From assembly GCA_011525845.1 (NCBI GenBank), contig WYBP01000018.1:1-64000 (forward strand): a stretch of DNA of 64,000 nucleotides. Direction: 5' to 3'. The stretch comes from Gemmatimonadaceae bacterium (GTDB lineage Bacteria > Gemmatimonadota > Gemmatimonadetes > Gemmatimonadales > Gemmatimonadaceae). Each line of letters begins with the position of its first letter. Positions within the stretch are counted from its first letter, which is position 1. Below are positions 1 to 64,000 of the stretch, in pieces. A program made the translations under genes and the position numbers. Below the pieces are notes generated by a model that saw nothing but the letters and a program-made list of their open reading frames with translations, was not told where the DNA came from and did no database searches.

Positions 1-211
1 CCCGGGCGCGCCCCCCCCGCCCCCCCCCCCGCGCCCGCGGGGGGGGGGGGGTGGCGGCGGCCGCCCCGGGCGGGGCGGCGGGGGGCCCGCCCCCCCGGGC
101 GGGGCGCCCCCGCGGCGCGCCCGCGCCCCCCCCCCCCCACCCCCCCCCCGCGGGGGCCCCCCGCCCCCCCCCCCCGGGGGGGCTCCCGCCCCCCCCCGGG
201 GCCCCCCCGGG
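1..211. other. G/C homopolymer stretch, probable contig-edge artefact
   Basis: Only three of the first 211 bases are A or T (positions 52, 139 and 184), and long runs of C and G alternate. Ordinary coding sequence with balanced third positions starts abruptly at about 212. The adjoining ATP-grasp reading frame passes through this stretch only because it contains no A/T-bearing stop codons. This looks like low-quality or mis-polished sequence at a contig end rather than biology. Confidence 0.75.
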
Positions 212-1213
212 ACGGTGCCGCACGCCGATCCGGTCGAGATAGTGGAGCCAGGCGAGGTCCACGCCGTCATAGGGGCCGGCATCGCCGCCGCCGGAGAGCC
301 GCGGGTTCGCCTCGATCAGTTTCACGCGGCCGTCGCGCACGTCGCGCTTCACCTCGATCTCGCAGATGCCGCGGTACCCGATGGCGCGCAGGAACGCGTC
401 GCAGGCCGCGTCGGCCTCCGGGTCGGTCACCGGCTCGGAGACCGTCGCGCTCCCGAAGCCGACGGGGTCGCAGCGGAGCTCGCGGAACAGCGCGTGCCCG
501 GTGCGCGTGCCGTCGGCGGCGTAGTGCGCGAGGTAGACGCGCTTGTTGGTGTCGGGCCCCTGGATGATCTCCTGCACGATCACCTGCGGGTTCGCCGCAC
601 AGGCGAGCGCGTGCTGCGCGAGCAGCTCGGCCGCGTCGTGCGCGACGGCGATCTTCCGGAAGGAGAGCGCGTGGTCCGCCGGGAGGCGCTGCCACTCCCG
701 GAAATGGACCGGCTTGAGGACGCAGGGGAACATCGCCGCCGCCGCGAACGCCTCGACCTGCTCGCGGGTGGAGACGAAGCGGGTGAGCGGCATCGCCATG
801 CCGTGCCGCTCGGCGAGCGCGTACTGGGTGTCCTTGTCCGCGAGCGCCCCCTGGAGCTCCGCGCCGTCTCCCACGCGATACCACTGGCGCAGCTCGCCCG
901 CGAAGCGGGCGATGGCGGTCACGAACTGGTCGGCGCTGGCGAGGAGCACCGGGCGCTCGGGCGCGTCCGCCGCGAGCGACCGCATGGCCTCGAGCCACTC
1001 GCCCGGGGCGCGGTCGGGGTCGGGACAGCGCAGCGCGGGTCCGTGGCGCGAGCGGAACCCGGTCTGCCGCTCGTCGCAGTCGACGAGTCGCGTGCGGACC
1101 CCGCGTCGCACCAGGTTGCGCAGGTTCACGACGCCGGTCTGGAACGCGCCGAGGATGACGGCCCCCGGCCATTCCGGACGCGCGCGGGCCGGGAGTTCGT
1201 CAGCGGTCGGCAT
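1..1213 (-). CDS. ATP-grasp domain ligase, C-terminus lost at window edge
   Basis: Predicted ATP-dependent carboxylate-amine/thiol ligase of the ATP-grasp superfamily (D-aspartate-ligase or carbamoyl-phosphate-synthase-L-like). The ATG at 1213 starts a frame with an N-terminal nucleotide-binding-like segment (AVILGAFQTGVVNLRNLVRRG). The ATP-binding lysine lies in MFPCVLKP (residues 161-168), followed by VQEIIQGPDTNKRVY and the Mg-binding LIEANPRLSGG (E301, N303). Credible sequence covers about 334 residues; the frame then enters the G/C artefact at 1-211, so the true C-terminus is not seen. It is divergent from the SGNH hydrolase gene across 194 bases. Solo ATP-grasp proteins like this are common in EPS loci, and the substrate is unknown. 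Confidence 0.85.
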   Translation of the reverse strand, partial: MPTADELPARARPEWPGAVILGAFQTGVVNLRNLVRRGVRTRLVDCDERQTGFRSRHGPALRCPDPDRAPGEWLEAMRSLAADAPERPVLLASADQFVTAIARFAGELRQWYRVGDGAELQGALADKDTQYALAERHGMAMPLTRFVSTREQVEAFAAAAMFPCVLKPVHFREWQRLPADHALSFRKIAVAHDAAELLAQHALACAANPQVIVQEIIQGPDTNKRVYLAHYAADGTRTGHALFRELRCDPVGFGSATVSEPVTDPEADAACDAFLRAIGYRGICEIEVKRDVRDGRVKLIEANPRLSGGGDAGPYDGVDLAWLHYLDRIGVRHRPGGAPGGGGSPPGGGGRGAPAGGGWGGGGAGAPRGRPARGGGPPAAPPGAAAATPPPPRARGGGRGGRAR

Positions 1214-1407
1214 CGGGCGTCAGCGGTGGCGCGTCGCGGCGGTCATGGATTCAGGAAGTTCATCAGTCGTGCGCTTCCGCGCCACGTCGGTGGCCCGGCC
1301 GCGCACCCCGGGTTATCCTCGTATCGCCGCCGTCGGGATGGCCGCGCGCCCGCACCCTCGACGCCCCTCCCCCTCCCACGTGCCCTCCGGGCCGCCTGGG
1401 CCCATCC

Positions 1408-2721
1408 ATGAGAAAGCTCCTCCTCGCACTCGTCCTCGCCTCGGGCGGACTGCTCGCGGTCTTCCTGTACCAGCAGCTCGTGGTCGAGGGCACGATGGGG
1501 CCGGCGGCGATGGTCGGTGTCGGCGTCCTCACCCTCCTCTTCACCGCCCTCACGCTCACCTGGGCGCTGTACGGGACGCGCTTCGGGGACATCGTCTCCA
1601 AGCTCTGGCTGGCGGGGTTCGCCTGTGCCATCTCGTACGCCGCGATCGACGTCGCCGCCGGATGGATCCTGATCCAGCCGCTCTCGCCGCCGCTCGTGCC
1701 GGACGCGTACCGCCACCACAGGCTCGTGCCGAACTCGCACGCGGAGTTCCGCCAGCGGGACTTCGCGTACGTGCAGCGCGTGAACTCGCTCGGCCTCCGT
1801 GGCGCGGAGGTGTCCGTGGACAAGCCCGCGGGCACCTACCGCGTCCTGATGCTCGGCGACTCCTTCACGATGGGGAAGGGCGTGGAGGACGCCCAGACGT
1901 CGTCGGTGCTGCTCGCCCGTGCGCTCGGCGAGGCGCGCGCGGCGTGCGGGGGCGGGGCGGTCGAGGTGATCAACGGCGGCGTGGACAGCTACGCGCCGGT
2001 GCTCTCGCTCATCGCACTCACGCGCGACCTCCAGGCGCTCGACCCCGACCTCGTCATCCTCAACCTCGACGTCAGCGACCTCGCGCAGGAGCAGGCCTAC
2101 CGCGGCATCGGGGTGCGTGACTCGACGGGCGCCGTGGTGGCTGTGCCGCAGCTCACGTCCTCCGAGTCCACCTACGACCGCATCCGGGCGTGGACGGAGC
2201 GCCACCTCTTCTTCACCCGCGTGCTCCTCTTCTACGCGAACCGGCGCCTCAACTACAGCGACGTCTCCGTGCGCGCCGTGGTGACGGAGGCCAACCGGGA
2301 GATCACCGCCTACACGCTCGAGGGCGACACGGCCGACCGCACGGGGCAGTGGCGTGAGATCTTCGACAGCATCCGCCGGATGCGCGAGTTCGAGGCCGCC
2401 CACGGCGGCGAGTTCCTCCTCACGATCTACCCGTGGGCGCACGAGATCACGGACACCCAGTGGGTGCCGGGACGCGAGGCGTTCATGCCCGCGGGCGCGA
2501 AGGCGTCCGGGGTGCGCCGCGAGACGGTGCTCCGCCTCGCCGCGGAGCACGGGATCGAGGTGGTGGACCTCTTCCCGGTGTTCGCCGGGCGCGTCGCGGA
2601 CGAGAAGCTCTACTTCGACCACGACATGCACTGGACCCCCGCCGGCAACCGTGCGATGGCCGACGGACTCACCGAGTACCTCGTGCCGCGCCAGGCGAGC
2701 CGCTGGTGCGCAGGGCCCTGA
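1408..2721 (+). CDS. Membrane-anchored SGNH/GDSL-family hydrolase
   Basis: 437 residues. Three hydrophobic helices (about 3-24, 33-54 and 64-90) are followed by an exported SGNH domain. Block I is LMLGDSFTMG with nucleophile S152 (GDS at 150-152). Near the C-terminus YFDHDMHWTPAGN carries the Asp-x-His-Trp signature (D406, H408) of the AlgJ/AlgX/DHHW-like group. Family knowledge suggests an O-acetyltransferase or esterase acting on polysaccharide in the periplasm; the substrate is inferred from the EPS context. It is the first gene of a tight operon: its stop lies 4 bases before the mutarotase-like gene. Assignment to SGNH is firm, activity is not. Confidence 0.85.
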   Translation: MRKLLLALVLASGGLLAVFLYQQLVVEGTMGPAAMVGVGVLTLLFTALTLTWALYGTRFGDIVSKLWLAGFACAISYAAIDVAAGWILIQPLSPPLVPDAYRHHRLVPNSHAEFRQRDFAYVQRVNSLGLRGAEVSVDKPAGTYRVLMLGDSFTMGKGVEDAQTSSVLLARALGEARAACGGGAVEVINGGVDSYAPVLSLIALTRDLQALDPDLVILNLDVSDLAQEQAYRGIGVRDSTGAVVAVPQLTSSESTYDRIRAWTERHLFFTRVLLFYANRRLNYSDVSVRAVVTEANREITAYTLEGDTADRTGQWREIFDSIRRMREFEAAHGGEFLLTIYPWAHEITDTQWVPGREAFMPAGAKASGVRRETVLRLAAEHGIEVVDLFPVFAGRVADEKLYFDHDMHWTPAGNRAMADGLTEYLVPRQASRWCAGP

Positions 2722-2725
2722 CGTT

Positions 2726-3706
2726 ATGGCGACGCTGATCTCGCACACGACGGTGGACGGGCATCGCGCGGTGGTCCTCGAGGACGACCGCACGCGCGCC
2801 GTGGTGCTCCCCGGGCTCGGTGGCCGCGTCTGGGAGCTCCATGACCTCGCGCGCGGCGTCCAGTGGGTCTGGCACCGGCCGGGCGTCCCCCTCGCGGTGC
2901 CCGCGGCCGGTGCGGAGTACGACGCGGTCTGGGCGGGCGGCTGGGAGGAACTCTTCCCGAACGATGCGGCGGGACTGTTCGAGTCGCACCAGCTGCCGGA
3001 CCATGGCGAGTGGTGGTCCCTCGCGTGGGAGGTCGAGGCGATCGACGAGGGGCGAGCCGCCGTGCTGCGCCTCGGCGTCGACACCACCGTCCGTCGGTGC
3101 CGGTGCACGAAGGAGTTCCGGCTCCTCGCCGACCGCGCGGGGATCGAGGTGCGCTACCGGATCGAGAGCCGGGAGGACGAACCGTTCCACTTCCTGTTCA
3201 AGCAGCACCTTCCGCTCCAGCTCGCGCCGGGCCTGCGGCTCGTGGCGCCGGGTGGCACCGTCGTGCCCGTCGACCCCGCGTTCGGCTCGCGCGTCACCAC
3301 GCCGGGTCCGCACCGGTGGCCCTTCGTCCGTGGTGCGGACGGGGGAGTGGCGGACCTCCGGGTGGTGCACCCGGCCTCCGCGCGGGAGCAGGAGTTCATC
3401 TACGTCTCCGACCTGCCGGCGGCGTGGTGCGGTGCGGACGACGCGGCGCGTGGCGCCTCGCTCCGCATGCACTGGGACCACCGGCAGCTCCCCTTCCTCT
3501 GGTTCTTCGTCTCGTACGGTGGCTGGCGTGACGTGCACACCGTCGTGCTGGAGCCCTGCACGAACCTCCCGAAGGACCTCACGGAGGCGGTGCGCCGGGG
3601 CCAGGCCGCGACCCTCGGGCCGCGCGCGACCTTCGAGACGCAGGTCCGCGTCGTCCTCTCCTCCCTCGCGGACGCCGAGGCCGCGGGCGCGGGGGACGCA
3701 CGATGA
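2726..3706 (+). CDS. Galactose-mutarotase-like sugar-binding protein
   Basis: 326 residues starting at an ATG four bases after the SGNH stop. The sequence resembles the aldose-1-epimerase/galactose mutarotase beta-sandwich fold: an opening with TRAVVLPGLGGRVWEL, a GWEELFPND loop, a central HFLFKQHLPLQ strand and a late LPFLWFFVSYGGW segment with HTVVLEPCTN. These are typical of the DUF4432/DUF5107-like branch rather than classical GalM. It may bind or epimerise a sugar used by the neighbouring EPS genes. No signal peptide is evident, so it is probably cytoplasmic. Its stop overlaps the start of the next gene (ATGA), implying translational coupling. Confidence 0.75.
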   Translation: MATLISHTTVDGHRAVVLEDDRTRAVVLPGLGGRVWELHDLARGVQWVWHRPGVPLAVPAAGAEYDAVWAGGWEELFPNDAAGLFESHQLPDHGEWWSLAWEVEAIDEGRAAVLRLGVDTTVRRCRCTKEFRLLADRAGIEVRYRIESREDEPFHFLFKQHLPLQLAPGLRLVAPGGTVVPVDPAFGSRVTTPGPHRWPFVRGADGGVADLRVVHPASAREQEFIYVSDLPAAWCGADDAARGASLRMHWDHRQLPFLWFFVSYGGWRDVHTVVLEPCTNLPKDLTEAVRRGQAATLGPRATFETQVRVVLSSLADAEAAGAGDAR

Positions 3707-5628
3707 CGGCCCCCGCCAAGGGGGGCGGCCCGGAGACCTCGATCGTCATCCGGGCGTTCAACGAGGAGCGCTGGCTCCCGGACGTCTTCGCCGCGCTGGC
3801 CCGGCAGACGTACCGGGATTTCGAGGTGATCCTCGTGGACTCCGGGTCCCTCGACCGCACGCGGGAGATCGCGGAGGCGAACGGGGCCCGCATCGTGCGG
3901 CTGCGGTCCGAGGACTTCACGTTCGGCCACTCGCTCAACGTGGGGATCGAGGAGTCGCGCGGCGCCTTCATCGCGATCCTCTCCGCGCACGCGATCCCGG
4001 CGGACGAACGCTGGCTCGAGCTCCTGGTCGCGCCGCTCCGCGAGCACGCCCCGGCGATGGTGTACGGCGGGCAGCGCGGACACGCGGTCTCCAAGTACTC
4101 GGAGTGCCGTGACTTCGAGCGCGTGTTCCCGGACGAGCCCACCGTCTGGACCGACGACGACCCCTTCGCCAACAACGCGAACTCGGCCATCAAGCGCGAG
4201 CTCTGGCTCGAGCATCCCTTCGACGAGGGACTCCCGGGGCTCGAGGACATCGAGTGGGCCAAGTACTGGACCGAGCTCGAGCGGATCATCGTGTACGAGC
4301 CGCGCGCGGCGATCATCCACGTGCACACCGAGAGCTGGGCGCAGGTGCGTCGCCGCTACTACCGCGAGGGGATGGCCGCGCGGTGGGTGGGGAAGCGGAT
4401 CCTGCGCCACCTCCCGATGGAGTTCTCCCGCGAGGCGCGCTGGCTGCTCGCCGACCTCTGGCACGCGCTCCGGGAGGGGCGCCTGCTCGCACTCGCGTCC
4501 GAGATCGCGCGCTTCCGCTACGAGAAGACGCTGGGGAGCATCAAGGGGATCGTGGACAGCCGCGGGCTCGACTCGCCCGGCCGCCGTGCCGCGCTCTACT
4601 ACGAGCAGAGCTTCGCGGCCGTCGTGGTGCGCGCCCCGCATCGGGCGCAGGTCGAGTACCGCGAGGTGCCGATCCTCAAGCCGGGCGAGGTGCTGATCCG
4701 CGTGGCCTACGTCGGGATCTGCGGCACCGACCTCGAGATCCTCGAGGGAACGCTCGGCTACTACAAGTCCGGCATGGCGAGCTACCCGATCGTGCCTGGG
4801 CACGAGAGCTCCGGCACGATCGTGGAGGTCGGCCCGCGCGTGACGCACCTCGCCAAGGGCGATCGCGTGGTGGTCGAGTGCATCCAGGGGTGCGGCGAGT
4901 GCGCCGCCTGCGCCAGCGACACCGCCATCCGCTGCGAGGCACGGAAGGAGGTCGGCGTGCTGAACCAGGACGGCGCATACGCGGAGTACATGGTGGCGCG
5001 GTCCCGGTACGTCCATCGCGTGCCGGACGACCTGCCGCTCGTGCGCGCGGCGCTCGCCGAGCCCCTGGCGGTGGTGCTCAAGGCACTGCGACGCCTGGGG
5101 GCCGCGAACGGGGATGGGCGTCCACGGTCGGTGACCGTGCTCGGCGCGGGGACGATCGGCGTGCTGGCCGCCCGGGTGCTCGCCCTCCGGGGGCACCGCG
5201 TGACCGTGACGGACCGGGAGCCGCGCCGCCTCGAGGCGCTCGGGGCGGAGTTCACCACGTCCACCTCCCTCGCCTCGCTCAGCACGAGCGAGTGGATCGT
5301 GGAGGCGACCGGGAACCAGCAGCTCCTGTCTCAGGTCATGCGGGAGTCATCGACCGGCAGCGCGATCCTGCTCCTTGGGTTCCCGTACGGTCGGGAGCCA
5401 TTCAGCTTCGAATCGGTCGTGGCGTTCGATCGATCCGTGATCGGGTCGGTCGGCAGCTCGAGTCGCGACTTCGCGGATGCCCTCGAGCTCATGCCCGCGC
5501 TCGACCTGCGGCACTTCGTCGGCCAGTCGCTGCCGCTCGCAGAGTATGAGCGTGCCTGGGAACTGGTGCGTTCACGCAGGCATCTCAAGGTGATGCTGCG
5601 CGTGGACCAGACGCTCGCCGAGGCCTGA
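3703..5628 (+). CDS. Bifunctional GT2 glycosyltransferase - zinc alcohol dehydrogenase fusion
   Basis: 641 residues combining two enzymes. Residues 10-240 are a family 2 glycosyltransferase (SIVIRAFNEERWL, VDSGSLDRT, and an ILSAHAIP segment in place of a standard DXD). Residues about 308-635 are a zinc-dependent medium-chain dehydrogenase with catalytic-zinc residues C340 and H367-E368 (GHE). Structural-zinc cysteines are C397, C400, C403 and C411, and the Rossmann motif is GAGTIG at 481-486. Both halves look complete, so this is not a truncated gene. The dehydrogenase may oxidise or reduce the sugar (or a polyol) that the transferase handles; this is inference. It overlaps the upstream gene by four bases and ends the 1408-5628 operon. 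Confidence 0.88.
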   Translation: MTAPAKGGGPETSIVIRAFNEERWLPDVFAALARQTYRDFEVILVDSGSLDRTREIAEANGARIVRLRSEDFTFGHSLNVGIEESRGAFIAILSAHAIPADERWLELLVAPLREHAPAMVYGGQRGHAVSKYSECRDFERVFPDEPTVWTDDDPFANNANSAIKRELWLEHPFDEGLPGLEDIEWAKYWTELERIIVYEPRAAIIHVHTESWAQVRRRYYREGMAARWVGKRILRHLPMEFSREARWLLADLWHALREGRLLALASEIARFRYEKTLGSIKGIVDSRGLDSPGRRAALYYEQSFAAVVVRAPHRAQVEYREVPILKPGEVLIRVAYVGICGTDLEILEGTLGYYKSGMASYPIVPGHESSGTIVEVGPRVTHLAKGDRVVVECIQGCGECAACASDTAIRCEARKEVGVLNQDGAYAEYMVARSRYVHRVPDDLPLVRAALAEPLAVVLKALRRLGAANGDGRPRSVTVLGAGTIGVLAARVLALRGHRVTVTDREPRRLEALGAEFTTSTSLASLSTSEWIVEATGNQQLLSQVMRESSTGSAILLLGFPYGREPFSFESVVAFDRSVIGSVGSSSRDFADALELMPALDLRHFVGQSLPLAEYERAWELVRSRRHLKVMLRVDQTLAEA

Positions 5629-5746
5629 ATCGACCTTCGGGGCAGGCGCCGGCTGCAGCGATCGGAGGGGAACGCGCCCGCGGTCCACGGGCGACGACCG
5701 GCAGTTATGTCGATGCCCTGCAAGGAGTTGCGCCGCAGTCAACCGA

Positions 5747-5789
5747 TGTGACAGTCGCGTTGCGTCTCCCTCGGGCCGCGCGTTATAGT
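5747..5789 (+). promoter_or_regulatory. Promoter A with TGTGACAGT box, upstream of surface-protein paralog 1
   Basis: TGTGACAGT at 5747-5755, four bases, TTGCGT at 5760-5765, 18 bases, TATAGT at 5784-5789. The same layout with identical spacing occurs at 6912-6954 upstream of paralog 2, which is why it is proposed as a shared promoter/operator. The box also loosely resembles a sigma-54 -24/-12 element (TGACAG-N5-TTGC) but lacks the invariant GG. Confidence 0.6.
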
Positions 5790-5918
5790 ATCATCGGGGT
5801 GCCCCGCTCGGGACGCACCGGGTTCGGAGCGCGATGTGCGGGGCTGATGCCCCGCGGGTGCCCCGCGCGGCAGGCCTGTAGTGGATCGCTGCTGCACTTC
5901 TCTGCGGAGGGATGGTCG

Positions 5919-6866
5919 ATGGATCTCGCGAGACTCAAATCCGTTCGACTGCGCCTGGCGATGCTCGCGGTTCCCGCGTCGTTGCTGGTGAGCGCGTCCT
6001 GCGGCGAGGCGGAGATCGTGAGTTCCCCGACGAAGGTGGCGGGCAAGGTCGTGGCGCCGCCCCCCGTCCCGCCGCCACCGCCGCCCCCGGCGCCGCCGCC
6101 GGCCGGCGTCGCGTTCCAGTCGCTCTGGTCGAACGCGGGCACGTCGATCTCGGCCGTGACGGATGGCGGACTCTGGCCGATCCTCGCTTGCGGCACGGTC
6201 TACCAGAACGTGATGTCGGTGGTGGCCGGGGCGCCGCTGGGGTTCACCGAGACGCCGAACGTCCTCCGCGTGCGGATGGCCGGGCAGGACTGCGCGATGC
6301 TCCAGCGCGACGGCATCATCCCGGCCAGCACCACGCATTGGGGGCGCTTCTACATCCGGAACGACGAGTTCGGGACCTCGAACACGCATCCGGTCGCGTA
6401 CCACAACGTGCACGGGGCCGACCCGATCCAGGCGGTGCCCCTGCAGCGGTTCGCGAACATCCAGAACGGGTCGTGGCAGATCGGGATCCCCACCGCCGGC
6501 AACTATCCCTTCAATCGGTATTACACCCCCCTGCTGCCCAACGGGGTGTGGTACCGCTTCGAGTGGGAGATGCGCTATCTCACGGCGACGACCTTCCGGT
6601 TCTATCCGCGCATCTACAACCTGGCCGATTCGCTGTTGTACGACGCGTCGAACCTGCGCGTCGAGGGCGGCTCCTCCACGCTCCAGCAGTGGTACGACCA
6701 GGGGAACTTCAACTCGCTCGGTGGGAACGGCAGCGCAGGCACCGCGGCACAGCTCGCGCGCAACTTCGGACTCGGCAACGAGGGACCGTCCTCGGCCTCG
6801 AACACCGGCGGTTCCTGGTACTACGCGAAGTTCGGGCTCAGCACCTCGGGGTGGCTCGGACGGTGA
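5919..6866 (+). CDS. Secreted lipoprotein with C-terminal domain shared by three paralogs (paralog 1)
   Basis: 315 residues. The start is the ATG at 5919, preceded by GGAGG at 5906-5910; an upstream in-frame ATG at 5748 sits inside the promoter and is rejected. A signal peptide ends in a lipobox (LVSASC, C28). A proline-rich linker (about 47-62) leads to a ~250-residue domain beginning near AVTDGGLWPILACG and ending SWYYAKFGLSTSGWLGR. The domain is rich in aromatic beta-strand-like segments (GVWYRFEWEMRY, FYPRIYN), suggesting a jelly-roll or lectin/lyase-like fold, but I do not recognise the family. Its coding DNA is nearly identical in places to the 7227-9494 gene. A role in binding or trimming the locus's polysaccharide is inference only. 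Confidence 0.8.
   Translation: MDLARLKSVRLRLAMLAVPASLLVSASCGEAEIVSSPTKVAGKVVAPPPVPPPPPPPAPPPAGVAFQSLWSNAGTSISAVTDGGLWPILACGTVYQNVMSVVAGAPLGFTETPNVLRVRMAGQDCAMLQRDGIIPASTTHWGRFYIRNDEFGTSNTHPVAYHNVHGADPIQAVPLQRFANIQNGSWQIGIPTAGNYPFNRYYTPLLPNGVWYRFEWEMRYLTATTFRFYPRIYNLADSLLYDASNLRVEGGSSTLQQWYDQGNFNSLGGNGSAGTAAQLARNFGLGNEGPSSASNTGGSWYYAKFGLSTSGWLGR
6255..6334 (+). repeat. 80-base exact direct repeat, copy 1
   Basis: These 80 bases are identical to 8883-8962, within the shared C-terminal domain of paralogs 1 and 2. A second exact run of 59 bases lies a little further downstream in both genes. It indicates recent duplication or gene conversion. Confidence 0.85.
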
Positions 6867-6911
6867 GCGTGGTGGCGCCCTGCCCACGCCCCCTCCGCCG
6901 TTCGCGCACAG

Positions 6912-6954
6912 TGTGACAGTGCGCTTGAACCGGGGCCCGACACCCCACTAGGAT
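6912..6954 (+). promoter_or_regulatory. Promoter B with TGTGACAGT box, upstream of riboswitch and paralog 2
   Basis: TGTGACAGT at 6912-6920, four bases, TTGAAC at 6925-6930, 18 bases, TAGGAT at 6949-6954. Spacing is identical to promoter A at 5747-5789. Transcription would begin near 6961, leaving a leader of about 265 bases before the ATG at 7227. That leader holds the c-di-GMP riboswitch and its terminator; together with the promoter these account for the 6867-7226 gene-free stretch. Confidence 0.6.
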
Positions 6955-7055
6955 TCATCGCGAAGGGACGGCGGCGGGAGTTCCCGCAGGCGTCCCGGGG
7001 CGCGATGGACCACCGGGTCAAGTGAACGGGGCCGCGCGTCGACAATGGAGAAAGC

Positions 7056-7142
7056 GCTGCTCAGAGCAAACCCGTCGAAAGACGGCGACGCAGAGCGACG
7101 GGGCTTCGGTGTCCAACACCATGCCAGCCGAGCCGCCAGCCA
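7056..7142 (+). promoter_or_regulatory. Candidate c-di-GMP-I (GEMM) riboswitch aptamer
   Basis: The leader contains AGAGCAAACC, then a stem CCGTC-GAAA-GACGG closed by the conserved GAAA tetraloop, then GACGCAGAGC. The 3' part is GGGGCTTCGGTG...CACCATGCCAGCCGAGCCGCC. These blocks follow the order and spacing of the class-I c-di-GMP aptamer (GCAAACC / CGAAAG / GACGCAAAGC / distal helix / tetraloop receptor). The element lies about 85 bases upstream of the start codon and about 95 bases after promoter B. Its 3' strand is shared with the terminator stem at 7130-7180. Recognition is by eye against the known consensus; a covariance-model score was not run. Confidence 0.8.
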
Positions 7143-7180
7143 TTCGGACCGCATCCTGGGTCTTGGCCGGCGGCTCTTTC
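7130..7180 (+). terminator. Riboswitch expression platform: terminator competing with aptamer 3' strand
   Basis: GAGCCGCC-a-GCCA (7130-7142) can pair with TGGC-c-GGCGGCTC (7164-7176), giving 12 base pairs around one mismatch, followed directly by TTTCGTT. The left arm is the 3' strand of the aptamer, so ligand binding should block terminator formation. This predicts an ON switch at high c-di-GMP. Further downstream CTCC (7206-7209) and GGAG (7214-7217) could form a small hairpin over the ribosome binding site. Confidence 0.6.
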
Positions 7181-7226
7181 GTTCCCGGCGGACCGGATGC
7201 ATCACCTCCGCGTGGAGAACGTTGCA

Positions 7227-9494
7227 ATGCGATACCTGTCCAAGCTGGTCAAGCGCCTCGCCCTGGGACGCATCCCGGTCGTGATCCTCCTCGCCGGCGC
7301 CGCGTGCATCGCCCCCGAGGGTGCGATCGACCCCACCGGTGACCTCCTCGTCGGTGAGGTGCGCCTCACGCCAGACTCCGCTCTGCTGCCCACCGGCCAG
7401 AGCCTGCAGCTGACGGCGGCCGTCCGCGACACCCTCGGCCACCCGATGCCCAACGAGACGGTCACCTGGACCAGTTCCGACACCGCGATCGCCGTGGTGG
7501 ATTCGCGCGGGATGGTCTCGGCGCGGAGCACCGGCGGCGTCGAGATCCGCGCTCACGCCCGCCGCGCCTCGGGACGCTCGCGGATCGTGATCGCCGCCCC
7601 CGTCGCGTCCGTCTCGATCACGCCGACCCAGCCTGCGCTGGTCCCGGGCGGGGCCGTGCAACTCACGGCCGTGGCCCGCAGTGCGACGGGCAGCGTGCTC
7701 GAAGGGCGGCCGGTGACGTGGTCGTCCACCAACACCAGCGTCGCGACCGTCAGTGCGACGGGCCTCGTCGTCGGCGTCGCGGCCGGACTCGCCACGATCA
7801 ACGCGGTCGCGGAAGGGGTGATGGCCGCGGCGTCGGCGAACGTCGCCAATCCATCCGTCTCGTCGGTGTCCACGCTGGCCGTCGTCTCCACCACCGACTC
7901 GAGCGTGACACTGCGCTTCACCGAGGTGAACGACGGCACCGGAGCGGCCGCCAACTACGAGCTGCGCGTCGGGTCCCCCACCATCTCGTGGGGGAGCGCG
8001 ACGGCCGTGACGGGCGGGAGCTGCCCCTCGCCGATGACGGGCACGGCGATCGGTGCGGTGCGCACCTGCACCGTGACCGGACGCTCGCCCAGCACCACCT
8101 ATCAGTTCCAGCTGGTGCCGTTCCGCGGCACCCTGGGTGCGGGGGCCGTGTTCGGCGCGCTGTCGAACGTGGTGTCCGCCACGACCGCTGCCGCGCCGCA
8201 GGCGGCGGTGGCCACGGTGGCGATCGCCCCGACGAGCGCGAGCGCCGTCGTGGGCGGCAGCACGAGCTTCTCGGCGACGCTCCGCGACGCGGCGGGGAAC
8301 GTGCTCACCGGTCGCACGATCACCTGGACCTCGACCAGCACCTCCGTCGCAACCGTGTCGTCAGCCGGCGTGGCATCGGCGCTCGCGGCCGGCTCGACCA
8401 CGATCCGGGCCACGAGCGAGGGCATCAGCGGGACCGCGACGCTGACCGTCACCGCGCCGTCGGCGCAGCCGGTGGCGAGCGTCACGCTCAGCCCGTCCAC
8501 CGCGAGCGTCGCGGTCGGGCAGGCGATGCAGTTCGCCGCGACCCTGCGCGACGCGAGCGGGAACCTGCTCACGGGCCGCTCCGTCACGTGGACCTCCACG
8601 GCCTCGGCCGTGGCGACCATCAACGCCTCCGGCAGCGCCTCGGGCGTGGGCGCCGGCACCACCACCATCCGCGCCACGAGCGAGGGGATCAGTGGGCAGG
8701 CCACCCTCACGGTGACCACGCCGGCGCCGGGCACGGTGCTCTTCTCGTCCGACTGGAACACGGCGGGCACGTCGATCGCCGCCGTGACCGACGGCGGGCT
8801 CTGGCCGATCCTCGCCTGTGGCTCGGTCTACCAGAACGTCATGTCCGTGGTGGCGGGCGCGCCGCTCGGCTTCACCGACTCCCCGAACGTCCTCCGCGTG
8901 CGGATGGCCGGGCAGGACTGCGCGATGCTCCAGCGCGACGGCATCATCCCGGCCAGCACCACCCACTGGGGCCGCTTCTGGATCCGCAACGACGAGTTCG
9001 GCACCTCGAACACGCATCCGGTCGCGTACCACAACGTGCACGGGGCCGACCCGATCCAGGCCGTGCCGCTGCAGCGCTTCGCGAACATCTCGAACGGCTT
9101 CTGGCAGATCGGCGTCCCGGCGGCCGGGTCGTATCCGGCGAACCGTTTCTACACGCCGCTGCTGCCGAACGGCGTCTGGTACCGGTACGAGTGGGAGATG
9201 CGATACCTGTCCGCCACCACCTTCCAGTTCTATCCCCGCATCTACAACGCCGCCGGCGTGCTGCTCTACGATGCGTCCAACCTGATGGCGGAAGGGGGCG
9301 GGCTCTCGCTGCAGCAGTGGTACAACCAGGGGGGCTACAACAACCTGGGCGGGAACGGCAGCGCGGGGACGGCAGCCCAGCTCGCGCGCAACTTCGGCAT
9401 CGGCAACGAGGGGCCGTCCGTCGCCTCGAACACGGGCGGATCCTGGTACTACGCGCGCTTCGCGATCAGTACCACGGGCTGGATCGGCCGGTAG
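7227..9494 (+). CDS. Multi-domain surface protein: Ig-like repeats, FN3-like domain and shared C-terminal domain (paralog 2)
   Basis: 755 residues. The ATG at 7227 is preceded by GGAG at 7214-7217; an in-frame upstream ATG at 7197 lacks this. An N-terminal signal/anchor segment (to about residue 27) is followed by two bacterial Ig-like (Big_2) repeats (about 44-122 and 127-205). Then come a fibronectin-III-like domain (214-320), two more Big_2 repeats (328-409 and 416-497, with matching TTIRATSEGISG ends) and the ~250-residue shared C-terminal domain (505-755). Big_2 stalks usually project adhesins or enzymes from the cell surface. Expression is predicted to be controlled by the c-di-GMP riboswitch in its leader. 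The C-terminal domain's function is unknown; carbohydrate binding or lysis is plausible from its neighbours. Confidence 0.82.
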   Translation: MRYLSKLVKRLALGRIPVVILLAGAACIAPEGAIDPTGDLLVGEVRLTPDSALLPTGQSLQLTAAVRDTLGHPMPNETVTWTSSDTAIAVVDSRGMVSARSTGGVEIRAHARRASGRSRIVIAAPVASVSITPTQPALVPGGAVQLTAVARSATGSVLEGRPVTWSSTNTSVATVSATGLVVGVAAGLATINAVAEGVMAAASANVANPSVSSVSTLAVVSTTDSSVTLRFTEVNDGTGAAANYELRVGSPTISWGSATAVTGGSCPSPMTGTAIGAVRTCTVTGRSPSTTYQFQLVPFRGTLGAGAVFGALSNVVSATTAAAPQAAVATVAIAPTSASAVVGGSTSFSATLRDAAGNVLTGRTITWTSTSTSVATVSSAGVASALAAGSTTIRATSEGISGTATLTVTAPSAQPVASVTLSPSTASVAVGQAMQFAATLRDASGNLLTGRSVTWTSTASAVATINASGSASGVGAGTTTIRATSEGISGQATLTVTTPAPGTVLFSSDWNTAGTSIAAVTDGGLWPILACGSVYQNVMSVVAGAPLGFTDSPNVLRVRMAGQDCAMLQRDGIIPASTTHWGRFWIRNDEFGTSNTHPVAYHNVHGADPIQAVPLQRFANISNGFWQIGVPAAGSYPANRFYTPLLPNGVWYRYEWEMRYLSATTFQFYPRIYNAAGVLLYDASNLMAEGGGLSLQQWYNQGGYNNLGGNGSAGTAAQLARNFGIGNEGPSVASNTGGSWYYARFAISTTGWIGR
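8883..8962 (+). repeat. 80-base exact direct repeat, copy 2
   Basis: Identical to 6255-6334; part of the duplicated C-terminal-domain coding sequence of the 5919-6866 and 7227-9494 genes. Confidence 0.85.
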
Positions 9495-9500
9495 GGGTGC

Positions 9501-9533
9501 GGGTCGGGCGCTGGAGGGATCAGCGCCCGATCC
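9501..9533. terminator. Bidirectional hairpin terminator between convergent paralogs 2 and 3
   Basis: TCGGGCGCTG (9504-9513) pairs with CAGCGCCCGA (9521-9530) across a 7-base loop, extended by G-C pairs on both sides. It lies just after the paralog 2 stop and overlaps the paralog 3 stop codon. There is no long T-run, so strength is uncertain. Confidence 0.55.
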
Positions 9534-10596
9534 ACCCCGCCGTGCTCAGGGCGAACTTCGCGTAGTACCACGAGCCCCCGGAGTCGCTTGCGCCTCCGGG
9601 GCCTTCGTTTCCCATCCCGAAATGGCGGGCGAGGTCGGGACGCGCCCTGCCCCCGCCGAGCGTCTGCTGCACGCCGCTCCTCCAGAACGCCTCGAGGGTG
9701 AGGCCGCCCCCCTCGTGGGTATAGTTGGCCGCGGTGTAGAGCAGCTGGCCGGACGCGCTGTAGATCCGCGGCCACACCTGGAAGGTGGTGGCGCTCAGGT
9801 AGCGCATCTCCCACTCGTAGCGGTACCAGACGCCGTTCATGAGCGGCGGCGAGTACCAGCGGTTCGTCGGATACTTGGAGTCGCCGTAGAGCCCGGCCTG
9901 CCACTGCCCCGGTCCCAGGTTGTTCGCGTACCGGACGAAGGGCACGGCCTGGATCGGGGCCGCGGGATGCACGTTGTAGTAGGCGACCGGGTGGTCGTTC
10001 TTGTTCCCGTGCTCGTCGTTGCGGATCCAGAAGCGGCCCCAGTGCGTCGTGCTCGCGGGCACGACGTCCTCCCGCTGGAGCATGCCGCAGTTCTCCCCGG
10101 CCATTCGGACCTTGAGGACGTTCCCTCCCTCGGGGAAGTCGAGCGGCGTGCCCGGCACCACGGAGAGCACGCGGTCGAAGACGGGGCCGCAGGCGAGGAC
10201 GGGCCAGCGGCCACCATCGGTCACGGCCTCGCGCGTGGCGCCGGTGGCGGTCGACCAGGAGGACTCGAAGACGATCCCGCTCGGTTGGGCACCGCGGGGC
10301 TCGCCTGGGGGCGCATCAGTGGAGGCCGGGGGAGGCGCATCCGGGGTCGCGCGCGGCGCGTTCCCGGGTGCGCGCACCGGTGAGGGCGCGGGGGCGCTCG
10401 TCGGCACCTCCTGGCGCGCGGCGGGGTTGGCGGCCGAGCTCGCGGCCGGCTGCGCCGCGGCCGCCTCGCGGTCGCGAGGGGTGGAGGCGTCACAGGCCGC
10501 CAGGAGGACGGACGCGAGCAGCGCAGCCGCGAGGGTGCTCGCTCCGGTCGCTTCCGGTCGGCGTCGGCGCATCGGGGGTTCGACGTTCATCTGCAT
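9520..10596 (-). CDS. Secreted lipoprotein with shared C-terminal domain (paralog 3)
   Basis: 358 residues, convergent with paralog 2. A lipoprotein signal ends in LLAAC (C35), followed by an Ala/Pro-rich linker to about residue 107. The C-terminal domain matches paralogs 1 and 2 at AVTDGGRWPVLACG, VRMAGENCGMLQRE, STTHWGRFWIRNDE, GVWYRYEWEMRYLSATTF and SWYYAKFALSTAGWIGR. It is more diverged, both in protein and DNA, than paralogs 1 and 2 are from each other. No TGTGACAGT box or riboswitch was seen upstream, so its regulation probably differs. In-frame starts at 10590 or 10572 are also possible. Function is unknown. Confidence 0.8.
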   Translation of the reverse strand: MQMNVEPPMRRRRPEATGASTLAAALLASVLLAACDASTPRDREAAAAQPAASSAANPAARQEVPTSAPAPSPVRAPGNAPRATPDAPPPASTDAPPGEPRGAQPSGIVFESSWSTATGATREAVTDGGRWPVLACGPVFDRVLSVVPGTPLDFPEGGNVLKVRMAGENCGMLQREDVVPASTTHWGRFWIRNDEHGNKNDHPVAYYNVHPAAPIQAVPFVRYANNLGPGQWQAGLYGDSKYPTNRWYSPPLMNGVWYRYEWEMRYLSATTFQVWPRIYSASGQLLYTAANYTHEGGGLTLEAFWRSGVQQTLGGGRARPDLARHFGMGNEGPGGASDSGGSWYYAKFALSTAGWIGR

Positions 10597-10650
10597 CCGT
10601 CAGTCTAGCGCGCCGGGCGCCGTGGAGGCGAGGGTGCGCGTCTCCGGCGC

Positions 10651-11850
10651 TCAGGCCGATCGCAGGACGCGTGAGATCGTCGCGAGGTCCGCGTCCGTCA
10701 CGAAGCCGTGCGTCGGGAGGGTGAGGATTCCCGCCGCGACCGCGCGCGCCGAGGGCGTGTCTGCCGTCTCGGGTGCGAGATGGGGCTGGAGCTCGGGGAC
10801 GTCGCGCAGCGCGCGCGGGTACGAGCCGGTGGCGCCGATCCCCGCGAGCACCAGCCGATCGCGCACCCGCTCGCGCCGGGCCGGCTCGTCGAAGACGACG
10901 GGGAATCGTGGAAAGACCGCAGTGGCCCCGGCGCGGCCGGGGATGCGGATGCCCGGGACGTCCGCCAGCAACTCACCGAGCCGCGCCGCGTTCCGCGCGC
11001 GTGCCTCGGTGATGAGCGCGATGCGCTCCATCTGCCTGCGCACCGCGGGCGCGAGCGCGGCGGGGTACCCGGTCATCGGCGAGTCGAGCTCGAACGGCGT
11101 CTCGCCGAGTCGCACCATCCGGTTCGCGATCCAGTAGAGCCAGGGACGGAGCAGGACGTAGTACGCGAGCAGCTTGGCGCCCTGCGCCGCGACGGACGCC
11201 GGAGGCTGCGGCGGGAGTGCCGCGCAGGCCCGTCCGATGGCGTCGGCAAGCCCCGGGTCGCGGCAGGCGATCACGCCCCCCTGGATCGAGGTGACGTTCT
11301 TCCCCTTGTCAAAGCTGAACAGTCCGGCGTCCCCGAAGGTCCCCACCCAGCGCCCGCCGATGCGCCCATCGAGGCACTGCGCGGCGTCATCGATGAAGGC
11401 GGCTCCGTGCGTCCGGGCGGCCCCCTCCAGCCGGGGCGCGTCGGACGGGATCCCGTAGAGGTTCGTCCCGACGAGGGCGAGGCTGCGGGAGAGCGCTGCG
11501 GCGTCGAGCGCCGCCGGTGCGATGTCCAGCGTCTCGGCCGAGATGTCGAGGGGCCGCACCCGGAGTCCGGCGCGCACGGCCGAGGCCGCGACCGAGTAGC
11601 AGGTGTAGCCGGGCACGGCGACCTCGCGCCGCCCCGGCGCCCGTTCGGCGAGCACGCGAAGCAGCACGGTCATCCCGGCGCGTGCCGACGAGACGAGGAA
11701 GACATGGGGCAACCCGTATCGCTCGCGGAATATGGCCGCGAGGTCGGGGCGCGCATCACCGCGCACGGCGGCCTCGCCGAGCCAGCCGAGGACATCGCGC
11801 CCGCGAAGGACGGTGCCGGCCGGTGGGACGAAGCGCGGGACGAGGCTCAC
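10651..11850 (-). CDS. DegT/DnrJ/EryC1/StrS-family aminotransferase
   Basis: 399 residues from a GTG at 11850, chosen because it overlaps the upstream stop as GTGA; a longer frame to 12021 would run inside the FemAB gene. It is a PLP-dependent sugar aminotransferase-like protein. The expected Schiff-base lysine is K184 in LFSFDKGKNVTS, and the PLP-contacting FIDDAAQ is at 152-158. Members usually transaminate nucleotide-linked keto-sugars, giving aminosugars for glycans. The first ~20 residues include a short proline-rich extension. It is the second gene of a two-gene minus-strand unit with the FemAB-like protein, consistent with aminosugar formation followed by acylation (inference). Confidence 0.85.
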   Translation of the reverse strand: MSLVPRFVPPAGTVLRGRDVLGWLGEAAVRGDARPDLAAIFRERYGLPHVFLVSSARAGMTVLLRVLAERAPGRREVAVPGYTCYSVAASAVRAGLRVRPLDISAETLDIAPAALDAAALSRSLALVGTNLYGIPSDAPRLEGAARTHGAAFIDDAAQCLDGRIGGRWVGTFGDAGLFSFDKGKNVTSIQGGVIACRDPGLADAIGRACAALPPQPPASVAAQGAKLLAYYVLLRPWLYWIANRMVRLGETPFELDSPMTGYPAALAPAVRRQMERIALITEARARNAARLGELLADVPGIRIPGRAGATAVFPRFPVVFDEPARRERVRDRLVLAGIGATGSYPRALRDVPELQPHLAPETADTPSARAVAAGILTLPTHGFVTDADLATISRVLRSA

Positions 11851-12899
11851 GGGATCTGCCGGGCGAGCGGGGGACCGATCACGCCGAGGACGGCGAGGGG
11901 AAGCCGCTGCCACGCGCGGATCGCGCGCGCGTACTTGGGGTTGTCGGGGTTCACCTGCGGGATCTCGGTGGCACGCACGAGATGGTAGTTCCAGTAGAGT
12001 TGCTGCGGCTCGGCGGACCACTTCGCCTTGAACTGCTGGGCGCCCGAGTCCTTGGTGGAGCGTCCAAGGTGGAAGCGCTTGAGGCCGCGTTCACACGCGT
12101 CGCGGATCATCTCCCAGTAGAGCACGTAGTTGGGCTGCAGCTCCTGGGCGTCGGGGTCGACACCGGCCCACATCCCCTCGACGGTGCCGCGGAACTCGCC
12201 ATTGAATGCCGTAGCGACCGGCCGTCCGCCATGGTATGCCACGAAGATCCGCACCTCCGGGCCGAACCGCCGGACGATCGCGTCGAAGTAGGCGCGCCCG
12301 TAGAGCGGGGTGCCGAGCCGCTGCCAGGAGCGGCTCAGCAGGTGATGGAAGTCCGGCAGCAGTTCCGCGCCGCCGGCGCGCACGGTGATCTCGTTCCGCA
12401 GTGCGCGCTTCACGTTCGCGCGGTGCTTGCCGCTGAAGCCGCGCATCATCGCCTCGGGGTCAGGGTCGAGGTCGATGCTCATGCTCACCTTGTCGGTGGT
12501 GACCGGGAGCCCGCCGAGGGCGCGCGTGGCGCGCAGCTGCAGGTAGTGGCAGCGGAGCCGATCCGCGAGGGCGCAGGCCTCGGCGACGAGCGCGGACTCC
12601 ACCGTCTCGTCGGTCCCGGCGGGACCACCGAAGTTCACGAACGGCATCGAGGCCAGGACGTCGCCGAAGAGGAGGCTGCGCACGCGCACCATCGGCAGGA
12701 CGCCGACGACGGAGGCGTCCCGCTCCGCGAGGAGGAAGTGGTCGCGATGCCCGAGCTGCTCCCGGTTGAGCGCGGCCCATTCGAAGCGCTGGTAGAAGTT
12801 CGCGCGCGGGCACAGATTGACGAAGCCGTTCCAGCGCGCGGCGTCCGCGGCGGTGGCGACCCGGATGCGCACGGCACCTGCAGGAGTAGGTTCGGACAC
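11847..12899 (-). CDS. FemAB/GNAT-fold acyl- or aminoacyl-transferase
   Basis: 350 residues from GTG 12899; an ATG-proximal alternative at 13013 would crowd the divergent GT2 promoter. The sequence shows two GNAT-like halves: NFYQRFEWAALNREQLGH, PFVNFGGPAG, GFSGKHRANVKRALRNE, then VAYHGGRPVATAFNGEFRG and KRFHLGRSTKDSGAQQFKAKW. This pattern matches the FemAB-like proteins associated with exosortase/PEP-CTERM EPS loci. Family members transfer aminoacyl or acyl groups to a glycan or peptide amine. Its stop overlaps the aminotransferase start by four bases, so the pair is probably translationally coupled, and an aminosugar-modifying role fits (inference). Confidence 0.8.
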   Translation of the reverse strand: MSEPTPAGAVRIRVATAADAARWNGFVNLCPRANFYQRFEWAALNREQLGHRDHFLLAERDASVVGVLPMVRVRSLLFGDVLASMPFVNFGGPAGTDETVESALVAEACALADRLRCHYLQLRATRALGGLPVTTDKVSMSIDLDPDPEAMMRGFSGKHRANVKRALRNEITVRAGGAELLPDFHHLLSRSWQRLGTPLYGRAYFDAIVRRFGPEVRIFVAYHGGRPVATAFNGEFRGTVEGMWAGVDPDAQELQPNYVLYWEMIRDACERGLKRFHLGRSTKDSGAQQFKAKWSAEPQQLYWNYHLVRATEIPQVNPDNPKYARAIRAWQRLPLAVLGVIGPPLARQIP

Positions 12900-13036
12900 G
12901 GTTCCGGAGGTCAGGGATCGCGCCTTTCGCACGGACGACGCGCGATCCGCTCGAATCGGAGAGGGACACTCGACCGTCGCAAGATAACGCCTGCCCGGCG
13001 GATCGAGCGGCACAACCCCTGCGGTGATCGATCGCC

Positions 13037-14158
13037 ATGCAGCTCGTGTTCTGGCTCGCGTTCAGTGGTGCGGCGTACGCCTATCTCGGGTATCCGGTGC
13101 TCCTGCTCGCGCTGCGACGGCTCGGCGCGCGCCCCGTCCGGCGGGACGACGCCGCGCTCCCGACGGTCAGCATCGTGCTGCCGGTCTACAACGAGGCAGC
13201 GCACCTCTCCCAACGGCTGCGGGAACTCGTGTCGCTCGGCTACCCGGCCGACCGTCTCGAGCTGCTGGTGGTCTCCGACGGGTCCGACGACGGGTCCGAC
13301 GAGATCGTGCGCGCCGCGGAAGCGGCGGACGAGCGGATCCGCCTGCTGCGCGTCGAGGAGCGCCGCGGGAAGGGGAACGCCCTCAACCAGGGCGTCGCCG
13401 CGGCCCGGAACGAGGTGCTCGTCTTCATCGACGCCAGCATCCGCCTCGAGCCGGGGGCGCTCCGCGCCCTCGTGCGCGCGTTCGCCGACCCCCGCGTGAG
13501 CTGCGTCTCCGGCGAGGACCGGATCGACGGCTTCAGCGGGGAGGGCCTCTACGGTCGCTACGAGCTCTTCCTGCGCCGGTGCGAGTCGGACCTCCACTCC
13601 CTCGTGGGCGTCAGTGGGTCCTTCTATGCGCAGCGGCGGGCGCTCTGTCCCGTGTTCCCCGAAGGGCTCGCCCCCGACTTCGTGGCCGCGCTGCACGCGG
13701 TCAGCACTGGGCGCCGGGCGGTGGGAGAGCCGGATGCCGTCGGCTGGATGTCCGCGGTGGCGTCCCCGCGGGACGAGTTCCGCCGGAAGGTCCGCACGCT
13801 CCTCCGTGGGATGGCGGCCCTGCGCGGCTACGCGCACCTGCTCGACCCGCGGCGCGCGGGTGTCTTCGCCCTCTTCCTCTGGTCGCACAAGGTGATGCGC
13901 TGGCTGGTGCCGTTCTTCCTCGTCGTGATGCTCGTCGCGAATGCCGCACTGCTGGGGACGCGGCCGTACGCGTACATCGGCGTCGCGCACGGGCTCTTCT
14001 ATGCGGTGGGGCTGCTCGCGCTCGCGGGGGTCGGCCGCGCCACGAAGGCCGGGAAGTTCGCCGGCTACTTCCTCAACGTGAACGCCGCGATCGCGGTGGC
14101 GTGGGGGCAGTTCCTCACGGGACGTCGGCAGGAGCTCTGGACGCCCTCGAAGCGCTGA
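13037..14158 (+). CDS. Membrane-associated GT2 glycosyltransferase
   Basis: 373 residues: an N-terminal membrane helix (about 3-27), a GT-A catalytic domain, and three to four C-terminal helices. Motifs are VSIVLPVYNEAAHL, VVSDGSDDGSDE, the GKGNALNQG nucleotide-sugar loop and the metal-binding VFIDASI (DXD-equivalent). A clear QXXRW processivity motif is absent (an R-rich RRKVRTLLRG segment lies at the expected place). It is probably an inner-membrane transferase acting on lipid-linked EPS intermediates. It is divergent from the FemAB-like gene and its last 44 bases overlap the convergent VanZ-like gene. Confidence 0.85.
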   Translation: MQLVFWLAFSGAAYAYLGYPVLLLALRRLGARPVRRDDAALPTVSIVLPVYNEAAHLSQRLRELVSLGYPADRLELLVVSDGSDDGSDEIVRAAEAADERIRLLRVEERRGKGNALNQGVAAARNEVLVFIDASIRLEPGALRALVRAFADPRVSCVSGEDRIDGFSGEGLYGRYELFLRRCESDLHSLVGVSGSFYAQRRALCPVFPEGLAPDFVAALHAVSTGRRAVGEPDAVGWMSAVASPRDEFRRKVRTLLRGMAALRGYAHLLDPRRAGVFALFLWSHKVMRWLVPFFLVVMLVANAALLGTRPYAYIGVAHGLFYAVGLLALAGVGRATKAGKFAGYFLNVNAAIAVAWGQFLTGRRQELWTPSKR

Positions 14159-15368
14159 AGGCCGCGACGAGCGCCACGGCGGCCCGCCGGAGTCCCACAC
14201 CCGCGCCGCCGCCGGCCACCAGCGCGAGGTAGGCCAGGGGAGGCGTCGGCAGGAGGCCGGTCCACCGCGGGGTGAGCGCGGCGGCGGCCGCCATCAGGAT
14301 GAGTGCGGCCGCCCGGTCCCCGGTGCGGAGGGCGAACCACCCGACCGCTGCCGCGAGCCCGGCGACCCAGACGAGGTCCATCACGCGCAGCACGAACTCC
14401 GAGCGGATGAAGGTCGCGTACCACAGGCTCCAGCTTCGCGCCACCGTGTAGCCGACGAGTTCGGGCGGACGCTCCGCGAGCGTGACCTCGAAACCCCGAT
14501 CGCGAAGCGCCTGGAGGACGAGCGTCACCGTGTCTCCCGGATGGAACGACTCCATCGCGCGCTCGATCTGGACCTCCGGGCGCGAGACGCGCCAATCGTC
14601 CGCCCTGAACCGCGGCGTGAGCACGAGGTGCGGCCCATCGATCCCCACCTGCAGCGCCTCCTGGCCGTTCCCGTACGGACCCGCGACGATCTGGAAGACG
14701 GCGGTGAGCGTCGGCGGGGGCGCGCCGACCACGAACCGCAACCGCACCGGCGCGAGGGACTCGATCAGCGCCCGCGCATCAGACGACGACGCGACTGGCC
14801 CGTCCGGCAGGGCGAGGGTCCCGAGCTGCGCCTCGAGCACGGTCCCCTCGTAGCTCGGAGTGAACCGGTTCTTCGGGGTCCACCGTGCGTAGTAGTCCCC
14901 CGGCGGCGCCACGGGCGTGAAGAGCACGCCCGCCATCACGAACATCGCCACCGCCGCGAGCGCGACGAGCGCGGTGGCCAGGCGAGCCGTGGTGCCCCGG
15001 GGGAGCAACCAGGCACTCGGACGGATGGCGAGCAGCCCACCGAGCGACGCGCCCAGGGTGTTCATGACGAGGTCGCCGAGCGCGGTGTCGCGCCCGGGGA
15101 TCACCAGTTGCACGAGCTCGACGGTGAGCGAGCAGAGGGCGCCGAGCACGACCACGGTGCGGAGGGAGCGATAGCGCCACCAGAGCGCCGCACCCAGCGG
15201 GAGGTAGAGCACGACGTTGAGGATCGAGGCCGCCGCGCCGTTCTGGCCGCACAGGAGGCAGAGCTCGACTTGCACCGCCTTCCACTCGCCGCTCGGCGGG
15301 AGGCAGACGATCGCGATGAACGCGAGGGCGGCGGCGAGCGCCAGTCGGTGCAGGTGTGCGGCGGGCAT
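14115..15368 (-). CDS. VanZ-like membrane protein with internal extracytoplasmic beta-domain
   Basis: 417 residues from ATG 15368; a longer frame to 15458 overlaps the divergent GT4 start and is disfavoured. Helices at about 5-200 include the VanZ signature SLTVELVQLVIPGRDTALGD, followed by NTLGASLGGLLA. Residues about 205-335 form a soluble, strand-rich segment (FQIVAGPYGNGQEALQVGIDG) resembling a LamG/concanavalin-like fold. Further membrane helices follow to the C-terminus. VanZ-like proteins frequently occur in EPS/exosortase loci, with no established biochemistry outside glycopeptide (teicoplanin) resistance. The inserted beta-domain suggests glycan contact (inference). Confidence 0.8.
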   Translation of the reverse strand: MPAAHLHRLALAAALAFIAIVCLPPSGEWKAVQVELCLLCGQNGAAASILNVVLYLPLGAALWWRYRSLRTVVVLGALCSLTVELVQLVIPGRDTALGDLVMNTLGASLGGLLAIRPSAWLLPRGTTARLATALVALAAVAMFVMAGVLFTPVAPPGDYYARWTPKNRFTPSYEGTVLEAQLGTLALPDGPVASSSDARALIESLAPVRLRFVVGAPPPTLTAVFQIVAGPYGNGQEALQVGIDGPHLVLTPRFRADDWRVSRPEVQIERAMESFHPGDTVTLVLQALRDRGFEVTLAERPPELVGYTVARSWSLWYATFIRSEFVLRVMDLVWVAGLAAAVGWFALRTGDRAAALILMAAAAALTPRWTGLLPTPPLAYLALVAGGGAGVGLRRAAVALVAAFSASRASRAPADVP

Positions 15369-15444
15369 TCGGCGCAGACTCCCCAGGATAGATTGCAGTG
15401 CCCTCGCGCGGACGCGTCGCGAGGCGGCAACATACCCGACCCGA

Positions 15445-16599
15445 ATGCCCGACGCCACGCCTGCGAACCCCCAGCCCCTGCACGTCGTCGTGCTATGCGC
15501 ACCCGCCAGCGTCGGCGGCCTGGAGAAGGTCGTCCAGGCGCTCGCCGGCGAACTCGCGACTTCGGGTCACGCCGTGACCGTCGTGGCCGTGGTCGCAGCG
15601 GCGGAGCGCGCGGACCCGCTGTTCGCGCCGCTCCGGGGCACGCACGTGCGCTGCATCGCGCGCGTCTTCGGTGCACGCGAGTATCGCCGGGAGCGCCGCG
15701 AGGTGCAGGCGCTGCTCCGCGAACTCGGCGCCGACGTCCTGCACACGCACGGCTACCGCTCCGACCTCCTGCACGGCGGACCGACGCGACGCGCGGGGAT
15801 CGCGACCGTGAGCACGGTGCACGGCTCGAGTCGGATGGGAGGGCTCTCGCACCTGTTCGAGTGGCTGCAGCTGCGCGCGCTCCGCGCGGCCGACGCGGTG
15901 ATCGCCGTCTCAGCGCCCCTCGCGCGATCGCTGCGCGGGGTCGGCGTCCCGGAGGAACGGCTCCACCTGCTCCCCAACGCCGTGACGCGCCGCGAGCAGC
16001 GCGCGACCCGCGCGGAGGCCCGCGCGGCGCTGGCCCTGCTCGACGACGGGACGCCCACGCTCGGCTGGGTGGGGCGTCTCGTCCCGGTGAAGGGAGCGGA
16101 CGTCTTCCTCGAGTCGCTGGCGGGACTCCCGGGCGCCTGGCGCGCGACGGTGGTGGGGGACGGCCCCGAGCGCACCGCGCTCGAGGCCCAGGCCACGCGC
16201 CTCGGGATCGCCGAGCGCGTGCGGTTCGCCGGCGCCGTCCCCGACGCGGCCCGTTTCCTCGTCGGCCTCGACGCGTTCGTGCTGAGTTCGCGCTCCGAGG
16301 GCACGCCGATCGCGCTGCTGGAGGCGATGCAGGCGGGGGTCCCGTCCGTGGCCACCGCGGTGGGCGGGGTCCCCGACCTCCTGGGCGACGCGGGCTGGCT
16401 CGTGCCTCCCGAGTCGCCCGCGGAGCTGCGCGCCGCCATCGCGGCGATGCTCGCGAGCCCAGCGGAGGCCGCGCGCCGCGGCGCCGAAGCGCGCGCGCGG
16501 GTCGAGCGGGAGTACGATCCCCGGCGGTGGGCGGCGCGACACGCGGAGATCTACCGAGCGGCCATCGCGCGGCGTGCCTCGGCGGGGCCGCGCGCATGA
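15445..16599 (+). CDS. GT4-family glycosyltransferase (GT-B fold)
   Basis: 384 residues from ATG 15445. N-terminal GT-B domain opening is VVVLCAPASVGGLEKVVQALAGEL. The C-terminal donor-binding domain has LGWVGRLVPVKGADVFLESL, VVGDGPERTALE and the EX7E-type VLSSRSEGTPIALLEAMQAG. These are typical of retaining cytoplasmic glycosyltransferases acting on lipid-linked glycans. Its stop overlaps the polysaccharide deacetylase start (ATGA), so both are coupled. It is divergent from the VanZ-like gene across 76 bases. Confidence 0.88.
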   Translation: MPDATPANPQPLHVVVLCAPASVGGLEKVVQALAGELATSGHAVTVVAVVAAAERADPLFAPLRGTHVRCIARVFGAREYRRERREVQALLRELGADVLHTHGYRSDLLHGGPTRRAGIATVSTVHGSSRMGGLSHLFEWLQLRALRAADAVIAVSAPLARSLRGVGVPEERLHLLPNAVTRREQRATRAEARAALALLDDGTPTLGWVGRLVPVKGADVFLESLAGLPGAWRATVVGDGPERTALEAQATRLGIAERVRFAGAVPDAARFLVGLDAFVLSSRSEGTPIALLEAMQAGVPSVATAVGGVPDLLGDAGWLVPPESPAELRAAIAAMLASPAEAARRGAEARARVEREYDPRRWAARHAEIYRAAIARRASAGPRA

Positions 16600-17501
16600 G
16601 TCCCATCCTGCGCCGCGCTGCCAAGCAGGTCGTCGAGGTGGTGCTCGAGGGCAGCGGGATCTCCGCGCTCGCCCGCCGGCGGATGGGAGGACGCGACCTC
16701 GTGCTCGCCTACCATGGCGTGGTGGAGGACGGCGCGGTGCATGCGGATGCGTCGGCACACCTCGCCGTCTCCAGCTTCGCGGCGCAGATGGAGGCGATCG
16801 CCGAGCTCGCGGAGGTGGTTCCGGTGGGCGCGCTCTCCGCCCCCCCGCGCCGCCGCGACCGGCCGCGTGTCGCGATCACGTTCGACGACGGGTACCGCGG
16901 CGCGCTGCGGCACGCGGTGCCGATCCTCACCGCCCTCGGACTGCCGGCCACCTTCTTCGTCTGCCCCTCGCTCCTCGGCGGCGAGCACTTCTGGTGGGAT
17001 TGCCGCTCGCTGGACGTCTGGCAGCGAAAGCCCGAATTGCTCGACCGCCTGGAGGGCCGCGCGGAGCGCGTCTGGCCGCGACTCCGTGAGGAGGGCTTCG
17101 GCACCGAGGCCCTTGGCGACGACTTCCGTCCCGCGTCGATCGAGGAGGTGCGGGCGGCCGCCGCAGCTCCCGGGATCACGGTCGGGTCGCACACGATGCG
17201 GCACCCGAACCTCGCCGTGCTGGGGATGGACGCGGTGCGAGCGGAACTTGGCGAGGCACACCGGTGGCTGTCCGCCCAGGTCCCCTCCTATCTGCCGTGG
17301 ATCGCGTACCCCTTCGGCCTCGCCACACCGGAGGTGGAGCGGGTGGCCGAGGAGCTCGGGTACGCCGGCGGCTTCGTGCTCGACGGCGGGTGGATCCCGG
17401 CCACGGGAGCGCGACGCTACGGACTCCCGAGACTCAACATCGCCGCCGGCCTCTCGACGCGCGGCTTCCGGATCCGGCTGGCGGACATCTTCGCGCGCTG
17501 A
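16596..17501 (+). CDS. Polysaccharide deacetylase (CE4/NodB-like)
   Basis: 301 residues, starting in an ATGA overlap with the GT4 gene. NodB-homology motifs: VAITFDDGYRG (catalytic Asp and metal Asp), the metal-binding GSHTMRHP (His-x4-His) and later WIAYPFG. There is no obvious signal peptide, and an N-terminal basic amphipathic stretch may be a membrane contact. Such enzymes N-deacetylate hexosamines in EPS, or act on PEP-CTERM-locus polysaccharide. It ends immediately before the convergent tyrA stop, with no spacer. Confidence 0.87.
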   Translation: MSPILRRAAKQVVEVVLEGSGISALARRRMGGRDLVLAYHGVVEDGAVHADASAHLAVSSFAAQMEAIAELAEVVPVGALSAPPRRRDRPRVAITFDDGYRGALRHAVPILTALGLPATFFVCPSLLGGEHFWWDCRSLDVWQRKPELLDRLEGRAERVWPRLREEGFGTEALGDDFRPASIEEVRAAAAAPGITVGSHTMRHPNLAVLGMDAVRAELGEAHRWLSAQVPSYLPWIAYPFGLATPEVERVAEELGYAGGFVLDGGWIPATGARRYGLPRLNIAAGLSTRGFRIRLADIFAR

Positions 17502-18338
17502 TCAGCGCGCGTCGAGCCAGTCCCGGCCGACGGCGAAGAAGCGCCGCAGCGCGGCGTCGTCGCCGGCGCGGAGTGCCGCCTCGGCGCCGGCGAGCTCGCG
17601 GGAGAGTGCGCCGACGGCATCCGCGATGGCCGGGGCGTTCGTGCGGCAGATCGCGCTCCACATCTCCGGCGAACTGGCCGCCAACCGCGTCACGTCGCGT
17701 CCGCCGCGTCCGAGGGTCGCGGGGGCGTGCCCCGCCCCGGCGAGCGCCGCCGCGACCGCGCTCGACGCGACCTGCGGGAGGTGGCTCACCCACGCCATCA
17801 GGGTGTCGTGCGCGCCAGCGTCGATGATCGTGCAGCGTCCCCCGACCGACTCCCAGAAGGTGCGGACCGCCGAGACCGTCCCGGCCGACGTCCGTTCGTC
17901 CGGGCAGAGGAAGACGGTCGCCTCGCGGTAGAGGCCGGCACGCGCCGCCTCCCACCCCGAGCGGTGGTCGCCGGCGAGGGGATGGGCACCCACGAACCGT
18001 CCGCCGAGCCCCGCCTCCGCCGCCTGTGCGAGCACGGTGCGCTTCGTGCTGCCGAGATCGGTGACGAGGCACCCGTCCTTCAGCCGCGGCGCGAGTCGCG
18101 CGAGCATCGCGCCGGCCTGATCCACGGGGGTTGCGAGGACGACGAGGTCGGCGGCGCGCAAGCCAGTCAGCTCGTCATCGAGCACCTCCGCGAGCACCCC
18201 GGCGGCGAGCGCCTGTCGGCACGAGCGGTCGTCCGCATCGTAGCCCTGCACCCGGATTCCGCTGGCTGCGAGGTCGCGTGCCAGGGAGCCGCCCATCAGC
18301 CCGAGCCCGAGGATCGCGACCGTGCGCGGGGGGGTCAC
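17502..18338 (-). CDS. tyrA: Prephenate dehydrogenase
   Basis: 278 residues. The Rossmann motif is VAILGLGLMGGSLARDL (residues 7-23). Next are VVLATPVDQ, VTDLGSTK and the substrate-site GAHPLAGDHRSGWEAA with AHDTLMAWVSHLPQ. These are characteristic of NAD(P)-dependent prephenate/arogenate dehydrogenases, the tyrosine branch of the shikimate pathway. It lies downstream of chorismate mutase (40-base gap), so the two steps chorismate to prephenate to 4-hydroxyphenylpyruvate are adjacent. There is no fused mutase or ACT domain. Confidence 0.92.
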   Translation of the reverse strand: MTPPRTVAILGLGLMGGSLARDLAASGIRVQGYDADDRSCRQALAAGVLAEVLDDELTGLRAADLVVLATPVDQAGAMLARLAPRLKDGCLVTDLGSTKRTVLAQAAEAGLGGRFVGAHPLAGDHRSGWEAARAGLYREATVFLCPDERTSAGTVSAVRTFWESVGGRCTIIDAGAHDTLMAWVSHLPQVASSAVAAALAGAGHAPATLGRGGRDVTRLAASSPEMWSAICRTNAPAIADAVGALSRELAGAEAALRAGDDAALRRFFAVGRDWLDAR

Positions 18339-18378
18339 GTCGCGGCGGACCTGCGGCCAGCGGCGACCGCGCGTGCCA

Positions 18379-18669
18379 TCACCGCTCCTCCAGCTGTGCG
18401 CGCCGGGACATCCCGATGATCTGCCAGAACACGTAGCGGATGTCCTCGTCGTCGAGTCCCGCCTCGCGCGCGAGCGCGCCGGCGCGCCGCACCACCGCGG
18501 CCTCGCGTGGCGGGTCGAGCGTCGGCAGCTCCGCGACGCGCTTCAGTGCCCCGACGCGGCGGGCGAGGGCCACCCGTCGCGCGACGGTGGCCACGAGCGT
18601 CGCATCGATCGCCTCGATCTCCGCCCGGATCCGGCCGAGTTCCTCGACCGCATCGTCGCGCGCAGTCAT
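18379..18669 (-). CDS. Chorismate mutase, AroQ class
   Basis: 96 residues, all-helical: an N-terminal helix [34 protein letters not shown] with the substrate-binding Arg and Lys of the AroQ fold, then later helices [17 protein letters not shown] and [14 protein letters not shown]. Length is normal for a monofunctional AroQ. It catalyses chorismate to prephenate in the cytoplasm. Its start overlaps the DAHP synthase stop (ATGA), placing it in an aroF-chorismate mutase-tyrA operon. Confidence 0.9.
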
Positions 18670-19727
18670 GCCGTCCGGGCTCGCGGCGACACCGCCGGGG
18701 CGGCGCGCAGGGTGCGCCCGACGGCGGTCGCGAAGGGGCGGAGGTCGTGCATGAGCGTCGCGAAGCCGTCGAGCGTGAGGGACTGGTCGCCGTCGGACAG
18801 CGCCTCGGCCGGGCAGGGGTGCACCTCCACGATGAGCCCGTCGGCACCGGCCGCGATGGCCGCGAACGAGAGCGGGCCCACGAGGTCGGTGCGCCCTCCC
18901 GCGTGGCTCGGGTCGACGATCACCGGGAGGTGGGTCTCCTGCTTCAGCACGGGGATCGCCGCGATGTCGAGGGTGTTCCGGGTCGCCGTCTCGTAGGTGC
19001 GGATGCCGCGCTCGCAGAGCACCACGTCGCGGTTCCCCTGGGCCATGATGTACTCCGCGGCCATTAGCAGTTCCTTGATGGTGGCCGAGAGGCCGCGCTT
19101 GAGCAGCACCGGCCGCTGGATCCGACCGACCTCGGCGAGCAGGGAGAAGTTCTGCATGTTGCGCGCGCCGATCTGCAGCATGTCGGCGTACTCGCCCACC
19201 TGCTCGACCTGCCGCGTGTCCATCACCTCCGTGACGATCGGGAGTCCGGTCTCCGCGCGGACCTCGGCGAGCATCTTGAGGGCGGCGAGGCCGAGCCCCT
19301 GGAAGGCGTAGGGCGAGGAGCGGGGCTTGAAGGCACCTCCGCGCAGCACGCCCGCGCCCGACGCGAGCACCGAGCGCGCCGTCTCCGTGAGCATCTCGCG
19401 GCCCTCGACCGAGCAGGGGCCGGCGATCATCGCCAGCTCAGGGCCGCCCACCGTCGCGGCGGCCCCGTCGCCGATCCGGATCCGGCTGCGGTCCGCCACG
19501 AACTCGAGCGAGGCGAGCTTGTACGGCTTCATGATGGGCGTGACCGACTCGACGCCGGGCAGGCTCAGCAGGGAGGTCTCCGCGAGCAGCGCCTCGTCGC
19601 CGATGCAGCCGATGATGGTGCGGTGCTCGCCCCGGGAGATGTGGGTGCGCAGCCCGAGCTGCTCGATCCGCTCGCGGATGCGGTCGACCTCGGCGTCGGT
19701 GACGTTCTTGCGGGTGACGACGATCAT
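18666..19727 (-). CDS. aroF: 3-deoxy-7-phosphoheptulonate (DAHP) synthase with N-terminal regulatory domain
   Basis: 353 residues. Residues 1-75 form a ferredoxin/ACT-like domain ([17 protein letters not shown]...PGVESVTPI). The catalytic barrel carries [34 protein letters not shown] and VDPSHAGGR. This matches the type I-beta DAHP synthases, where the N-terminal domain gives tyrosine or phenylalanine feedback. It commits carbon to aromatic amino acids. The start codon lies in a four-base overlap with the upstream O-antigen-polymerase-like gene, an unusual pairing. Confidence 0.93.
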
Positions 19728-21169
19728 CGATGCGGTACCGGGGGGGGAGAGTGGAATGCGGTGGCGACCGACGCGGTGGCCTGCGGCGGGGCGGGGAAGC
19801 GACGGCCCTTCGTGGGCGTGCGGTGCGCGGCGCCACGCGTCTCGTGGCGGAGGAGCACGAGCACACCCGCAGTGAACGCGGTCAGCGCGTAGAAGGGCAC
19901 GAGGTACGCGTGAGAGACGAAGAACGCGCCGACCGACCATCCCATGTACGACACCGGGATGTACGAGCAGGCGAGGTAGATGAAGCGGCGCGTCGGGGAC
20001 TCCTGCAGCCAGGAGACGGGCAGCCGGGACCTGATCCGCGCGAGCCCGAACACCCCGCCGCCGACGATGGAGAGGAAGACGAAGAGGGCGGGGACCCCGA
20101 GGTCCACGGCGACCTGCAGGAAGGTGTTGTGCGGGGACATCGCCTGGATCGGCGCGCCGCGCTCCGTGAACTCCTGCCGTTCCCACTGGGCGCGCACGAA
20201 GTTGTTGAGGCCCACGCCGGTAATCGGCCGCGGGGCCAGGTTCCGCAGCCCGCGCTTCCAGATCTCGACGCGCCCCGTCTCGGACGTGACGTTGTAGTCG
20301 GCGCCCGGGTTCGTGATGGTCTGCATCTGCTTCAGGTAGCCGGGGGGCGCGACGAGCGCGACCATCGTGGCGGCGACCGCGACCACCTGGATGCGGCGCA
20401 TCCAGGTGACCTTCGGCAGCATGATCAGGAGCGTCACCCCGGTGGCGAGCAGCGAGAGGAACCCGCCCCGGGACCCCGCCAGTGCGATCGCCGCCGGTCC
20501 GCCCGCGGCCGTGAGGAACGAGAGCCATCGCACCCAGCCGCGCGACGTCTGCCCCAGCAGGAGGGCGAGCGGCATCCCGAGGGCGAAGATCGCCCCGAGG
20601 TCGTTCGCATCGTACATCACGGTCGAGTTCACCCGGTTGAACCCACCGAAGGTGCGCATCTCCCACACGAAGATGCTCATGTAGACCAGGATGAGCATCG
20701 AGGTGACGTAGCTGCCGATCAGGAACCGCAGGTCCCCGGCGTTCCGGACGGCGACGACGAGGAGGCCGAAGAAGACCAGGTTCGGCAGGTAGGTCTCGAG
20801 GAAGAACTTCATCGACGAGCCGAGACTCAATCCCAGCGGCGCCCCGACGAGGGTGATGATCAGCAGCAGTCGGACGCGGCGAGCGGGTGCGGTCGCGAAG
20901 AAGTCCTTCACGTTGACCGTCTTCGGGAGCGCCACGGCGCATCCGAGCGCCACCGCCGTGAGCAGCAACCCCGGCCGGAAGACGGCCAGGATCGGCACGA
21001 TCCGGTGGATCCCGGCGATGGAGACCAGCATCAGCGCGCCGAGCGAGAAGCGGATAGGATCCCAGGCGACCGGCGCCACGAGCGCCCTCAGGGAGCGCCG
21101 CAGCGGGCGCGTGCGCTTTCGCGCACCCTGAGAGGTCTGGACACGGCTAGCGGTCGGAGGCGGGATCAT
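19724..21169 (-). CDS. O-antigen ligase/polymerase-like (Wzy) membrane protein
   Basis: 481 residues from ATG 21169; upstream in-frame extension to 21271 adds only Arg/Pro-rich sequence. It has about eleven membrane helices and a large periplasmic loop. Wzy_C-family landmarks are [37 protein letters not shown] and [19 protein letters not shown]. It would polymerise or ligate undecaprenyl-linked repeat units in the inner membrane. Its stop overlaps the aroF start (ATGA), so EPS polymerisation and the tyrosine pathway share a transcript. Confidence 0.87.
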
Positions 21170-21317
21170 TGAGGCCGATCGGGGAGGGCCGCTGACGGAG
21201 GTTTGACGGCGGGTATCGAAGTATACGGGGTCGGTGCGGCCTCTGGCCGGGCGTGTGCACGGCCGGGCCAAAGGCGACTACAGGTGTGCAATCGCTGTGC
21301 CCACCTACGTACGGGAG

Positions 21318-21332
21318 TGGCACGATTGTAGC
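21318..21332 (+). promoter_or_regulatory. Candidate sigma-54 (RpoN) promoter
   Basis: TGGCACGATTGTAGC matches the -24/-12 consensus TGGCACG-N4-TTGC at 10 of 11 fixed positions, keeping the invariant GG (21319-21320) and GC (21331-21332) at correct spacing. It lies 113 bases upstream of the GT4 start at 21445, in a 275-base intergenic region, close to a GAFTGA-containing sigma-54 activator gene. Confidence 0.6.
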
Positions 21333-21444
21333 CCAAGTCACACTATACCGAGTCACATCCAGAGTCCTTGGAACAGCCAGAAGGAAGCATGAAGCGACCG
21401 AGGGTGCAGGGCCGCCGTTGGTGTAACGATCGTCTCGGGGCGCG

Positions 21445-22638
21445 GTGACATCCGTGTCGCGGGGCCTGCGCACGCTATTCCTGTGCGAGGGGAACGCCGA
21501 GACCCACGATTCGTGGTCGGGCGTGAGCCGCAGCGTCGTGCGGCACCTGCGTGCCGAGGGGCATACGGTGCGTGTGTGCGATGCGGACCTCTACGGCGCG
21601 CGTCGCATCGGCGTCGCGCTCCGGACGGTCGCGTGGCCCCGGCGCCGCTGGTGGGTGAGGCACCACCTCCACGCCTCGGCGTTCCGGGCGCGCTCCGAGA
21701 TGTGTGCCCGGGCGATCCGGGCGGCGGGGCCTGGGTTCGAGGTGCTCCTCCAGGTGGGGGCGACCTTCATGCCGCCCGCGTCCTGCGAACTCCCCCTCGT
21801 GCTCTACTGCGACTCGAACGCCGAGCTCTCAAGGCTCGGCGCCGCGTCGGGGCACTCCGAGGGTGCGAGCCTGACGGTCCGCGAGTTGGCCGAGGTGCGG
21901 GACCGCGAGGAGCAGGTCTACCGCCGGGCCGAGATCATCTTCACGATGAGCGATCGGCTGCGCCAGTCCTTCATCGAGGACTTCGGCATCTCACCGGATC
22001 GGCTGATCACGGTGCACTGCGGCCCCAATGTCGATGCGCTCCCGCCGCCAGTCACGGCGTTCCGGCGTCCCTCGCCCCCCACGATCCTCTTCGTCGGGCG
22101 CGACTTCGACCGCAAGGGCGGCGCACTGCTCCTGGAGGCGTTCGCGGACGTCCGGCGCCGCGTCCCGGAGGCGTGTCTCCGCTTCGTCGGGGGACGTCCC
22201 TCCCGTCGCGCGGTCGTCCCCCCCGGCGTAGAGTTCCTCGGGTTCCTCAGCCGGGACAGCGCGCACGGGAGTTCCGGAATGCGCGAGGCGTACGAGTCGG
22301 CGAGCGTGTTCTGCATCCCCACCCGCTTCGATCCCTTCGGCACCTCCTTCGTCGAGGCGATGCTCTACGGCCTTCCCTGCGTGGGACCGGCCGTGTGGGC
22401 GGTGCCGGAGATCATCGCGCACGAGGAGACGGGCCTGCTGACCCAGCCCGGCGACCCCGGCGCGCTCGCCGACGCCCTCGTGCGCCTGCTGAGCGACCCC
22501 GCGCTTGCGGCGCGGATGGGGGTCGCCGCGCGTGCGAGGGCCGAACGCCACTTCTCCTGGGCCCGGATCGCCGCGAAGATGTCGCGCGCGCTGCAGGACG
22601 TGGTCGGGGCGGCCCCGGGACTCGCTAGAGGCGCGTGA
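21445..22638 (+). CDS. GT4-family glycosyltransferase
   Basis: 397 residues from GTG 21445; another GTG nine bases on is equally possible and no strong ribosome binding site decides. GT-B features are TLFLCEGNAETHDSWSGVSR near the N-terminus, TILFVGRDFDRKGGALLLEAF opening the donor domain, RFVGGRPSRR, and the nucleotide-sugar motif CIPTRFDPFGTSFVEAMLYG. It probably adds a sugar to lipid-linked EPS precursor. A sigma-54-like promoter precedes it. The 3' end overlaps the convergent histidine kinase gene by 14 bases. Confidence 0.86.
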   Translation: MTSVSRGLRTLFLCEGNAETHDSWSGVSRSVVRHLRAEGHTVRVCDADLYGARRIGVALRTVAWPRRRWWVRHHLHASAFRARSEMCARAIRAAGPGFEVLLQVGATFMPPASCELPLVLYCDSNAELSRLGAASGHSEGASLTVRELAEVRDREEQVYRRAEIIFTMSDRLRQSFIEDFGISPDRLITVHCGPNVDALPPPVTAFRRPSPPTILFVGRDFDRKGGALLLEAFADVRRRVPEACLRFVGGRPSRRAVVPPGVEFLGFLSRDSAHGSSGMREAYESASVFCIPTRFDPFGTSFVEAMLYGLPCVGPAVWAVPEIIAHEETGLLTQPGDPGALADALVRLLSDPALAARMGVAARARAERHFSWARIAAKMSRALQDVVGAAPGLARGA

Positions 22639-23758
22639 CCGAGGGGAGCTCGAGGTCGAAGTAGAAGCGCGTGCCCTCGCCTGCGGTGCTCTCGAACCGG
22701 AGTTCCGAGTGCATCGCGCCGAGGAGCTTGCGGCACATCGCGAGCCCGAGCCCCGTGCCCGAGAAGAAGAAGCCGCCGCGCCCCGTGCGCCCGCTGGAGC
22801 GGCGGAAGGGCTTGTAGAGCGTCGCGATGGCCTCGTCGCTGATCCCGCGTCCGGAGTCGCGCACCGAGAACTCCACGCGCGAGGGTCCGGCGACGCGCGT
22901 GAGGATCTCCACGCCCCCCTCGTCCGTGAACTTGAGTGCGTTGGTCACGAGGTTGAGCAGCACGCGGCTCAGCGCGAGCGGACGTCCGAGCCGTTGGTCC
23001 GTGGGCGGACCCTCGAAGCGAACGGTGAGGCCCTTCTCGGCGGCGATGGGGCGCACCATGTCGACCACCCCCTCGATCGTCTCCGCGACCGAGAAGGGCA
23101 CCGGGTCGCCGTCGACCAGCTGGTCCCCGCGCCGGGCCATCTCGATGACGTCCGACGCCATCGAGCTCAGTCCGAGTGAGGCGCTGTAGATCAGCCGCAG
23201 CTGCTTCTGCTGGACATCGTTCACCGGACCCGACTGTCCCCGCTCGAGCGTCTCGGCGAGGCAGCGGATCGAGGTCAGCGGCGAGCGGATGTCGTGCGCG
23301 ACCTCGACCACCAGGTTGAGGCCGTCGGGTCCGGAGAGCTGCGACGAGAAGTAGAGGTCCCAGTCGGGTTCGATCACGCGGCGGACGACGTCCACTCCGC
23401 TGAGCAGGCGGAAGGCGACGGAGCGCTCGACCGTGACATCGCCCGAGAGCAGCCCGAGGAGCACCGACGCGATGCGGTCGAGCAGGAAGCGGCCGAGCGC
23501 GCTCGCGCCGCGCCCGCGTTCCGGGTGGTAACCCCCGGCGGCGAGGTCGACGGCGACGATCAGCCATTCGATGACCGCATCGGTCTCGTCGGCGTCGAAG
23601 GTCTCGCCGAGTGCCTGGGCCCAGCCGCGCCGCACCTCGTCCGCGGCCTTCTGGAGGAGCGGGTGCACGTCCGATCCCACGGACGCGTCGCGTCCAGGGA
23701 CGGCGTGCAGCCGCCCGCGGGCCACCGCGCGCTCGCGCTGGCTGGCCGGTTCCGTCAC
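22625..23758 (-). CDS. Soluble sensor histidine kinase
   Basis: 377 residues from GTG 23758, chosen because AGGAGG (23764-23769) sits five bases upstream; it starts one base after the response-regulator stop. There is no membrane helix. An N-terminal helical sensor-like region (about 25-135) precedes the H-box EVAHDIRSPLTSI with phosphoacceptor H155. Then come the N-box LVTNALKFT, G1 DSGRGI and G2 GTGLGLAMC of the HATPase domain. The partner is evidently the adjacent sigma-54 response regulator. A cytosolic kinase next to EPS genes resembles the PrsK/PrsR arrangement, although PrsK itself is membrane-bound. Confidence 0.87.
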   Translation of the reverse strand: MTEPASQRERAVARGRLHAVPGRDASVGSDVHPLLQKAADEVRRGWAQALGETFDADETDAVIEWLIVAVDLAAGGYHPERGRGASALGRFLLDRIASVLLGLLSGDVTVERSVAFRLLSGVDVVRRVIEPDWDLYFSSQLSGPDGLNLVVEVAHDIRSPLTSIRCLAETLERGQSGPVNDVQQKQLRLIYSASLGLSSMASDVIEMARRGDQLVDGDPVPFSVAETIEGVVDMVRPIAAEKGLTVRFEGPPTDQRLGRPLALSRVLLNLVTNALKFTDEGGVEILTRVAGPSRVEFSVRDSGRGISDEAIATLYKPFRRSSGRTGRGGFFFSGTGLGLAMCRKLLGAMHSELRFESTAGEGTRFYFDLELPSVTRL

Positions 23759-23759
23759 C

Positions 23760-25229
23760 TCACCCTCCTGTGCCACCGAGCACCGAGTCGCGCTCGAGCC
23801 CGTGACGTTCCATCAGGCGGTACAGCGTGGTCCGGTCCACGCCAGCCAGCCGCGCCGCGCGGGACATGTTGCCGTCGGCCGCGCGCACGAGCTCGGCGAG
23901 GTAGCTGCGCTCGAACTGGGCGATCACGCGGTCGCGGGCCACGTGATAGCTCTCCTGGATCAGCCCGCCGTCCTCACCGTCCGCGCTGGCGGCCTTCTTC
24001 GACGACCCGGTGGGGCCATCCGTCTCGGGCAGCGGGATGTCGGAGGCCCCCACCTGCTGCCCCGGCTCGAGGAGCACCACCATGTGCTCGATGGCGTTCT
24101 GGAGCTCGCGGACATTGCCGGGCCAGGCGTAGGCGAGGAGCGCGGCGCGCGCCTCTTCCGTCAGCACGGGGATCCGCGTCTCGCCGCCCCGGTGCTGGCG
24201 CCAGTACGTCCTCAGGAAATGCTGGGCGAGCAGGGGGATGTCCTCCGGGCGCTCGCGGAGCGACGGCAGGATGATCGGCACGACACGCAGCCGATAGTAG
24301 AGGTCCTCGCGCAGCGTGCCGTCGCGCACGGCTTCGTCGGCGTCGCGGTTGGACGCGGCGATGAACCGCACGTTCACCACGGAGCTCGTCGAGTTGCTCC
24401 CGACGCGCCTCACCACGCCATCCTGGATCACCCGAAGGAGCTTGGCCTGGACCGAGGTCGGCATCTCGGTCAGCTCGTCGAGGAAGAGCGTCCCCCCGTT
24501 CGCGGACTCGAGCAGCCCGGCCTTGTCCCGCACGGCGCCGGTGAACGCTCCCTTCACGTGGCCGAACATCTCCGATTCGAGGAGCCCCTCCGGGAGCGCG
24601 GCGCAGTTCACCGCGACCAGCGACCGGGCCCGCCGGCGGCTGCGCGCATGGATGTACTGGGCGATCATCTCCTTGCCGGAGCCGGTCTCGCCCGTGATGA
24701 ACACCGAGGCGTCGGTGGTCGCGACCTTCCGCGCGAGCTCCAGGCACTTCACGAACCCGCGGGAGACGCCGAGCGGGGCGTCTTCATCCGACGTCGCGGC
24801 GGCGCCCTCCCCGCGCGGGGCGGATTCGCGGGCGACGAGCACCGTGTGACTCGCCCGTCCGACGACGATCTCGAGGTGCGTGGCGGAGAAGGGCTTCGGC
24901 AGGTAGTCCCACGCCCCCGCCCGCAGCGCCTCCACGTTCGACTTGACGCTCGGGTTCCCCGTCATCACGATCACGATGGTCTCGGGGCGCGTCTCGAGCG
25001 CGGCCTCGAGGAGTTCCATCCCGGAGACGTCCTGCATGTAGAGGTCGGTCAGGACGATGTCGTAGGCGCGGCGCTTGAGCATCTTCACGCCCTCGTCCCC
25101 GCGCGACGCGACGTCCACCCGGTAGCCGAGGCCCGTCAGGATCGACTTGCAGCTCTCCCGCAGCGTGCGCTCGTCGTCCACGAGCAGTACGCTGAGCGTG
25201 GCGCGGAACTCGCCAGTCACCAGCGACAT
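23760..25229 (-). CDS. NtrC-type sigma-54-dependent response regulator
   Basis: 489 residues from ATG 25229; an in-frame GTG at 25346 would add a 39-residue unstructured tail. Receiver: LLVDDE and phosphoacceptor D62 in VLTDLYM, with K112 of PKP. The AAA+ domain has Walker A GETGSGKE (180-187), the sigma-54 contact loop GAFTGA (227-232) and Walker B GTLFLDE, plus the AYAWPGNVREL segment. A Fis-type helix-turn-helix is at the C-terminus (NMSRAARLAGVDRTTLYRLM). It should activate RpoN promoters when phosphorylated by the downstream kinase; the element at 21318 is a candidate target. Confidence 0.92.
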   Translation of the reverse strand: MSLVTGEFRATLSVLLVDDERTLRESCKSILTGLGYRVDVASRGDEGVKMLKRRAYDIVLTDLYMQDVSGMELLEAALETRPETIVIVMTGNPSVKSNVEALRAGAWDYLPKPFSATHLEIVVGRASHTVLVARESAPRGEGAAATSDEDAPLGVSRGFVKCLELARKVATTDASVFITGETGSGKEMIAQYIHARSRRRARSLVAVNCAALPEGLLESEMFGHVKGAFTGAVRDKAGLLESANGGTLFLDELTEMPTSVQAKLLRVIQDGVVRRVGSNSTSSVVNVRFIAASNRDADEAVRDGTLREDLYYRLRVVPIILPSLRERPEDIPLLAQHFLRTYWRQHRGGETRIPVLTEEARAALLAYAWPGNVRELQNAIEHMVVLLEPGQQVGASDIPLPETDGPTGSSKKAASADGEDGGLIQESYHVARDRVIAQFERSYLAELVRAADGNMSRAARLAGVDRTTLYRLMERHGLERDSVLGGTGG

Positions 25230-25467
25230 CTCGTCGGTCGTCGTGGCGCCGGAGGCAGGTTCGGAGTGGCTTGTCACGGGGCGGCAGCGGGGGTCGTCAT
25301 TGAACGCATCACTGAAAGATACGGCGGAGCGTGGCAGGAACGCCACAATGTCTCAGCCGAGCCATACTAGCTAAGCCCCGCCCCCCGGAGCGTCAAGGGA
25401 GCCCGCCGGTGCAGCACCGTATATTCCAGCGTCCCTCCGGATCCACGTCACCGCCCTCAGAGAGCCC

Positions 25468-27873
25468 ATGTCGTCTGGCCCCAAGGAAGTCCTTCCCGTC
25501 CCCTTGAGCGAGGTGCCTTCTGGCAACTTCGCTCCCGATCCCGGCTACGCCGAGATGCCGGGGGACGAGGAGGCTGGGATCGACGTCAAGCGCTACCTCG
25601 CGGCCGCCTATCGTCACAAGTGGATGATCCTGGGACTCGGGGTCCTGGGGTTCGGCGCCGGCATCGGGCTGAGCAAGATGGTGCGGCCGGAGTACAGTGC
25701 CCAGGCCGCGATCCAGATCGAGAACTCGTCGCGGGGCGCCGCGCAGCAGAGCCCCATCCGGAACACCCCGCTCCTCGAGTCGCGCGCCTGGCTTGAGCTG
25801 TTGAAGTCGTATCTGGTGCTCGACGAGGTGGTGCGCCGGCGCCAGCTCTACATCGGGCTGCCGTCCTCGCAGGACCGTCCGCTCTTCGCGGGATTCGCAC
25901 TGGCGGACCAGTTCACGCCCGGGAACTACGTGCTGCGCGTGGACGGCGGGGCGAAGACCCTGCGGCTGCTGACGGAGGCGGGGACCGCCCTCGAGGACGC
26001 GGCGATCGGCGACTCCATCGGCCGGTCAGTCGGATTCCTCTGGGCACCGGCGATACCGGCGGTCACGCGCGACATCCCCTTCTCGGTGCGCCCCCCGCGG
26101 GATGCGGCGGTGCGACTCGCCGGCGACCTGCAGGCGCAGCTCCCGGAGAACGGCGCCGTCATCCGCCTGAGCCTGCAGGGGCAGGATCCCGCCGGCATCG
26201 CGGAGACGGTCAACGCCGTGGGCGAGCGGTTCGTCGAGATCGCGGCGAGCCTGAAGCGGGAGAATCTCACCACGCGCACCGAGCTGCTGCGCGAACAGGT
26301 GGCGAGCGCCTACCGGGACCTCACGAACGCCGAGACGGCGCTCGAGCGCTTCAAGATCAACACGATCACGCTGCCGAACGACCGTGGCGTGACGCCGATC
26401 GCCTCGGGCCTGCAGGAGACGCGCGACCCGGTGCGGCGCGCCTTCTTCAACCTGCGCATCGAGCGCGACTCGGTGGCGCAGGAGCGGGACGCGATCGTGC
26501 GCGCGCTCTCGCAGGGCGTCGACACGAGCACCACGATGCTCATCGCCCTGAACGCGATCCCCTCGGTGCGAAGTGCGATCGAGCTCTCCACCGCGCTCGC
26601 GGACCTCGGCGCGAAGCGCGCGGAGGCGCGGCAGCTGCGGCTCGCCTTCACGTCGAGCCATCCGACGCTCGCCAAGCTCGAGCCGGAGATCCAGGAACTC
26701 CAGTCGCGCACCATCCCGGACCAGGCGCGCGCGCTCGCGAGCGCGCTCGACCAGCGCGTGAGGGACTACGACGCGCGGATCGCCGCTTCGTCGCGGGACC
26801 TGCAGCAGATCCCGGCGCGCTCCACGGAGGAGGCCCGCCTCGAGCGGAACGTCGCGATGGCGACCACGCTGCACACGTCGTTGCAGGAAGCGTATCAGCA
26901 GGCCCAGCTCGCCGAGCTGAGCTCGGCCCCCGACGTGCGGATCCTCGATCGCGCCGTGCCGCCGACCCAGCCCGTACGCGAGCGCATCCTGATGATCATC
27001 GCGGGAGGGCTCGCCGGCGGATTCGGGCTGGGCGTGCTCCTGGCGCTGATGCTCGACCGGCTCGACCGGCGGATCCGCTATCCCGACCAGGTCTCCAAGG
27101 AGCTCGGCCTCGCCATCCTCGGGGCGCTCCCGATGGTGGAGCACGGCGCCGCCGGCAAGCCGAAAGCGGACCAGGCCGGCTACCTGCTGGAAGCCCTGCG
27201 GACGGTACGGCTGAACCTGAACTACGCCCATGGCACCGCCGGGACGCTGATCACCACGATCACGAGCCCGGGCACCGGCGACGGGAAGTCCTTCGTGTCG
27301 GTGAACCTGGCGAAGTCGTTCGCCGAGGCCGGGCGGCGGACGCTCCTGATCGACGCCGACACGCGGCGCGGCCTGCAGCACCGCACCATGGGTGTGGACC
27401 GGAAGCCGGGCCTCCTCGACTACCTCAGCGGCAGCAACTCGCGCGAGGAGATCATCCGCGCAGTCCCCTCCTGGGGGATCGACTTCATCCCGTGCGGCAC
27501 GCGGATGTCCGGAGGGCCCGAACTGCTGAGCTCCCACGCGATGGCGCAGCTGGTGCTGAGCCTGCGTGCCGAGTACCAGGTGATCATCGTGGACAGCCCG
27601 CCCATCGGCGCGGGGATCGACCCGCTGGTGCTCGCGTCGCTCACCGGGAGCCTCGTGATGGTGCTGCGCACGGGGGTCACGGACCGTGAGCTGGCGGAGA
27701 CGCGCCTGCACGAGCTGAACCGGCTGCCCATCCGGGTGCTCGGCGCGATCCTGAACGACGTCAAGCCGGAAGGGGTGTACAAGTACTACTCGTACCTGCC
27801 GGGCTACCGCGCCGAGGACGAGCCCGGCGAGGTCGCGGGATCACCGAAGCGGCGGATCCTCGGACTGCGCTGA
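25468..27873 (+). CDS. Wzc-type chain-length determinant / bacterial tyrosine kinase
   Basis: 801 residues. An N-terminal Wzz domain (helix near 51-70) is followed by a long coiled-coil periplasmic region (about 250-480) and a second helix (about 508-530). The cytoplasmic BY-kinase domain has Walker A SPGTGDGKS (about 599-607), Walker A' LLIDADTRRG and Walker B VIIVDSPP. A tyrosine cluster VYKYYSYLPGYR near the C-terminus is the likely autophosphorylation site. The protein controls EPS chain length and export with the outer-membrane SLBB protein. It is divergent from the sigma-54 regulator across 238 bases. Confidence 0.92.
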   Translation: MSSGPKEVLPVPLSEVPSGNFAPDPGYAEMPGDEEAGIDVKRYLAAAYRHKWMILGLGVLGFGAGIGLSKMVRPEYSAQAAIQIENSSRGAAQQSPIRNTPLLESRAWLELLKSYLVLDEVVRRRQLYIGLPSSQDRPLFAGFALADQFTPGNYVLRVDGGAKTLRLLTEAGTALEDAAIGDSIGRSVGFLWAPAIPAVTRDIPFSVRPPRDAAVRLAGDLQAQLPENGAVIRLSLQGQDPAGIAETVNAVGERFVEIAASLKRENLTTRTELLREQVASAYRDLTNAETALERFKINTITLPNDRGVTPIASGLQETRDPVRRAFFNLRIERDSVAQERDAIVRALSQGVDTSTTMLIALNAIPSVRSAIELSTALADLGAKRAEARQLRLAFTSSHPTLAKLEPEIQELQSRTIPDQARALASALDQRVRDYDARIAASSRDLQQIPARSTEEARLERNVAMATTLHTSLQEAYQQAQLAELSSAPDVRILDRAVPPTQPVRERILMIIAGGLAGGFGLGVLLALMLDRLDRRIRYPDQVSKELGLAILGALPMVEHGAAGKPKADQAGYLLEALRTVRLNLNYAHGTAGTLITTITSPGTGDGKSFVSVNLAKSFAEAGRRTLLIDADTRRGLQHRTMGVDRKPGLLDYLSGSNSREEIIRAVPSWGIDFIPCGTRMSGGPELLSSHAMAQLVLSLRAEYQVIIVDSPPIGAGIDPLVLASLTGSLVMVLRTGVTDRELAETRLHELNRLPIRVLGAILNDVKPEGVYKYYSYLPGYRAEDEPGEVAGSPKRRILGLR

Positions 27874-27898
27874 GCGGCGGAGGTCCAGCCGCCCAGGG

Positions 27899-28837
27899 TC
27901 AGGAGATCTGGCCTTCGAACTTCCGGATGGTCAGGAAGTCGGCTCCGGGGACATCAGAGCGCGACATCCGCATCGCCATCGACGCGCGCATGAGCATGTC
28001 GCTGGGCTCGATCGGCGCCTCGTGATAGTCGGGCACGGCATCGTAGCCGGCGGCCATGCGGATCCGCGGCTCGGTGCCGAGCGACCCGGCCGCCTGCGCC
28101 AGGCGCTGTGCGAGACGGATGGCGCCGGCCTCGTCCGTGTCGTGCGCGACCACGGCGAACTCCCCGGGTCCGAGCATCCCGATGGCATCGCAGGAGCGTC
28201 CGGAGTCCCGGAGCACCTTGGTGAGCGACGCCAGCAGCTCCGCGGAGGTCGACTCGGCGTCGTCCGCCATCGCGCCCTCCCCGAGCATCGGCGTGAGGAC
28301 GATGCAGGCGAACGGTTCCCTGTGCCGAAAGGCCTGTGAGCCGAGTTCACGCGCCCGGCGCGCGAGACCGCGGATGTTGTAGAGTCCCGTGCCCTCGTCG
28401 AGGAGGCTCTCCTCGCGCGCGTGGTCGACCTCCTGCTTGGCCCGCGTATAGGCGTCGAGCCGCAGCGGGAGTTCCTCGCCATCCAGCGCGGAGCCGATGA
28501 AGTCCCAGGCGCCGGCCTTCAGGGCCTCGAGCCGCTTCTGCCTGCTGCTGTGTCCGGGGCTCGTGATCAGGATCGGCGTCGCCGGGGACACGATCGCCTC
28601 GCTGCGCAGCTCCCGGCAGACGTCGAACCCGTCGCGGTCCGGGAGGTCGGTGTCGAGGATGATCAGGTCCGGGCGCGAGCTGCGCGCACGCTCGATCGCC
28701 TGCTTTCCCGTGTACGCCCGCAGTACCGCGTAGCCGTGCGGCCCCAGGATGCTCTCGAGGGACCGCGAGTGCCACTCCTGGCTGTTCGCGATGAGGGTGA
28801 GGGGCGGACGACGGGCACGGCCCGTGCGGTCGGTCAT
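27899..28837 (-). CDS. Receiver domain - degenerate GGDEF protein
   Basis: 312 residues. A CheY-like receiver (1-125) has phosphoacceptor D62 (IILDTDLPD). The GGDEF-like domain (about 145-300) has GPGEF at 223-227 where an active cyclase has GG[D/E]EF, and the usual metal-site residues are not evident. It is therefore probably not an active diguanylate cyclase and may act as a phosphorylation-dependent effector or c-di-GMP/GTP sensor. It sits between the Wzc and export genes, convergent with wzc, in a locus that also carries a c-di-GMP riboswitch. Confidence 0.82.
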   Translation of the reverse strand: MTDRTGRARRPPLTLIANSQEWHSRSLESILGPHGYAVLRAYTGKQAIERARSSRPDLIILDTDLPDRDGFDVCRELRSEAIVSPATPILITSPGHSSRQKRLEALKAGAWDFIGSALDGEELPLRLDAYTRAKQEVDHAREESLLDEGTGLYNIRGLARRARELGSQAFRHREPFACIVLTPMLGEGAMADDAESTSAELLASLTKVLRDSGRSCDAIGMLGPGEFAVVAHDTDEAGAIRLAQRLAQAAGSLGTEPRIRMAAGYDAVPDYHEAPIEPSDMLMRASMAMRMSRSDVPGADFLTIRKFEGQIS

Positions 28838-28935
28838 TGTGCGCGGATTCGAGGGTCAGGCATGGTTCGAGGCAGCGGCATCGCCCTGCATACTGCAGAT
28901 TGCGTGCGGGGCGTGAAAATCCGCGCAAATATCTG

Positions 28936-28966
28936 TCGGCTCGCGGGATGTGGCAACCCGAGCCGA
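28936..28966 (+). other. Hairpin in leader of the SLBB export gene
   Basis: TCGGCTCG (28936-28943) pairs perfectly with CGAGCCGA (28959-28966). Inner GG/CC pairs and a loop containing TGTGGCAA complete the hairpin. It lies about 117 bases upstream of the SLBB start and has no T-tract. It may be a regulatory RNA structure or part of the divergent promoter region; no known riboswitch class was recognised. Confidence 0.35.
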
Positions 28967-29082
28967 ATCAAGGAGCTGCGGATCTGACGCGTGAGAGCCA
29001 CACGCATTCCTCTCGCGGTGACGCGCCCCCGCAACGCAAACTCCGATGGCGTCACTCCCCGTCCCCAGCCTATGATTACCGG

Positions 29083-29877
29083 ATGATCCGTTCCCTGATC
29101 GCCATATCCCTCACTGCCCTCGCGGTCCTCCACAGCGGGGCGAACGCCGCGGCAGCTCAGGTCGCCGCGGTTCGCGTCAACTCCACCTCGTGGGGTGCCA
29201 CGCGGGAAGAGATCGAGTCCGCGGCGTCCCGCTTCGACCGACTGGCCGCTTCGACGGCATACGGCGAACGCCTGCGTGCGGTCGCGCGCACCGAGGCGGG
29301 CGCCCTCCGCCAGCGCCTCACCGATGGCGACTTCCAGGTCGGGGACCGGATCCTCCTCCGGGTCGAGGGGCAGGTGATGATCGACGACACGGTGACCGTG
29401 ATGGAAGGCCGTCGCATCACCGTGCGCGGGATCCGCCAGGTCGCGCTCACGGGCGTGCTGCGCTCCGAGCTGGAGATCAAGCTGCGCGCCGAGCTGACCG
29501 AGGTCGTGCGGAACGTGACCCTCTCCGCGAGCCCGCTCATGCGCGTCGCGGTGTTCGGGTCCGTGGTGCGGCCCGGATACATCGGGGTGCCAAGCTCCAC
29601 GCGGCTCGACCAGGTGCTGATGCTCGCCGGTGGTCCCGTGGCGAACGCCGCGATCGACAACATCACCGTCGTACGCGCCGACACCGTGATCCTCGAACGC
29701 GAGCGGATCGTCGCTGCCGTGGCGTCGGGCGCGACGCTCGACGATCTCGGGATCCGCAATGGCGACCAGGTGCTCGTGCCCCCGCAGGGACCGCCCTGGG
29801 ACCGCGCCGCCGTCCTGCAGATCGTCTCGATCTTCCTCTTCCCGCTGCTGACGATCTTCGTGATCAACCAGCCCTGA
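29083..29877 (+). CDS. SLBB-domain polysaccharide export protein (Wza-like)
   Basis: 264 residues from ATG 29083 with a cleavable-looking signal peptide ending ANAAAAQ. A poly-export-like strand region (GDRILLRVEGQV...TVTVMEGRRITV) leads to an SLBB segment (VAVFGSVVRPGYIGVPSSTRLDQVLMLAGGP). The C-terminus has a hydrophobic helix LQIVSIFLFPLLTIFVINQP. It is shorter than canonical Wza and probably provides the outer-membrane or periplasmic export conduit for the EPS assembled by the Wzy/Wzc system. The longer in-frame upstream sequence lacks signal-peptide character. Confidence 0.85.
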   Translation: MIRSLIAISLTALAVLHSGANAAAAQVAAVRVNSTSWGATREEIESAASRFDRLAASTAYGERLRAVARTEAGALRQRLTDGDFQVGDRILLRVEGQVMIDDTVTVMEGRRITVRGIRQVALTGVLRSELEIKLRAELTEVVRNVTLSASPLMRVAVFGSVVRPGYIGVPSSTRLDQVLMLAGGPVANAAIDNITVVRADTVILERERIVAAVASGATLDDLGIRNGDQVLVPPQGPPWDRAAVLQIVSIFLFPLLTIFVINQP

Positions 29878-29897
29878 CGCGGCGCTCGCGCGGCGCG

Positions 29898-29922
29898 CGG
29901 ACGGCTGTGCTGGCCCCGTCCG
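29898..29922. terminator. Weak hairpin between convergent SLBB and sortilin-like genes
   Basis: CGGACGG (29898-29904) pairs with CCGTCCG (29916-29922) around an 11-base loop in the 63-base convergent gap. No T-run follows on either strand. Confidence 0.4.
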
Positions 29923-29940
29923 CCGCCGCGTGGCCCCGAC

Positions 29941-32900
29941 TCAGGCGTCGGGCGGCACCCCCCGCCCCGGCGTCCAAGGCGCCCCTTCTGCCTCCGCCTT
30001 CCGCTCCAACGCCGCCAGCTCGTTCGCCACGAACGCCTCCAGCGCCGCCCGCACCGCCGGGAACCGCTCCCGCACGATCTCGAGCTGCCGCCGCTGCGTC
30101 CCCGTCGGCTCGCCGAGATGCCCGCCGAAGCTCGCCGCGGTGTTCAACCGCCCCAGTAGCGAGGTCTCGGTCGGCTCGCTGTACCGCCCCGGCGTGTTGT
30201 CCCCGGAAAGTTGCTCGCGGATCCCGCGCAGCTTCACGATCGCCGCGCGCACCTCGGCGTCGAGCGTCGTCGGCCGCGTGACCTGCTCCACGGCGCGCTG
30301 CAGCGCGTCGAGCCGGGTGCTGGTCTCGGCCATCAGTGCATTGGCGCCGAGCACCGCGCGCTGTACCTCCTGCGCCTCGCGCTGGAAGGCGACGGCGCGC
30401 TCCCGCTGCGCCACGGTCAGCGCGGGGTTCGGGAGGAGCTGCACCTCGAACGCGGTCGGCTGCGTGAGCGCGCTCCGCACGCCGGCCACGCGCTTGAAGA
30501 GCTGCACGCGATAGCTCCCGGGCGCGACGTACGGACCGTTGCCGCCCGAGGCGCCGCTCCCGCCACCGCCGCCGCCACCGCCACCGCCACCACCACCACC
30601 ACCACCACCACCACCGCCACCGAACCCGCCGCCGCCCGCGGCGCCGGTCACCGGCGCGACACTCGGCCACCGCAGGTTCCACGTCACTCGATTGGTGCCG
30701 GCGCTGTTGCTGCCGTCGAAGCGCGAGACGACCGCCCCGCTCGCGTCCGTCACCTCCACCTCGATGCTCGGCGCCTCCTCCTCCTGCTCGGCCTTTAGCG
30801 CCTCCCAGCCGGGGAAGGGGACGTCCGCTCCCGTGCGGTTGAGCGCGGTCTCGCGCGCCTGGCGCGCGGCGCGCTGCGTGCGGAGCGCGGCGCGCAGGTG
30901 ATACGTGAACGTGGCGCCCACGGGTGGGTTCGGCGTGAAGAAGTGGCTCGCGCCCTGGAACCCGGCACCGCTGCCGCCCAGCGGCGAGTCCTGCATGTAC
31001 AGATAGGTGGGCGAGACGGAGAGCAGGGTCGCCTCGGCGCGGAGCCGCTCCGGCGCGAGCTGCCGAAGGGCGCTGTAGTCGTCGAGCACGTAGATGCCGC
31101 GCCCGAAGGTGCCGAGCACGAGGTCGTTCGCCTGCGGCTGGATGGCGATGTCATACACCGCGATCGGCGGGAGCCCGCCGCGCATCTGCTGCCAGCGCGC
31201 GCCGTCGTCGAACGAGACGAAGAGCCCGAACTCGGTGCCGACGAAGAGCAGGCCGGCCTTCACGTGGTCCTCGCGCACCGCGTGCACCGGACCGCGCGCG
31301 GGGAGGTTGGACGCGATGACCTTCCAGGTGCGCCCCTTGTCCCCCGAGCGCACCACATACGGCTTGAAGTCGCCGCGCTTGAAGTTATTGATCGCGCCGT
31401 ACACGACGTTGGCATCGTGCGGCGACGCGGTGAGGTAGGCCACGAAGCTCGAGTCGGGCACGCCGGCGATGCTCTCGACCTTCCGCCAGGTGGTGCCCCC
31501 GTCCTCGGTCACCTGGATGAGCCCGTCGTCGGTGCCGGCGTAGAGCAGCCCCTCGGCCTTCGGTGACTCGCTGAGGGCCACGACCGACCCGGCGTAGGAG
31601 GTCGAGTTGTTGCGCGCGACGGCGTCCACGCTCCAGAGCCGCCCCTGCATCTTCATCGACGTGCGGGGGATGTTGCGCGAGAGGTCGGGGCTGACCGGCC
31701 GCCAGTTCTCCCCCCGGTCGTCGCTGCGATAGACGCGCTGCGAGGCGAAGTAGAGCCGCGTGTTGCTGAACGGGCTGATGATGAGCGGCGAATCCCAGTA
31801 CCAGCGCGCGGGATCCTCGCCGGGCTCCTCCTCGGGCACGATGCGCACGGCGTTCCCGGTCCGACGGTCGAAGCGCACGAGCCCGCCGTTCTGCGACTCG
31901 GCGTACACGGTGTTGTGGTCCGTGGGGTCGACCCGGCTCTGGAAGCCGTCGCCGCCGTTGGTGACGAACCAGTCGGAGTTGCGGATGCCGTTCGCGCTCG
32001 TGGTGCGCGTGGGCCCCCCGAACGAGAAGTTGTCCTGCGTGCCGCCGTACACGTTGTAGAAGGGCGCGTTCTGGTCCACGTCGATCTTGTAGAACTGCGT
32101 GACCGGGAGGTTGCCGAAGAACTTGTACGTGCGCCCGCGGTCGAAGCTCTCGTAGAGCCCGCCGTCGGAGCCGATCAGCAGGTGCGAGGTGTCATCCGGG
32201 TCGATCCAGATGGCGTGGTTGTCCACGTGCTTGTCCGACTCGCCGAGCGCGCTGAACGTGCGTCCGCCGTCGGTGGAGACCTGGGTACGCACGTCCACGG
32301 CGTAGACGCGGTCCGCTTCCTTCGGGTCCACCCAGATCCGCTGGTAGTAGAGCGAGATCGTCGAGTACGAACCCTGCCGCCTCCAGCTCACGCCGTTGTC
32401 ATCGGAACGGAAGGTGCCGCCGCGGTTGTTCGCCGCCTCGGCGATGGCGTACACGACGTCGGGGTTGGAAGGTGAGCGCGCGAGCCCGATGCGCCCTTCA
32501 CCCTCGGGCACGGTGCCAAGCTTCTTCCAGGTCTTCCCGCCGTCCGTGGAACGGTGGAGCGCGGACTCCGGGCCGCCGGCGAGATATCCCCACACATGCC
32601 GATGCCGCTGCCAGGTGCTCGCGATCAGGATGTCGGGGTTCCGCGGGTCGAGGATCACCTCGTTCACCCCGGCCCACTTCTCGCCGCTCAGGATCCGCGT
32701 CCAGGTCTCGCCACCGTCCGTGGTCTTGTAGAGTCCGCGGTCCCCCCCCTCGGCCCAGAGCGGTCCCTGCGCGGCGACGTACACCACCTTCGAGTCGCGC
32801 GGATCGATCACGATCGCGCCGATGTGCTCCGACGCCTTGAGTCCCATGTTGCGCCAGCTGCGGCCGCCGTCCTCGCTCTTGTAGACGCCGTCGCCAAAGC

Positions 32901-33306
32901 TCACGGAGCGCTGGGCGTTGTTCTCCCCGGTCCCGACCCAGACGACGTTCGGGTCGCGCGGGTCGAGCGTGACGATGCCGATCGAGTAGGACGCCTGCCC
33001 GTCGAAGATCGGACTCCACGTGGTCCCGGCGTTCTCCGTCTTCCAGACGCCGCCGCTCGCCACGCCCACGTACCAGGTCTTCTTGTCCGGGTGCACCGCG
33101 ATGTCGGCGATGCGCCCCGACGTGAACGCGGGCCCGATCGACCGGAAGCGGAAGCCGCCGAGCGCCGCGGCGGGGATGCCGCCCGCGGCGGAGTCGGACG
33201 CGGCGGCGGCCGGCGCGGACGGCCGCTGCGCACCGGCAGAGGGCGCGACGACGGTCGCGGTGGCGAGGAGCGCGGCGAAGAGGGCGGAGAGGGACCTGGT
33301 GCGCAT
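29941..33306 (-). CDS. Secreted VPS10/sortilin-type beta-propeller protein (BNR-repeat hydrolase-like)
   Basis: 1,121 residues from ATG 33306 (signal peptide ending VAPSAGAQ); a longer frame to 33483 enters the divergent gene's promoter. Multiple BNR/sortilin-type repeats (GVWKTENAGTTW, VYKSEDGGRSW, LYKTTDGGETW, LYESFDRGRTY, IQVTEDGGTTW) span about 70-790. A C-terminal region (about 800-900) contains a beta-sandwich-like segment with VEVTDASGAVVSRFDGSN. A polyglycine tract at about 893-917 precedes a helical tail. Such proteins are abundant in Gemmatimonadota and Bacteroidota and are often annotated as glycosyl hydrolases, but catalytic residues are not established. Confidence 0.85.
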   Translation of the reverse strand: MRTRSLSALFAALLATATVVAPSAGAQRPSAPAAAASDSAAGGIPAAALGGFRFRSIGPAFTSGRIADIAVHPDKKTWYVGVASGGVWKTENAGTTWSPIFDGQASYSIGIVTLDPRDPNVVWVGTGENNAQRSVSFGDGVYKSEDGGRSWRNMGLKASEHIGAIVIDPRDSKVVYVAAQGPLWAEGGDRGLYKTTDGGETWTRILSGEKWAGVNEVILDPRNPDILIASTWQRHRHVWGYLAGGPESALHRSTDGGKTWKKLGTVPEGEGRIGLARSPSNPDVVYAIAEAANNRGGTFRSDDNGVSWRRQGSYSTISLYYQRIWVDPKEADRVYAVDVRTQVSTDGGRTFSALGESDKHVDNHAIWIDPDDTSHLLIGSDGGLYESFDRGRTYKFFGNLPVTQFYKIDVDQNAPFYNVYGGTQDNFSFGGPTRTTSANGIRNSDWFVTNGGDGFQSRVDPTDHNTVYAESQNGGLVRFDRRTGNAVRIVPEEEPGEDPARWYWDSPLIISPFSNTRLYFASQRVYRSDDRGENWRPVSPDLSRNIPRTSMKMQGRLWSVDAVARNNSTSYAGSVVALSESPKAEGLLYAGTDDGLIQVTEDGGTTWRKVESIAGVPDSSFVAYLTASPHDANVVYGAINNFKRGDFKPYVVRSGDKGRTWKVIASNLPARGPVHAVREDHVKAGLLFVGTEFGLFVSFDDGARWQQMRGGLPPIAVYDIAIQPQANDLVLGTFGRGIYVLDDYSALRQLAPERLRAEATLLSVSPTYLYMQDSPLGGSGAGFQGASHFFTPNPPVGATFTYHLRAALRTQRAARQARETALNRTGADVPFPGWEALKAEQEEEAPSIEVEVTDASGAVVSRFDGSNSAGTNRVTWNLRWPSVAPVTGAAGGGGFGGGGGGGGGGGGGGGGGGGGGSGASGGNGPYVAPGSYRVQLFKRVAGVRSALTQPTAFEVQLLPNPALTVAQRERAVAFQREAQEVQRAVLGANALMAETSTRLDALQRAVEQVTRPTTLDAEVRAAIVKLRGIREQLSGDNTPGRYSEPTETSLLGRLNTAASFGGHLGEPTGTQRRQLEIVRERFPAVRAALEAFVANELAALERKAEAEGAPWTPGRGVPPDA
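30556..30625. repeat. (CCACCR)n/(CCA)n microsatellite encoding polyglycine
   Basis: An interrupted tandem array of CCR triplets that encodes about 23 consecutive glycines on the minus strand, in the C-terminal linker of the sortilin-like protein. Tract-length change by slippage would keep the frame when whole triplets are gained or lost. Confidence 0.85.
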
Positions 33307-33438
33307 GACGGAACGGGTTCGGGGAGAGGAAGCCTGCAACCAGCGACTACGCGTGCGGGAAACCATCTGCTGATGATCCGTGACCCAGATAGTGCAGGCC
33401 AGAACGGCAAGTGGCACCATCAGACCGAGGACCCGAAG

Positions 33439-34515
33439 ATGCAGAGTCTCGCCATGGACCAGAAGATGCACACGAGGATGCACGCGGCAGCGCGGGCGCT
33501 CACGCTCCTGACCCTGCTCGCCGCGTCGGCCGTCGCGCTCGGCGCGCAGGACGTGCGGATCCGCACCCGCCCGGACGGCGACCGCGTCGTCATCCGCCGG
33601 TCGGACACGCCGATGATCGGCGTCACCACCGCCGCCACGAGTGAACGTGCCGACACGCTCGGCCTCCGGATCGAGTCGGTGGAGAAGGACTCGCCCGCGG
33701 AGAAGGCCGGGCTCAAGGCGGGGGACCGCCTGCAGGCGGTGAACGGGCTCAACCTGCGCGCCGCTCCCGCCGATGCCGGGCAGGAGGACTACGCCGGCGT
33801 GCTCAACCGCCGCTTGCAGCGCGAGGTGCAGGCCACGAAGAGCGGCGAGTCCGTGGAGCTGCGCGTGCTCTCCGGCGGCGCGGTCCGCACGGTGCGCGTG
33901 ACACCGACCTCGAGCGCGGATCTCATGAAGCGTGACGCGGAAGGGACGTTCTTCCGGAGCGCGTCGGCGGATCGCGCCGCGCTCGGGCTCACGGTCGCCA
34001 GCACCGGCACGGCGCGCGACACGCTCGGCGTCTTCGTGCAGTCGGTGGTGCGGGACGGGCCGGCCGAGAAGGCGGGGATCATCGAGGGGGACCGCATCGC
34101 GGCGATCGATGGCGTGAGCCTGCGCGTGGCGCGCGAGGACATCGCCGACCCGGCGGTCGCGGCGGCGCGCCCGGACCGGCTCGTGCAGGCGCTCGCGAAG
34201 CTCAAGGCGGGGGACGCCACCGAACTCACCGTGGTGACCGCCGGGCGCTCACGCACCGTGCGCGTCACGACGGTGAAGGCGAGCGAGATCCCCGGCATGG
34301 ACGGGAACGCGTTCATCTTCCGGCGTCCGGAGGGGGGCGCGGAGTGGGCGCCCTTCGGCGGCACGGGCACGATCGAGCTCCGCGGGCTCGAGGGTGCGGA
34401 CCGGGAGCGGCTCGAGGAGCGGCTGCGGGAGTTCATGCCACGGCTGCAGGGATTGCAGGGCCTGCGCGGGTTGGACGGGATCCGCATCGCGCGGACGGTG
34501 CGGACCGTGATCTGA
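33439..34515 (+). CDS. Secreted double-PDZ protein
   Basis: 358 residues. ATG 33439 is preceded by GAGG; later in-frame ATGs (33454, 33466, 33478) are alternatives that would trim the signal peptide, which ends AVALGAQ. Two PDZ domains follow: GLRIESVEKDSPAEKAGLKAGDRLQAVNG (about 70-110) and GVFVQSVVRDGPAEKAGIIEGDRIAAIDG (about 195-235). There is no HtrA-type trypsin-fold protease domain, so it is probably a periplasmic scaffold or substrate-recognition protein. It is divergent from the sortilin-like gene. Confidence 0.85.
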   Translation: MQSLAMDQKMHTRMHAAARALTLLTLLAASAVALGAQDVRIRTRPDGDRVVIRRSDTPMIGVTTAATSERADTLGLRIESVEKDSPAEKAGLKAGDRLQAVNGLNLRAAPADAGQEDYAGVLNRRLQREVQATKSGESVELRVLSGGAVRTVRVTPTSSADLMKRDAEGTFFRSASADRAALGLTVASTGTARDTLGVFVQSVVRDGPAEKAGIIEGDRIAAIDGVSLRVAREDIADPAVAAARPDRLVQALAKLKAGDATELTVVTAGRSRTVRVTTVKASEIPGMDGNAFIFRRPEGGAEWAPFGGTGTIELRGLEGADRERLEERLREFMPRLQGLQGLRGLDGIRIARTVRTVI

Positions 34516-34586
34516 CGCGAAGGCTACGTCGCGCGGAACCGCGCGGCCCGGCCCTCGTCCGGATTTCGCTGACTCGCTCACTCCGG

Positions 34587-34623
34587 AGGGGAACGGTACC
34601 TTAGCACGGTATCGTTCCCCTTT
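34587..34623 (+). terminator. Rho-independent-type terminator after the PDZ gene
   Basis: AGGGGAACGGTACC (34587-34600) pairs with GGTATCGTTCCCCT (34608-34621) through one G-U wobble, with a 7-base loop followed by TTTCG. Confidence 0.75.
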
Positions 34624-34640
34624 CGCATCATTGGTGAGAG

Positions 34641-36161
34641 ATGTCTTCCAAGTTCCCTGCAGCCCGTCCGCGCGCCGCGCGCGCGCTTCCCGTCGCCCTG
34701 CTCGTCGCGTCCGCACTCGTCGCCACCGCCTGCGCGGACCGCACGCCACCCCCGGATCCACAGCTCGTCGGCCAGTGGACGCGCACTTCCCTCGCGCTGG
34801 TCCGCACGGAGCGCCTCGGGCCGCCGGTTGCCTCGCGCATCTCGGCCTACGCCGCCGTCGCGCTCTTCGAGGGGTACGCCTCCGATCCGACCTCCGGGCT
34901 CCGCTCGCTCGCGGGCCAGCTGAACGGCCTCGACCGGCTCCCCTCGGTGCCCGAGGGCGCGCGCGTGGACGGCGCGATCGTCGCCGCGGTGGCGGAGCGG
35001 GTGGTGCTCGACTCCCTCTTCCGCGACGGCTTCGCCGGCACGCGGCGCACGATCGACTCGCTGGCGACCGCGCAGGTCGAGGCGCGCGTCGCGGCGGGGG
35101 TGAGCGCCGAGGTCCGCGGGAACTCCGAGGCGCACGGCCGCGTGCTGGGTGACGCGCTCCTCGCCTGGGCGGAGGTGGATGGCTTCTACGCGACGCGCGG
35201 CCGCCCATGGAAGCAGCCGACCTCCAGGACGCAGTGGCAGAACACCGCGACGCTCGACCAGTTCGTGCCGCAGATGCTCTCCGGGCAGTCCGACTTCGTC
35301 TCCACCCGGAACCCCAACGTCGCGCTCGACGCGGAGACGGCGACGGAGAAGGGGATGTTCGCCAACCGGCCGAAGGCCACGGGTGCGACCACGCTCCCGA
35401 CGTTCAATCCCGTGAATCCCACGGAGCCCTACTGGGGGGAGCTCCGCACCTTCGTGATCCGCGATGGCGAGGAGTGCGCGCCGCCGCCGATGCCGGAGTA
35501 CTCGGAGAAGCCCGGCTCGGCGTTCTATAGGATCGGCAAGGAGTTCCACGACTCGATCAAGACGCTCACGCCCGAGAAGCGGCAGACGGCGCTCTTCTGG
35601 AACGACAACCCGGTCGCGACGGGCACGCCGGGGTTCCACTGGATCAGCGTGGTGAACCAGATGATCCCGCGGCGCGGGCTGAGCGCGCCGGAAGCCGCGG
35701 AGCTCTACGCGCTCACGTCGCTGGCGATCGCGGACGCGTTCATCGGGTGCTGGAAGGAGAAGTACGAGTCCCTCGTGGTGCGGCCGGTGGCGTACACGCA
35801 GCGCCTCTTCGACAAGGACTACCGCACGGTGATCGCCACGCCCCCCTTCCCGGAGTATCCCTCCGGCCACTCCGTGCAGTCGGCGGCGGCGGTGGAGGTG
35901 CTGATCGGCATCCTCGGCGACACGATCGCGTACACGGACTCCAGCCAGGTGGACGTGGGGCAGGAGGCGCGCGCGTTCACCTCGTTCTCGCACGCGCGGA
36001 ACGACGTCGCCTGGTCGCGCGTCTGGGGTGGCGTGCACTACATCCCCGCGGTGGTCGACGGCGTCGCGCAGGGGGAGTGCATCGGGCGGCGCGTGCGGGG
36101 CCTGCAGACGCGGAGCACGGCGCGGGTGGCGACGGCGGCGACGACGGGCGCGACGCCTTGA
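34641..36161 (+). CDS. Vanadium-dependent haloperoxidase/PAP2-like lipoprotein
   Basis: 506 residues with a lipobox ATAC (C31). The phosphate/vanadate-binding triad is present: KYESLVVRP, PEYPSGHSVQSAA (S408-G409-H410) and ARNDVAWSRVWGGVH (R460, H466). These are diagnostic of the PAP2/vanadium haloperoxidase superfamily, and the length fits bacterial vanadium-haloperoxidase homologues. Activity could be haloperoxidase or acid phosphatase and cannot be settled from sequence. The stop overlaps the next gene's TTG start by four bases, coupling it to the CRTAC1-like protein; this pairing recurs in related phyla. Confidence 0.85.
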   Translation: MSSKFPAARPRAARALPVALLVASALVATACADRTPPPDPQLVGQWTRTSLALVRTERLGPPVASRISAYAAVALFEGYASDPTSGLRSLAGQLNGLDRLPSVPEGARVDGAIVAAVAERVVLDSLFRDGFAGTRRTIDSLATAQVEARVAAGVSAEVRGNSEAHGRVLGDALLAWAEVDGFYATRGRPWKQPTSRTQWQNTATLDQFVPQMLSGQSDFVSTRNPNVALDAETATEKGMFANRPKATGATTLPTFNPVNPTEPYWGELRTFVIRDGEECAPPPMPEYSEKPGSAFYRIGKEFHDSIKTLTPEKRQTALFWNDNPVATGTPGFHWISVVNQMIPRRGLSAPEAAELYALTSLAIADAFIGCWKEKYESLVVRPVAYTQRLFDKDYRTVIATPPFPEYPSGHSVQSAAAVEVLIGILGDTIAYTDSSQVDVGQEARAFTSFSHARNDVAWSRVWGGVHYIPAVVDGVAQGECIGRRVRGLQTRSTARVATAATTGATP

Positions 36162-39100
36162 GTCGGCGCGCGCCTGCGGAACGCCTGGGTGCGCCAGGCC
36201 GCGCGCGTGCGTACGGAATCACCTGCGCGCTCGCGCTCGCGGTCGTGCTCGCGCTCTCGGCCTGCGGCGACGCCGCGCCGCGCGTTGGCGAGTGGCAGCA
36301 GGGCGAAAGCTTCCGCTGGCGCGCACTCGACGTGGCCGGCGCCGCGCGCAACAGCGCCGACGCGCGCGCGGGCTTCACCTCGCTCGGCGCCGCCCGCACC
36401 GGACTCAACCACGAGAACCGCGTCGAGGACGAGCACGCGCTCGCCAACCGCAACCTGCTCATCGGCGCCGGCGCGGCTGCGGGGGACGTCGACGGCGACG
36501 GCTATCCCGACCTCTTCCTCGCCGCCGTCGAGCGCCCCGCGCGCCTCTATAAGAACCTCGGCGGCCTCCGCTTCCAGGACGTGACGGTGGAGAGCGGCCT
36601 CGCCACGGACAGTCTCGCCAGTACGGGTACCGTGTTCGCCGACGTCGACGGGGACGCCGACCTCGACCTCCTCGTCGGCACGCTCGGCGGTCCGGTGAAG
36701 CTCTGGCTGAACGACGGCCACGCGAAGTTCACGGACGCCACGGCGGAGAGCGGGCTGGTGGGAGGCTACGCCGCGACGACGCTCACCCTCGCCGACGTGG
36801 ACGGGGACGGAGACCTCGACCTGTACGTGGCGACCTACAAGGTGCGGAACGCGCTCGACGCGTACCCGCCCCAGGCCCGTTCGTTCGAGCAGGTCGTGAC
36901 CAAGCGCGGCGACACCTACGCGGTGAAGCCCGAGTGGGTGCGCGAGTACCGCATCGAGGACCGCCCGGACCTCGGGGGCATCGTCCGCTCGCAGCGCGCC
37001 GACCCCGACCTCTTCTTCCTCAATGACGGGCACGGGAAGTTCGTGCACACGCCGATCAGCGGTGCGCGCTTCCGCGACGAGCTGGGACGCCCACTCGCGG
37101 CCGAGCCGGACTTCTTCACGCTGGCGGCGCGCTTCCACGACGTGAACGGGGACGGTGCGCCCGACCTCTACGTCTGCAACGACTTCGAGGACCCGGACCA
37201 GTTCTGGCTGAACGACGGGCGCGGGAACTTCCGGCTCGCGCCCCGCCACGCGCTCACGGCCACGAGCAACACCTGCATGTCCGTCGACTTCGCGGATGTC
37301 GACCGCGACGGCAACGTGGACATCTTCACGGCCGACATGCTGAGCCCGACGCTCGCCAAGCGGCAGTCGGGCATCCCCACTCACACGCCCCTCGCCAAGC
37401 CGGTCGGCGAGTCGCGCGACCGGTCGCAGTGGATGCGGAACATGCTGCACATCGGCCGCGGGGACGGGTCGTGGGCGGAGGTGAGCGAGTTCGCGGGCGT
37501 GGGAGCCACCGACTGGACCTGGGGCTCGGCGTTCCTTGACGTCGACCTCGACGGCTTCGAGGACCTGCTCACCGTGAACGGGCACCGCTGGGACATCCGC
37601 GATGCGGACACCTTCGACCGGATCCGCAACGAGTTCCCGCGTGTGCCCTGGAACCGCGAGCAGGGGATGTTCCCGGAGCTCGCCACGCGCAGCATCGCGC
37701 TCCGCAACAACGGCGACCTCACCTTCCGCGCGATGCCCGGGGGCTGGGGGCTGGGCGACGTGGACGCGATCTCGCAGGGGATCGCGCTGGCCGACTTCGA
37801 CCTCGACGGCGACCTCGACGTGGTGGTGACACGGCTCAACGCGCCCGTCGCCTTCATGCGCAACGACGCCACCGCGCCGCGGATCGCGGTGCGGCTCGTG
37901 GGCGGCGTCGCCAACCGTGCGGGGATCGGGGCGGTCGTCGAGCTCCGTACGGCGAGCCTCGCGACGCAGCGCGCGGAGCTCACGTCGGGAGGCTACTACC
38001 TCTCGGGGAGTGAGGCGCAGCTCACCTTCGCGACCGGCGCGGACACCGTCGCGACGATCGTCGTCCGCTGGCCCGGAGGGGCGCGCTCGGTGATCGAGGG
38101 GGCGCGGCAGAACCGCCTCTATGAGATCGACATCGCGGGATCACTGCTGGCGGAAGGGGAGCCAGCGCCCGCGGCCGCGCGCATCGCGCTCTTCGAGGAC
38201 GCCACCGCGCGCCTCGGCGGGCACGCGCACCGCGACACCCTCTTCGATGACTTCCGCCGCCAGCCCCTCCTCCCGAACCGCTTCAGCCAGCTCGGGCCCG
38301 GCGTCGCCTGGATCGACACCGACGGGGACGGGCGTGAGGAACTCCTGGTGGGGGACGGCCGGGGCGGCGCGCTCACGGTGATGCAGCAGGTGGGCGGACG
38401 GTTCACGGCGCGGCGGAGTGCGGCGCGTGCGGCGGGCGATCTCACGACCATCGTTCCGTTCCCCGGCCGCGACGGCGCGCGTCGCCTGCTCGCGGGGCAG
38501 TCGAACTACGAGGCGATGACCGACAGCGCGGCGCTCGCGATGGCCCGTGTGCTCGCGTTCGACGCACGCTCCGCGGCGCCGGGCACGCCCGAGGCGCTGC
38601 TGGGCGGCGACACCGCGAGCGTGGGCGCGCTCGCGGTGGCCGACGTCGACGGCGACGGGTGGCTCGACCTCTTCGTGGCGCCGCGGGTGATCGGCGGCGC
38701 GTGGCCCGTGCCCGCGCCGTCGCGGATCTATCGCGGGCACGCGGATGGGAGTCTCACGCTCGACAGCGCGAACGCGCGCGCGCTCGCCTCCCTCGGGCTC
38801 GTCTCCTCCGCCACGCTCGCCGACCTCGACGGGGACGGCGCGCCCGAGTTGATCGTGGCCGCGGAGTTCGGGCCGGTGCGCGTGCTCAGGAACGAACGCG
38901 GGATCCTCACGGACCGCACCCGCGAGCTCGGCCTCTCCGACATCCGGAGCCGCTGGAACGGACTCGCGGTCGGTGACTTCGATGGCGACGGGCGTCCCGA
39001 CCTCGTCGCGACGAGCTGGGGGCGCAACACGCCCTGGGGGGCGTCACCCTCGCGGCCGCAGGTGCTCTTCGCCGGCCGATTCGGAGGGAGCGAACTCGGG

Positions 39101-39940
39101 CTGCTCTTCGCCCGTGCCGACTCGATCACCGGGCGCGAGATGCCGCTCGAGTCGTTCGCGCGCCTCGGCGTGGGGTTCCCGGTGCTCCGGTCGCGGATCG
39201 CGACCTACACCGAGTTCGCGTCGACGGCGGCCGAGGAGCTGTTCGTGGATGGCCTGCAGGGCGCGACACGCGTCGGGGCCACCACGTTCGACCATATGGT
39301 ATTCCTGAACCGTGGCGACCGGTTCGAGGCACGCGCGCTGCCTGCCGCGGCGCAGCTGGCGCCCTCGTTCGGGGTGAGCGTCGCCGACTTCGACGGCGAT
39401 GGCCGCGAGGACCTCTTCCTCGCGCAGAACTTCTTCCCCACGGAGATCAGCCTGCCGCGCTTCGACGCCGGCGTCGGGCTGGTGCTCCTCGGCGACGGCG
39501 CCGGCGGGTTCCGCGCGCTGAGGTCGGCGGAGTCCGGCATCGTGATGCGCGGCGACCAGCGGGGGAGCGCGGTGGCGGACTTCGATGGCGACGGGCGGGT
39601 GGACATCGCGGTGGGCCAGAACGGGGGCGCGACGCGTCTCTGGCGGAACCTCGGTGCGCGTCCCGGTCTTCGCGTGCGTCTCGACGGTGGTCCGGGGAAT
39701 CCGCTGGGGATCGGCTCCCAGCTGCGGATCGAGACGGAGGCGGGGTCGGGTCCCGTGCGGGTGCTGCGCGCGGGGAGCGGCTACTGGTCCACGGACGGCG
39801 CGGTGACCGTGATGTCGACGGGCGAAGGAGTGCGCGCGCTGGTGGTGCGCTGGCCGTCAGGACGCGAGGATCGGGTGCCGCTGCAAGTCGGCGCTGGCGA
39901 ACAACTTGTGCGCTATGCGAACGCCAGAGTGACGCGGTAG
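36158..39940 (+). CDS. CRTAC1-like FG-GAP/VCBS repeat lipoprotein with two ASPIC/UnbV domains
   Basis: 1,260 residues starting at TTG 36158, which overlaps the haloperoxidase-like stop (TTGA) and gives a clean lipoprotein signal ending ALSAC; no ATG gives a signal peptide. FG-GAP/VCBS repeats with calcium-binding DVDGDG, DVDGDA and DFDGDG loops form beta-propellers in the first and second halves. ASPIC/UnbV-type domains occur at about 570-655 (GIGAVVELRTASL...VVRWPGG) and at the C-terminus (PLGIGSQLRIETEAG...VVRWPSG). The architecture appears to be a tandem duplication of an entire propeller-ASPIC unit. It is surface or periplasmic, and its role is unknown. Confidence 0.87.
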   Translation: MSRRAPAERLGAPGRARAYGITCALALAVVLALSACGDAAPRVGEWQQGESFRWRALDVAGAARNSADARAGFTSLGAARTGLNHENRVEDEHALANRNLLIGAGAAAGDVDGDGYPDLFLAAVERPARLYKNLGGLRFQDVTVESGLATDSLASTGTVFADVDGDADLDLLVGTLGGPVKLWLNDGHAKFTDATAESGLVGGYAATTLTLADVDGDGDLDLYVATYKVRNALDAYPPQARSFEQVVTKRGDTYAVKPEWVREYRIEDRPDLGGIVRSQRADPDLFFLNDGHGKFVHTPISGARFRDELGRPLAAEPDFFTLAARFHDVNGDGAPDLYVCNDFEDPDQFWLNDGRGNFRLAPRHALTATSNTCMSVDFADVDRDGNVDIFTADMLSPTLAKRQSGIPTHTPLAKPVGESRDRSQWMRNMLHIGRGDGSWAEVSEFAGVGATDWTWGSAFLDVDLDGFEDLLTVNGHRWDIRDADTFDRIRNEFPRVPWNREQGMFPELATRSIALRNNGDLTFRAMPGGWGLGDVDAISQGIALADFDLDGDLDVVVTRLNAPVAFMRNDATAPRIAVRLVGGVANRAGIGAVVELRTASLATQRAELTSGGYYLSGSEAQLTFATGADTVATIVVRWPGGARSVIEGARQNRLYEIDIAGSLLAEGEPAPAAARIALFEDATARLGGHAHRDTLFDDFRRQPLLPNRFSQLGPGVAWIDTDGDGREELLVGDGRGGALTVMQQVGGRFTARRSAARAAGDLTTIVPFPGRDGARRLLAGQSNYEAMTDSAALAMARVLAFDARSAAPGTPEALLGGDTASVGALAVADVDGDGWLDLFVAPRVIGGAWPVPAPSRIYRGHADGSLTLDSANARALASLGLVSSATLADLDGDGAPELIVAAEFGPVRVLRNERGILTDRTRELGLSDIRSRWNGLAVGDFDGDGRPDLVATSWGRNTPWGASPSRPQVLFAGRFGGSELGLLFARADSITGREMPLESFARLGVGFPVLRSRIATYTEFASTAAEELFVDGLQGATRVGATTFDHMVFLNRGDRFEARALPAAAQLAPSFGVSVADFDGDGREDLFLAQNFFPTEISLPRFDAGVGLVLLGDGAGGFRALRSAESGIVMRGDQRGSAVADFDGDGRVDIAVGQNGGATRLWRNLGARPGLRVRLDGGPGNPLGIGSQLRIETEAGSGPVRVLRAGSGYWSTDGAVTVMSTGEGVRALVVRWPSGREDRVPLQVGAGEQLVRYANARVTR

Positions 39941-40071
39941 CGGGCTTGCCCGGTATTGCTTGCGACGGTACATCCTATTTCGTACGTTCTGCTTCACGCA
40001 TCCGTTGACGGCACCGAACCGCGGTCGTCGTGGCGGGGCAAACGTTCTTCTTATCCGGAGTCTCCCCCACT

Positions 40072-40722
40072 ATGGATATTCGTTCAGCAGTCCGGATGTC
40101 CGGTCTCGTGCTCATCCTTGCAGCCTTCGGCTGCGCGGATAGCGACTACACGACGGCCGATGTCAGCAACGTCTTCACGGTCTCGCCGAACTACGTCGGC
40201 GTGGACGAGGGCACCCCGGTGCAGTTCACGGCCGAGGTCGGCACCGACCCGGTGGCCGTGACCTGGGAGTCGAGCGACGTGACCAAGGCGACCGTGTCGC
40301 CGACGGGACTCGTGACGACCCTCACCCCTGGATTCGTCGCGATCACCGCGACCCAGACGGCCAACGCCACCATGAAGAAGTCGGCGAGCCTGACGATCTT
40401 CCAGTTGCTCGGCACCGGACTCTCGAACGGCGTGGGCGTGACGGTCGGCGGCAACGTCGGCCAGCAGTTCCTCTACCGCATCTTCGTCCCGGAGGGCACG
40501 ACCAACCTCTCGGTGACGCTTGGCGGCGGCACGGGCGACCTCGACATCTATACGCAGCGTGCGACCCCGCCGACGACGTCCACCTTCACCTGCCGGTCGT
40601 GGAATGGCGGGAACACGGAGTCCTGCCAGCACGCCAACCCGGCCTCCGGCACCTGGTACATCCTGGTGGACGTGTATACGGCCGGTGCGGGTGCGACCCT
40701 GACGGCCACCCGGACACCGTAA
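40072..40722 (+). CDS. Lipoprotein with Ig-like and PPC domains
   Basis: 216 residues from ATG 40072, with lipobox LAAFGC (C21). A Big_2-like Ig domain (VSPNYVGVDEGTPVQFTAEV...VTWESSDVTKATVSPTGLV) covers about 36-108. A pre-peptidase C-terminal (PPC) domain (FVPEGTTNLSVTLGGGTGDLDIY...SGTWYILVDVYTAGAGATL) ends the protein. PPC domains usually assist folding or substrate binding of secreted enzymes, but no catalytic domain is present. It stands alone, with a strong terminator just downstream. Confidence 0.8.
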   Translation: MDIRSAVRMSGLVLILAAFGCADSDYTTADVSNVFTVSPNYVGVDEGTPVQFTAEVGTDPVAVTWESSDVTKATVSPTGLVTTLTPGFVAITATQTANATMKKSASLTIFQLLGTGLSNGVGVTVGGNVGQQFLYRIFVPEGTTNLSVTLGGGTGDLDIYTQRATPPTTSTFTCRSWNGGNTESCQHANPASGTWYILVDVYTAGAGATLTATRTP

Positions 40723-40733
40723 GCGGAATCGAT

Positions 40734-40767
40734 CGAGGGCCTCGGCCGGCATCCGGCGAGGCCCTCG
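40734..40767 (+). terminator. Hairpin terminator after the Ig/PPC lipoprotein
   Basis: CGAGGGCCTCG (40734-40744) pairs perfectly with CGAGGCCCTCG (40757-40767), with an inner CCGG/CCGG. It separates the lipoprotein from the SusC gene. Confidence 0.7.
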
Positions 40768-40844
40768 TGAATGTTGACCCATGCAGGCAGATGGTCGCGG
40801 ATCGCTCGTGAGATGTTCCCCCCAAAATCAAGCAGAGGTTCACT

Positions 40845-43800
40845 ATGACGCGTGATTGGACGCGTATTTCCCTGAGGATGCTGAGCGTGGTCGTCGCGCT
40901 GGCCGTCACGGCCTCCGTGTCGCTCGCGCAGAGCATGGTCTTCACCGGCAAGGTGACGTCGTCGGGGCAGCCGCTCGGCGGCGCCAGCGTCGGCATCGTC
41001 GAGCTGGGTGTCGGCGCCACCACGGCGACCGACGGCACCTACAGCTTCACCGTCAGCGTCGCGCAGAACGCGGGCCGCTCGGTGACGCTCCGGGCCCGCG
41101 CGCTCGGCTACACCCCGAAGCAGGGGGTGGTGACGCTCGCGGCCGGCTCGGTCGAGAAGGACTTCGATCTCGCCAAGGACGTCCTCAACCTCGAGCAGGT
41201 GGTCGTCACCGGCGTCGGTGACGCGACCTCGACGAAGAAGACCGCGTTCGCGGTCGGCGTCGTGGACGCCTCGCAGATCAAGGAGTCGCCCTCCTCCTCG
41301 CCGCTCGGCAACCTCGCCGGCCGCGTGGCCGGGGCGAGCATCGTGACGACCTCGGGCCAGCCCGGCGCCGCGCCGGCGATCCGGCTCCGGTCCACCACGA
41401 GCCTCACGGGAAGCGCCGATCCGCTCATCATCATCGACGGCACCATCTCGCGCCTCACGCTCGCCGACATCAATACGGAGGACGTCGAGCGGATGGAGAT
41501 CATCAAGGGCGCGGCCGCGAGCTCGCTCTACGGCTCCGACGCCGCGAACGGCGTGGTGCAGATCTTCACCAAGCGCGGCGCGCAGCTGGCGGAAGGGCAG
41601 ACCAGCTTCACGCTCCGCAACGAGTTCGGCCAGAGCTGGCTCCCGAACAAGGTGCCCGGCAACATGGCCCACGAGTACGAGCTGCTCCCGGACGGTGACT
41701 TCGCCCGCGACGCGAACGGCAACCGCATCTCGAAGCCGGACCGCATCGCGAACAACCCGTACCCGGTCTACTACGACCAGCTCGGCCAGGTCTTCCGGCC
41801 CGGCAACTTCATGACGAACTACGTCTCCGTCGGCCAGCGCCGGGGGAGCACGAACTACAACGTCTCCTTCCACAACTCGATGGAGAACGGGGTCCTCGGC
41901 CTCCTCGACGGCTTCAACCGGCAGAACTTCCGGATGAACCTCGACCAGGCGCTGACCGACCAGATCAACTTCTCCGCGGGCGCCTTCTATGGACGCTCGC
42001 ACTCGGACGAGGGGGAGAACGCCGGGATCTTCTTCGGCCTCCGCTTCCTCGAGCCGAACGTGAACCTCCTCGCGCCGAACGCGGACGGCTCGCCGTTCAA
42101 CGCGAACATCAAGCAGCCGCCCCTCTCGGGCAACGTGGTGAACCCGCTCTACGGCCTGGCGAACAACCCCGTGCGCCGCGACCGTGACCGCTTCAACGGC
42201 ACGTTCAAGGTCAACTACAAGCCCCTCACCTGGCTGACCGCCGAGGGGAACGTCAACTACGAGCAGTCCTCGGACGTCTACAAGGACTTCGTGCCGGTGG
42301 GCTTCTCCAACTCCAGCGGCGTGACGGGGGACGGCAGCCTCTTCCAGCAGGCCCGGACGGACCGCACGAGCAACATCGGCGCGACGCTGACCTCCGTGCG
42401 CGAGACGCCCTGGTTCGTCAACACGACCAAGCTGGCGTACGTGTTCGAGGACCAGAACCAGAACACGCTGAGTGTCTTCGCGGACGCCCTGCTGCTGCCG
42501 CGGGTGCCGGAGTTCGGCGCCGCGGACGTGTCCGGGACGATCAACCCGAACTCGAGCACCATCACGATCCGCAACCAGAACCTGTTCGCGATCACCACGT
42601 TCGACATCCGGGACCGCTACATCATCGACGGGCTCGTCCGCCAGGACGCGTCCTCGCTCTTCGGTTCCGAGGCGCGCCGTGCCACGTACAACCGCCTCTC
42701 GGCCGCCTGGCGCGTGTCGGAGGACTTCCAGATCCCGGGCGTGGACGAGTTCAAGCTCCGCGCGTCGTACGGGACGGCCGGCCTGCGCCCGCAGTTCGAT
42801 GCGCAGTACGAGGTCTACAGCCTCACGGGCGGTGGCGTGACGCCGCAGACCCTGGGCAACCAGAACCTGAAGCCCGCCTTCTCCAAGGAAGCGGAGTACG
42901 GGTTCAACGTGAACTTCCTGCAGAACTACACCTTCGAGTACAGCTACTCCGACAAGACGACCAGCGACCAGATCCTCCTGGCGCCCGTCTCGGCGGCGAC
43001 GACCTACCGGTTCCAGTGGACGAACGCCGGCACGCTCTCGGGCAACACGCACGAGATCGCGTTCGGTGCGATCCTGATGTCCACGGGTGACCGCTTCTGG
43101 CGCGTGAACCTCACCGCGGACCGCACCCGGCAGAAGATCGACGCCCTCGGCGTCGCGCCCTTCCTGGCCGGTCCGAACGCCAACACGCAGCTCTTCCGCG
43201 TGGCGGCGGGCCAGACCTTCGGCGTGATCTACGGCTCGAAGTGGATCCGCACCCCCGAGCAGCTGGCGGCATCCATCCAGTCCGGTGTGCTGGGCGGCAC
43301 GGTGGGTGACTACCAGGTGAACGAGGAGGGTTACTACGTCGCGACCGCCACCTGGCGCACCGTGAACGAGCGCCCGCTCAAGGCCTACGACACCACGGGG
43401 AACAGCGTCACGCAGATCGGTGACGTGAACCCCGACTTCAACCTCGCGCTGAACTCGACCTTCCAGTGGAAGGGGCTCTCGTTCAACGCGTTGCTGACGG
43501 CTGTGCAGGGTGGTGACATCTACAACTACACCCGACAGTGGCCGTTCAACGAGCAGCGCGACCCCGTGTACGACCAGCGTGGGAAGCCGGCCGCCGAGCA
43601 GAAGCCGGTGGGCTACTACCAGGCGTTCTACAACAACTTCGACGCCAGCGACTACTTCATCGAGGACGGGTCGTACGTCCGGCTCCGTGAGCTCTCGGTG
43701 AACTGGCAGCTGCCGCGCACCTGGGTGGAGAAGCTGCAGGTCCTGAACTTCGAGAGCGCGCGCGTCGGCCTGGTCGGCCGCAACCTCTGGACGTCCACGA

Positions 43801-43922
43801 ACTACAAGGGGTACGACCCCGACGTGACGGGCCCCTCGGGCAACCCGTTCACCTACCGGGTGGACTACTTCACGTACCCGCAGTTCCGGACGTTCACCTT
43901 CATGTTCGAACTCGGCTTCTAG
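40845..43922 (+). CDS. SusC/RagA-family TonB-dependent outer-membrane receptor
   Basis: 1,025 residues with a signal peptide ending VSLAQ. A carboxypeptidase-regulatory-like domain (about 33-110) is followed by a TonB-box-like NLEQVVVTG. Plug: SSPLGNLAGRVAGASIVTT, RLRSTTSLTGSADPLIIIDG and VERMEIIKGAAASSLYGSDAANGVVQIFTKRG. A long aromatic-rich 22-strand barrel ends FTFMFELGF with terminal Phe. It imports a glycan or peptide with its SusD partner 31 bases downstream. No glycosidase or protease gene is fused to the pair to reveal the substrate. Confidence 0.93.
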   Translation: MTRDWTRISLRMLSVVVALAVTASVSLAQSMVFTGKVTSSGQPLGGASVGIVELGVGATTATDGTYSFTVSVAQNAGRSVTLRARALGYTPKQGVVTLAAGSVEKDFDLAKDVLNLEQVVVTGVGDATSTKKTAFAVGVVDASQIKESPSSSPLGNLAGRVAGASIVTTSGQPGAAPAIRLRSTTSLTGSADPLIIIDGTISRLTLADINTEDVERMEIIKGAAASSLYGSDAANGVVQIFTKRGAQLAEGQTSFTLRNEFGQSWLPNKVPGNMAHEYELLPDGDFARDANGNRISKPDRIANNPYPVYYDQLGQVFRPGNFMTNYVSVGQRRGSTNYNVSFHNSMENGVLGLLDGFNRQNFRMNLDQALTDQINFSAGAFYGRSHSDEGENAGIFFGLRFLEPNVNLLAPNADGSPFNANIKQPPLSGNVVNPLYGLANNPVRRDRDRFNGTFKVNYKPLTWLTAEGNVNYEQSSDVYKDFVPVGFSNSSGVTGDGSLFQQARTDRTSNIGATLTSVRETPWFVNTTKLAYVFEDQNQNTLSVFADALLLPRVPEFGAADVSGTINPNSSTITIRNQNLFAITTFDIRDRYIIDGLVRQDASSLFGSEARRATYNRLSAAWRVSEDFQIPGVDEFKLRASYGTAGLRPQFDAQYEVYSLTGGGVTPQTLGNQNLKPAFSKEAEYGFNVNFLQNYTFEYSYSDKTTSDQILLAPVSAATTYRFQWTNAGTLSGNTHEIAFGAILMSTGDRFWRVNLTADRTRQKIDALGVAPFLAGPNANTQLFRVAAGQTFGVIYGSKWIRTPEQLAASIQSGVLGGTVGDYQVNEEGYYVATATWRTVNERPLKAYDTTGNSVTQIGDVNPDFNLALNSTFQWKGLSFNALLTAVQGGDIYNYTRQWPFNEQRDPVYDQRGKPAAEQKPVGYYQAFYNNFDASDYFIEDGSYVRLRELSVNWQLPRTWVEKLQVLNFESARVGLVGRNLWTSTNYKGYDPDVTGPSGNPFTYRVDYFTYPQFRTFTFMFELGF

Positions 43923-43953
43923 GCCGCGACCCAACAACGAGGAGTTTGACTCT

Positions 43954-45519
43954 ATGCGAATGAAGAATCTCGTTCAGGGGCTTGGCCTCGCCGCCTTGAT
44001 GGCGGTGGCTGGGTGCAAGTCGCTGGACATCACGAATCCGAACGATCCCGACAGCGCGCGTGCGCTCGCCGACCCGGCGGCCATCGAGGCGCTGGCCGGC
44101 GGCGCGGTCCGCGGCTGGATCAACACCTATGAGCAGCTCACGGGTGGCGGGCCGCTGGTCACGCAGGCGCAGACCTACAGCGCCTCGTGGAACAACTTCA
44201 ACATGAACTTCTACTCGTCGATCGACGCGGACGGGACGCGGAACTCGCGCCCCTGGCAGAACGACCCGTCGGCGGCGGCCCGCACGAGCATCGAGGCGTA
44301 CTGGGAGGGCTACTACAGCTCGCTCGGCCTCGCCAACAGCGTGCTCAAGGCGATCCGGGTGAACAACCTGGTGATCAACACGCCGGCGGACACCAAGCGG
44401 GCGGAGACGGTCGCGCAGCTCATGCAGGCGGCGTCCCTGGCCGGCCTGGCCCTGAACTACGACAAGGCGTACATCCTGGACGAGACCAGCGACCTGGGTG
44501 CCCTGACCTATTCGAACCGCAGGGAAGTGCGGGACGCGGCGCTGGCGTCGTTCGACGCCGCGATCACGCTCGCCAACGCGAACACCTTCACGACCCTGGC
44601 CGCGTGGGCCAACGGTCCGACGTACACGAACGTCCAGATCTCGAAGATCGCCAACACCATGGCGGCCTGGCTGCTCGCGAACTGGCCGCGTGATGCGACC
44701 GAGAACGGCACCGTGGACTGGGCGCGTGTGGCCAGCTATGCCTCCAACGGCGTGTCCACCGGCACCCGCTTCGACTTCATCTTCATGGGTGACGGCTGCG
44801 CCTCCTGGTGCGCCGAGATGCTCTACTGGTTCAACGGCGTGGACACGGGCCGGCTCTCGACCCGCGTCGCGACGATGCTCGACCCGTCGCAGGTGCACCC
44901 GTATCCCACCGGCGGCAACCCGCAGCCGAACTCGCCGGACCGCCGCCTCGGCGATGGCTCCTATGGCAACGCCTCCATGATCCCCGGTTTCGGCAACGTG
45001 CCGCGGACGGCGAATGGCGGCTCCGACTTCATGTGGTCGTCGCAGGAGATCTTCAATGCGGCGCGTGGCACGTACCACCAGTCCAACATCGGTCACGTCC
45101 GCTACGACCTGACGGGAACGCAGTCGTCCACCGGTATCTACGGTGGCAACGGCCCCGCGCCCCTCGTCTCGGCCGGCATGAACGACCTGCTGTGGGCGGA
45201 AGCGCTGATCGAGCAGAACACCTCGCTCGCGACGGCGGCGACGCTCATCAACAACACCCGCGTCACCCGCGGTGGCCTCTCGGCCGCCACGGCCGGCGAG
45301 GGTCAGGCCAGCCTGCGCACCAAGCTGCGGTACGAGCAGGAGATCGAGCTGCTCGGCCTCGGTGCGTCGTCGTACTACATGCGCCGGCGCGTGCCGAACG
45401 GCCTCCTCCCCGGAACGCCGCGCGAGATGCCGGTTCCGGCGAAGGAGCTGGGTGTGTTCGCGCAGCCACTGTACACCTGGGGCGGGACGGGCCCGGCGAA
45501 CTCGCCGACGCCTCCCTGA
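43954..45519 (+). CDS. SusD/RagB-family outer-membrane lipoprotein
   Basis: 521 residues with lipobox AVAGC (C21) and an ACGAGGAG ribosome binding site upstream. The TPR-rich SusD features are present: LDITNPNDPD near the mature N-terminus, a helix EAYWEGYYSSLGLANSVLKAI and later LLWAEALIEQNTSLATAATLINNTRVTRGG. It forms the lid over the SusC transporter. Strong hairpins follow, ending the two-gene operon. Confidence 0.9.
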   Translation: MRMKNLVQGLGLAALMAVAGCKSLDITNPNDPDSARALADPAAIEALAGGAVRGWINTYEQLTGGGPLVTQAQTYSASWNNFNMNFYSSIDADGTRNSRPWQNDPSAAARTSIEAYWEGYYSSLGLANSVLKAIRVNNLVINTPADTKRAETVAQLMQAASLAGLALNYDKAYILDETSDLGALTYSNRREVRDAALASFDAAITLANANTFTTLAAWANGPTYTNVQISKIANTMAAWLLANWPRDATENGTVDWARVASYASNGVSTGTRFDFIFMGDGCASWCAEMLYWFNGVDTGRLSTRVATMLDPSQVHPYPTGGNPQPNSPDRRLGDGSYGNASMIPGFGNVPRTANGGSDFMWSSQEIFNAARGTYHQSNIGHVRYDLTGTQSSTGIYGGNGPAPLVSAGMNDLLWAEALIEQNTSLATAATLINNTRVTRGGLSAATAGEGQASLRTKLRYEQEIELLGLGASSYYMRRRVPNGLLPGTPREMPVPAKELGVFAQPLYTWGGTGPANSPTPP

Positions 45520-45532
45520 TCCAGGGGTCGTG

Positions 45533-45566
45533 CCGCCGGTCCGGTCCTTGGACCGGATCCCGGCGG
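45533..45566 (+). terminator. Terminator 1 after susCD
   Basis: CCGCCGG then TCCGGTCC (45533-45547) pairs with GGACCGGA (45550-45557), then CCGGCGG (45560-45566) beyond a 2-base bulge. It starts about 14 bases after the SusD stop. Confidence 0.65.
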
Positions 45567-45578
45567 ACTGAGTAGTAT

Positions 45579-45626
45579 CGAAGGGGGACGAGTTCGACGC
45601 ACCAGCGTCGCCCGCGTCCCCCTTCG
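45579..45626 (+). terminator. Terminator 2 after susCD
   Basis: CGAAGGGGGACG (45579-45590) pairs perfectly with CGTCCCCCTTCG (45615-45626), and an inner GACGC/GCGTC stem (45596-45609) folds inside the loop. It insulates susCD from the plug-only protein gene. Confidence 0.7.
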
Positions 45627-45677
45627 TGTTCCACCCCTGCGTCCCATCCAGGGTCCCATCACCCGATCCCGCTCCAC

Positions 45678-46454
45678 ATGACCCTCCGATCGCTCCTCCG
45701 CCTGCTGCCTGCGCTGCTGCTGGTCTCCGCGTCCGTCGCGGGGGCCCAGTCGTCGCGGCCGGCGGTGCTCAGGGGCACGGTGCTCGACGCCGCCACGGCC
45801 AAGCCGCTCGCCGGCGCCCGCGTGGTGGTGAGCACCACGGGGGCGGTCGTGCAGACGGACTCCGTGGGGAGGTTCGAGATCCGTGGGCTCTCGTCCGGGA
45901 TCGTGCGCTTCTTCTTCACGGCGGAGGGGTTCCCGAACGCGGCGGTGGTGCTCGCCTTCGCGCCGGGGGAGGTGATGGTCCAGCGCTTCGAACTCGACTC
46001 GTCACAGGCGCTGCAGGACTCGCTGAGGCAGAGCATCCAGCCATTGGCGCCCGCCGAGGTCACGGCGGATGCCCCGCGGGGCGTGCGCTACGAGGACTTC
46101 GAGCGGCGGATGAAGACGGGTCGCGGCCAGTACCTCACCTACCAGCAGATCGACTCCAGCGGCTTCGCGAACCTCACCGACGCCGTGCGCGGCATGCGCG
46201 GCGTCGCCGTGGAATGTGGCGGAGGCCGGGGGTGTGTGATCCGCATGGCCCGCGCCAACCAGGGGTGCTATCCGGAGTACATCGTGGATGGCCGGCCGGA
46301 CAACTTCTTCGGGCCGCTGATCGCGGTGCGCGACATCGAGGGGCTCGAGGTCTACACCGGCGGTGCCGACGTGCCGGGGGAGTTCGCGGGGCGGAACGCC
46401 GGGTGTGGCGTGGTGGTGATCTGGACGAAGTCCGGTCCGCGCAAGCAGCCGTAG
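45678..46454 (+). CDS. Plug-only TonB-receptor-like protein with CarboxypepD_reg domain
   Basis: 258 residues with signal peptide ending SVAGAQ. A carboxypeptidase-regulatory-like beta-sandwich (LRGTVLDAATAKPLAGARVVV, about 30-110) is followed by a plug-like domain (LTDAVRGMRGVAV, PEYIVDGRPDNFF, VRDIEGLEVYTGGADVPGEF, GVVVIWTK). There is no barrel, so it cannot be a transporter by itself. Similar plug-only proteins occur across Gemmatimonadota, and this one may be a stable family rather than a decayed gene. Four cysteines in the plug (about 177-232) may form disulfides. Confidence 0.8.
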   Translation: MTLRSLLRLLPALLLVSASVAGAQSSRPAVLRGTVLDAATAKPLAGARVVVSTTGAVVQTDSVGRFEIRGLSSGIVRFFFTAEGFPNAAVVLAFAPGEVMVQRFELDSSQALQDSLRQSIQPLAPAEVTADAPRGVRYEDFERRMKTGRGQYLTYQQIDSSGFANLTDAVRGMRGVAVECGGGRGCVIRMARANQGCYPEYIVDGRPDNFFGPLIAVRDIEGLEVYTGGADVPGEFAGRNAGCGVVVIWTKSGPRKQP

Positions 46455-46475
46455 TCGTTCACCGAGGGTCGGTGC

Positions 46476-46518
46476 AAGCACGAGGGGCACCGCGCCGGGC
46501 GCGGTGCCCCTCGTGCTT
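46476..46518. terminator. Long perfect bidirectional terminator
   Basis: A 21-base-pair perfect stem: 46476-46496 with 46498-46518, separated by one base. It lies between the convergent plug-only and M14 peptidase genes and starts AAG and ends CTT, giving A/T-flanked ends on both strands. Confidence 0.8.
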
Positions 46519-46563
46519 CCATCCCTCGCGAGCCGCTGGCGGCACGCGAGCCCGACCTGACGC

Positions 46564-49320
46564 CTAGAACGACGTCCCGAGCAGCATCGCGTTCAGCACG
46601 AGCCGGTCGAGCGCGCGCCACCAGGCGCGGAACATCGGCTCGTTGGCGAACATCACGAGGTTCCCGCTCCCCACGCGCTCCTGCGTGATGAGCGTGCTCC
46701 CCTTGAGCAGGCGCTCGCTGTTGTCGGGGAAGACGAACCCGCCGCGGCGCAGCGTGCCGGTGGTGGGGAAGACGGCCACGTTCCCGCCGTCCTTGGAGAG
46801 GGTGTAGAAGCTGCTGCCCCCCATGAGCACGGTGGAGCGCTGCTGCGAGAGCCCCAGCGTGAGCCAGTGCTTGAGGTCGAAGACCACGTCGAAGTGGCTC
46901 CCGGGGAGGTCGGCGATATCGTCCGCGCAGCTGTTCGGGCTCTGCGCAGCGCGCAGTGAGTCGAGCGGAGCCTGCGTGGCGGGCGCGGCCTTGTAGTCCT
47001 TCTTCTCCTCGCACTGGATGCGGCGCACCGAGGTCATCCCCACGTCCTCCCGCGCGACCCACCCCGTGGCGCCGCCGAAGGTGATCAGCACGCCACCCCC
47101 CTGCACCCAGCTCTTGAGCGCCTCCCCCTTCCCGAGCCGGGAGACGTTCCCGTTGGGGATGATGATCACGTTGAACGCCGAGAGGTTCCCCGAGAGCGCG
47201 TCGGAGGAGATGGGGGTGAAGCGGAGCCCGTAGCGCTGCTCCAGCGTCCACCAGATCGCGCCGTAGCTCGTCTGCGAGATCCCCGTCTCGCCCACCAGGG
47301 CGATCCGCGGCTCCTTGAGCGAGACCACGACGCCGGACCCCGTGCCGTACTGCAGCGTCTCGGGGAAGGCGGTCGAGACCCCGCGCACCTCGACCCCCGC
47401 CTCCTTCGCGAGGGCGTCGATGCGCGCGGCCATCGTGGCGTCGTTGCGCGAGACGCGCGCGACCCAGGTGCCGCGCGGCCAGACGGTGGTGCCGGTCTGG
47501 ATCTGCTCCGCGGCGATCGCGATCCGGTACCCCTCCTGCAGGAGCCGGCCGGCGATCTTGGCCGCGCCGTCGCGATCGTTGCGCCAGAGGTAGGACGACG
47601 ACGCGCCCATCCCCTCGACGATCCCGCCGCTGATCGCGTGCGGCAGCACCTCGCCGTTGACGCGCACGCCGTTGGCGAGCGAGAGGAGCTCACCCTGCAT
47701 GGCGGGCGCATCCTCGGTCCAGTAGGCCTCCACGCCGAACGCCACCGGGAGCGCCCACGCCGAGACGTCGTAGAACTCGTAGCCCTCGGTGTCGTTGCTG
47801 TTGCGCGAGCGGGTCTTGTTGTGCGCGAACTTCTCGTACTGGTTCTTCGCGAACACCGGGTCGAGCTCCGGGTCCGCCTCGAGCACCGCCTTGGCGACCT
47901 TCCCCTGCGGCTGGGCGAGGTCCACCACGTAGCTGCCGGCGGGGAAGGTCCGGGAGGCCGTGCCGTCGGCGTTGTAGCTGCGCGCCCGGGCGCTCGTGTG
48001 CGGCGCCGTGGTCCGGCTCACCTCCACGCCGGCCCGCATGAGCGCGGCGGCCAGCTCGGCCGCGCGCGCGGGATCGCTCCCCGGGAGGAAGACGACGCGC
48101 TTCATCGTGCCCGTGCGGCCGTCGGAGACCGCCTTGGCGCGGAACGCGGCGTAGTCGCGGACCATCTCGCGCGCGCCGCGGGCCGAGGTCTCGAACGTCG
48201 CGATCGCGGCCTCGTAGTGCTTGGAGATGCCGTCGCGGAGCGAGAGGAGGGTGCCGTCCTCGCGCCGCTTGAGGAGGGCGGGCCCGCCGTCGGTCTCGTA
48301 GGTGGTGCCCATCGCGCCGTTGAGCGCCGGCCAGGAGTCGTAGTAGCCGGGATAGTACAGGTCGAAGTTGTCGCGCACGTAGTAGAGCCAGCCGAACTTG
48401 TCGAACGCCGCGGCGTTCCCCTTCCCGATCATCTCGGCCCACTTCACCGGCCAGCCGGAGATGTTCGCGTTCACCGGCCGCGCGGCGGGCGCCATGTAGA
48501 ACGTCGACGTGTAGCCGTGCAGGTCGGCGGCGACCATCGGGTGCCACTTGAGCATCCCCCCCGTGATGGCCTGCACCTCCTTCTGCGTCATCGCCATCAG
48601 GTCGCGGTTCATGTCGAACCGGTAGTGGTTGAAGCGCCCCGAGATGGTCCAGGGCTGGCCGCGCTGCTGCTCGATGGCCTGCCGTTCCGGGCTCCCGACG
48701 GCGATCGAGTTGCTCCAGACCGCGAAGCGCTCGTGGCCGTCGGGGTTGGAGCTCGGGTTGATCACGACGATCGCGTCCTTGAGGAGCGCGAGCGTGGCCG
48801 GGTTCTCCGTCGCCGCGAAGTGGTAGAGGAGCTGCATCGAGGCCTCGAAGCCCGGCACCTCGTCGCCATGCACTGAACCATTGAACCAGACCACGGCCGG
48901 CGTGCGGGCGATCACGGCGTCGAGCTGTGCCTGCGTCGCGCCCCGCGGGTCGGCGATGCGGTCGAGGTCGGCGCGGATGGCGTCGAGCCGCGCGATGTTC
49001 TCCGGCGTCGAGACGAGGTAGATGCGCATGGTGCGGCGCTCGTTCGTGACGCCGATCTGCTCCACGCGCACGCGGTCGCGCCCGGCCTCGGCGATCGCCA
49101 GGAGGACCCGCTCCTGGTTGGCGTACTGCGTGTGCCAGCTCCCCACGTCGTACCCGAGGATCGACTCGGGGCGGGGGATCGCCGTGCGGTACGGGCCCTT
49201 GGCGTAGAAGGAGAAGTCGCGGTCGTCGCGGAGGGAGTCGACCGGCGTGCGCTGCTGCGCCCCGAGAGACGGCGTGAGCAGGAGCGGCAGGAGCAGCGCG
49301 AGCAGGAGGCGTCGGATCAT
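46564..49320 (-). CDS. Secreted M14-family zinc carboxypeptidase
   Basis: 918 residues from ATG 49320 with a signal peptide ending PSLGAQ; the frame extends upstream without signal character. The M14 zinc site is present: H151-x-x-E154 in SVHGDEVPG and H268 in DLHGYTS. Substrate-binding N238-R239 are in DMNRD, and the likely catalytic Glu is in TYETDGG (E342). The C-terminal half carries class-I glutamine-amidotransferase-like segments (VIIPNGNVSRLG, GGGVLITFGGATG). Large M14 proteins with this C-terminal extension are common in Gemmatimonadota and Bacteroidota. Its substrate is unknown, possibly peptides or cell-wall fragments. Confidence 0.88.
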   Translation of the reverse strand: MIRRLLLALLLPLLLTPSLGAQQRTPVDSLRDDRDFSFYAKGPYRTAIPRPESILGYDVGSWHTQYANQERVLLAIAEAGRDRVRVEQIGVTNERRTMRIYLVSTPENIARLDAIRADLDRIADPRGATQAQLDAVIARTPAVVWFNGSVHGDEVPGFEASMQLLYHFAATENPATLALLKDAIVVINPSSNPDGHERFAVWSNSIAVGSPERQAIEQQRGQPWTISGRFNHYRFDMNRDLMAMTQKEVQAITGGMLKWHPMVAADLHGYTSTFYMAPAARPVNANISGWPVKWAEMIGKGNAAAFDKFGWLYYVRDNFDLYYPGYYDSWPALNGAMGTTYETDGGPALLKRREDGTLLSLRDGISKHYEAAIATFETSARGAREMVRDYAAFRAKAVSDGRTGTMKRVVFLPGSDPARAAELAAALMRAGVEVSRTTAPHTSARARSYNADGTASRTFPAGSYVVDLAQPQGKVAKAVLEADPELDPVFAKNQYEKFAHNKTRSRNSNDTEGYEFYDVSAWALPVAFGVEAYWTEDAPAMQGELLSLANGVRVNGEVLPHAISGGIVEGMGASSSYLWRNDRDGAAKIAGRLLQEGYRIAIAAEQIQTGTTVWPRGTWVARVSRNDATMAARIDALAKEAGVEVRGVSTAFPETLQYGTGSGVVVSLKEPRIALVGETGISQTSYGAIWWTLEQRYGLRFTPISSDALSGNLSAFNVIIIPNGNVSRLGKGEALKSWVQGGGVLITFGGATGWVAREDVGMTSVRRIQCEEKKDYKAAPATQAPLDSLRAAQSPNSCADDIADLPGSHFDVVFDLKHWLTLGLSQQRSTVLMGGSSFYTLSKDGGNVAVFPTTGTLRRGGFVFPDNSERLLKGSTLITQERVGSGNLVMFANEPMFRAWWRALDRLVLNAMLLGTSF

Positions 49321-49354
49321 CGGATGCGGGGTGGACGGGGGGACGGGCTGGCGG

Positions 49355-51343
49355 TCAGAACTCGATCTGCGTGCCGAGTTCGACCACGCGGTTCGGCGGG
49401 AGCTGGAAGTACTCCGTGGCCGAGCGGGCATTCCGGGACATGATCCCGAAGATCTTCTTGCGGACGATGCTCATGGAGAGGCCGCCCTTCTTCCAGGGGC
49501 CGCGCCGCGGGATGAGCCGTTCGCGTCCCAGATAGTAACTCGTGTCGAGCGGGCGCGCCGCGATGCCGAAATCCCGGCACTTCTGCAGCACCTCCTTCAC
49601 GTCGGCGGACTCCATGAAGCCGTAGTGCGCGATCACCCGGAAGAAGCCCTGGCCGAGCGCCTCGATCTTCACCCGTTCCGCGCGCGGCACCTCGGGCACC
49701 TCGTCGGTGGCGATCGAGAGCAGGATCACCGTCTCGTGCAGCACCTTGTTGTGCTTGAGGTGGTGGAGCAGCACCACCGGCACGCCCGCGGACTCGGAGG
49801 TCATGAACACCGCGGTCCCCGGCACGCGGGCGCGGGCCCGCTGCCCGACGTCCTCGAGGAAGAGGTCGAGGGGGAGCGCGATGTCCTGGAGGCGGTCGCG
49901 CAGGATCTCGCGGCCGCGCTTCCAGGTGGTCATGAGCGTGAAGAGGACGACCGCCACGGCCAGCGGCACCCAGCCGCCGTGGATGAACTTGAGCAGGCTG
50001 GCGCCGAAGAGCGCCGCGTCCAGCGTGAAGAACACCGCGAAGAAGAGCGCACTCTGCCAGAGCGGCCACTTCCAGCGCGTGGCCGAGATCACCGTGTAGA
50101 TGGTGGTGGTGATCATGAAGGTGCCGGTCACGGCGATGCCGTAGGCGGCACCGAGGGAGGTCGAGTCGCGGAAGGCCAGCACCAGCACCAGGCACCCGAC
50201 CATGATCGCGTAGTTCACCTCGGGGATGTAGATCTGCCCGAACTCGCTCGCCGAGGTGTGCTTGATGGTCATCCGGGGGCTGTACCCCAGCTGGATGCAC
50301 TGCTGGGTGAGCGAGAAGGCGCCCGAGATCATCGCCTGCGACGCGATGATCGCCGCGACGGTCGCCAGCGCGATCAGCGGATAGAGCATCACCCGCGGCG
50401 CCAGCAGGAAGAAGGGGTTCTCCGCGGCCAGCGGGTCGCGGAGGATGAGCGCCCCCTGCCCGAAGTAGTTGAGCATGAGTGCCGGGAGCACCATCACGAA
50501 CCAGGCGAGCCGGATCGGCTTCTTCCCGAAGTGCCCCATGTCCGCGTAGAGCGCCTCGGCGCCGGTCACGGCGAGCACCACCGCGCCCAGCACGAGGAAG
50601 CCGGCGGCGCCGTGCGTGAAGGCGAACTTGAGCGCGTACCAGGGGTTCGCGGCCGCGAGGATCGCGGGCTCGCGCAGGATCTCGTGGAGCCCGAGCCCGC
50701 CGATGGTGAGGAACCAGACGAGCGTCACGGGCCCGAAGATCTTCCCGACGCTCGCCGTGCCGAGCCGCTGCGCGAGGAAGAGCCCGACGAGGATCGCGAG
50801 CGTGAACGGGATGACGAGGTACTCGAAGTTCTTCGAGACGACCGTCAGGCCCTCCATCGCCGAGAGCACGGAGATGGCCGGGGTGATCATCCCGTCGCCG
50901 TAGAGGAGTGCCGCCCCGAAGAGGCCGAGCGCGATCAGCAGCAGCCGTCGCTTGAGCGAGTCGGTCTGGCCCTGGAGCAGCAGGGCGAGCATCGCGAGGA
51001 TCCCGCCCTCGCCGCGGTTGTCGGCGCGCAGGATGAAGACGATGTACTTCACGCTGACCACGAGGATCAGCACCCAGAGGATCAGGGAGAGGATGCCGTA
51101 GACGTTCTCCGGCGTGGCGGCGAGCCCGTACTCGGGCTTGAAGCACTCGCGCAGCGCGTAGAGCGGGCTGGTGCCGATGTCGCCGTAGACGACGCCGAGC
51201 GCCGTGAGGGTCAGGACCGCGAGCCGCTTGCCGGTGGGGTGCGCCTCCACATGGTGGCGCTCGGGCGGTCGGTACTCCGAAGTCATCGCCGCCGACGGCC
51301 GCGGGTCCGGGGGAATGTCGTCGGGTGAGGGGGAGTCCGGCAT
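49355..51343 (-). CDS. kup: Kup-type potassium uptake protein
   Basis: 662 residues. The Kup N-terminal signature is GVVYGDIGTSPLYALRECF. It has about twelve membrane helices, the RADNRGEGG loop and a C-terminal cytoplasmic domain (RKKIFGIMSRNARSATEYF). It acts as a H+/K+ symporter in the inner membrane. Starting at residue 20 (MTSEYRPP) is an alternative. It is a single gene between the M14 peptidase and the efflux operon terminator. Confidence 0.95.
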   Translation of the reverse strand: MPDSPSPDDIPPDPRPSAAMTSEYRPPERHHVEAHPTGKRLAVLTLTALGVVYGDIGTSPLYALRECFKPEYGLAATPENVYGILSLILWVLILVVSVKYIVFILRADNRGEGGILAMLALLLQGQTDSLKRRLLLIALGLFGAALLYGDGMITPAISVLSAMEGLTVVSKNFEYLVIPFTLAILVGLFLAQRLGTASVGKIFGPVTLVWFLTIGGLGLHEILREPAILAAANPWYALKFAFTHGAAGFLVLGAVVLAVTGAEALYADMGHFGKKPIRLAWFVMVLPALMLNYFGQGALILRDPLAAENPFFLLAPRVMLYPLIALATVAAIIASQAMISGAFSLTQQCIQLGYSPRMTIKHTSASEFGQIYIPEVNYAIMVGCLVLVLAFRDSTSLGAAYGIAVTGTFMITTTIYTVISATRWKWPLWQSALFFAVFFTLDAALFGASLLKFIHGGWVPLAVAVVLFTLMTTWKRGREILRDRLQDIALPLDLFLEDVGQRARARVPGTAVFMTSESAGVPVVLLHHLKHNKVLHETVILLSIATDEVPEVPRAERVKIEALGQGFFRVIAHYGFMESADVKEVLQKCRDFGIAARPLDTSYYLGRERLIPRRGPWKKGGLSMSIVRKKIFGIMSRNARSATEYFQLPPNRVVELGTQIEF

Positions 51344-51404
51344 CGCTCACGAGGAATGTAGCGGGCGCGGGGGGAGCGTCCAGTTCGTGGTGCGCCCCAC
51401 GCGA

Positions 51405-51437
51405 AGCGGGGTGCCCGGACCCTCCGGACACCCCGCT
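51405..51437 (-). terminator. Terminator of the ECF-efflux operon
   Basis: AGCGGGGTG (51405-51413) pairs with CACCCCGCT (51429-51437) around an inner CCGG/CCGG. It lies about 30 bases downstream of the permease stop on the minus strand. Confidence 0.6.
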
Positions 51438-51467
51438 GTAACTACCTATAACACAACGATTTACGCG

Positions 51468-52688
51468 CTATTCGTAGCGAAGTGCGACGATCGGGTCGAG
51501 CCCGGCCGCGCGCCGCGCCGGGTAGACGCCGAACACCACGCCCACGAGCGCCGAGAACCCGAAGGCGAGACCGACCGAGGTGGCGCCGACCTCCGTGGAC
51601 CAGCCGAGGAACTTGGTGAACGCCATCGCGCCGCCGGCGCCGACCGCGATGCCGAGTGCGCCGCCGAGGAGGCAGAGGACGATCGCCTCGATCAGGAACT
51701 GGAAGAGGATGTTGAGCTTGGTGGCGCCGAGCGCCTTGCGGATGCCGATCTCGCGCGTGCGCTCGGTGACGGAGACGAGCATGATGTTCATGATGCCGAT
51801 GCCGCCCACGAGGAGCGAGACCGCGGCGATGCCGGCGAGCAGCATCGAGAACACCTGCGTGGTCTCGCCGAGGGTGTTCAGGAAGTCGGCCTGGTTGCGG
51901 ATCTGGAAGTCGTCCGGCCGGTCCGGGCGGAGCTTGTGCTCGCGCCGGAGGATCTTCTGGATGTCCGCCATCGTCTCCGGGATCTTCGCCTCGCTCGGGG
52001 CGAGCACGGAGATGGAGCGGAGGCGGTTGTTCCCCATCACGCGGTACCGCGCGGTCTGGAGCGGGATGAAGATCTGGTCGTCGGGGTTGCTGAACGGGCT
52101 GGCCTGTCCCTTCGACTTGTAGACGCCGACGACGGTGAACTGGATGCCGCGGATGCGGATGTTCTCGCCGACGATCGCCTCGGGGATGGTGACGCCGAGG
52201 TTCTGGAGCACGGTCGGCCCGACGACGGCGACGCGCTGGCGTCCGAGGTCCTCGGATTCCGAGAAGAAGCGGCCCGTCTCTATCTCGTACTTGCGGACCG
52301 TCGGATAGTTCGCGGTGGTGCCGACGACCTGCGTGCCGGCGTTCTTGTTCACGAACTGCACCTGCAGGTTGGACGACATCTCCGGTTGCACGGCGGCGAT
52401 CTCCGTGCCGCGGTCCCGGAGCGCCTCCGCGTCCTCGATCACGAGCCGGCTGCGGACGTCGAACGAGAAGACGCCCCCCGAGCGGGCCTGCCCCGGGCTC
52501 ACGGTGAGGAGGGTGGTGCCGAGGGACGCGATCCGGTCGTTCACGGCCTGCTGTGCGCCGCGCCCGAGCGCGACCACCGCGATCACCGCGGAGACGCCGA
52601 TCACGATGCCGAGCATCGTGAGCAGCGAGCGCATCTTGTTCGCGCGGAGCGCCGCGAGGGCGACGCGGATGGTCTCGGTGAAGAGCAT
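51468..52688 (-). CDS. MacB-type ABC transporter permease (FtsX domain), no ATPase domain
   Basis: 406 residues. An N-terminal helix (RSLLTMLGIVIGVSAVIAVVALG) is followed by a MacB_PCD periplasmic domain to about 270. Three C-terminal helices contain the FtsX signature GGIGIMNIMLVSVTERTREIGIRKALGAT. Classical MacB carries an N-terminal ATP-binding domain, absent here, and no separate ATPase gene lies in the operon. It works with the adaptor one base upstream and the TolC-like channel to export a substrate or lipoprotein across the periplasm. Confidence 0.9.
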   Translation of the reverse strand: MLFTETIRVALAALRANKMRSLLTMLGIVIGVSAVIAVVALGRGAQQAVNDRIASLGTTLLTVSPGQARSGGVFSFDVRSRLVIEDAEALRDRGTEIAAVQPEMSSNLQVQFVNKNAGTQVVGTTANYPTVRKYEIETGRFFSESEDLGRQRVAVVGPTVLQNLGVTIPEAIVGENIRIRGIQFTVVGVYKSKGQASPFSNPDDQIFIPLQTARYRVMGNNRLRSISVLAPSEAKIPETMADIQKILRREHKLRPDRPDDFQIRNQADFLNTLGETTQVFSMLLAGIAAVSLLVGGIGIMNIMLVSVTERTREIGIRKALGATKLNILFQFLIEAIVLCLLGGALGIAVGAGGAMAFTKFLGWSTEVGATSVGLAFGFSALVGVVFGVYPARRAAGLDPIVALRYE

Positions 52689-52689
52689 G

Positions 52690-54456
52690 CTACCGTCCCG
52701 GTCCCCGGCCGCCGCCGGCGCCTGTCGCGCCGCCGAGCGGGCTCCCGGCGCCGGTCATCGCCTTCATCCGGTCGGCGTCGCTCTGCCGCTGCATCTGGAG
52801 GGCGGCCACGCTGAGCAGGGCCACGCGCTCCCCGGCCTGCAGCCCGCTCACCACCTCGGTGTAGTCGTAGTCCGCGGTGCCGAGCCGGACGACGCGGGCC
52901 TCCCAGGTGGAGTCCGGCTTCTGCACGAACACGAGCCCGGTGCGGGTCGCGCTGCGCGACGGGGTGCTCGCGCCGGCGTTCCCGCCGGTGTTGCCGCCCT
53001 GCGTGCGGCGGCCCGCGGTGGGTGCGGCTCCACCCTGCGTGGAAGCGGGGGTGGCCGAGGCCGTGGCGGCGCCCGGTGCTCCGGCGCCCTGCGCCCCGTT
53101 CATCTCCCGCACGCGGCAGGCGCGCACGACGTTCGCGTCCACGCCGAGCTCCGTGTAGGCGGTGCGCAGCTCGGCGTTGAGGGCCTGCCGGTCCGCGTTG
53201 GGGTCACGCATCTTCGCCTGCAGGTCGTCGACCTTCTTGGCCGCCGCCGGCTTCGCCTTGCGGGCCGTCTCGATCGCGGTGCACTGCGCCGCCGTCACCT
53301 CCGGGAGCGCGCCGCCTGGGCCGCCCTGCGCGCGCTGTCCGCCCTGCGCGCTCCCCTGTCCGCCCTGCGGGAGCAGGTCGACGTACCCGGGGGAGGTGCG
53401 CACCGGGACCTGCTGGGCCTGGCCGCCGCCGTTGCCGCCGGGGCGCTGGCCGCCGCCCATGCCACCGCCGAAGCCGCCACCCATGCCGCTCGCGCGGATC
53501 TGGGCCTGCACGCTGTCCGGGTCGAGGCCGAGGATCGAGGCGGCCTGCGCGGCCTCACGCACCGAGCGCACGGCCTCGTTCGGGATCGCGAGCACGTCCA
53601 CGCGCCGCTCCGAGATGATCGACACCTCGCCGTTCATGCCCGGCATGAGCAGCCCGTCGCGGTTCTCGAGCGAGACGAGCACGGGGAACATCGTGACATT
53701 CTGCTGCACCACGGCCTGCGGTTCGATCTTCTCCACGACCCCGACGAAGCGGCGGTCGGGGAAGGCGTCCACGATCACGGTGGCCTCGTAGCCGGCGCGG
53801 ACCTGGCCGATGTCCGTCTCATTCACGAGCGCGCGGGCGCGGACCTTGGTGAGGTCGGCCATCTTCACGATGGTGGTGCCACCGCCGGCGGTGCTGGTGC
53901 CGGACTGGATGACCTGGCCGAGCGCGACCGGCTTCTCGATGATGGTGCCGCGCACGGGCGCCGTGACGCGCGCGTCGTCGAGGCGCTGCTGCGCGAGGTC
54001 GAGCGAGGCGCGGGCGCGCACGATCGCCGACTGCGCGTTGGCCCAGTCGAGCTGCGCGGCCTCGTTCTCCTGCGCGGTGATGATCTTCGCCGCGAGGAGG
54101 TCGTCGGAGCGCTTCTTCTGGACCTCGGAGACTTCGAGCTTCTTCTCCGCGGCGTCCAGGTCGGCCTTCGACTGGTTCCACTGGTTCTGCACGTCGCGCG
54201 TGTCGAGCTGCACGATCAGCATGCCGGGCTGCACGAGCGTCCCGGTCTCGACCGGCATCTCGGTGACCTGCCCCGACGAGCGGGACTTCACCTCGACGAC
54301 GTTGATCGGCTCGATGATGCCCGTCGCCTCGGCCTGCACCACGATCGTGCGGATCTCGACCGGCGCGGTGCGGATGGTGAGCGTCTGCTCCTTGCTGCCA
54401 CCGCAGGCCAGGACGAGGCCGATCAGAGGGAGGAGCATCAGGGGATTGCGGTTCAC
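52690..54456 (-). CDS. MacA/HlyD-type periplasmic adaptor with long low-complexity insert
   Basis: 588 residues with lipobox LVLAC. An adaptor core with barrel-sandwich (ATGIIEPINVVEVKSRSSGQV), a coiled-coil hairpin (QWNQSKADLDAAEKKLEVSEV...) and beta-barrel covers about 1-320. An unusual segment of about 190 residues rich in Gly, Gln and Ala (GMGGGFGGGMGGGQRPGG...) interrupts the C-terminal membrane-proximal domain, which resumes at about residue 515 (TGLVFVQKPDSTWEARVVRLG). It belongs to the operon TolC-like / adaptor / permease. Confidence 0.88.
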   Translation of the reverse strand: MNRNPLMLLPLIGLVLACGGSKEQTLTIRTAPVEIRTIVVQAEATGIIEPINVVEVKSRSSGQVTEMPVETGTLVQPGMLIVQLDTRDVQNQWNQSKADLDAAEKKLEVSEVQKKRSDDLLAAKIITAQENEAAQLDWANAQSAIVRARASLDLAQQRLDDARVTAPVRGTIIEKPVALGQVIQSGTSTAGGGTTIVKMADLTKVRARALVNETDIGQVRAGYEATVIVDAFPDRRFVGVVEKIEPQAVVQQNVTMFPVLVSLENRDGLLMPGMNGEVSIISERRVDVLAIPNEAVRSVREAAQAASILGLDPDSVQAQIRASGMGGGFGGGMGGGQRPGGNGGGQAQQVPVRTSPGYVDLLPQGGQGSAQGGQRAQGGPGGALPEVTAAQCTAIETARKAKPAAAKKVDDLQAKMRDPNADRQALNAELRTAYTELGVDANVVRACRVREMNGAQGAGAPGAATASATPASTQGGAAPTAGRRTQGGNTGGNAGASTPSRSATRTGLVFVQKPDSTWEARVVRLGTADYDYTEVVSGLQAGERVALLSVAALQMQRQSDADRMKAMTGAGSPLGGATGAGGGRGPGR

Positions 54457-54486
54457 GGCGGTGACTCCGATGGGGTGCTGGGGAGG

Positions 54487-55782
54487 CTACAGATCGCGGC
54501 CGATCAGCGCTTCGATCTGCGCCTTCGCGGTGCGGGCATCGAGGCGCGCCTGGATGAGCGCCTGCCGGGCCTGGTCGAGCGTGGTCTGCGAGGTGAGGAG
54601 GTCGAGCAGGGTGGAGGCGCCGAGGTTGTAGCGCTCCTGCTGCACGCGCAGGTCCTCCTCGCCGGCGGCCACCGAGGCGAGCTGGATCTGCACGCGCGCC
54701 TCGGCGGTGCGGAAGGCGCCGAGTTGCTGCACCATCTGCTGGCGCGCGTTCAGCCGGGCGTCGCGCAGGTTGGCCTGCGCATTGTCCTCGGCGATCTTCG
54801 CGCGGGTCACGTTCTCCTCGCGGCCCAGGCCGTTGAAGATCGGGATGCTCACGCTGAAGCTCGTGCTGTACTGGTAGTTCTTCTGGTCGCCCCAGAGCTG
54901 GAAGGCGTCGGCGGAGGAGTTGTAGTTCGCGCCGAACCGCATCGAGACGGTGGGGAGGTAGGAGGTCTTGGACGAACGGCTCGACTGCCGGGCGGCGGTG
55001 ACCGACGCCTGCGACTGGCGCACCACCGGGCCCTCCTCGGCGAGACGGAAGAGCTCCGCGTCGGCGAGGGCGATGTCCCCCGTCATGGAGGTGTCCGCGG
55101 CGAGCGCGGTGACGAACTCCGTGGAGCCGACGAGCCTCGAAAGAGACGCGTTGGCGGTCGCGAGGTTGTTCTGGGCCTGGAGGATCGCCAGCTGGGCGTT
55201 CCCGACCTGGATCGAGGAGCGCAGCGAGTCCGAGCGCGTGGCGGCGCCGGCCGCGACGCGCGTCACGGCCGCGCGCAGCTGCTGCTGGGCCTGCTCGAGC
55301 TGCTTCCGGGCGGCGCTCTCGGACTCACGGGCGGCGAGCACGGCGAAGTACTGCTGCTTGACGTTCAGAGCGACCGTGAACGAGGAGGTGACCTCGGCGG
55401 CCTCGGCGGCATCGAGGTTGGCTTGCGCGGCCTTGAGGTTGAAGTAGCGGCGGCCGGCGTCGAAGAGCTCGAGGTTCGAGTTGATGCCGTGGCTCCCCGA
55501 CCAGGGGCGCACGATGGGCACGAGATTGCCGCTGGGGCCGACGTTCTGCCCCTCGGAACGGCTGGCGCCGGAGCTGGCGCTCAGCGTGGGGAGGAACGAG
55601 GCGTAGTTCGTCCGAACCGAGGCCGCAGTCTGCTTGATGCTGTTGCGCGCCTGGATGGCGGCCGGCGCGTTGCGCCGCGCGAGACGGACGGCCTCGTCGA
55701 GCGGGATGGGGCGTGCGGACTCCTGCGCGGCGAGCGCCGCGGGGACCGCGAGGATGGCGAGGGACATCACGAGCGACTTCAT
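54487..55782 (-). CDS. TolC-family outer-membrane efflux channel
   Basis: 431 residues with a signal peptide (VPAALAAQE). Repeated long amphipathic helices typical of OEP domains are present (IPLDEAVRLARRNAPAAIQARNSI, AQLAILQAQNNLATANASLSRLVG). Its ATG overlaps the stop of the upstream Spy-like gene (ATGA). It forms the outer-membrane exit duct for the MacAB-like pair encoded immediately downstream. Confidence 0.9.
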   Translation of the reverse strand: MKSLVMSLAILAVPAALAAQESARPIPLDEAVRLARRNAPAAIQARNSIKQTAASVRTNYASFLPTLSASSGASRSEGQNVGPSGNLVPIVRPWSGSHGINSNLELFDAGRRYFNLKAAQANLDAAEAAEVTSSFTVALNVKQQYFAVLAARESESAARKQLEQAQQQLRAAVTRVAAGAATRSDSLRSSIQVGNAQLAILQAQNNLATANASLSRLVGSTEFVTALAADTSMTGDIALADAELFRLAEEGPVVRQSQASVTAARQSSRSSKTSYLPTVSMRFGANYNSSADAFQLWGDQKNYQYSTSFSVSIPIFNGLGREENVTRAKIAEDNAQANLRDARLNARQQMVQQLGAFRTAEARVQIQLASVAAGEEDLRVQQERYNLGASTLLDLLTSQTTLDQARQALIQARLDARTAKAQIEALIGRDL

Positions 55783-56156
55783 CTGCGCTTCTCCTGACGG
55801 CGAGCGTTGTCCCGCTCGCGCTGCATCTGGTCATAGATGGCTTGCTGCTCCGTTGTGAGCAGCAGCCGGATCTGTTCACGGGCGTGGGTGCTGACGGAGT
55901 CGAGACGCGGGCGCATGGGCACCATCAGCGCGTCGTAGTCCCGGTTCCGGGTGTCGAGGATGGTGTCGAGCGCCGCGCGCTGGGCCGAGTCGAGGCCGAG
56001 CTCGTCCGCCAGCCGCGTGCGCATCGCGCGCGGGTCGTCCCACTGCCGCACGAGGCGCTCGCGCAGCACGAAGCGATCGACCGTGACCCCGACCGCCGCG
56101 CCCGCGACGATCGCGACCAGGTACGTCGCCAGGGCCAATCCCTTGGTGCGAGTCAT
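55779..56156 (-). CDS. Spy/CpxP/ZraP-like periplasmic protein
   Basis: 125 residues from ATG 56156 with AGGAG seven bases upstream. An N-terminal helix (LATYLVAIVAGAAVGVTVD) anchors or exports the protein. The rest is helical, with LGLDSAQRAALDTILDTRNRDYDAL and LLLTTEQQAIYDQMQRERDNAR, matching the LTxxQ-type pattern of periplasmic stress/metal sensors (Spy, CpxP, ZraP). It lies between the anti-sigma candidate and the TolC-like gene, so it may sense envelope stress for the operon. Confidence 0.7.
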   Translation of the reverse strand: MTRTKGLALATYLVAIVAGAAVGVTVDRFVLRERLVRQWDDPRAMRTRLADELGLDSAQRAALDTILDTRNRDYDALMVPMRPRLDSVSTHAREQIRLLLTTEQQAIYDQMQRERDNARRQEKRR

Positions 56157-56164
56157 CGGTGCTC

Positions 56165-56545
56165 CTAGTGGCCCGTGGCCGCACGCAGCGTCGCGCGCCG
56201 CTCGTCGAGCGGGCCGCGGCGGGCGAAGACCGGCGTGTCGATGCCGGGCGTCTCGATCACGGTCTCGTACGCCATGTGCGCCTCGACGGCGCGCGAGCGC
56301 AGGTAGACCGACCCGGCCACGATGAGCGTGAGCCCCGCGGCGAGCAGGCCGACCTGGTAGGCGCGCGGCGAGAGCACCCACCAGCGCCCCTCGTCGCGGG
56401 CGCGGTCGATCCGCGCCATGATGCGCTGCTCCAGCCCACCCCAGTACGTCGGGTCGGCCGGCGGCGCCATGATGGCCCGCAGCTCGTTGGTCAGGTCGTC
56501 GTCCCGCACGAGGGCGGGGCCACGCATCTCGCTCATGTCACTCAT
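56165..56545 (-). CDS. Single-pass membrane protein, candidate anti-sigma factor
   Basis: 126 residues. A cytoplasmic N-terminal domain (LTNELRAIMAPPADPTYWGGLEQRIMARIDRA) precedes one membrane helix (YQVGLLAAGLTLIVAGSVYL, about 63-82) and a short periplasmic tail. Its ATG overlaps the ECF sigma factor stop by four bases. Position and topology fit an anti-sigma factor although no zinc-binding (ZAS) motif is present; that role is inference. Confidence 0.7.
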   Translation of the reverse strand: MSDMSEMRGPALVRDDDLTNELRAIMAPPADPTYWGGLEQRIMARIDRARDEGRWWVLSPRAYQVGLLAAGLTLIVAGSVYLRSRAVEAHMAYETVIETPGIDTPVFARRGPLDERRATLRAATGH

Positions 56546-57132
56546 AGTTCCTTCCTCACCTCTCCGAGGACGCGCCGCAGCTGCGCCCTCGCGTAATGGA
56601 GATCGGACCGCGCGGTCCCCTCCGGGATGTCCAGCAACTTCCCGATCTCCGCATGTTTGAAGCCTTCCACGTCGTGCAACACGATCACCGAGCGCTGGCG
56701 CTCGGGCAGGGTCGTCAATGCCTCCCGCAGGCGCTGGCGGAGCTCGCCGGCCTCCGCGGGATCCCGGAAGGGCGAGGAGACCGTCTCCGGGAGTTCATCC
56801 GCGTCGCGCACCTTGCGGCGGCGCGTCGCGTCCAGCGCGGCGTTGGCGACGATCCTGTGCAGCCATGCGCCGAAGGCCTGGTCCGGCAGGAACCGGTCGA
56901 TCGCCTTGTACGCATGCAGGAACGCCTCCTGCACCGCATCCTCCGCATCCTCATGATTCACGACGATCGAACGCGCGACCGCGTACGCCCGCCGTTGGTG
57001 CCGCCGCACCAGCTCCGAGAACGCCTCGCGCTCGCCGCGCTGGGCGGCGAGGACGAGGTCGCGCTCGTCCGCCGGCCGCTCAGTCACGGTCCGGCGGGGA
57101 GCACTCGCCCAGGGCAGGGCGATGGCGGTCAC
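56542..57132 (-). CDS. ECF-type RNA polymerase sigma factor
   Basis: 196 residues from GTG 57132; GTG 57087 would give a more compact protein. Region 2: LVRRHQRRAYAVARSIVVNHEDAEDAVQEAFLHAYKAIDRF. Region 4: LTTLPERQRSVIVLHDVEGFKHAEIGKLLDIPEGTARSDLHYARAQL. There is no sigma 1.1 or 3 region, as expected for ECF. It probably transcribes its own operon, which encodes the anti-sigma candidate, the Spy-like protein and the export system. The promoter was not confidently identified in the 85 bases upstream. Confidence 0.93.
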   Translation of the reverse strand: MTAIALPWASAPRRTVTERPADERDLVLAAQRGEREAFSELVRRHQRRAYAVARSIVVNHEDAEDAVQEAFLHAYKAIDRFLPDQAFGAWLHRIVANAALDATRRRKVRDADELPETVSSPFRDPAEAGELRQRLREALTTLPERQRSVIVLHDVEGFKHAEIGKLLDIPEGTARSDLHYARAQLRRVLGEVRKEL

Positions 57133-57217
57133 TGCGCGCTCTCACGTCTCACAGCCTCCAGTACGCGGGGCGGTCATCGGGCGTTGGGGGCCGCTGGGGG
57201 ACTCAAGTCCACGGCGC

Positions 57218-57814
57218 TCAGGCCGAGACTCCGGCGAGCCCGAGGGTGGGCGCGCTCGCGCGCATCGCGTCGATCACGAACGCGATGTGCGCCTCGAGTT
57301 CGACGCCGAGCTCCGCCGCGCCGTTAATCACGTCCTCCCGGGACACCCCCCGGGCGAAGGCCTTGTCCTTCATCTTCTTCTTCACGGACGAGACCTCGAG
57401 GTCCAGCACGCTCCGCGAGGGGCGCACCAGTGCCGCCGCCGTGATCAACCCGGTGAGCTCGTCCACGGCGAAGAGAGCCTTGGCCATCCGTGTCTCCCGC
57501 GCGACGCCGCAGTAATCGGCGTGGCCGAGGATCGCCTGGAGCACGTCCTCGGGGTAGCCAAGGCCGCGGAGGTGTCGCACCCCCTCGGCCGGATGCTCGG
57601 CATCGGCGGCGTGGGCGTCGTTCGGGAAGCGCTCGTAGTCGAAGTCGTGGATCAGGCCGGTGAGCCCCCAGCGCTCCTCGTCCTCGCCGAAGTGCCGCGC
57701 GTAGGCGCGCATGGCCGCCTCGACCCCCAGCATGTGCTTCCGGAGTGACTCGCTCGCGGTCCACGACTCCATCAGGGCGAGGGCGTCGGCACGGGAGGGG
57801 AGGGGCTGGGTCAT
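57218..57814 (-). CDS. HD-domain phosphohydrolase-like protein
   Basis: 198 residues from ATG 57814; longer in-frame extension to 58066 runs into the divergent ccoN start. HD-superfamily motifs are LRKHMLGVEAAMRAYARHF, LIHDFDYERFPND (His-Asp pair) and AEHPAEGVRHL. Also present is VKKKMKDKAFARGVSREDV, typical of small YedJ/HDIG-like proteins. It may hydrolyse a nucleotide-type phosphate. It is divergent from the cbb3 operon. Confidence 0.82.
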   Translation of the reverse strand: MTQPLPSRADALALMESWTASESLRKHMLGVEAAMRAYARHFGEDEERWGLTGLIHDFDYERFPNDAHAADAEHPAEGVRHLRGLGYPEDVLQAILGHADYCGVARETRMAKALFAVDELTGLITAAALVRPSRSVLDLEVSSVKKKMKDKAFARGVSREDVINGAAELGVELEAHIAFVIDAMRASAPTLGLAGVSA

Positions 57815-57841
57815 GTCGAGGGAGGGCGGCTGGTGAGCACG

Positions 57842-57874
57842 GACGGGCCGGCCGCTGGGTGCGACCGGCCCGTC
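57842..57874. other. Hairpin in HD gene / ccoN intergenic region
   Basis: GACGGGCCGG (57842-57851) pairs with CCGGCCCGTC (57865-57874) in the 242-base divergent region, followed by ATTAGA on the plus strand. It may be a leader structure of the HD gene or an operator. No FNR box (TTGAT-N4-ATCAA) was found near it. Confidence 0.4.
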
Positions 57875-58056
57875 ATTAGACACGGGAAAGGTATGCCCCG
57901 GAGGTAGGCGAAACCACCACCGGGGCGTCAGCGAGGCGCCGACGGAGAATCCACCACGACCTGACACCCGCGCCGGGCGCCCTGGCCGATCATCCGTGCA
58001 CGCGCGTTCCCGGTCCTGGCGGCCGGGCGCTCTCCCCATCCTGTCGGAGCGCAGGC

Positions 58057-60249
58057 ATGAGTGCACACGTCGAATCGTTCTCCTATGATGACGCGATCGT
58101 CCGCAAGTTCCTCTGGGCCACCTTCATCTGGGGGCTCGTGGGGATGCTGGTGGGGCTGGTCATCGCCCTCCAGCTCGCGTCGCCCTGGTTCAACTTCGAC
58201 ACCGCCTGGCTCTCGTTCGGCCGCCTGCGACCGCTGCACACGAACGCGGTGATCTTCGCGTTCGCCGGGAACGCGATCTTCACCGGCGCCTACTACTCCA
58301 CGCAGCGCCTGCTCAAGACGCGGATGTTCTCCGACGGCTTGAGCAGCTTCCACTTCTGGGGGTGGCAGGCGATCATCGTCGCCGCCGCCATCACCCTCCC
58401 CCTCGGCTTCACGCAGGCCAAGGAGTACGCCGAGCTCGAGTGGCCGATCGACATCGCGATCGCGGTGGTCTGGGTGGCCTTCGCCGTGAACTTCTTCGGC
58501 ACGCTGGCGCGGCGGCGCGAGCGGCACATCTACGTGGCGATCTGGTTCTACATCGCCTCGATCGTCACGGTCGCGATCCTCCACATCTTCAACAACCTCA
58601 GCCTGCCGGCGGGGCTCCTGAAGAGCTACCCGATCTACGCGGGGGTGCAGGACGCGTTCATGCAGTGGTGGTACGGGCACAACGCGGTCGCGTTCTTCCT
58701 CACCACTCCCTTCCTCGGCCTGATGTACTACTTCATGCCGAAGGCGGCCGAGCGGCCGGTGTACTCGTACAAGCTCTCGATCCTCCACTTCTGGACGATC
58801 GTCTTCCTCTACATCTGGGCGGGCCCGCACCACCTGCACTACACCGCGCTCCCGGACTGGGCCTCCACGCTCGGGATGCTCTTCTCGGTGATGCTCTGGA
58901 TGCCCTCCTGGGGCGGGATGATCAACGGCCTGCTCACGCTCCGCGGCGCCTGGCACAAGGTGGCCGAGGAGCCGGTGCTCAAGTTCTTCGTGGTGGCGAT
59001 CACCGCGTACGGGATGAGCACCTTCGAGGGACCGATGCTCTCGGTGAAGAGCGTGAACTCGCTGGCGCACTACACCGACTGGATCATCGCGCACGTGCAC
59101 ACCGGCGCGCTCGGCTGGAACGGCTTTATGACGTTCGGCATGATCTACTGGCTGGCGCCACGTCTCTTCCAGGCGCCCCTCTTCTCGAAGAAGCTCGCCG
59201 AGCTCCACTTCTGGATCGCGACCTTCGGGATCCTGCTCTACGTGGCCGCGATCTACTCGGCGGGCATCACGCAGGGGCTGATGTGGCGTGCGTTCGACGA
59301 GACGGGGCGGCTCGCCTACCCCGACTTCGTGGAGACCGTGGTGCGGCTGATCCCGATGTACTGGGTGCGCGTCGCGGGCGGCACGCTCTACATCATCGGG
59401 ATGTGCGTCTTCGGCTACAACATCCTGCGCACCTGGATGGCGCGCCCGAAGACGTACGACGTGCCCGTGGTCTCGGCACCGAAGCTGCCGGCCACCTACG
59501 TGGACCCGACACCCGTGCCGGCGGGTGCGGGACTCTGGGCGCGCTTCGCCGCGGCCCGGTGGCACCACCGGTGGGAGCGGCTCCCGCTCACCTTCACGGT
59601 GATGGTGGTGCTGGCCGTGGTGGTGGCCTCGCTCGCCGAGATCCTGCCGACCTTCCTGATCCGGTCGAACGTGCCGACGATCGCGAGCGTGAAGCCGTAC
59701 ACGCCGCTCGAGCTCGCGGGACGCGACCTGTACATCCGCGAGGGATGCTTCAACTGCCACTCGCAGATGGTGCGCCCGCTGCGGCACGAGACGGAGCGGT
59801 GGGGCGAGTACTCCAAGCCCGGGGAGTTCGTCTACGACCACCCGTTCCTGTGGGGGTCGCGGCGGATCGGGCCCGACCTCGCGCGCGTGGGCGGGAAGTA
59901 CCCCGACCTCTGGCACGTGCGGCACTTCGAGGAGCCGCAGGCGCTGGTCCAGAACTCGATCATGCCGTCGTACGCGCATCTGGGGAGGGCGCCGCTCGAC
60001 TTCGAGGGCATCCAGGCGCGGGTGGACGCGATGGTGATGCTCGGCGTCCCGTACGGGGACGCCGTGCGAGACGCACCGGGCCAGGCGCGCGAGCAGGCGC
60101 GGACGATGGCGGAGGCGATCGCCGCGTCAGGCGGCCCCGCCGGGATTGGTGACCGCGAGGTGATCGCGCTGATCGCCTACATGCAGCGGCTCGGGAAGGA
60201 CATCAAGCAGGCCCCGCCGGTGACGGCGGAGGCGGGAGCGCGGCCATGA
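58057..60249 (+). CDS. ccoN: Fused cbb3-type cytochrome oxidase subunits I and II (CcoN-CcoO)
   Basis: 730 residues. Residues 1-480 are CcoN with about twelve helices: haem ligand H61 in RPLHTNAVIF, CuB ligand H208 in WYGHNAVAFF, H258-H259 in GPHHLHY, and AYGMSTFEGPMLS. Residues 500-730 are CcoO: a membrane anchor (VMVVLAVVVASLAEILP) and haem-c motif CFNCH (564-568). The fusion is one continuous frame. It catalyses proton-pumping oxygen reduction at high affinity. Its stop overlaps the ccoQ start by four bases. Confidence 0.95.
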   Translation: MSAHVESFSYDDAIVRKFLWATFIWGLVGMLVGLVIALQLASPWFNFDTAWLSFGRLRPLHTNAVIFAFAGNAIFTGAYYSTQRLLKTRMFSDGLSSFHFWGWQAIIVAAAITLPLGFTQAKEYAELEWPIDIAIAVVWVAFAVNFFGTLARRRERHIYVAIWFYIASIVTVAILHIFNNLSLPAGLLKSYPIYAGVQDAFMQWWYGHNAVAFFLTTPFLGLMYYFMPKAAERPVYSYKLSILHFWTIVFLYIWAGPHHLHYTALPDWASTLGMLFSVMLWMPSWGGMINGLLTLRGAWHKVAEEPVLKFFVVAITAYGMSTFEGPMLSVKSVNSLAHYTDWIIAHVHTGALGWNGFMTFGMIYWLAPRLFQAPLFSKKLAELHFWIATFGILLYVAAIYSAGITQGLMWRAFDETGRLAYPDFVETVVRLIPMYWVRVAGGTLYIIGMCVFGYNILRTWMARPKTYDVPVVSAPKLPATYVDPTPVPAGAGLWARFAAARWHHRWERLPLTFTVMVVLAVVVASLAEILPTFLIRSNVPTIASVKPYTPLELAGRDLYIREGCFNCHSQMVRPLRHETERWGEYSKPGEFVYDHPFLWGSRRIGPDLARVGGKYPDLWHVRHFEEPQALVQNSIMPSYAHLGRAPLDFEGIQARVDAMVMLGVPYGDAVRDAPGQAREQARTMAEAIAASGGPAGIGDREVIALIAYMQRLGKDIKQAPPVTAEAGARP

Positions 60250-60440
60250 AGCTCTCCGACGTGATGAGCGCGGCGGGGCTCTCCGGCTACGCGATCGTGG
60301 CCCTGCTGCTCTTCGTGATCGCCTTCCTCGCGATCGTGGTGCGGACCTTCGCGCCGGGCTCGGCCGCGCGCCATGCGCGCGACGCCCGGCTTCCACTCGA
60401 CGACGATGAACCGGGGCCCGCCGTGCGGGCCGGGGAGTGA
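60246..60440 (+). CDS. ccoQ: CcoQ/FixQ-like small subunit
   Basis: 64 residues. A single membrane helix (GYAIVALLLFVIAFLAIVVRTFAP) and a charged C-terminal tail fit CcoQ, which stabilises the cbb3 complex. It overlaps both ccoNO (ATGA) and ccoP (GTGA) by four bases. Confidence 0.8.
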   Translation: MKLSDVMSAAGLSGYAIVALLLFVIAFLAIVVRTFAPGSAARHARDARLPLDDDEPGPAVRAGE

Positions 60441-61021
60441 CCGTGGCGGACCAGGAACAGGACCGGCTGCTGGACCACGACTACGACGGCATCCGGGAGT
60501 ACGACAACCCGATGCCGCGCTGGTGGCTCTGGATCTTCTATGCGACGATCGTCTTCGTGCCCGTCTACTACCTCCTGCCGGGCAGCATGGGAGCGGGACC
60601 CGGGATGGTCGCGGAGTACGAGGCGGAGGTCGCCGCGTACGAGGCGTCCCGGCCGGCAGCGGGGGATGGCGGCGCGTCCGGGGAGGCATTGCTCGCCCTC
60701 GCGTCCGACCCCACGGCGCTCGCGAACGGGAAGTCGCTCTACGACATGAACTGCGCGGTCTGCCACCGCGCCGACGGGGGCGGACTCATCGGCCCCAACC
60801 TGACCGACGACGCGTGGCTGCACGGGAGCGCACCGACCGCGATCCACGCGACGATCGCGAACGGCGTGCTCGAGAAGGGGATGCCCCCCTGGGACCGGCT
60901 CCTCAAGCCCGAGCAGGTGAACGCGGTCACGGCCTACGTGATCTCGCTGCGCGGGACCAACCCGCCGGCGCCCAAGGCGCCGGAGGGCGTGGTGGAGACG
61001 CCCGCGCCGCCGGGGTCATGA
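60437..61021 (+). CDS. ccoP: Mono-haem CcoP subunit of cbb3 oxidase
   Basis: 194 residues from GTG 60437. The N-terminal FixP signature DYDGIREYDNPMPRWW is followed by a membrane helix (LWIFYATIVFVPVYYLL). A single cytochrome c domain has CAVCH (106-110) and a GMPPW methionine ligand. Canonical proteobacterial CcoP carries two haem c groups; only one motif is present here. It passes electrons into the CcoN-CcoO core. Confidence 0.93.
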   Translation: MTVADQEQDRLLDHDYDGIREYDNPMPRWWLWIFYATIVFVPVYYLLPGSMGAGPGMVAEYEAEVAAYEASRPAAGDGGASGEALLALASDPTALANGKSLYDMNCAVCHRADGGGLIGPNLTDDAWLHGSAPTAIHATIANGVLEKGMPPWDRLLKPEQVNAVTAYVISLRGTNPPAPKAPEGVVETPAPPGS

Positions 61022-61037
61022 GGGTGGGGAGCGGGCG

Positions 61038-62426
61038 TTGAGCGTCCCCGCCGCGTCCGGCCGCGTCCTCGCGACGCTGAACGAGGACGGCTCGCGCCGC
61101 TGGATCCGGCCCAAGCCGGCGTCCGGCCGCTGGCTGATCCGGCGTCGCGCCGTGGCCTATGCGCTGATCGCGCTCTTCCTCGCGATCCCGCACCTGCGGC
61201 TGGGCGGGAAGCCCTGGATCCTGCTCGACCTCCCGCACCGGGAGTTCACCTTCTTCGGCACCACCTTCCTGCCGACGGACACGCTCCCGCTGATGCTGCT
61301 CTTCGTGAGCTCGCTCATCGGGATCTTCCTGCTCACGGCGCTCTTCGGGCGCGTCTGGTGCGGGTGGGCCTGCCCGCAGACGGTGTGGATGGAGTTCATC
61401 TTCCGGCCGATCGAGCGCCTCGTCGAGGGGGGCTGGAACGCCTCGCGCGTGCTCGACCGCGACCGGCGGTGGTTCGCACCGCGCCGCGTGCTCAAGGTCG
61501 CGATCTACGCGGTGATCGCGGCCATCCTCGGCAACACCTTCCTCGCCTACTTCGTGGGCACGGACGCGCTCCGCGGCTGGGTGCTGCAGTCCCCCTTCGA
61601 GCATCCCACGCCCTTCGTCGTGATGGCCGTGACGACGCTCCTCGTCTTCCTCGACTTCGCCTGGTTCCGCGAGCAGACCTGCCTCGTGGCCTGCCCGTAC
61701 GGCCGCTGGCAGTCGGCGCTGCTGGACCGGCAGTCGGTGATCGTCGCGTACGATGCTGGGCGCGGCGAGCCGCGCGGCAGGGGAGCGGGCGCGCGTCCCG
61801 GCCTCGGCGACTGCGTGGACTGCAACGCCTGCGTGAACACCTGTCCCACGGGGATCGACATCCGCGACGGGCTGCAGATGGAGTGCATCCACTGCACGCA
61901 ATGCGCGGATGCGTGCGACGACATCATGGCCAAGGTGGGGAAGCCCGCCGGACTCATCCGGTACAGCTCGCAGGCCGCGCTCGCGGGCCAGCCCCCGCGG
62001 ATCCTCCGCGCGCGCACCGTGCTCTACCCGCTGGCGTTCACGCTCGTGTTCGGGGCGTTCGTGCTCTCGCTCGCCACCCGCTCACCCGCCGACATCACGC
62101 TGCTGGGCGGCCTCGGCGCTCCCTTCACGCGTGACGCGGCCGGGCAGGTGGTCAACCAGGTGCGGATCAAGGTGGCCAACCGGACGCGGGAGGACCGCAC
62201 GTACACGATCGCCTTCCTGGATGAGCCGGGGGCGCAGTTCATCGCGCCCGAGAACCCCGTGCGGGTGGGGGCGGGACGGACCGTCACCACCACCGTCTTC
62301 GTGGTGGAGCCGGGGGACCGCTTCCGCGAGGGCGAGCGCGCCGTCCGCTTCCGCGTGAGCGACGGCGATTCCTTCACCCGAGAGTTCGCGTGGCGCCTGA
62401 TCGGCCCGCGCGCGGAGGCCCGATGA
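61038..62426 (+). CDS. ccoG: CcoG/FixG iron-sulfur maturation protein
   Basis: 462 residues from TTG 61038, with no in-frame ATG near. Helices at about 37-52, 85-108 and 155-210 flank CGWACPQTVW. Two 4Fe-4S cluster motifs (CVDCNACVNTCP and CIHCTQCADACD) follow. A C-terminal Ig-like FixG_C domain (VNQVRIKVANRTREDRTYTI) sits on the periplasmic side. CcoG is a copper reductase thought to deliver Cu(I) during cbb3 assembly. Confidence 0.93.
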   Translation: MSVPAASGRVLATLNEDGSRRWIRPKPASGRWLIRRRAVAYALIALFLAIPHLRLGGKPWILLDLPHREFTFFGTTFLPTDTLPLMLLFVSSLIGIFLLTALFGRVWCGWACPQTVWMEFIFRPIERLVEGGWNASRVLDRDRRWFAPRRVLKVAIYAVIAAILGNTFLAYFVGTDALRGWVLQSPFEHPTPFVVMAVTTLLVFLDFAWFREQTCLVACPYGRWQSALLDRQSVIVAYDAGRGEPRGRGAGARPGLGDCVDCNACVNTCPTGIDIRDGLQMECIHCTQCADACDDIMAKVGKPAGLIRYSSQAALAGQPPRILRARTVLYPLAFTLVFGAFVLSLATRSPADITLLGGLGAPFTRDAAGQVVNQVRIKVANRTREDRTYTIAFLDEPGAQFIAPENPVRVGAGRTVTTTVFVVEPGDRFREGERAVRFRVSDGDSFTREFAWRLIGPRAEAR

Positions 62427-62965
62427 CCGACAAGCGTGGGGCCTACTGGCCCTGGCTCCTGACCCTGGCGCTCCTCTTCACGGTGAGTGCCAACGTGGTG
62501 ATGCTCTTCGCCGCGAACTCCGACCGGAACGGTTCCGTGGTGGAGCCGGACTACTACCGCAAGGCGGTGGCGTGGGATTCCACCATGGCGCGCCGCGCGG
62601 CGAGCGACCGGCTCGGCTGGCATGCGACGGCGACGGTGGAGCGCTCCGTGGCCGGGGTGGCGAGCGCCGGCGAGGTGGTGGTCCGGATCACGGACGCCGC
62701 GGGTGCGGCGGTGCAGGGCGCGACCGTGACGGCGACCCTGATCCACAACCTGGACGCCGGCCACCCGACCGTGCTGTCGCTGCGCGAGGCGCCGGGGGGT
62801 GGCTACGCTGCGCGCGCCCCGATCGCCCACCCCGGACGCTGGGAGGTGCGCATCGAGGCCGAGCGCGCCGGGGCGCGCTTCCTCGCCACCGAGATCGTCG
62901 ATGCGCGTGAGGGCCCGCGCGAGGGCCCGCGCGAGGGTCCGCGCGAGGCGCCGCGCCGGCCGTGA
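62423..62965 (+). CDS. fixH: FixH-family cbb3 maturation protein
   Basis: 180 residues, starting in an ATGA overlap with ccoG. An N-terminal helix (WPWLLTLALLFTVSANVVMLF) is followed by DYYRKAVAWDSTMA and a beta-sandwich extracytoplasmic domain. The C-terminus is a tandem repeat of EGPR units encoded by about 3.5 copies of a 12-base repeat (62910-62957). FixH/CcoH assists copper insertion into the oxidase. Its stop overlaps the next GTG start. Confidence 0.9.
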   Translation: MTDKRGAYWPWLLTLALLFTVSANVVMLFAANSDRNGSVVEPDYYRKAVAWDSTMARRAASDRLGWHATATVERSVAGVASAGEVVVRITDAAGAAVQGATVTATLIHNLDAGHPTVLSLREAPGGGYAARAPIAHPGRWEVRIEAERAGARFLATEIVDAREGPREGPREGPREAPRRP

Positions 62966-63693
62966 TCGCCCTCGCGGCCTCCGTCTTCGTGGCCGGCCTC
63001 CTGGGCAGCGTGCACTGCGCGGCCATGTGCGGGAGCTTCGCCTGCCTCGCGTCGGGCGGGGACGCCTCGCCGGCGCGCGCCGCGTGGCGGAGCACGGCCG
63101 CGTACAACGGCGGCCGGTTGCTCTCCTACGTGCTGCTGGGGACGCTGGCGGGCGCGGCCGGCGCGGGGCTCGACCGGGCCGGGGCCGTCGTCGGCCTCGC
63201 TCGGCCGGCGACGATCGTGGCGGGCGGCCTCCTGGTCGCGTGGGGGACGGCCACGCTGCTCGCGGCGTTCGGGGTGCGCGTGCCGGCGCTCGCGGTGCCA
63301 CCCGGGCTCGCGGCCCGCGTGGCGCGCGCCGTGCGTGCGGTGCAGGCTCGGCCGCCCGCGGTGCGGGGTGTCGCGATCGGGGCGCTCACGGCCGCGCTCC
63401 CCTGCGGCTGGCTCTACGCGTTCGTCGCGACCTCGGCCGCCGCCGGCAGTGCCGCGGGGGGAGCGCTGGTCATGGCCGCCTTCTGGACCGGGACGCTCCC
63501 GATGATGGCGGCCCTCGGACTCGGCGCCCAGCGGCTCCTCGGGCCGGCACGCCGCCGGCTCCCGGCGCTCACGGCGGCCGTCCTCGTCGTGCTGGGCCTG
63601 CTCACCGTCGCCGGGCGCTTCACGCCCGCCGTGGCCTCGGTCACCGGCGCGGGCCCCACCATGGAGGCCCATGGGCAGCACGGCGGTCGCTGA
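62962..63693 (+). CDS. UreH/TauE-like membrane protein of cbb3 cluster
   Basis: 243 residues from GTG 62962 with about six helices. It opens FVAGLLGSVHCAAMCGSFACL, a histidine/cysteine motif typical of the UreH-like/DsbD_2 family, and has GALTAALPCGWLYAFVA in the middle. Such proteins appear in cco clusters next to CcoI/CopA and are proposed to handle copper. The C-terminus ends MEAHGQHGGR, and the downstream ATPase gene begins inside it (23-base overlap). Confidence 0.85.
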   Translation: MIALAASVFVAGLLGSVHCAAMCGSFACLASGGDASPARAAWRSTAAYNGGRLLSYVLLGTLAGAAGAGLDRAGAVVGLARPATIVAGGLLVAWGTATLLAAFGVRVPALAVPPGLAARVARAVRAVQARPPAVRGVAIGALTAALPCGWLYAFVATSAAAGSAAGGALVMAAFWTGTLPMMAALGLGAQRLLGPARRRLPALTAAVLVVLGLLTVAGRFTPAVASVTGAGPTMEAHGQHGGR

Positions 63694-64000
63694 GCCCGGG
63701 GCGGTCGCGACCACCTGCGCGCACTGCGGTCTCGATGCGCTGGGAGGCGAGGCGCGCGAGTGCGAGGGACTCCTGTACTGCTGCGCCGGCTGCGAGACCG
63801 CCGCCGCCGTCATCCGCGAGTGCGGGCTCGAGGGCTTCTACGACCTCCCCGAGCGCCGGGGCGTCGCGGTGCGATCGAGCGGCCGGAGCTTCGCCGAGTT
63901 CGACCACGAGGCGTTCGAGGCGGCGCACGTCACGCACACGCGCGACGGGCTCGCGGAGGTCGCGCTCTACCTGGAGGGCGTGCACTGCGCCTCCTGTGTC
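63671..64000 (+). CDS. ccoI: CcoI-type copper-translocating P-type ATPase, N-terminus only
   Basis: Starts at ATG 63671 and runs off the window (110 residues visible). The cysteine-rich N-terminal segment TCAHCGLDALGG...LLYCCAGCETAAAVI is the metal-binding domain found ahead of CcoI-type ATPases. It is followed by YLEGVHCASCV, the CxxC copper-binding motif of an HMA domain. The ATPase would pump Cu(I) for the cbb3 active site. The transporter core lies outside the window. Confidence 0.87.
   Translation, partial: MGSTAVAEPGAVATTCAHCGLDALGGEARECEGLLYCCAGCETAAAVIRECGLEGFYDLPERRGVAVRSSGRSFAEFDHEAFEAAHVTHTRDGLAEVALYLEGVHCASCV

Follow-up and report, generated by a model that had tools for sequence, protein, structure and literature searches.

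The question raised by this locus is which cyclic dinucleotide is sensed by the leader of a surface-protein gene, and in which direction that leader switches the gene. The window, by which we mean the whole stretch of 64,000 nucleotides analysed here, comes from a Gemmatimonadaceae bacterium (contig WYBP01000018.1). A scan of all of it with Rfam 15 (cmscan) reports a single above-threshold match to any family. It is to the c-di-GMP-I model (RF01051), at 7055-7140 on the forward strand, and scores 56.1 bits (E 2.7e-8) against a gathering cut-off of 35 bits and covers all 87 model positions. The presence of the aptamer is thereby directly established, in keeping with an earlier sequence-only reading that had assigned the leader to the class-I c-di-GMP aptamers from the motifs GCAAACC, CGAAAG and GACGCAGAGC, all of which are present. 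The RNA class named in that reading stands; its choice of c-di-GMP for the ligand is not firmly established, given A20 and G48 in the pocket. We put a probability of roughly 0.6 on the joint reading that this is an ON riboswitch of a distinct A20/G48 sub-family of GEMM-I RNAs, with a pocket that has shifted from c-di-GMP towards 3',3'-cGAMP. The features on which the argument draws are as follows.

7055-7140 (+): GEMM-I (c-di-GMP-I fold) aptamer of the A20/G48 sub-family, from the RF01051 score and sub-family scans
7056-7059 (+): P1 5' strand GCUG, pairing with 7137-7140; covariation at the equivalent pairs is seen across 115 relatives
7059-7062 (+): GCUC, predicted partner of GAGC 7093-7096 in the ligand-free fold, from prediction and conserved sequence
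7065 (+): A at the ligand-discriminating position (Rfam position 11, Vc2 G20, Cd1 G11), from the cmscan alignment
7072-7085 (+): P2 hairpin with GAAA tetraloop
7092-7093 (+): A47, which is conserved and intercalates, and next to it G48, where most GEMM-I aptamers have A, from the cmscan alignment
7136 (+): equivalent of C92, which base-pairs with a G of the ligand, from the cmscan alignment
7137-7140 (+): P1 3' strand CAGC, common to P1 and the terminator stem
7130-7176 (+): terminator-like stem-loop, 7130-7141 with 7165-7176, from folding; the same stem is found in six leaders of the genus
7177-7183 (+): weak U-tract TTTCGTT, from the sequence
7227-9494 (+): surface protein of 755 aa with four Ig-like (Big_2) repeats, from Pfam, and a lipoprotein-like N-terminus, by inspection

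In the Vc2 aptamer, G20 recognises the first guanine of c-di-GMP. The RF01051 pocket is expected to have G at this position, which we take to be Rfam position 11 (a numbering then compared with the Cd1 and pilM papers), and the alignment places A7065 there. The other pocket bases, A47 and C92, are kept as A7092 and C7136, giving A-A-C at positions 20, 47 and 92. Each of the 14 aligned genus aptamers has A at position 20, and so do both GEMM-I copies of the genome. The second copy (G000:C4:24006-24086; L001 1501-1581 (-)) combines A20 with A48 and lies upstream of a STAS-domain gene. This STAS-type leader, with A20/A48, is conserved in the genus (L041, L042, L044-L048, L053); some STAS-gene leaders of the genus score best with c-di-GMP-I-GGC (RF03167), and a leader in L112 that resembles the STAS type has G20.

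The controlled gene most likely starts at ATG 7227, with GGAG at 7214-7217. Pfam finds four Big_2 Ig-like stretches in its product (158.8 bits), matching the four-Ig-repeat surface protein described from sequence, and Pfam content likewise upholds the proposed exopolysaccharide locus: exopolysaccharide genes lie on both flanks and encode GT2, AlgX/SGNH-like, DegT aminotransferase, polysaccharide deacetylase, GT1, Wzz/BY-kinase and SLBB proteins. The C-terminal domain of the controlled protein has no Pfam match and is modelled by AlphaFold at a mean pLDDT of 34; weak polysaccharide-lyase matches are confined to other proteins under riboswitch control in the genus and are absent from this domain. 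The gene just upstream (5748-6866 (+)) encodes a C-terminal domain 85% identical to it over 252 aa, and no riboswitch was found before that gene. Among 76 proteins encoded downstream of sub-family aptamers, 56 contain Big_2 and 53 Big_1. A KL..RLA motif precedes the signal sequence in 30 of 108 A20/G48-controlled proteins under a strict pattern, versus 0 of 13 for G20 leaders; the motif is found in the window (7227-7310), L117, L123, L128, L147 and others, across Gemmatimonadota and in one Zixibacteria record.

How far the pocket change extends was assessed across GTDB representative genomes with a pattern in which G48 is fixed and position 20 is free (GCAAAN5CGAAAGN5GACGCAGAGC). The scan returned 113 stretches with 121 G48 aptamers, 118 with A20 and 3 with G20. 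The change at the two positions is thus directly seen to be coupled, and A20 together with G48 defines a coherent sub-family of GEMM-I RNAs that is apparently unnamed. Over all gathered loci, unique aptamers number 124 for A20/G48, 92 for G20/A48, 13 for A20/A48 and 3 for G20/G48; these totals depend on the gathering route, unlike the coupling seen in the scan. The A20/G48 aptamers have A18 in 124/124 and G19 in 122/124, mostly preceded by CUC, a stretch that is A-rich in G20/A48 aptamers. Among 115 relatives, 99-110 have Watson-Crick bases at each of P1 pairs 1-4, with several compensatory pair types, and most of these pairs collapse when one strand is slid as a control. By record labels, the sub-family is found mostly in Gemmatimonadota, with members in Nitrospirota (including a complete Manganitrophus genome), Eisenbacteria and others; some soil-MAG labels (Chloroflexi, ANGP1, Armatimonadetes) may be misbinned, since, for example, L115 is nearly identical to L178. 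A full-text literature search for a cGAMP riboswitch in Gemmatimonadetes found none, within a coverage that leaves out the 2015 GEMM-Ib papers (Kellenberger, Ren).

The direction of switching is suggested by the stem that follows the aptamer. The segment 7120-7185 has a folding energy of -32.7 kcal/mol, whereas 200 shuffled versions average -21.5 (z -4.1) and none of them is as stable. Where a 12-base-pair stem ending in TTTCGTT had been described, the stem and the TTTCGTT are present and the pair count is corrected to 11 Watson-Crick pairs plus an A7138-C7168 mismatch. C7136, the C92 equivalent, pairs with G7170 in the stem, which also takes the P1 3' strand; the sharing of 7137-7140 (CAGC) between aptamer and stem was therefore rightly proposed. 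The stable stem and P1 are directly shown to be mutually exclusive. In length-by-length folding, from which the ligand energy is left out, the P1 form is less stable than the alternative by 2-3 kcal/mol until about 7165 and by about 18 kcal/mol after completion of the 3' strand. The stem itself is directly observed to be conserved in 6/6 leaders of the genus. Among 115 leaders of the sub-family, 77 have a downstream complement of nine bases around C92 with a T-run, versus 4 with a reversed target; by an independent criterion, a stem re-using the C92 strand with a T-run, the figures are 80 of 114 leaders versus 1 in the control. By its architecture the leader is thus well supported as a transcriptional ON switch; we infer the ON direction, as the sequence-only reading did, from a P1-exclusive stem that captures C92, so that ligand would favour read-through. 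A consensus promoter scan gave no match.

Hypr GGDEF enzymes make cGAMP and have Ser where canonical GGDEFs have Asp (PMC6456294; PMC9302825). They were sought with a spaced DNA motif combining a W-S-N codon (Ser, Thr and a few others) with GGDEF, for which a reversed-pattern control gave 0 matches; by inspection, the proteins found are MASE1-like or GAF-like GGDEFs. Across 395 Gemmatimonadota genomes, 34 have the Hypr motif, 50 an A20/G48 aptamer and 23 both, so that the sub-family is carried by 23 of 34 Hypr-positive versus 27 of 361 Hypr-negative genomes (Fisher p 1.3e-15). In one family, f2, the motif is found in 23 of 24 riboswitch genomes and, counted by genus, in 7 of 8 riboswitch genera (p 1.6e-4). 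In Nitrospirota (158 genomes), the motif is present in 6 of the 8 genomes with the riboswitch versus 44 of the 150 others (p 0.013). These p values take phylogeny into account through the genus count only.

Outside family f2, the Ser motif occurs in 0 of 26 sub-family genomes, and the further readable GGDEF domains of non-f2 sub-family genomes have Asp in 39/39; in each of 27 genomes, the GGDEF that best fits the Hypr profile likewise has Asp. The genome of the window belongs with these: it has no Ser-GGDEF, its seven readable GGDEFs all have Asp, and a search for a SMODS CD-NTase gave 0 matches, so that neither type of cGAMP synthase was found in it. An eighth, degenerate GGDEF joins a receiver domain to GPGEF (27899-28837 (-)). 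This response regulator lies inside the exopolysaccharide locus and is the only GGDEF-like match in the window.

The choice of ligand has to be weighed against this mixed distribution. The simplest alternative is an ordinary c-di-GMP riboswitch that tolerates A20 and G48 and turns its gene on when Asp-type GGDEFs supply c-di-GMP. The good RF01051 score fits this account, as do the GGDEFs just described, which are of the Asp type alone in the window's genome and, as far as they could be read, in the other 26 sub-family genomes without Hypr. In the C. difficile Cd1 aptamer, mutation of G11, including G11A, caused no large change (PMC9262584); specificity is thus not set by A20 alone. Against it stand the strong coupling of A20 with G48, distinct from G20/A48 and sometimes found beside it within one leader, and the link between the sub-family and cGAMP-type synthases in two phyla. 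Moreover, c-AMP-GMP variants are reported to be marked by A at the position-20 equivalent, and affinity for cGAMP is raised in natural A20 aptamers: a variant from Desulfobacca binds c-AMP-GMP much better and c-di-GMP perhaps slightly less well (PMC9481103), which makes dual reading plausible. We regard the ordinary c-di-GMP account as possible, with the odds against it. The ligand of the sub-family as a whole would be cGAMP, to judge from its pocket and synthases. For the organism of the window the ligand may be cGAMP, c-di-GMP or both, the c-di-GMP assignment being unproven and cGAMP a serious alternative. Outside f2, the exclusively Asp-type GGDEFs suggest that A20/G48 reads c-di-GMP or both ligands, or that another source of cGAMP exists. 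A wider proposal, which we hold tentatively and at slightly less than even odds, is that A20/G48 forms a separate cGAMP-sensing sub-class of GEMM-I that would bring Hypr cGAMP signalling into Gemmatimonadota and Nitrospirota, in part through mixed tandems, with synthase-less lineages either using an undescribed cGAMP source or having returned to c-di-GMP.

Two further alternatives concern the expression platform. The stem might not be an intrinsic terminator in this genus, with ligand acting through Rho, pausing or mRNA stability, or with constitutive read-through. In all six leaders of the genus the U-tract is weak or absent despite the kept stem (TTTCGTT in the window), which makes the strength of termination in the window leader uncertain, and an intrinsic-terminator scan did not report the stem, whose long hairpin may be excluded by the scan's loop limit of 8. 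However, close relatives from other families have the same stem with long U-runs, the U-tract being strong in many relatives, and the ancestral design was therefore probably a terminator. We consider a non-terminator role rather unlikely, and an intrinsic terminator at the window leader plausible. It is also conceivable that G48 and the CUC serve the platform and not the ligand, with GCUC 7059-7062 and G48-AGC locking the pocket in the OFF state. The GCUC-GAGC helix (7059-7062 with 7093-7096) belongs to the predicted minimum-energy fold, and at least 3 of its 4 pairs can form in 112/125 A20/G48 aptamers versus 0/84 G20/A48 aptamers; such a helix would close the pocket when ligand is absent. 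The helix shows no covariation because both strands are conserved, the GAGC strand is part of the search pattern, and about a dozen aptamers with AAAAG in place of CUCAG retain A20 and G48, which makes this explanation doubtful. That G48 exists only to pair with a J1/2 C was rejected as an explanation, as about a dozen A20/G48 aptamers do not have that C.

In the preferred reading, an ON riboswitch with a pocket that we infer to have shifted from c-di-GMP to 3',3'-cGAMP, the ligand-free transcript would form the terminator stem when 7165-7176 captures C92, which pairs with the ligand, together with the rest of the 3' half of P1, and GCUC could pair with GAGC across the pocket. Binding of a cyclic dinucleotide would hold P1, block the terminator stem and allow the Ig-repeat surface-protein gene to be transcribed. 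In the organism of the window, a synthase that has escaped recognition may supply cGAMP as the ligand, or a dual-specific pocket may read c-di-GMP.

Leaders with more than one aptamer also recur in the sub-family. In mixed leaders an A20/G48 aptamer comes first and a G20/A48 aptamer follows 155-183 nt downstream (L031, L127, L130, L156, L167, L172, L179, L208, L215, L226), and A20/G48 repeats recur as well; L138 (1994-2338 (+)) has three successive A20/G48 aptamers, 157 nt apart, before one surface-protein-type gene. A further kind of mixed tandem is seen in the Clostridia records L120 and L225, where a G20/G48 aptamer lies about 88 nt before an A20/A48 aptamer. If A20/G48 and G20/A48 aptamers read different ligands, leaders that combine them would be AND gates that could need cGAMP and c-di-GMP together.

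Most descriptions of cGAMP riboswitches concern Geobacter, while Hypr synthases occur widely, and Tan et al. suggested that other bacteria contain cGAMP riboswitches still awaiting discovery (PMC8835794). The A20/G48 sub-family is a sequence-defined candidate of this kind: many of its genomes also encode a matching synthase, and its Ig-repeat surface-protein targets are coherent. It also suggests that an RF01051 annotation by itself can name the wrong second messenger. Among known systems, c-di-GMP-I aptamers such as Vc2 and Cd1 (GEMM-I, RF01051) share with the window aptamer the fold, the GCAAA/GACGCA core, the GAAA tetraloop, A47, C92, and surface and adhesion targets, but the window aptamer has A20 instead of G, G48 instead of A, and a J1/2 of CUCAG instead of the A-rich type. 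The c-di-GMP-I-GGC family (RF03167) belongs to the same clan as RF01051, under which the window aptamer is reported, and differs in having G-G-C, not A-A-C, at positions 20, 47 and 92. The c-AMP-GMP riboswitches (GEMM-Ib; Geobacter pilM and Gs1761) share A at the specificity position. They also share the ON-switch design: in the pilM switch, capture of the ligand-pairing C75 by the terminator has been measured (PMC9262584), which corresponds to C92 (7136) here. Unlike them, the sub-family has G48, a different J1/2 and a mainly Gemmatimonadota distribution, and, unlike their hosts, the genome of the window has no Hypr GGDEF. The pilM gene is a known cGAMP-riboswitch target in Geobacter (PMC9262584), and pilM is also among the Nitrospirota targets of the sub-family; there, A20/G48 switches (L201, L216, L163) precede pilM and a protein with a CxxCH heme-type motif, an arrangement that resembles the Geobacter cGAMP regulon.
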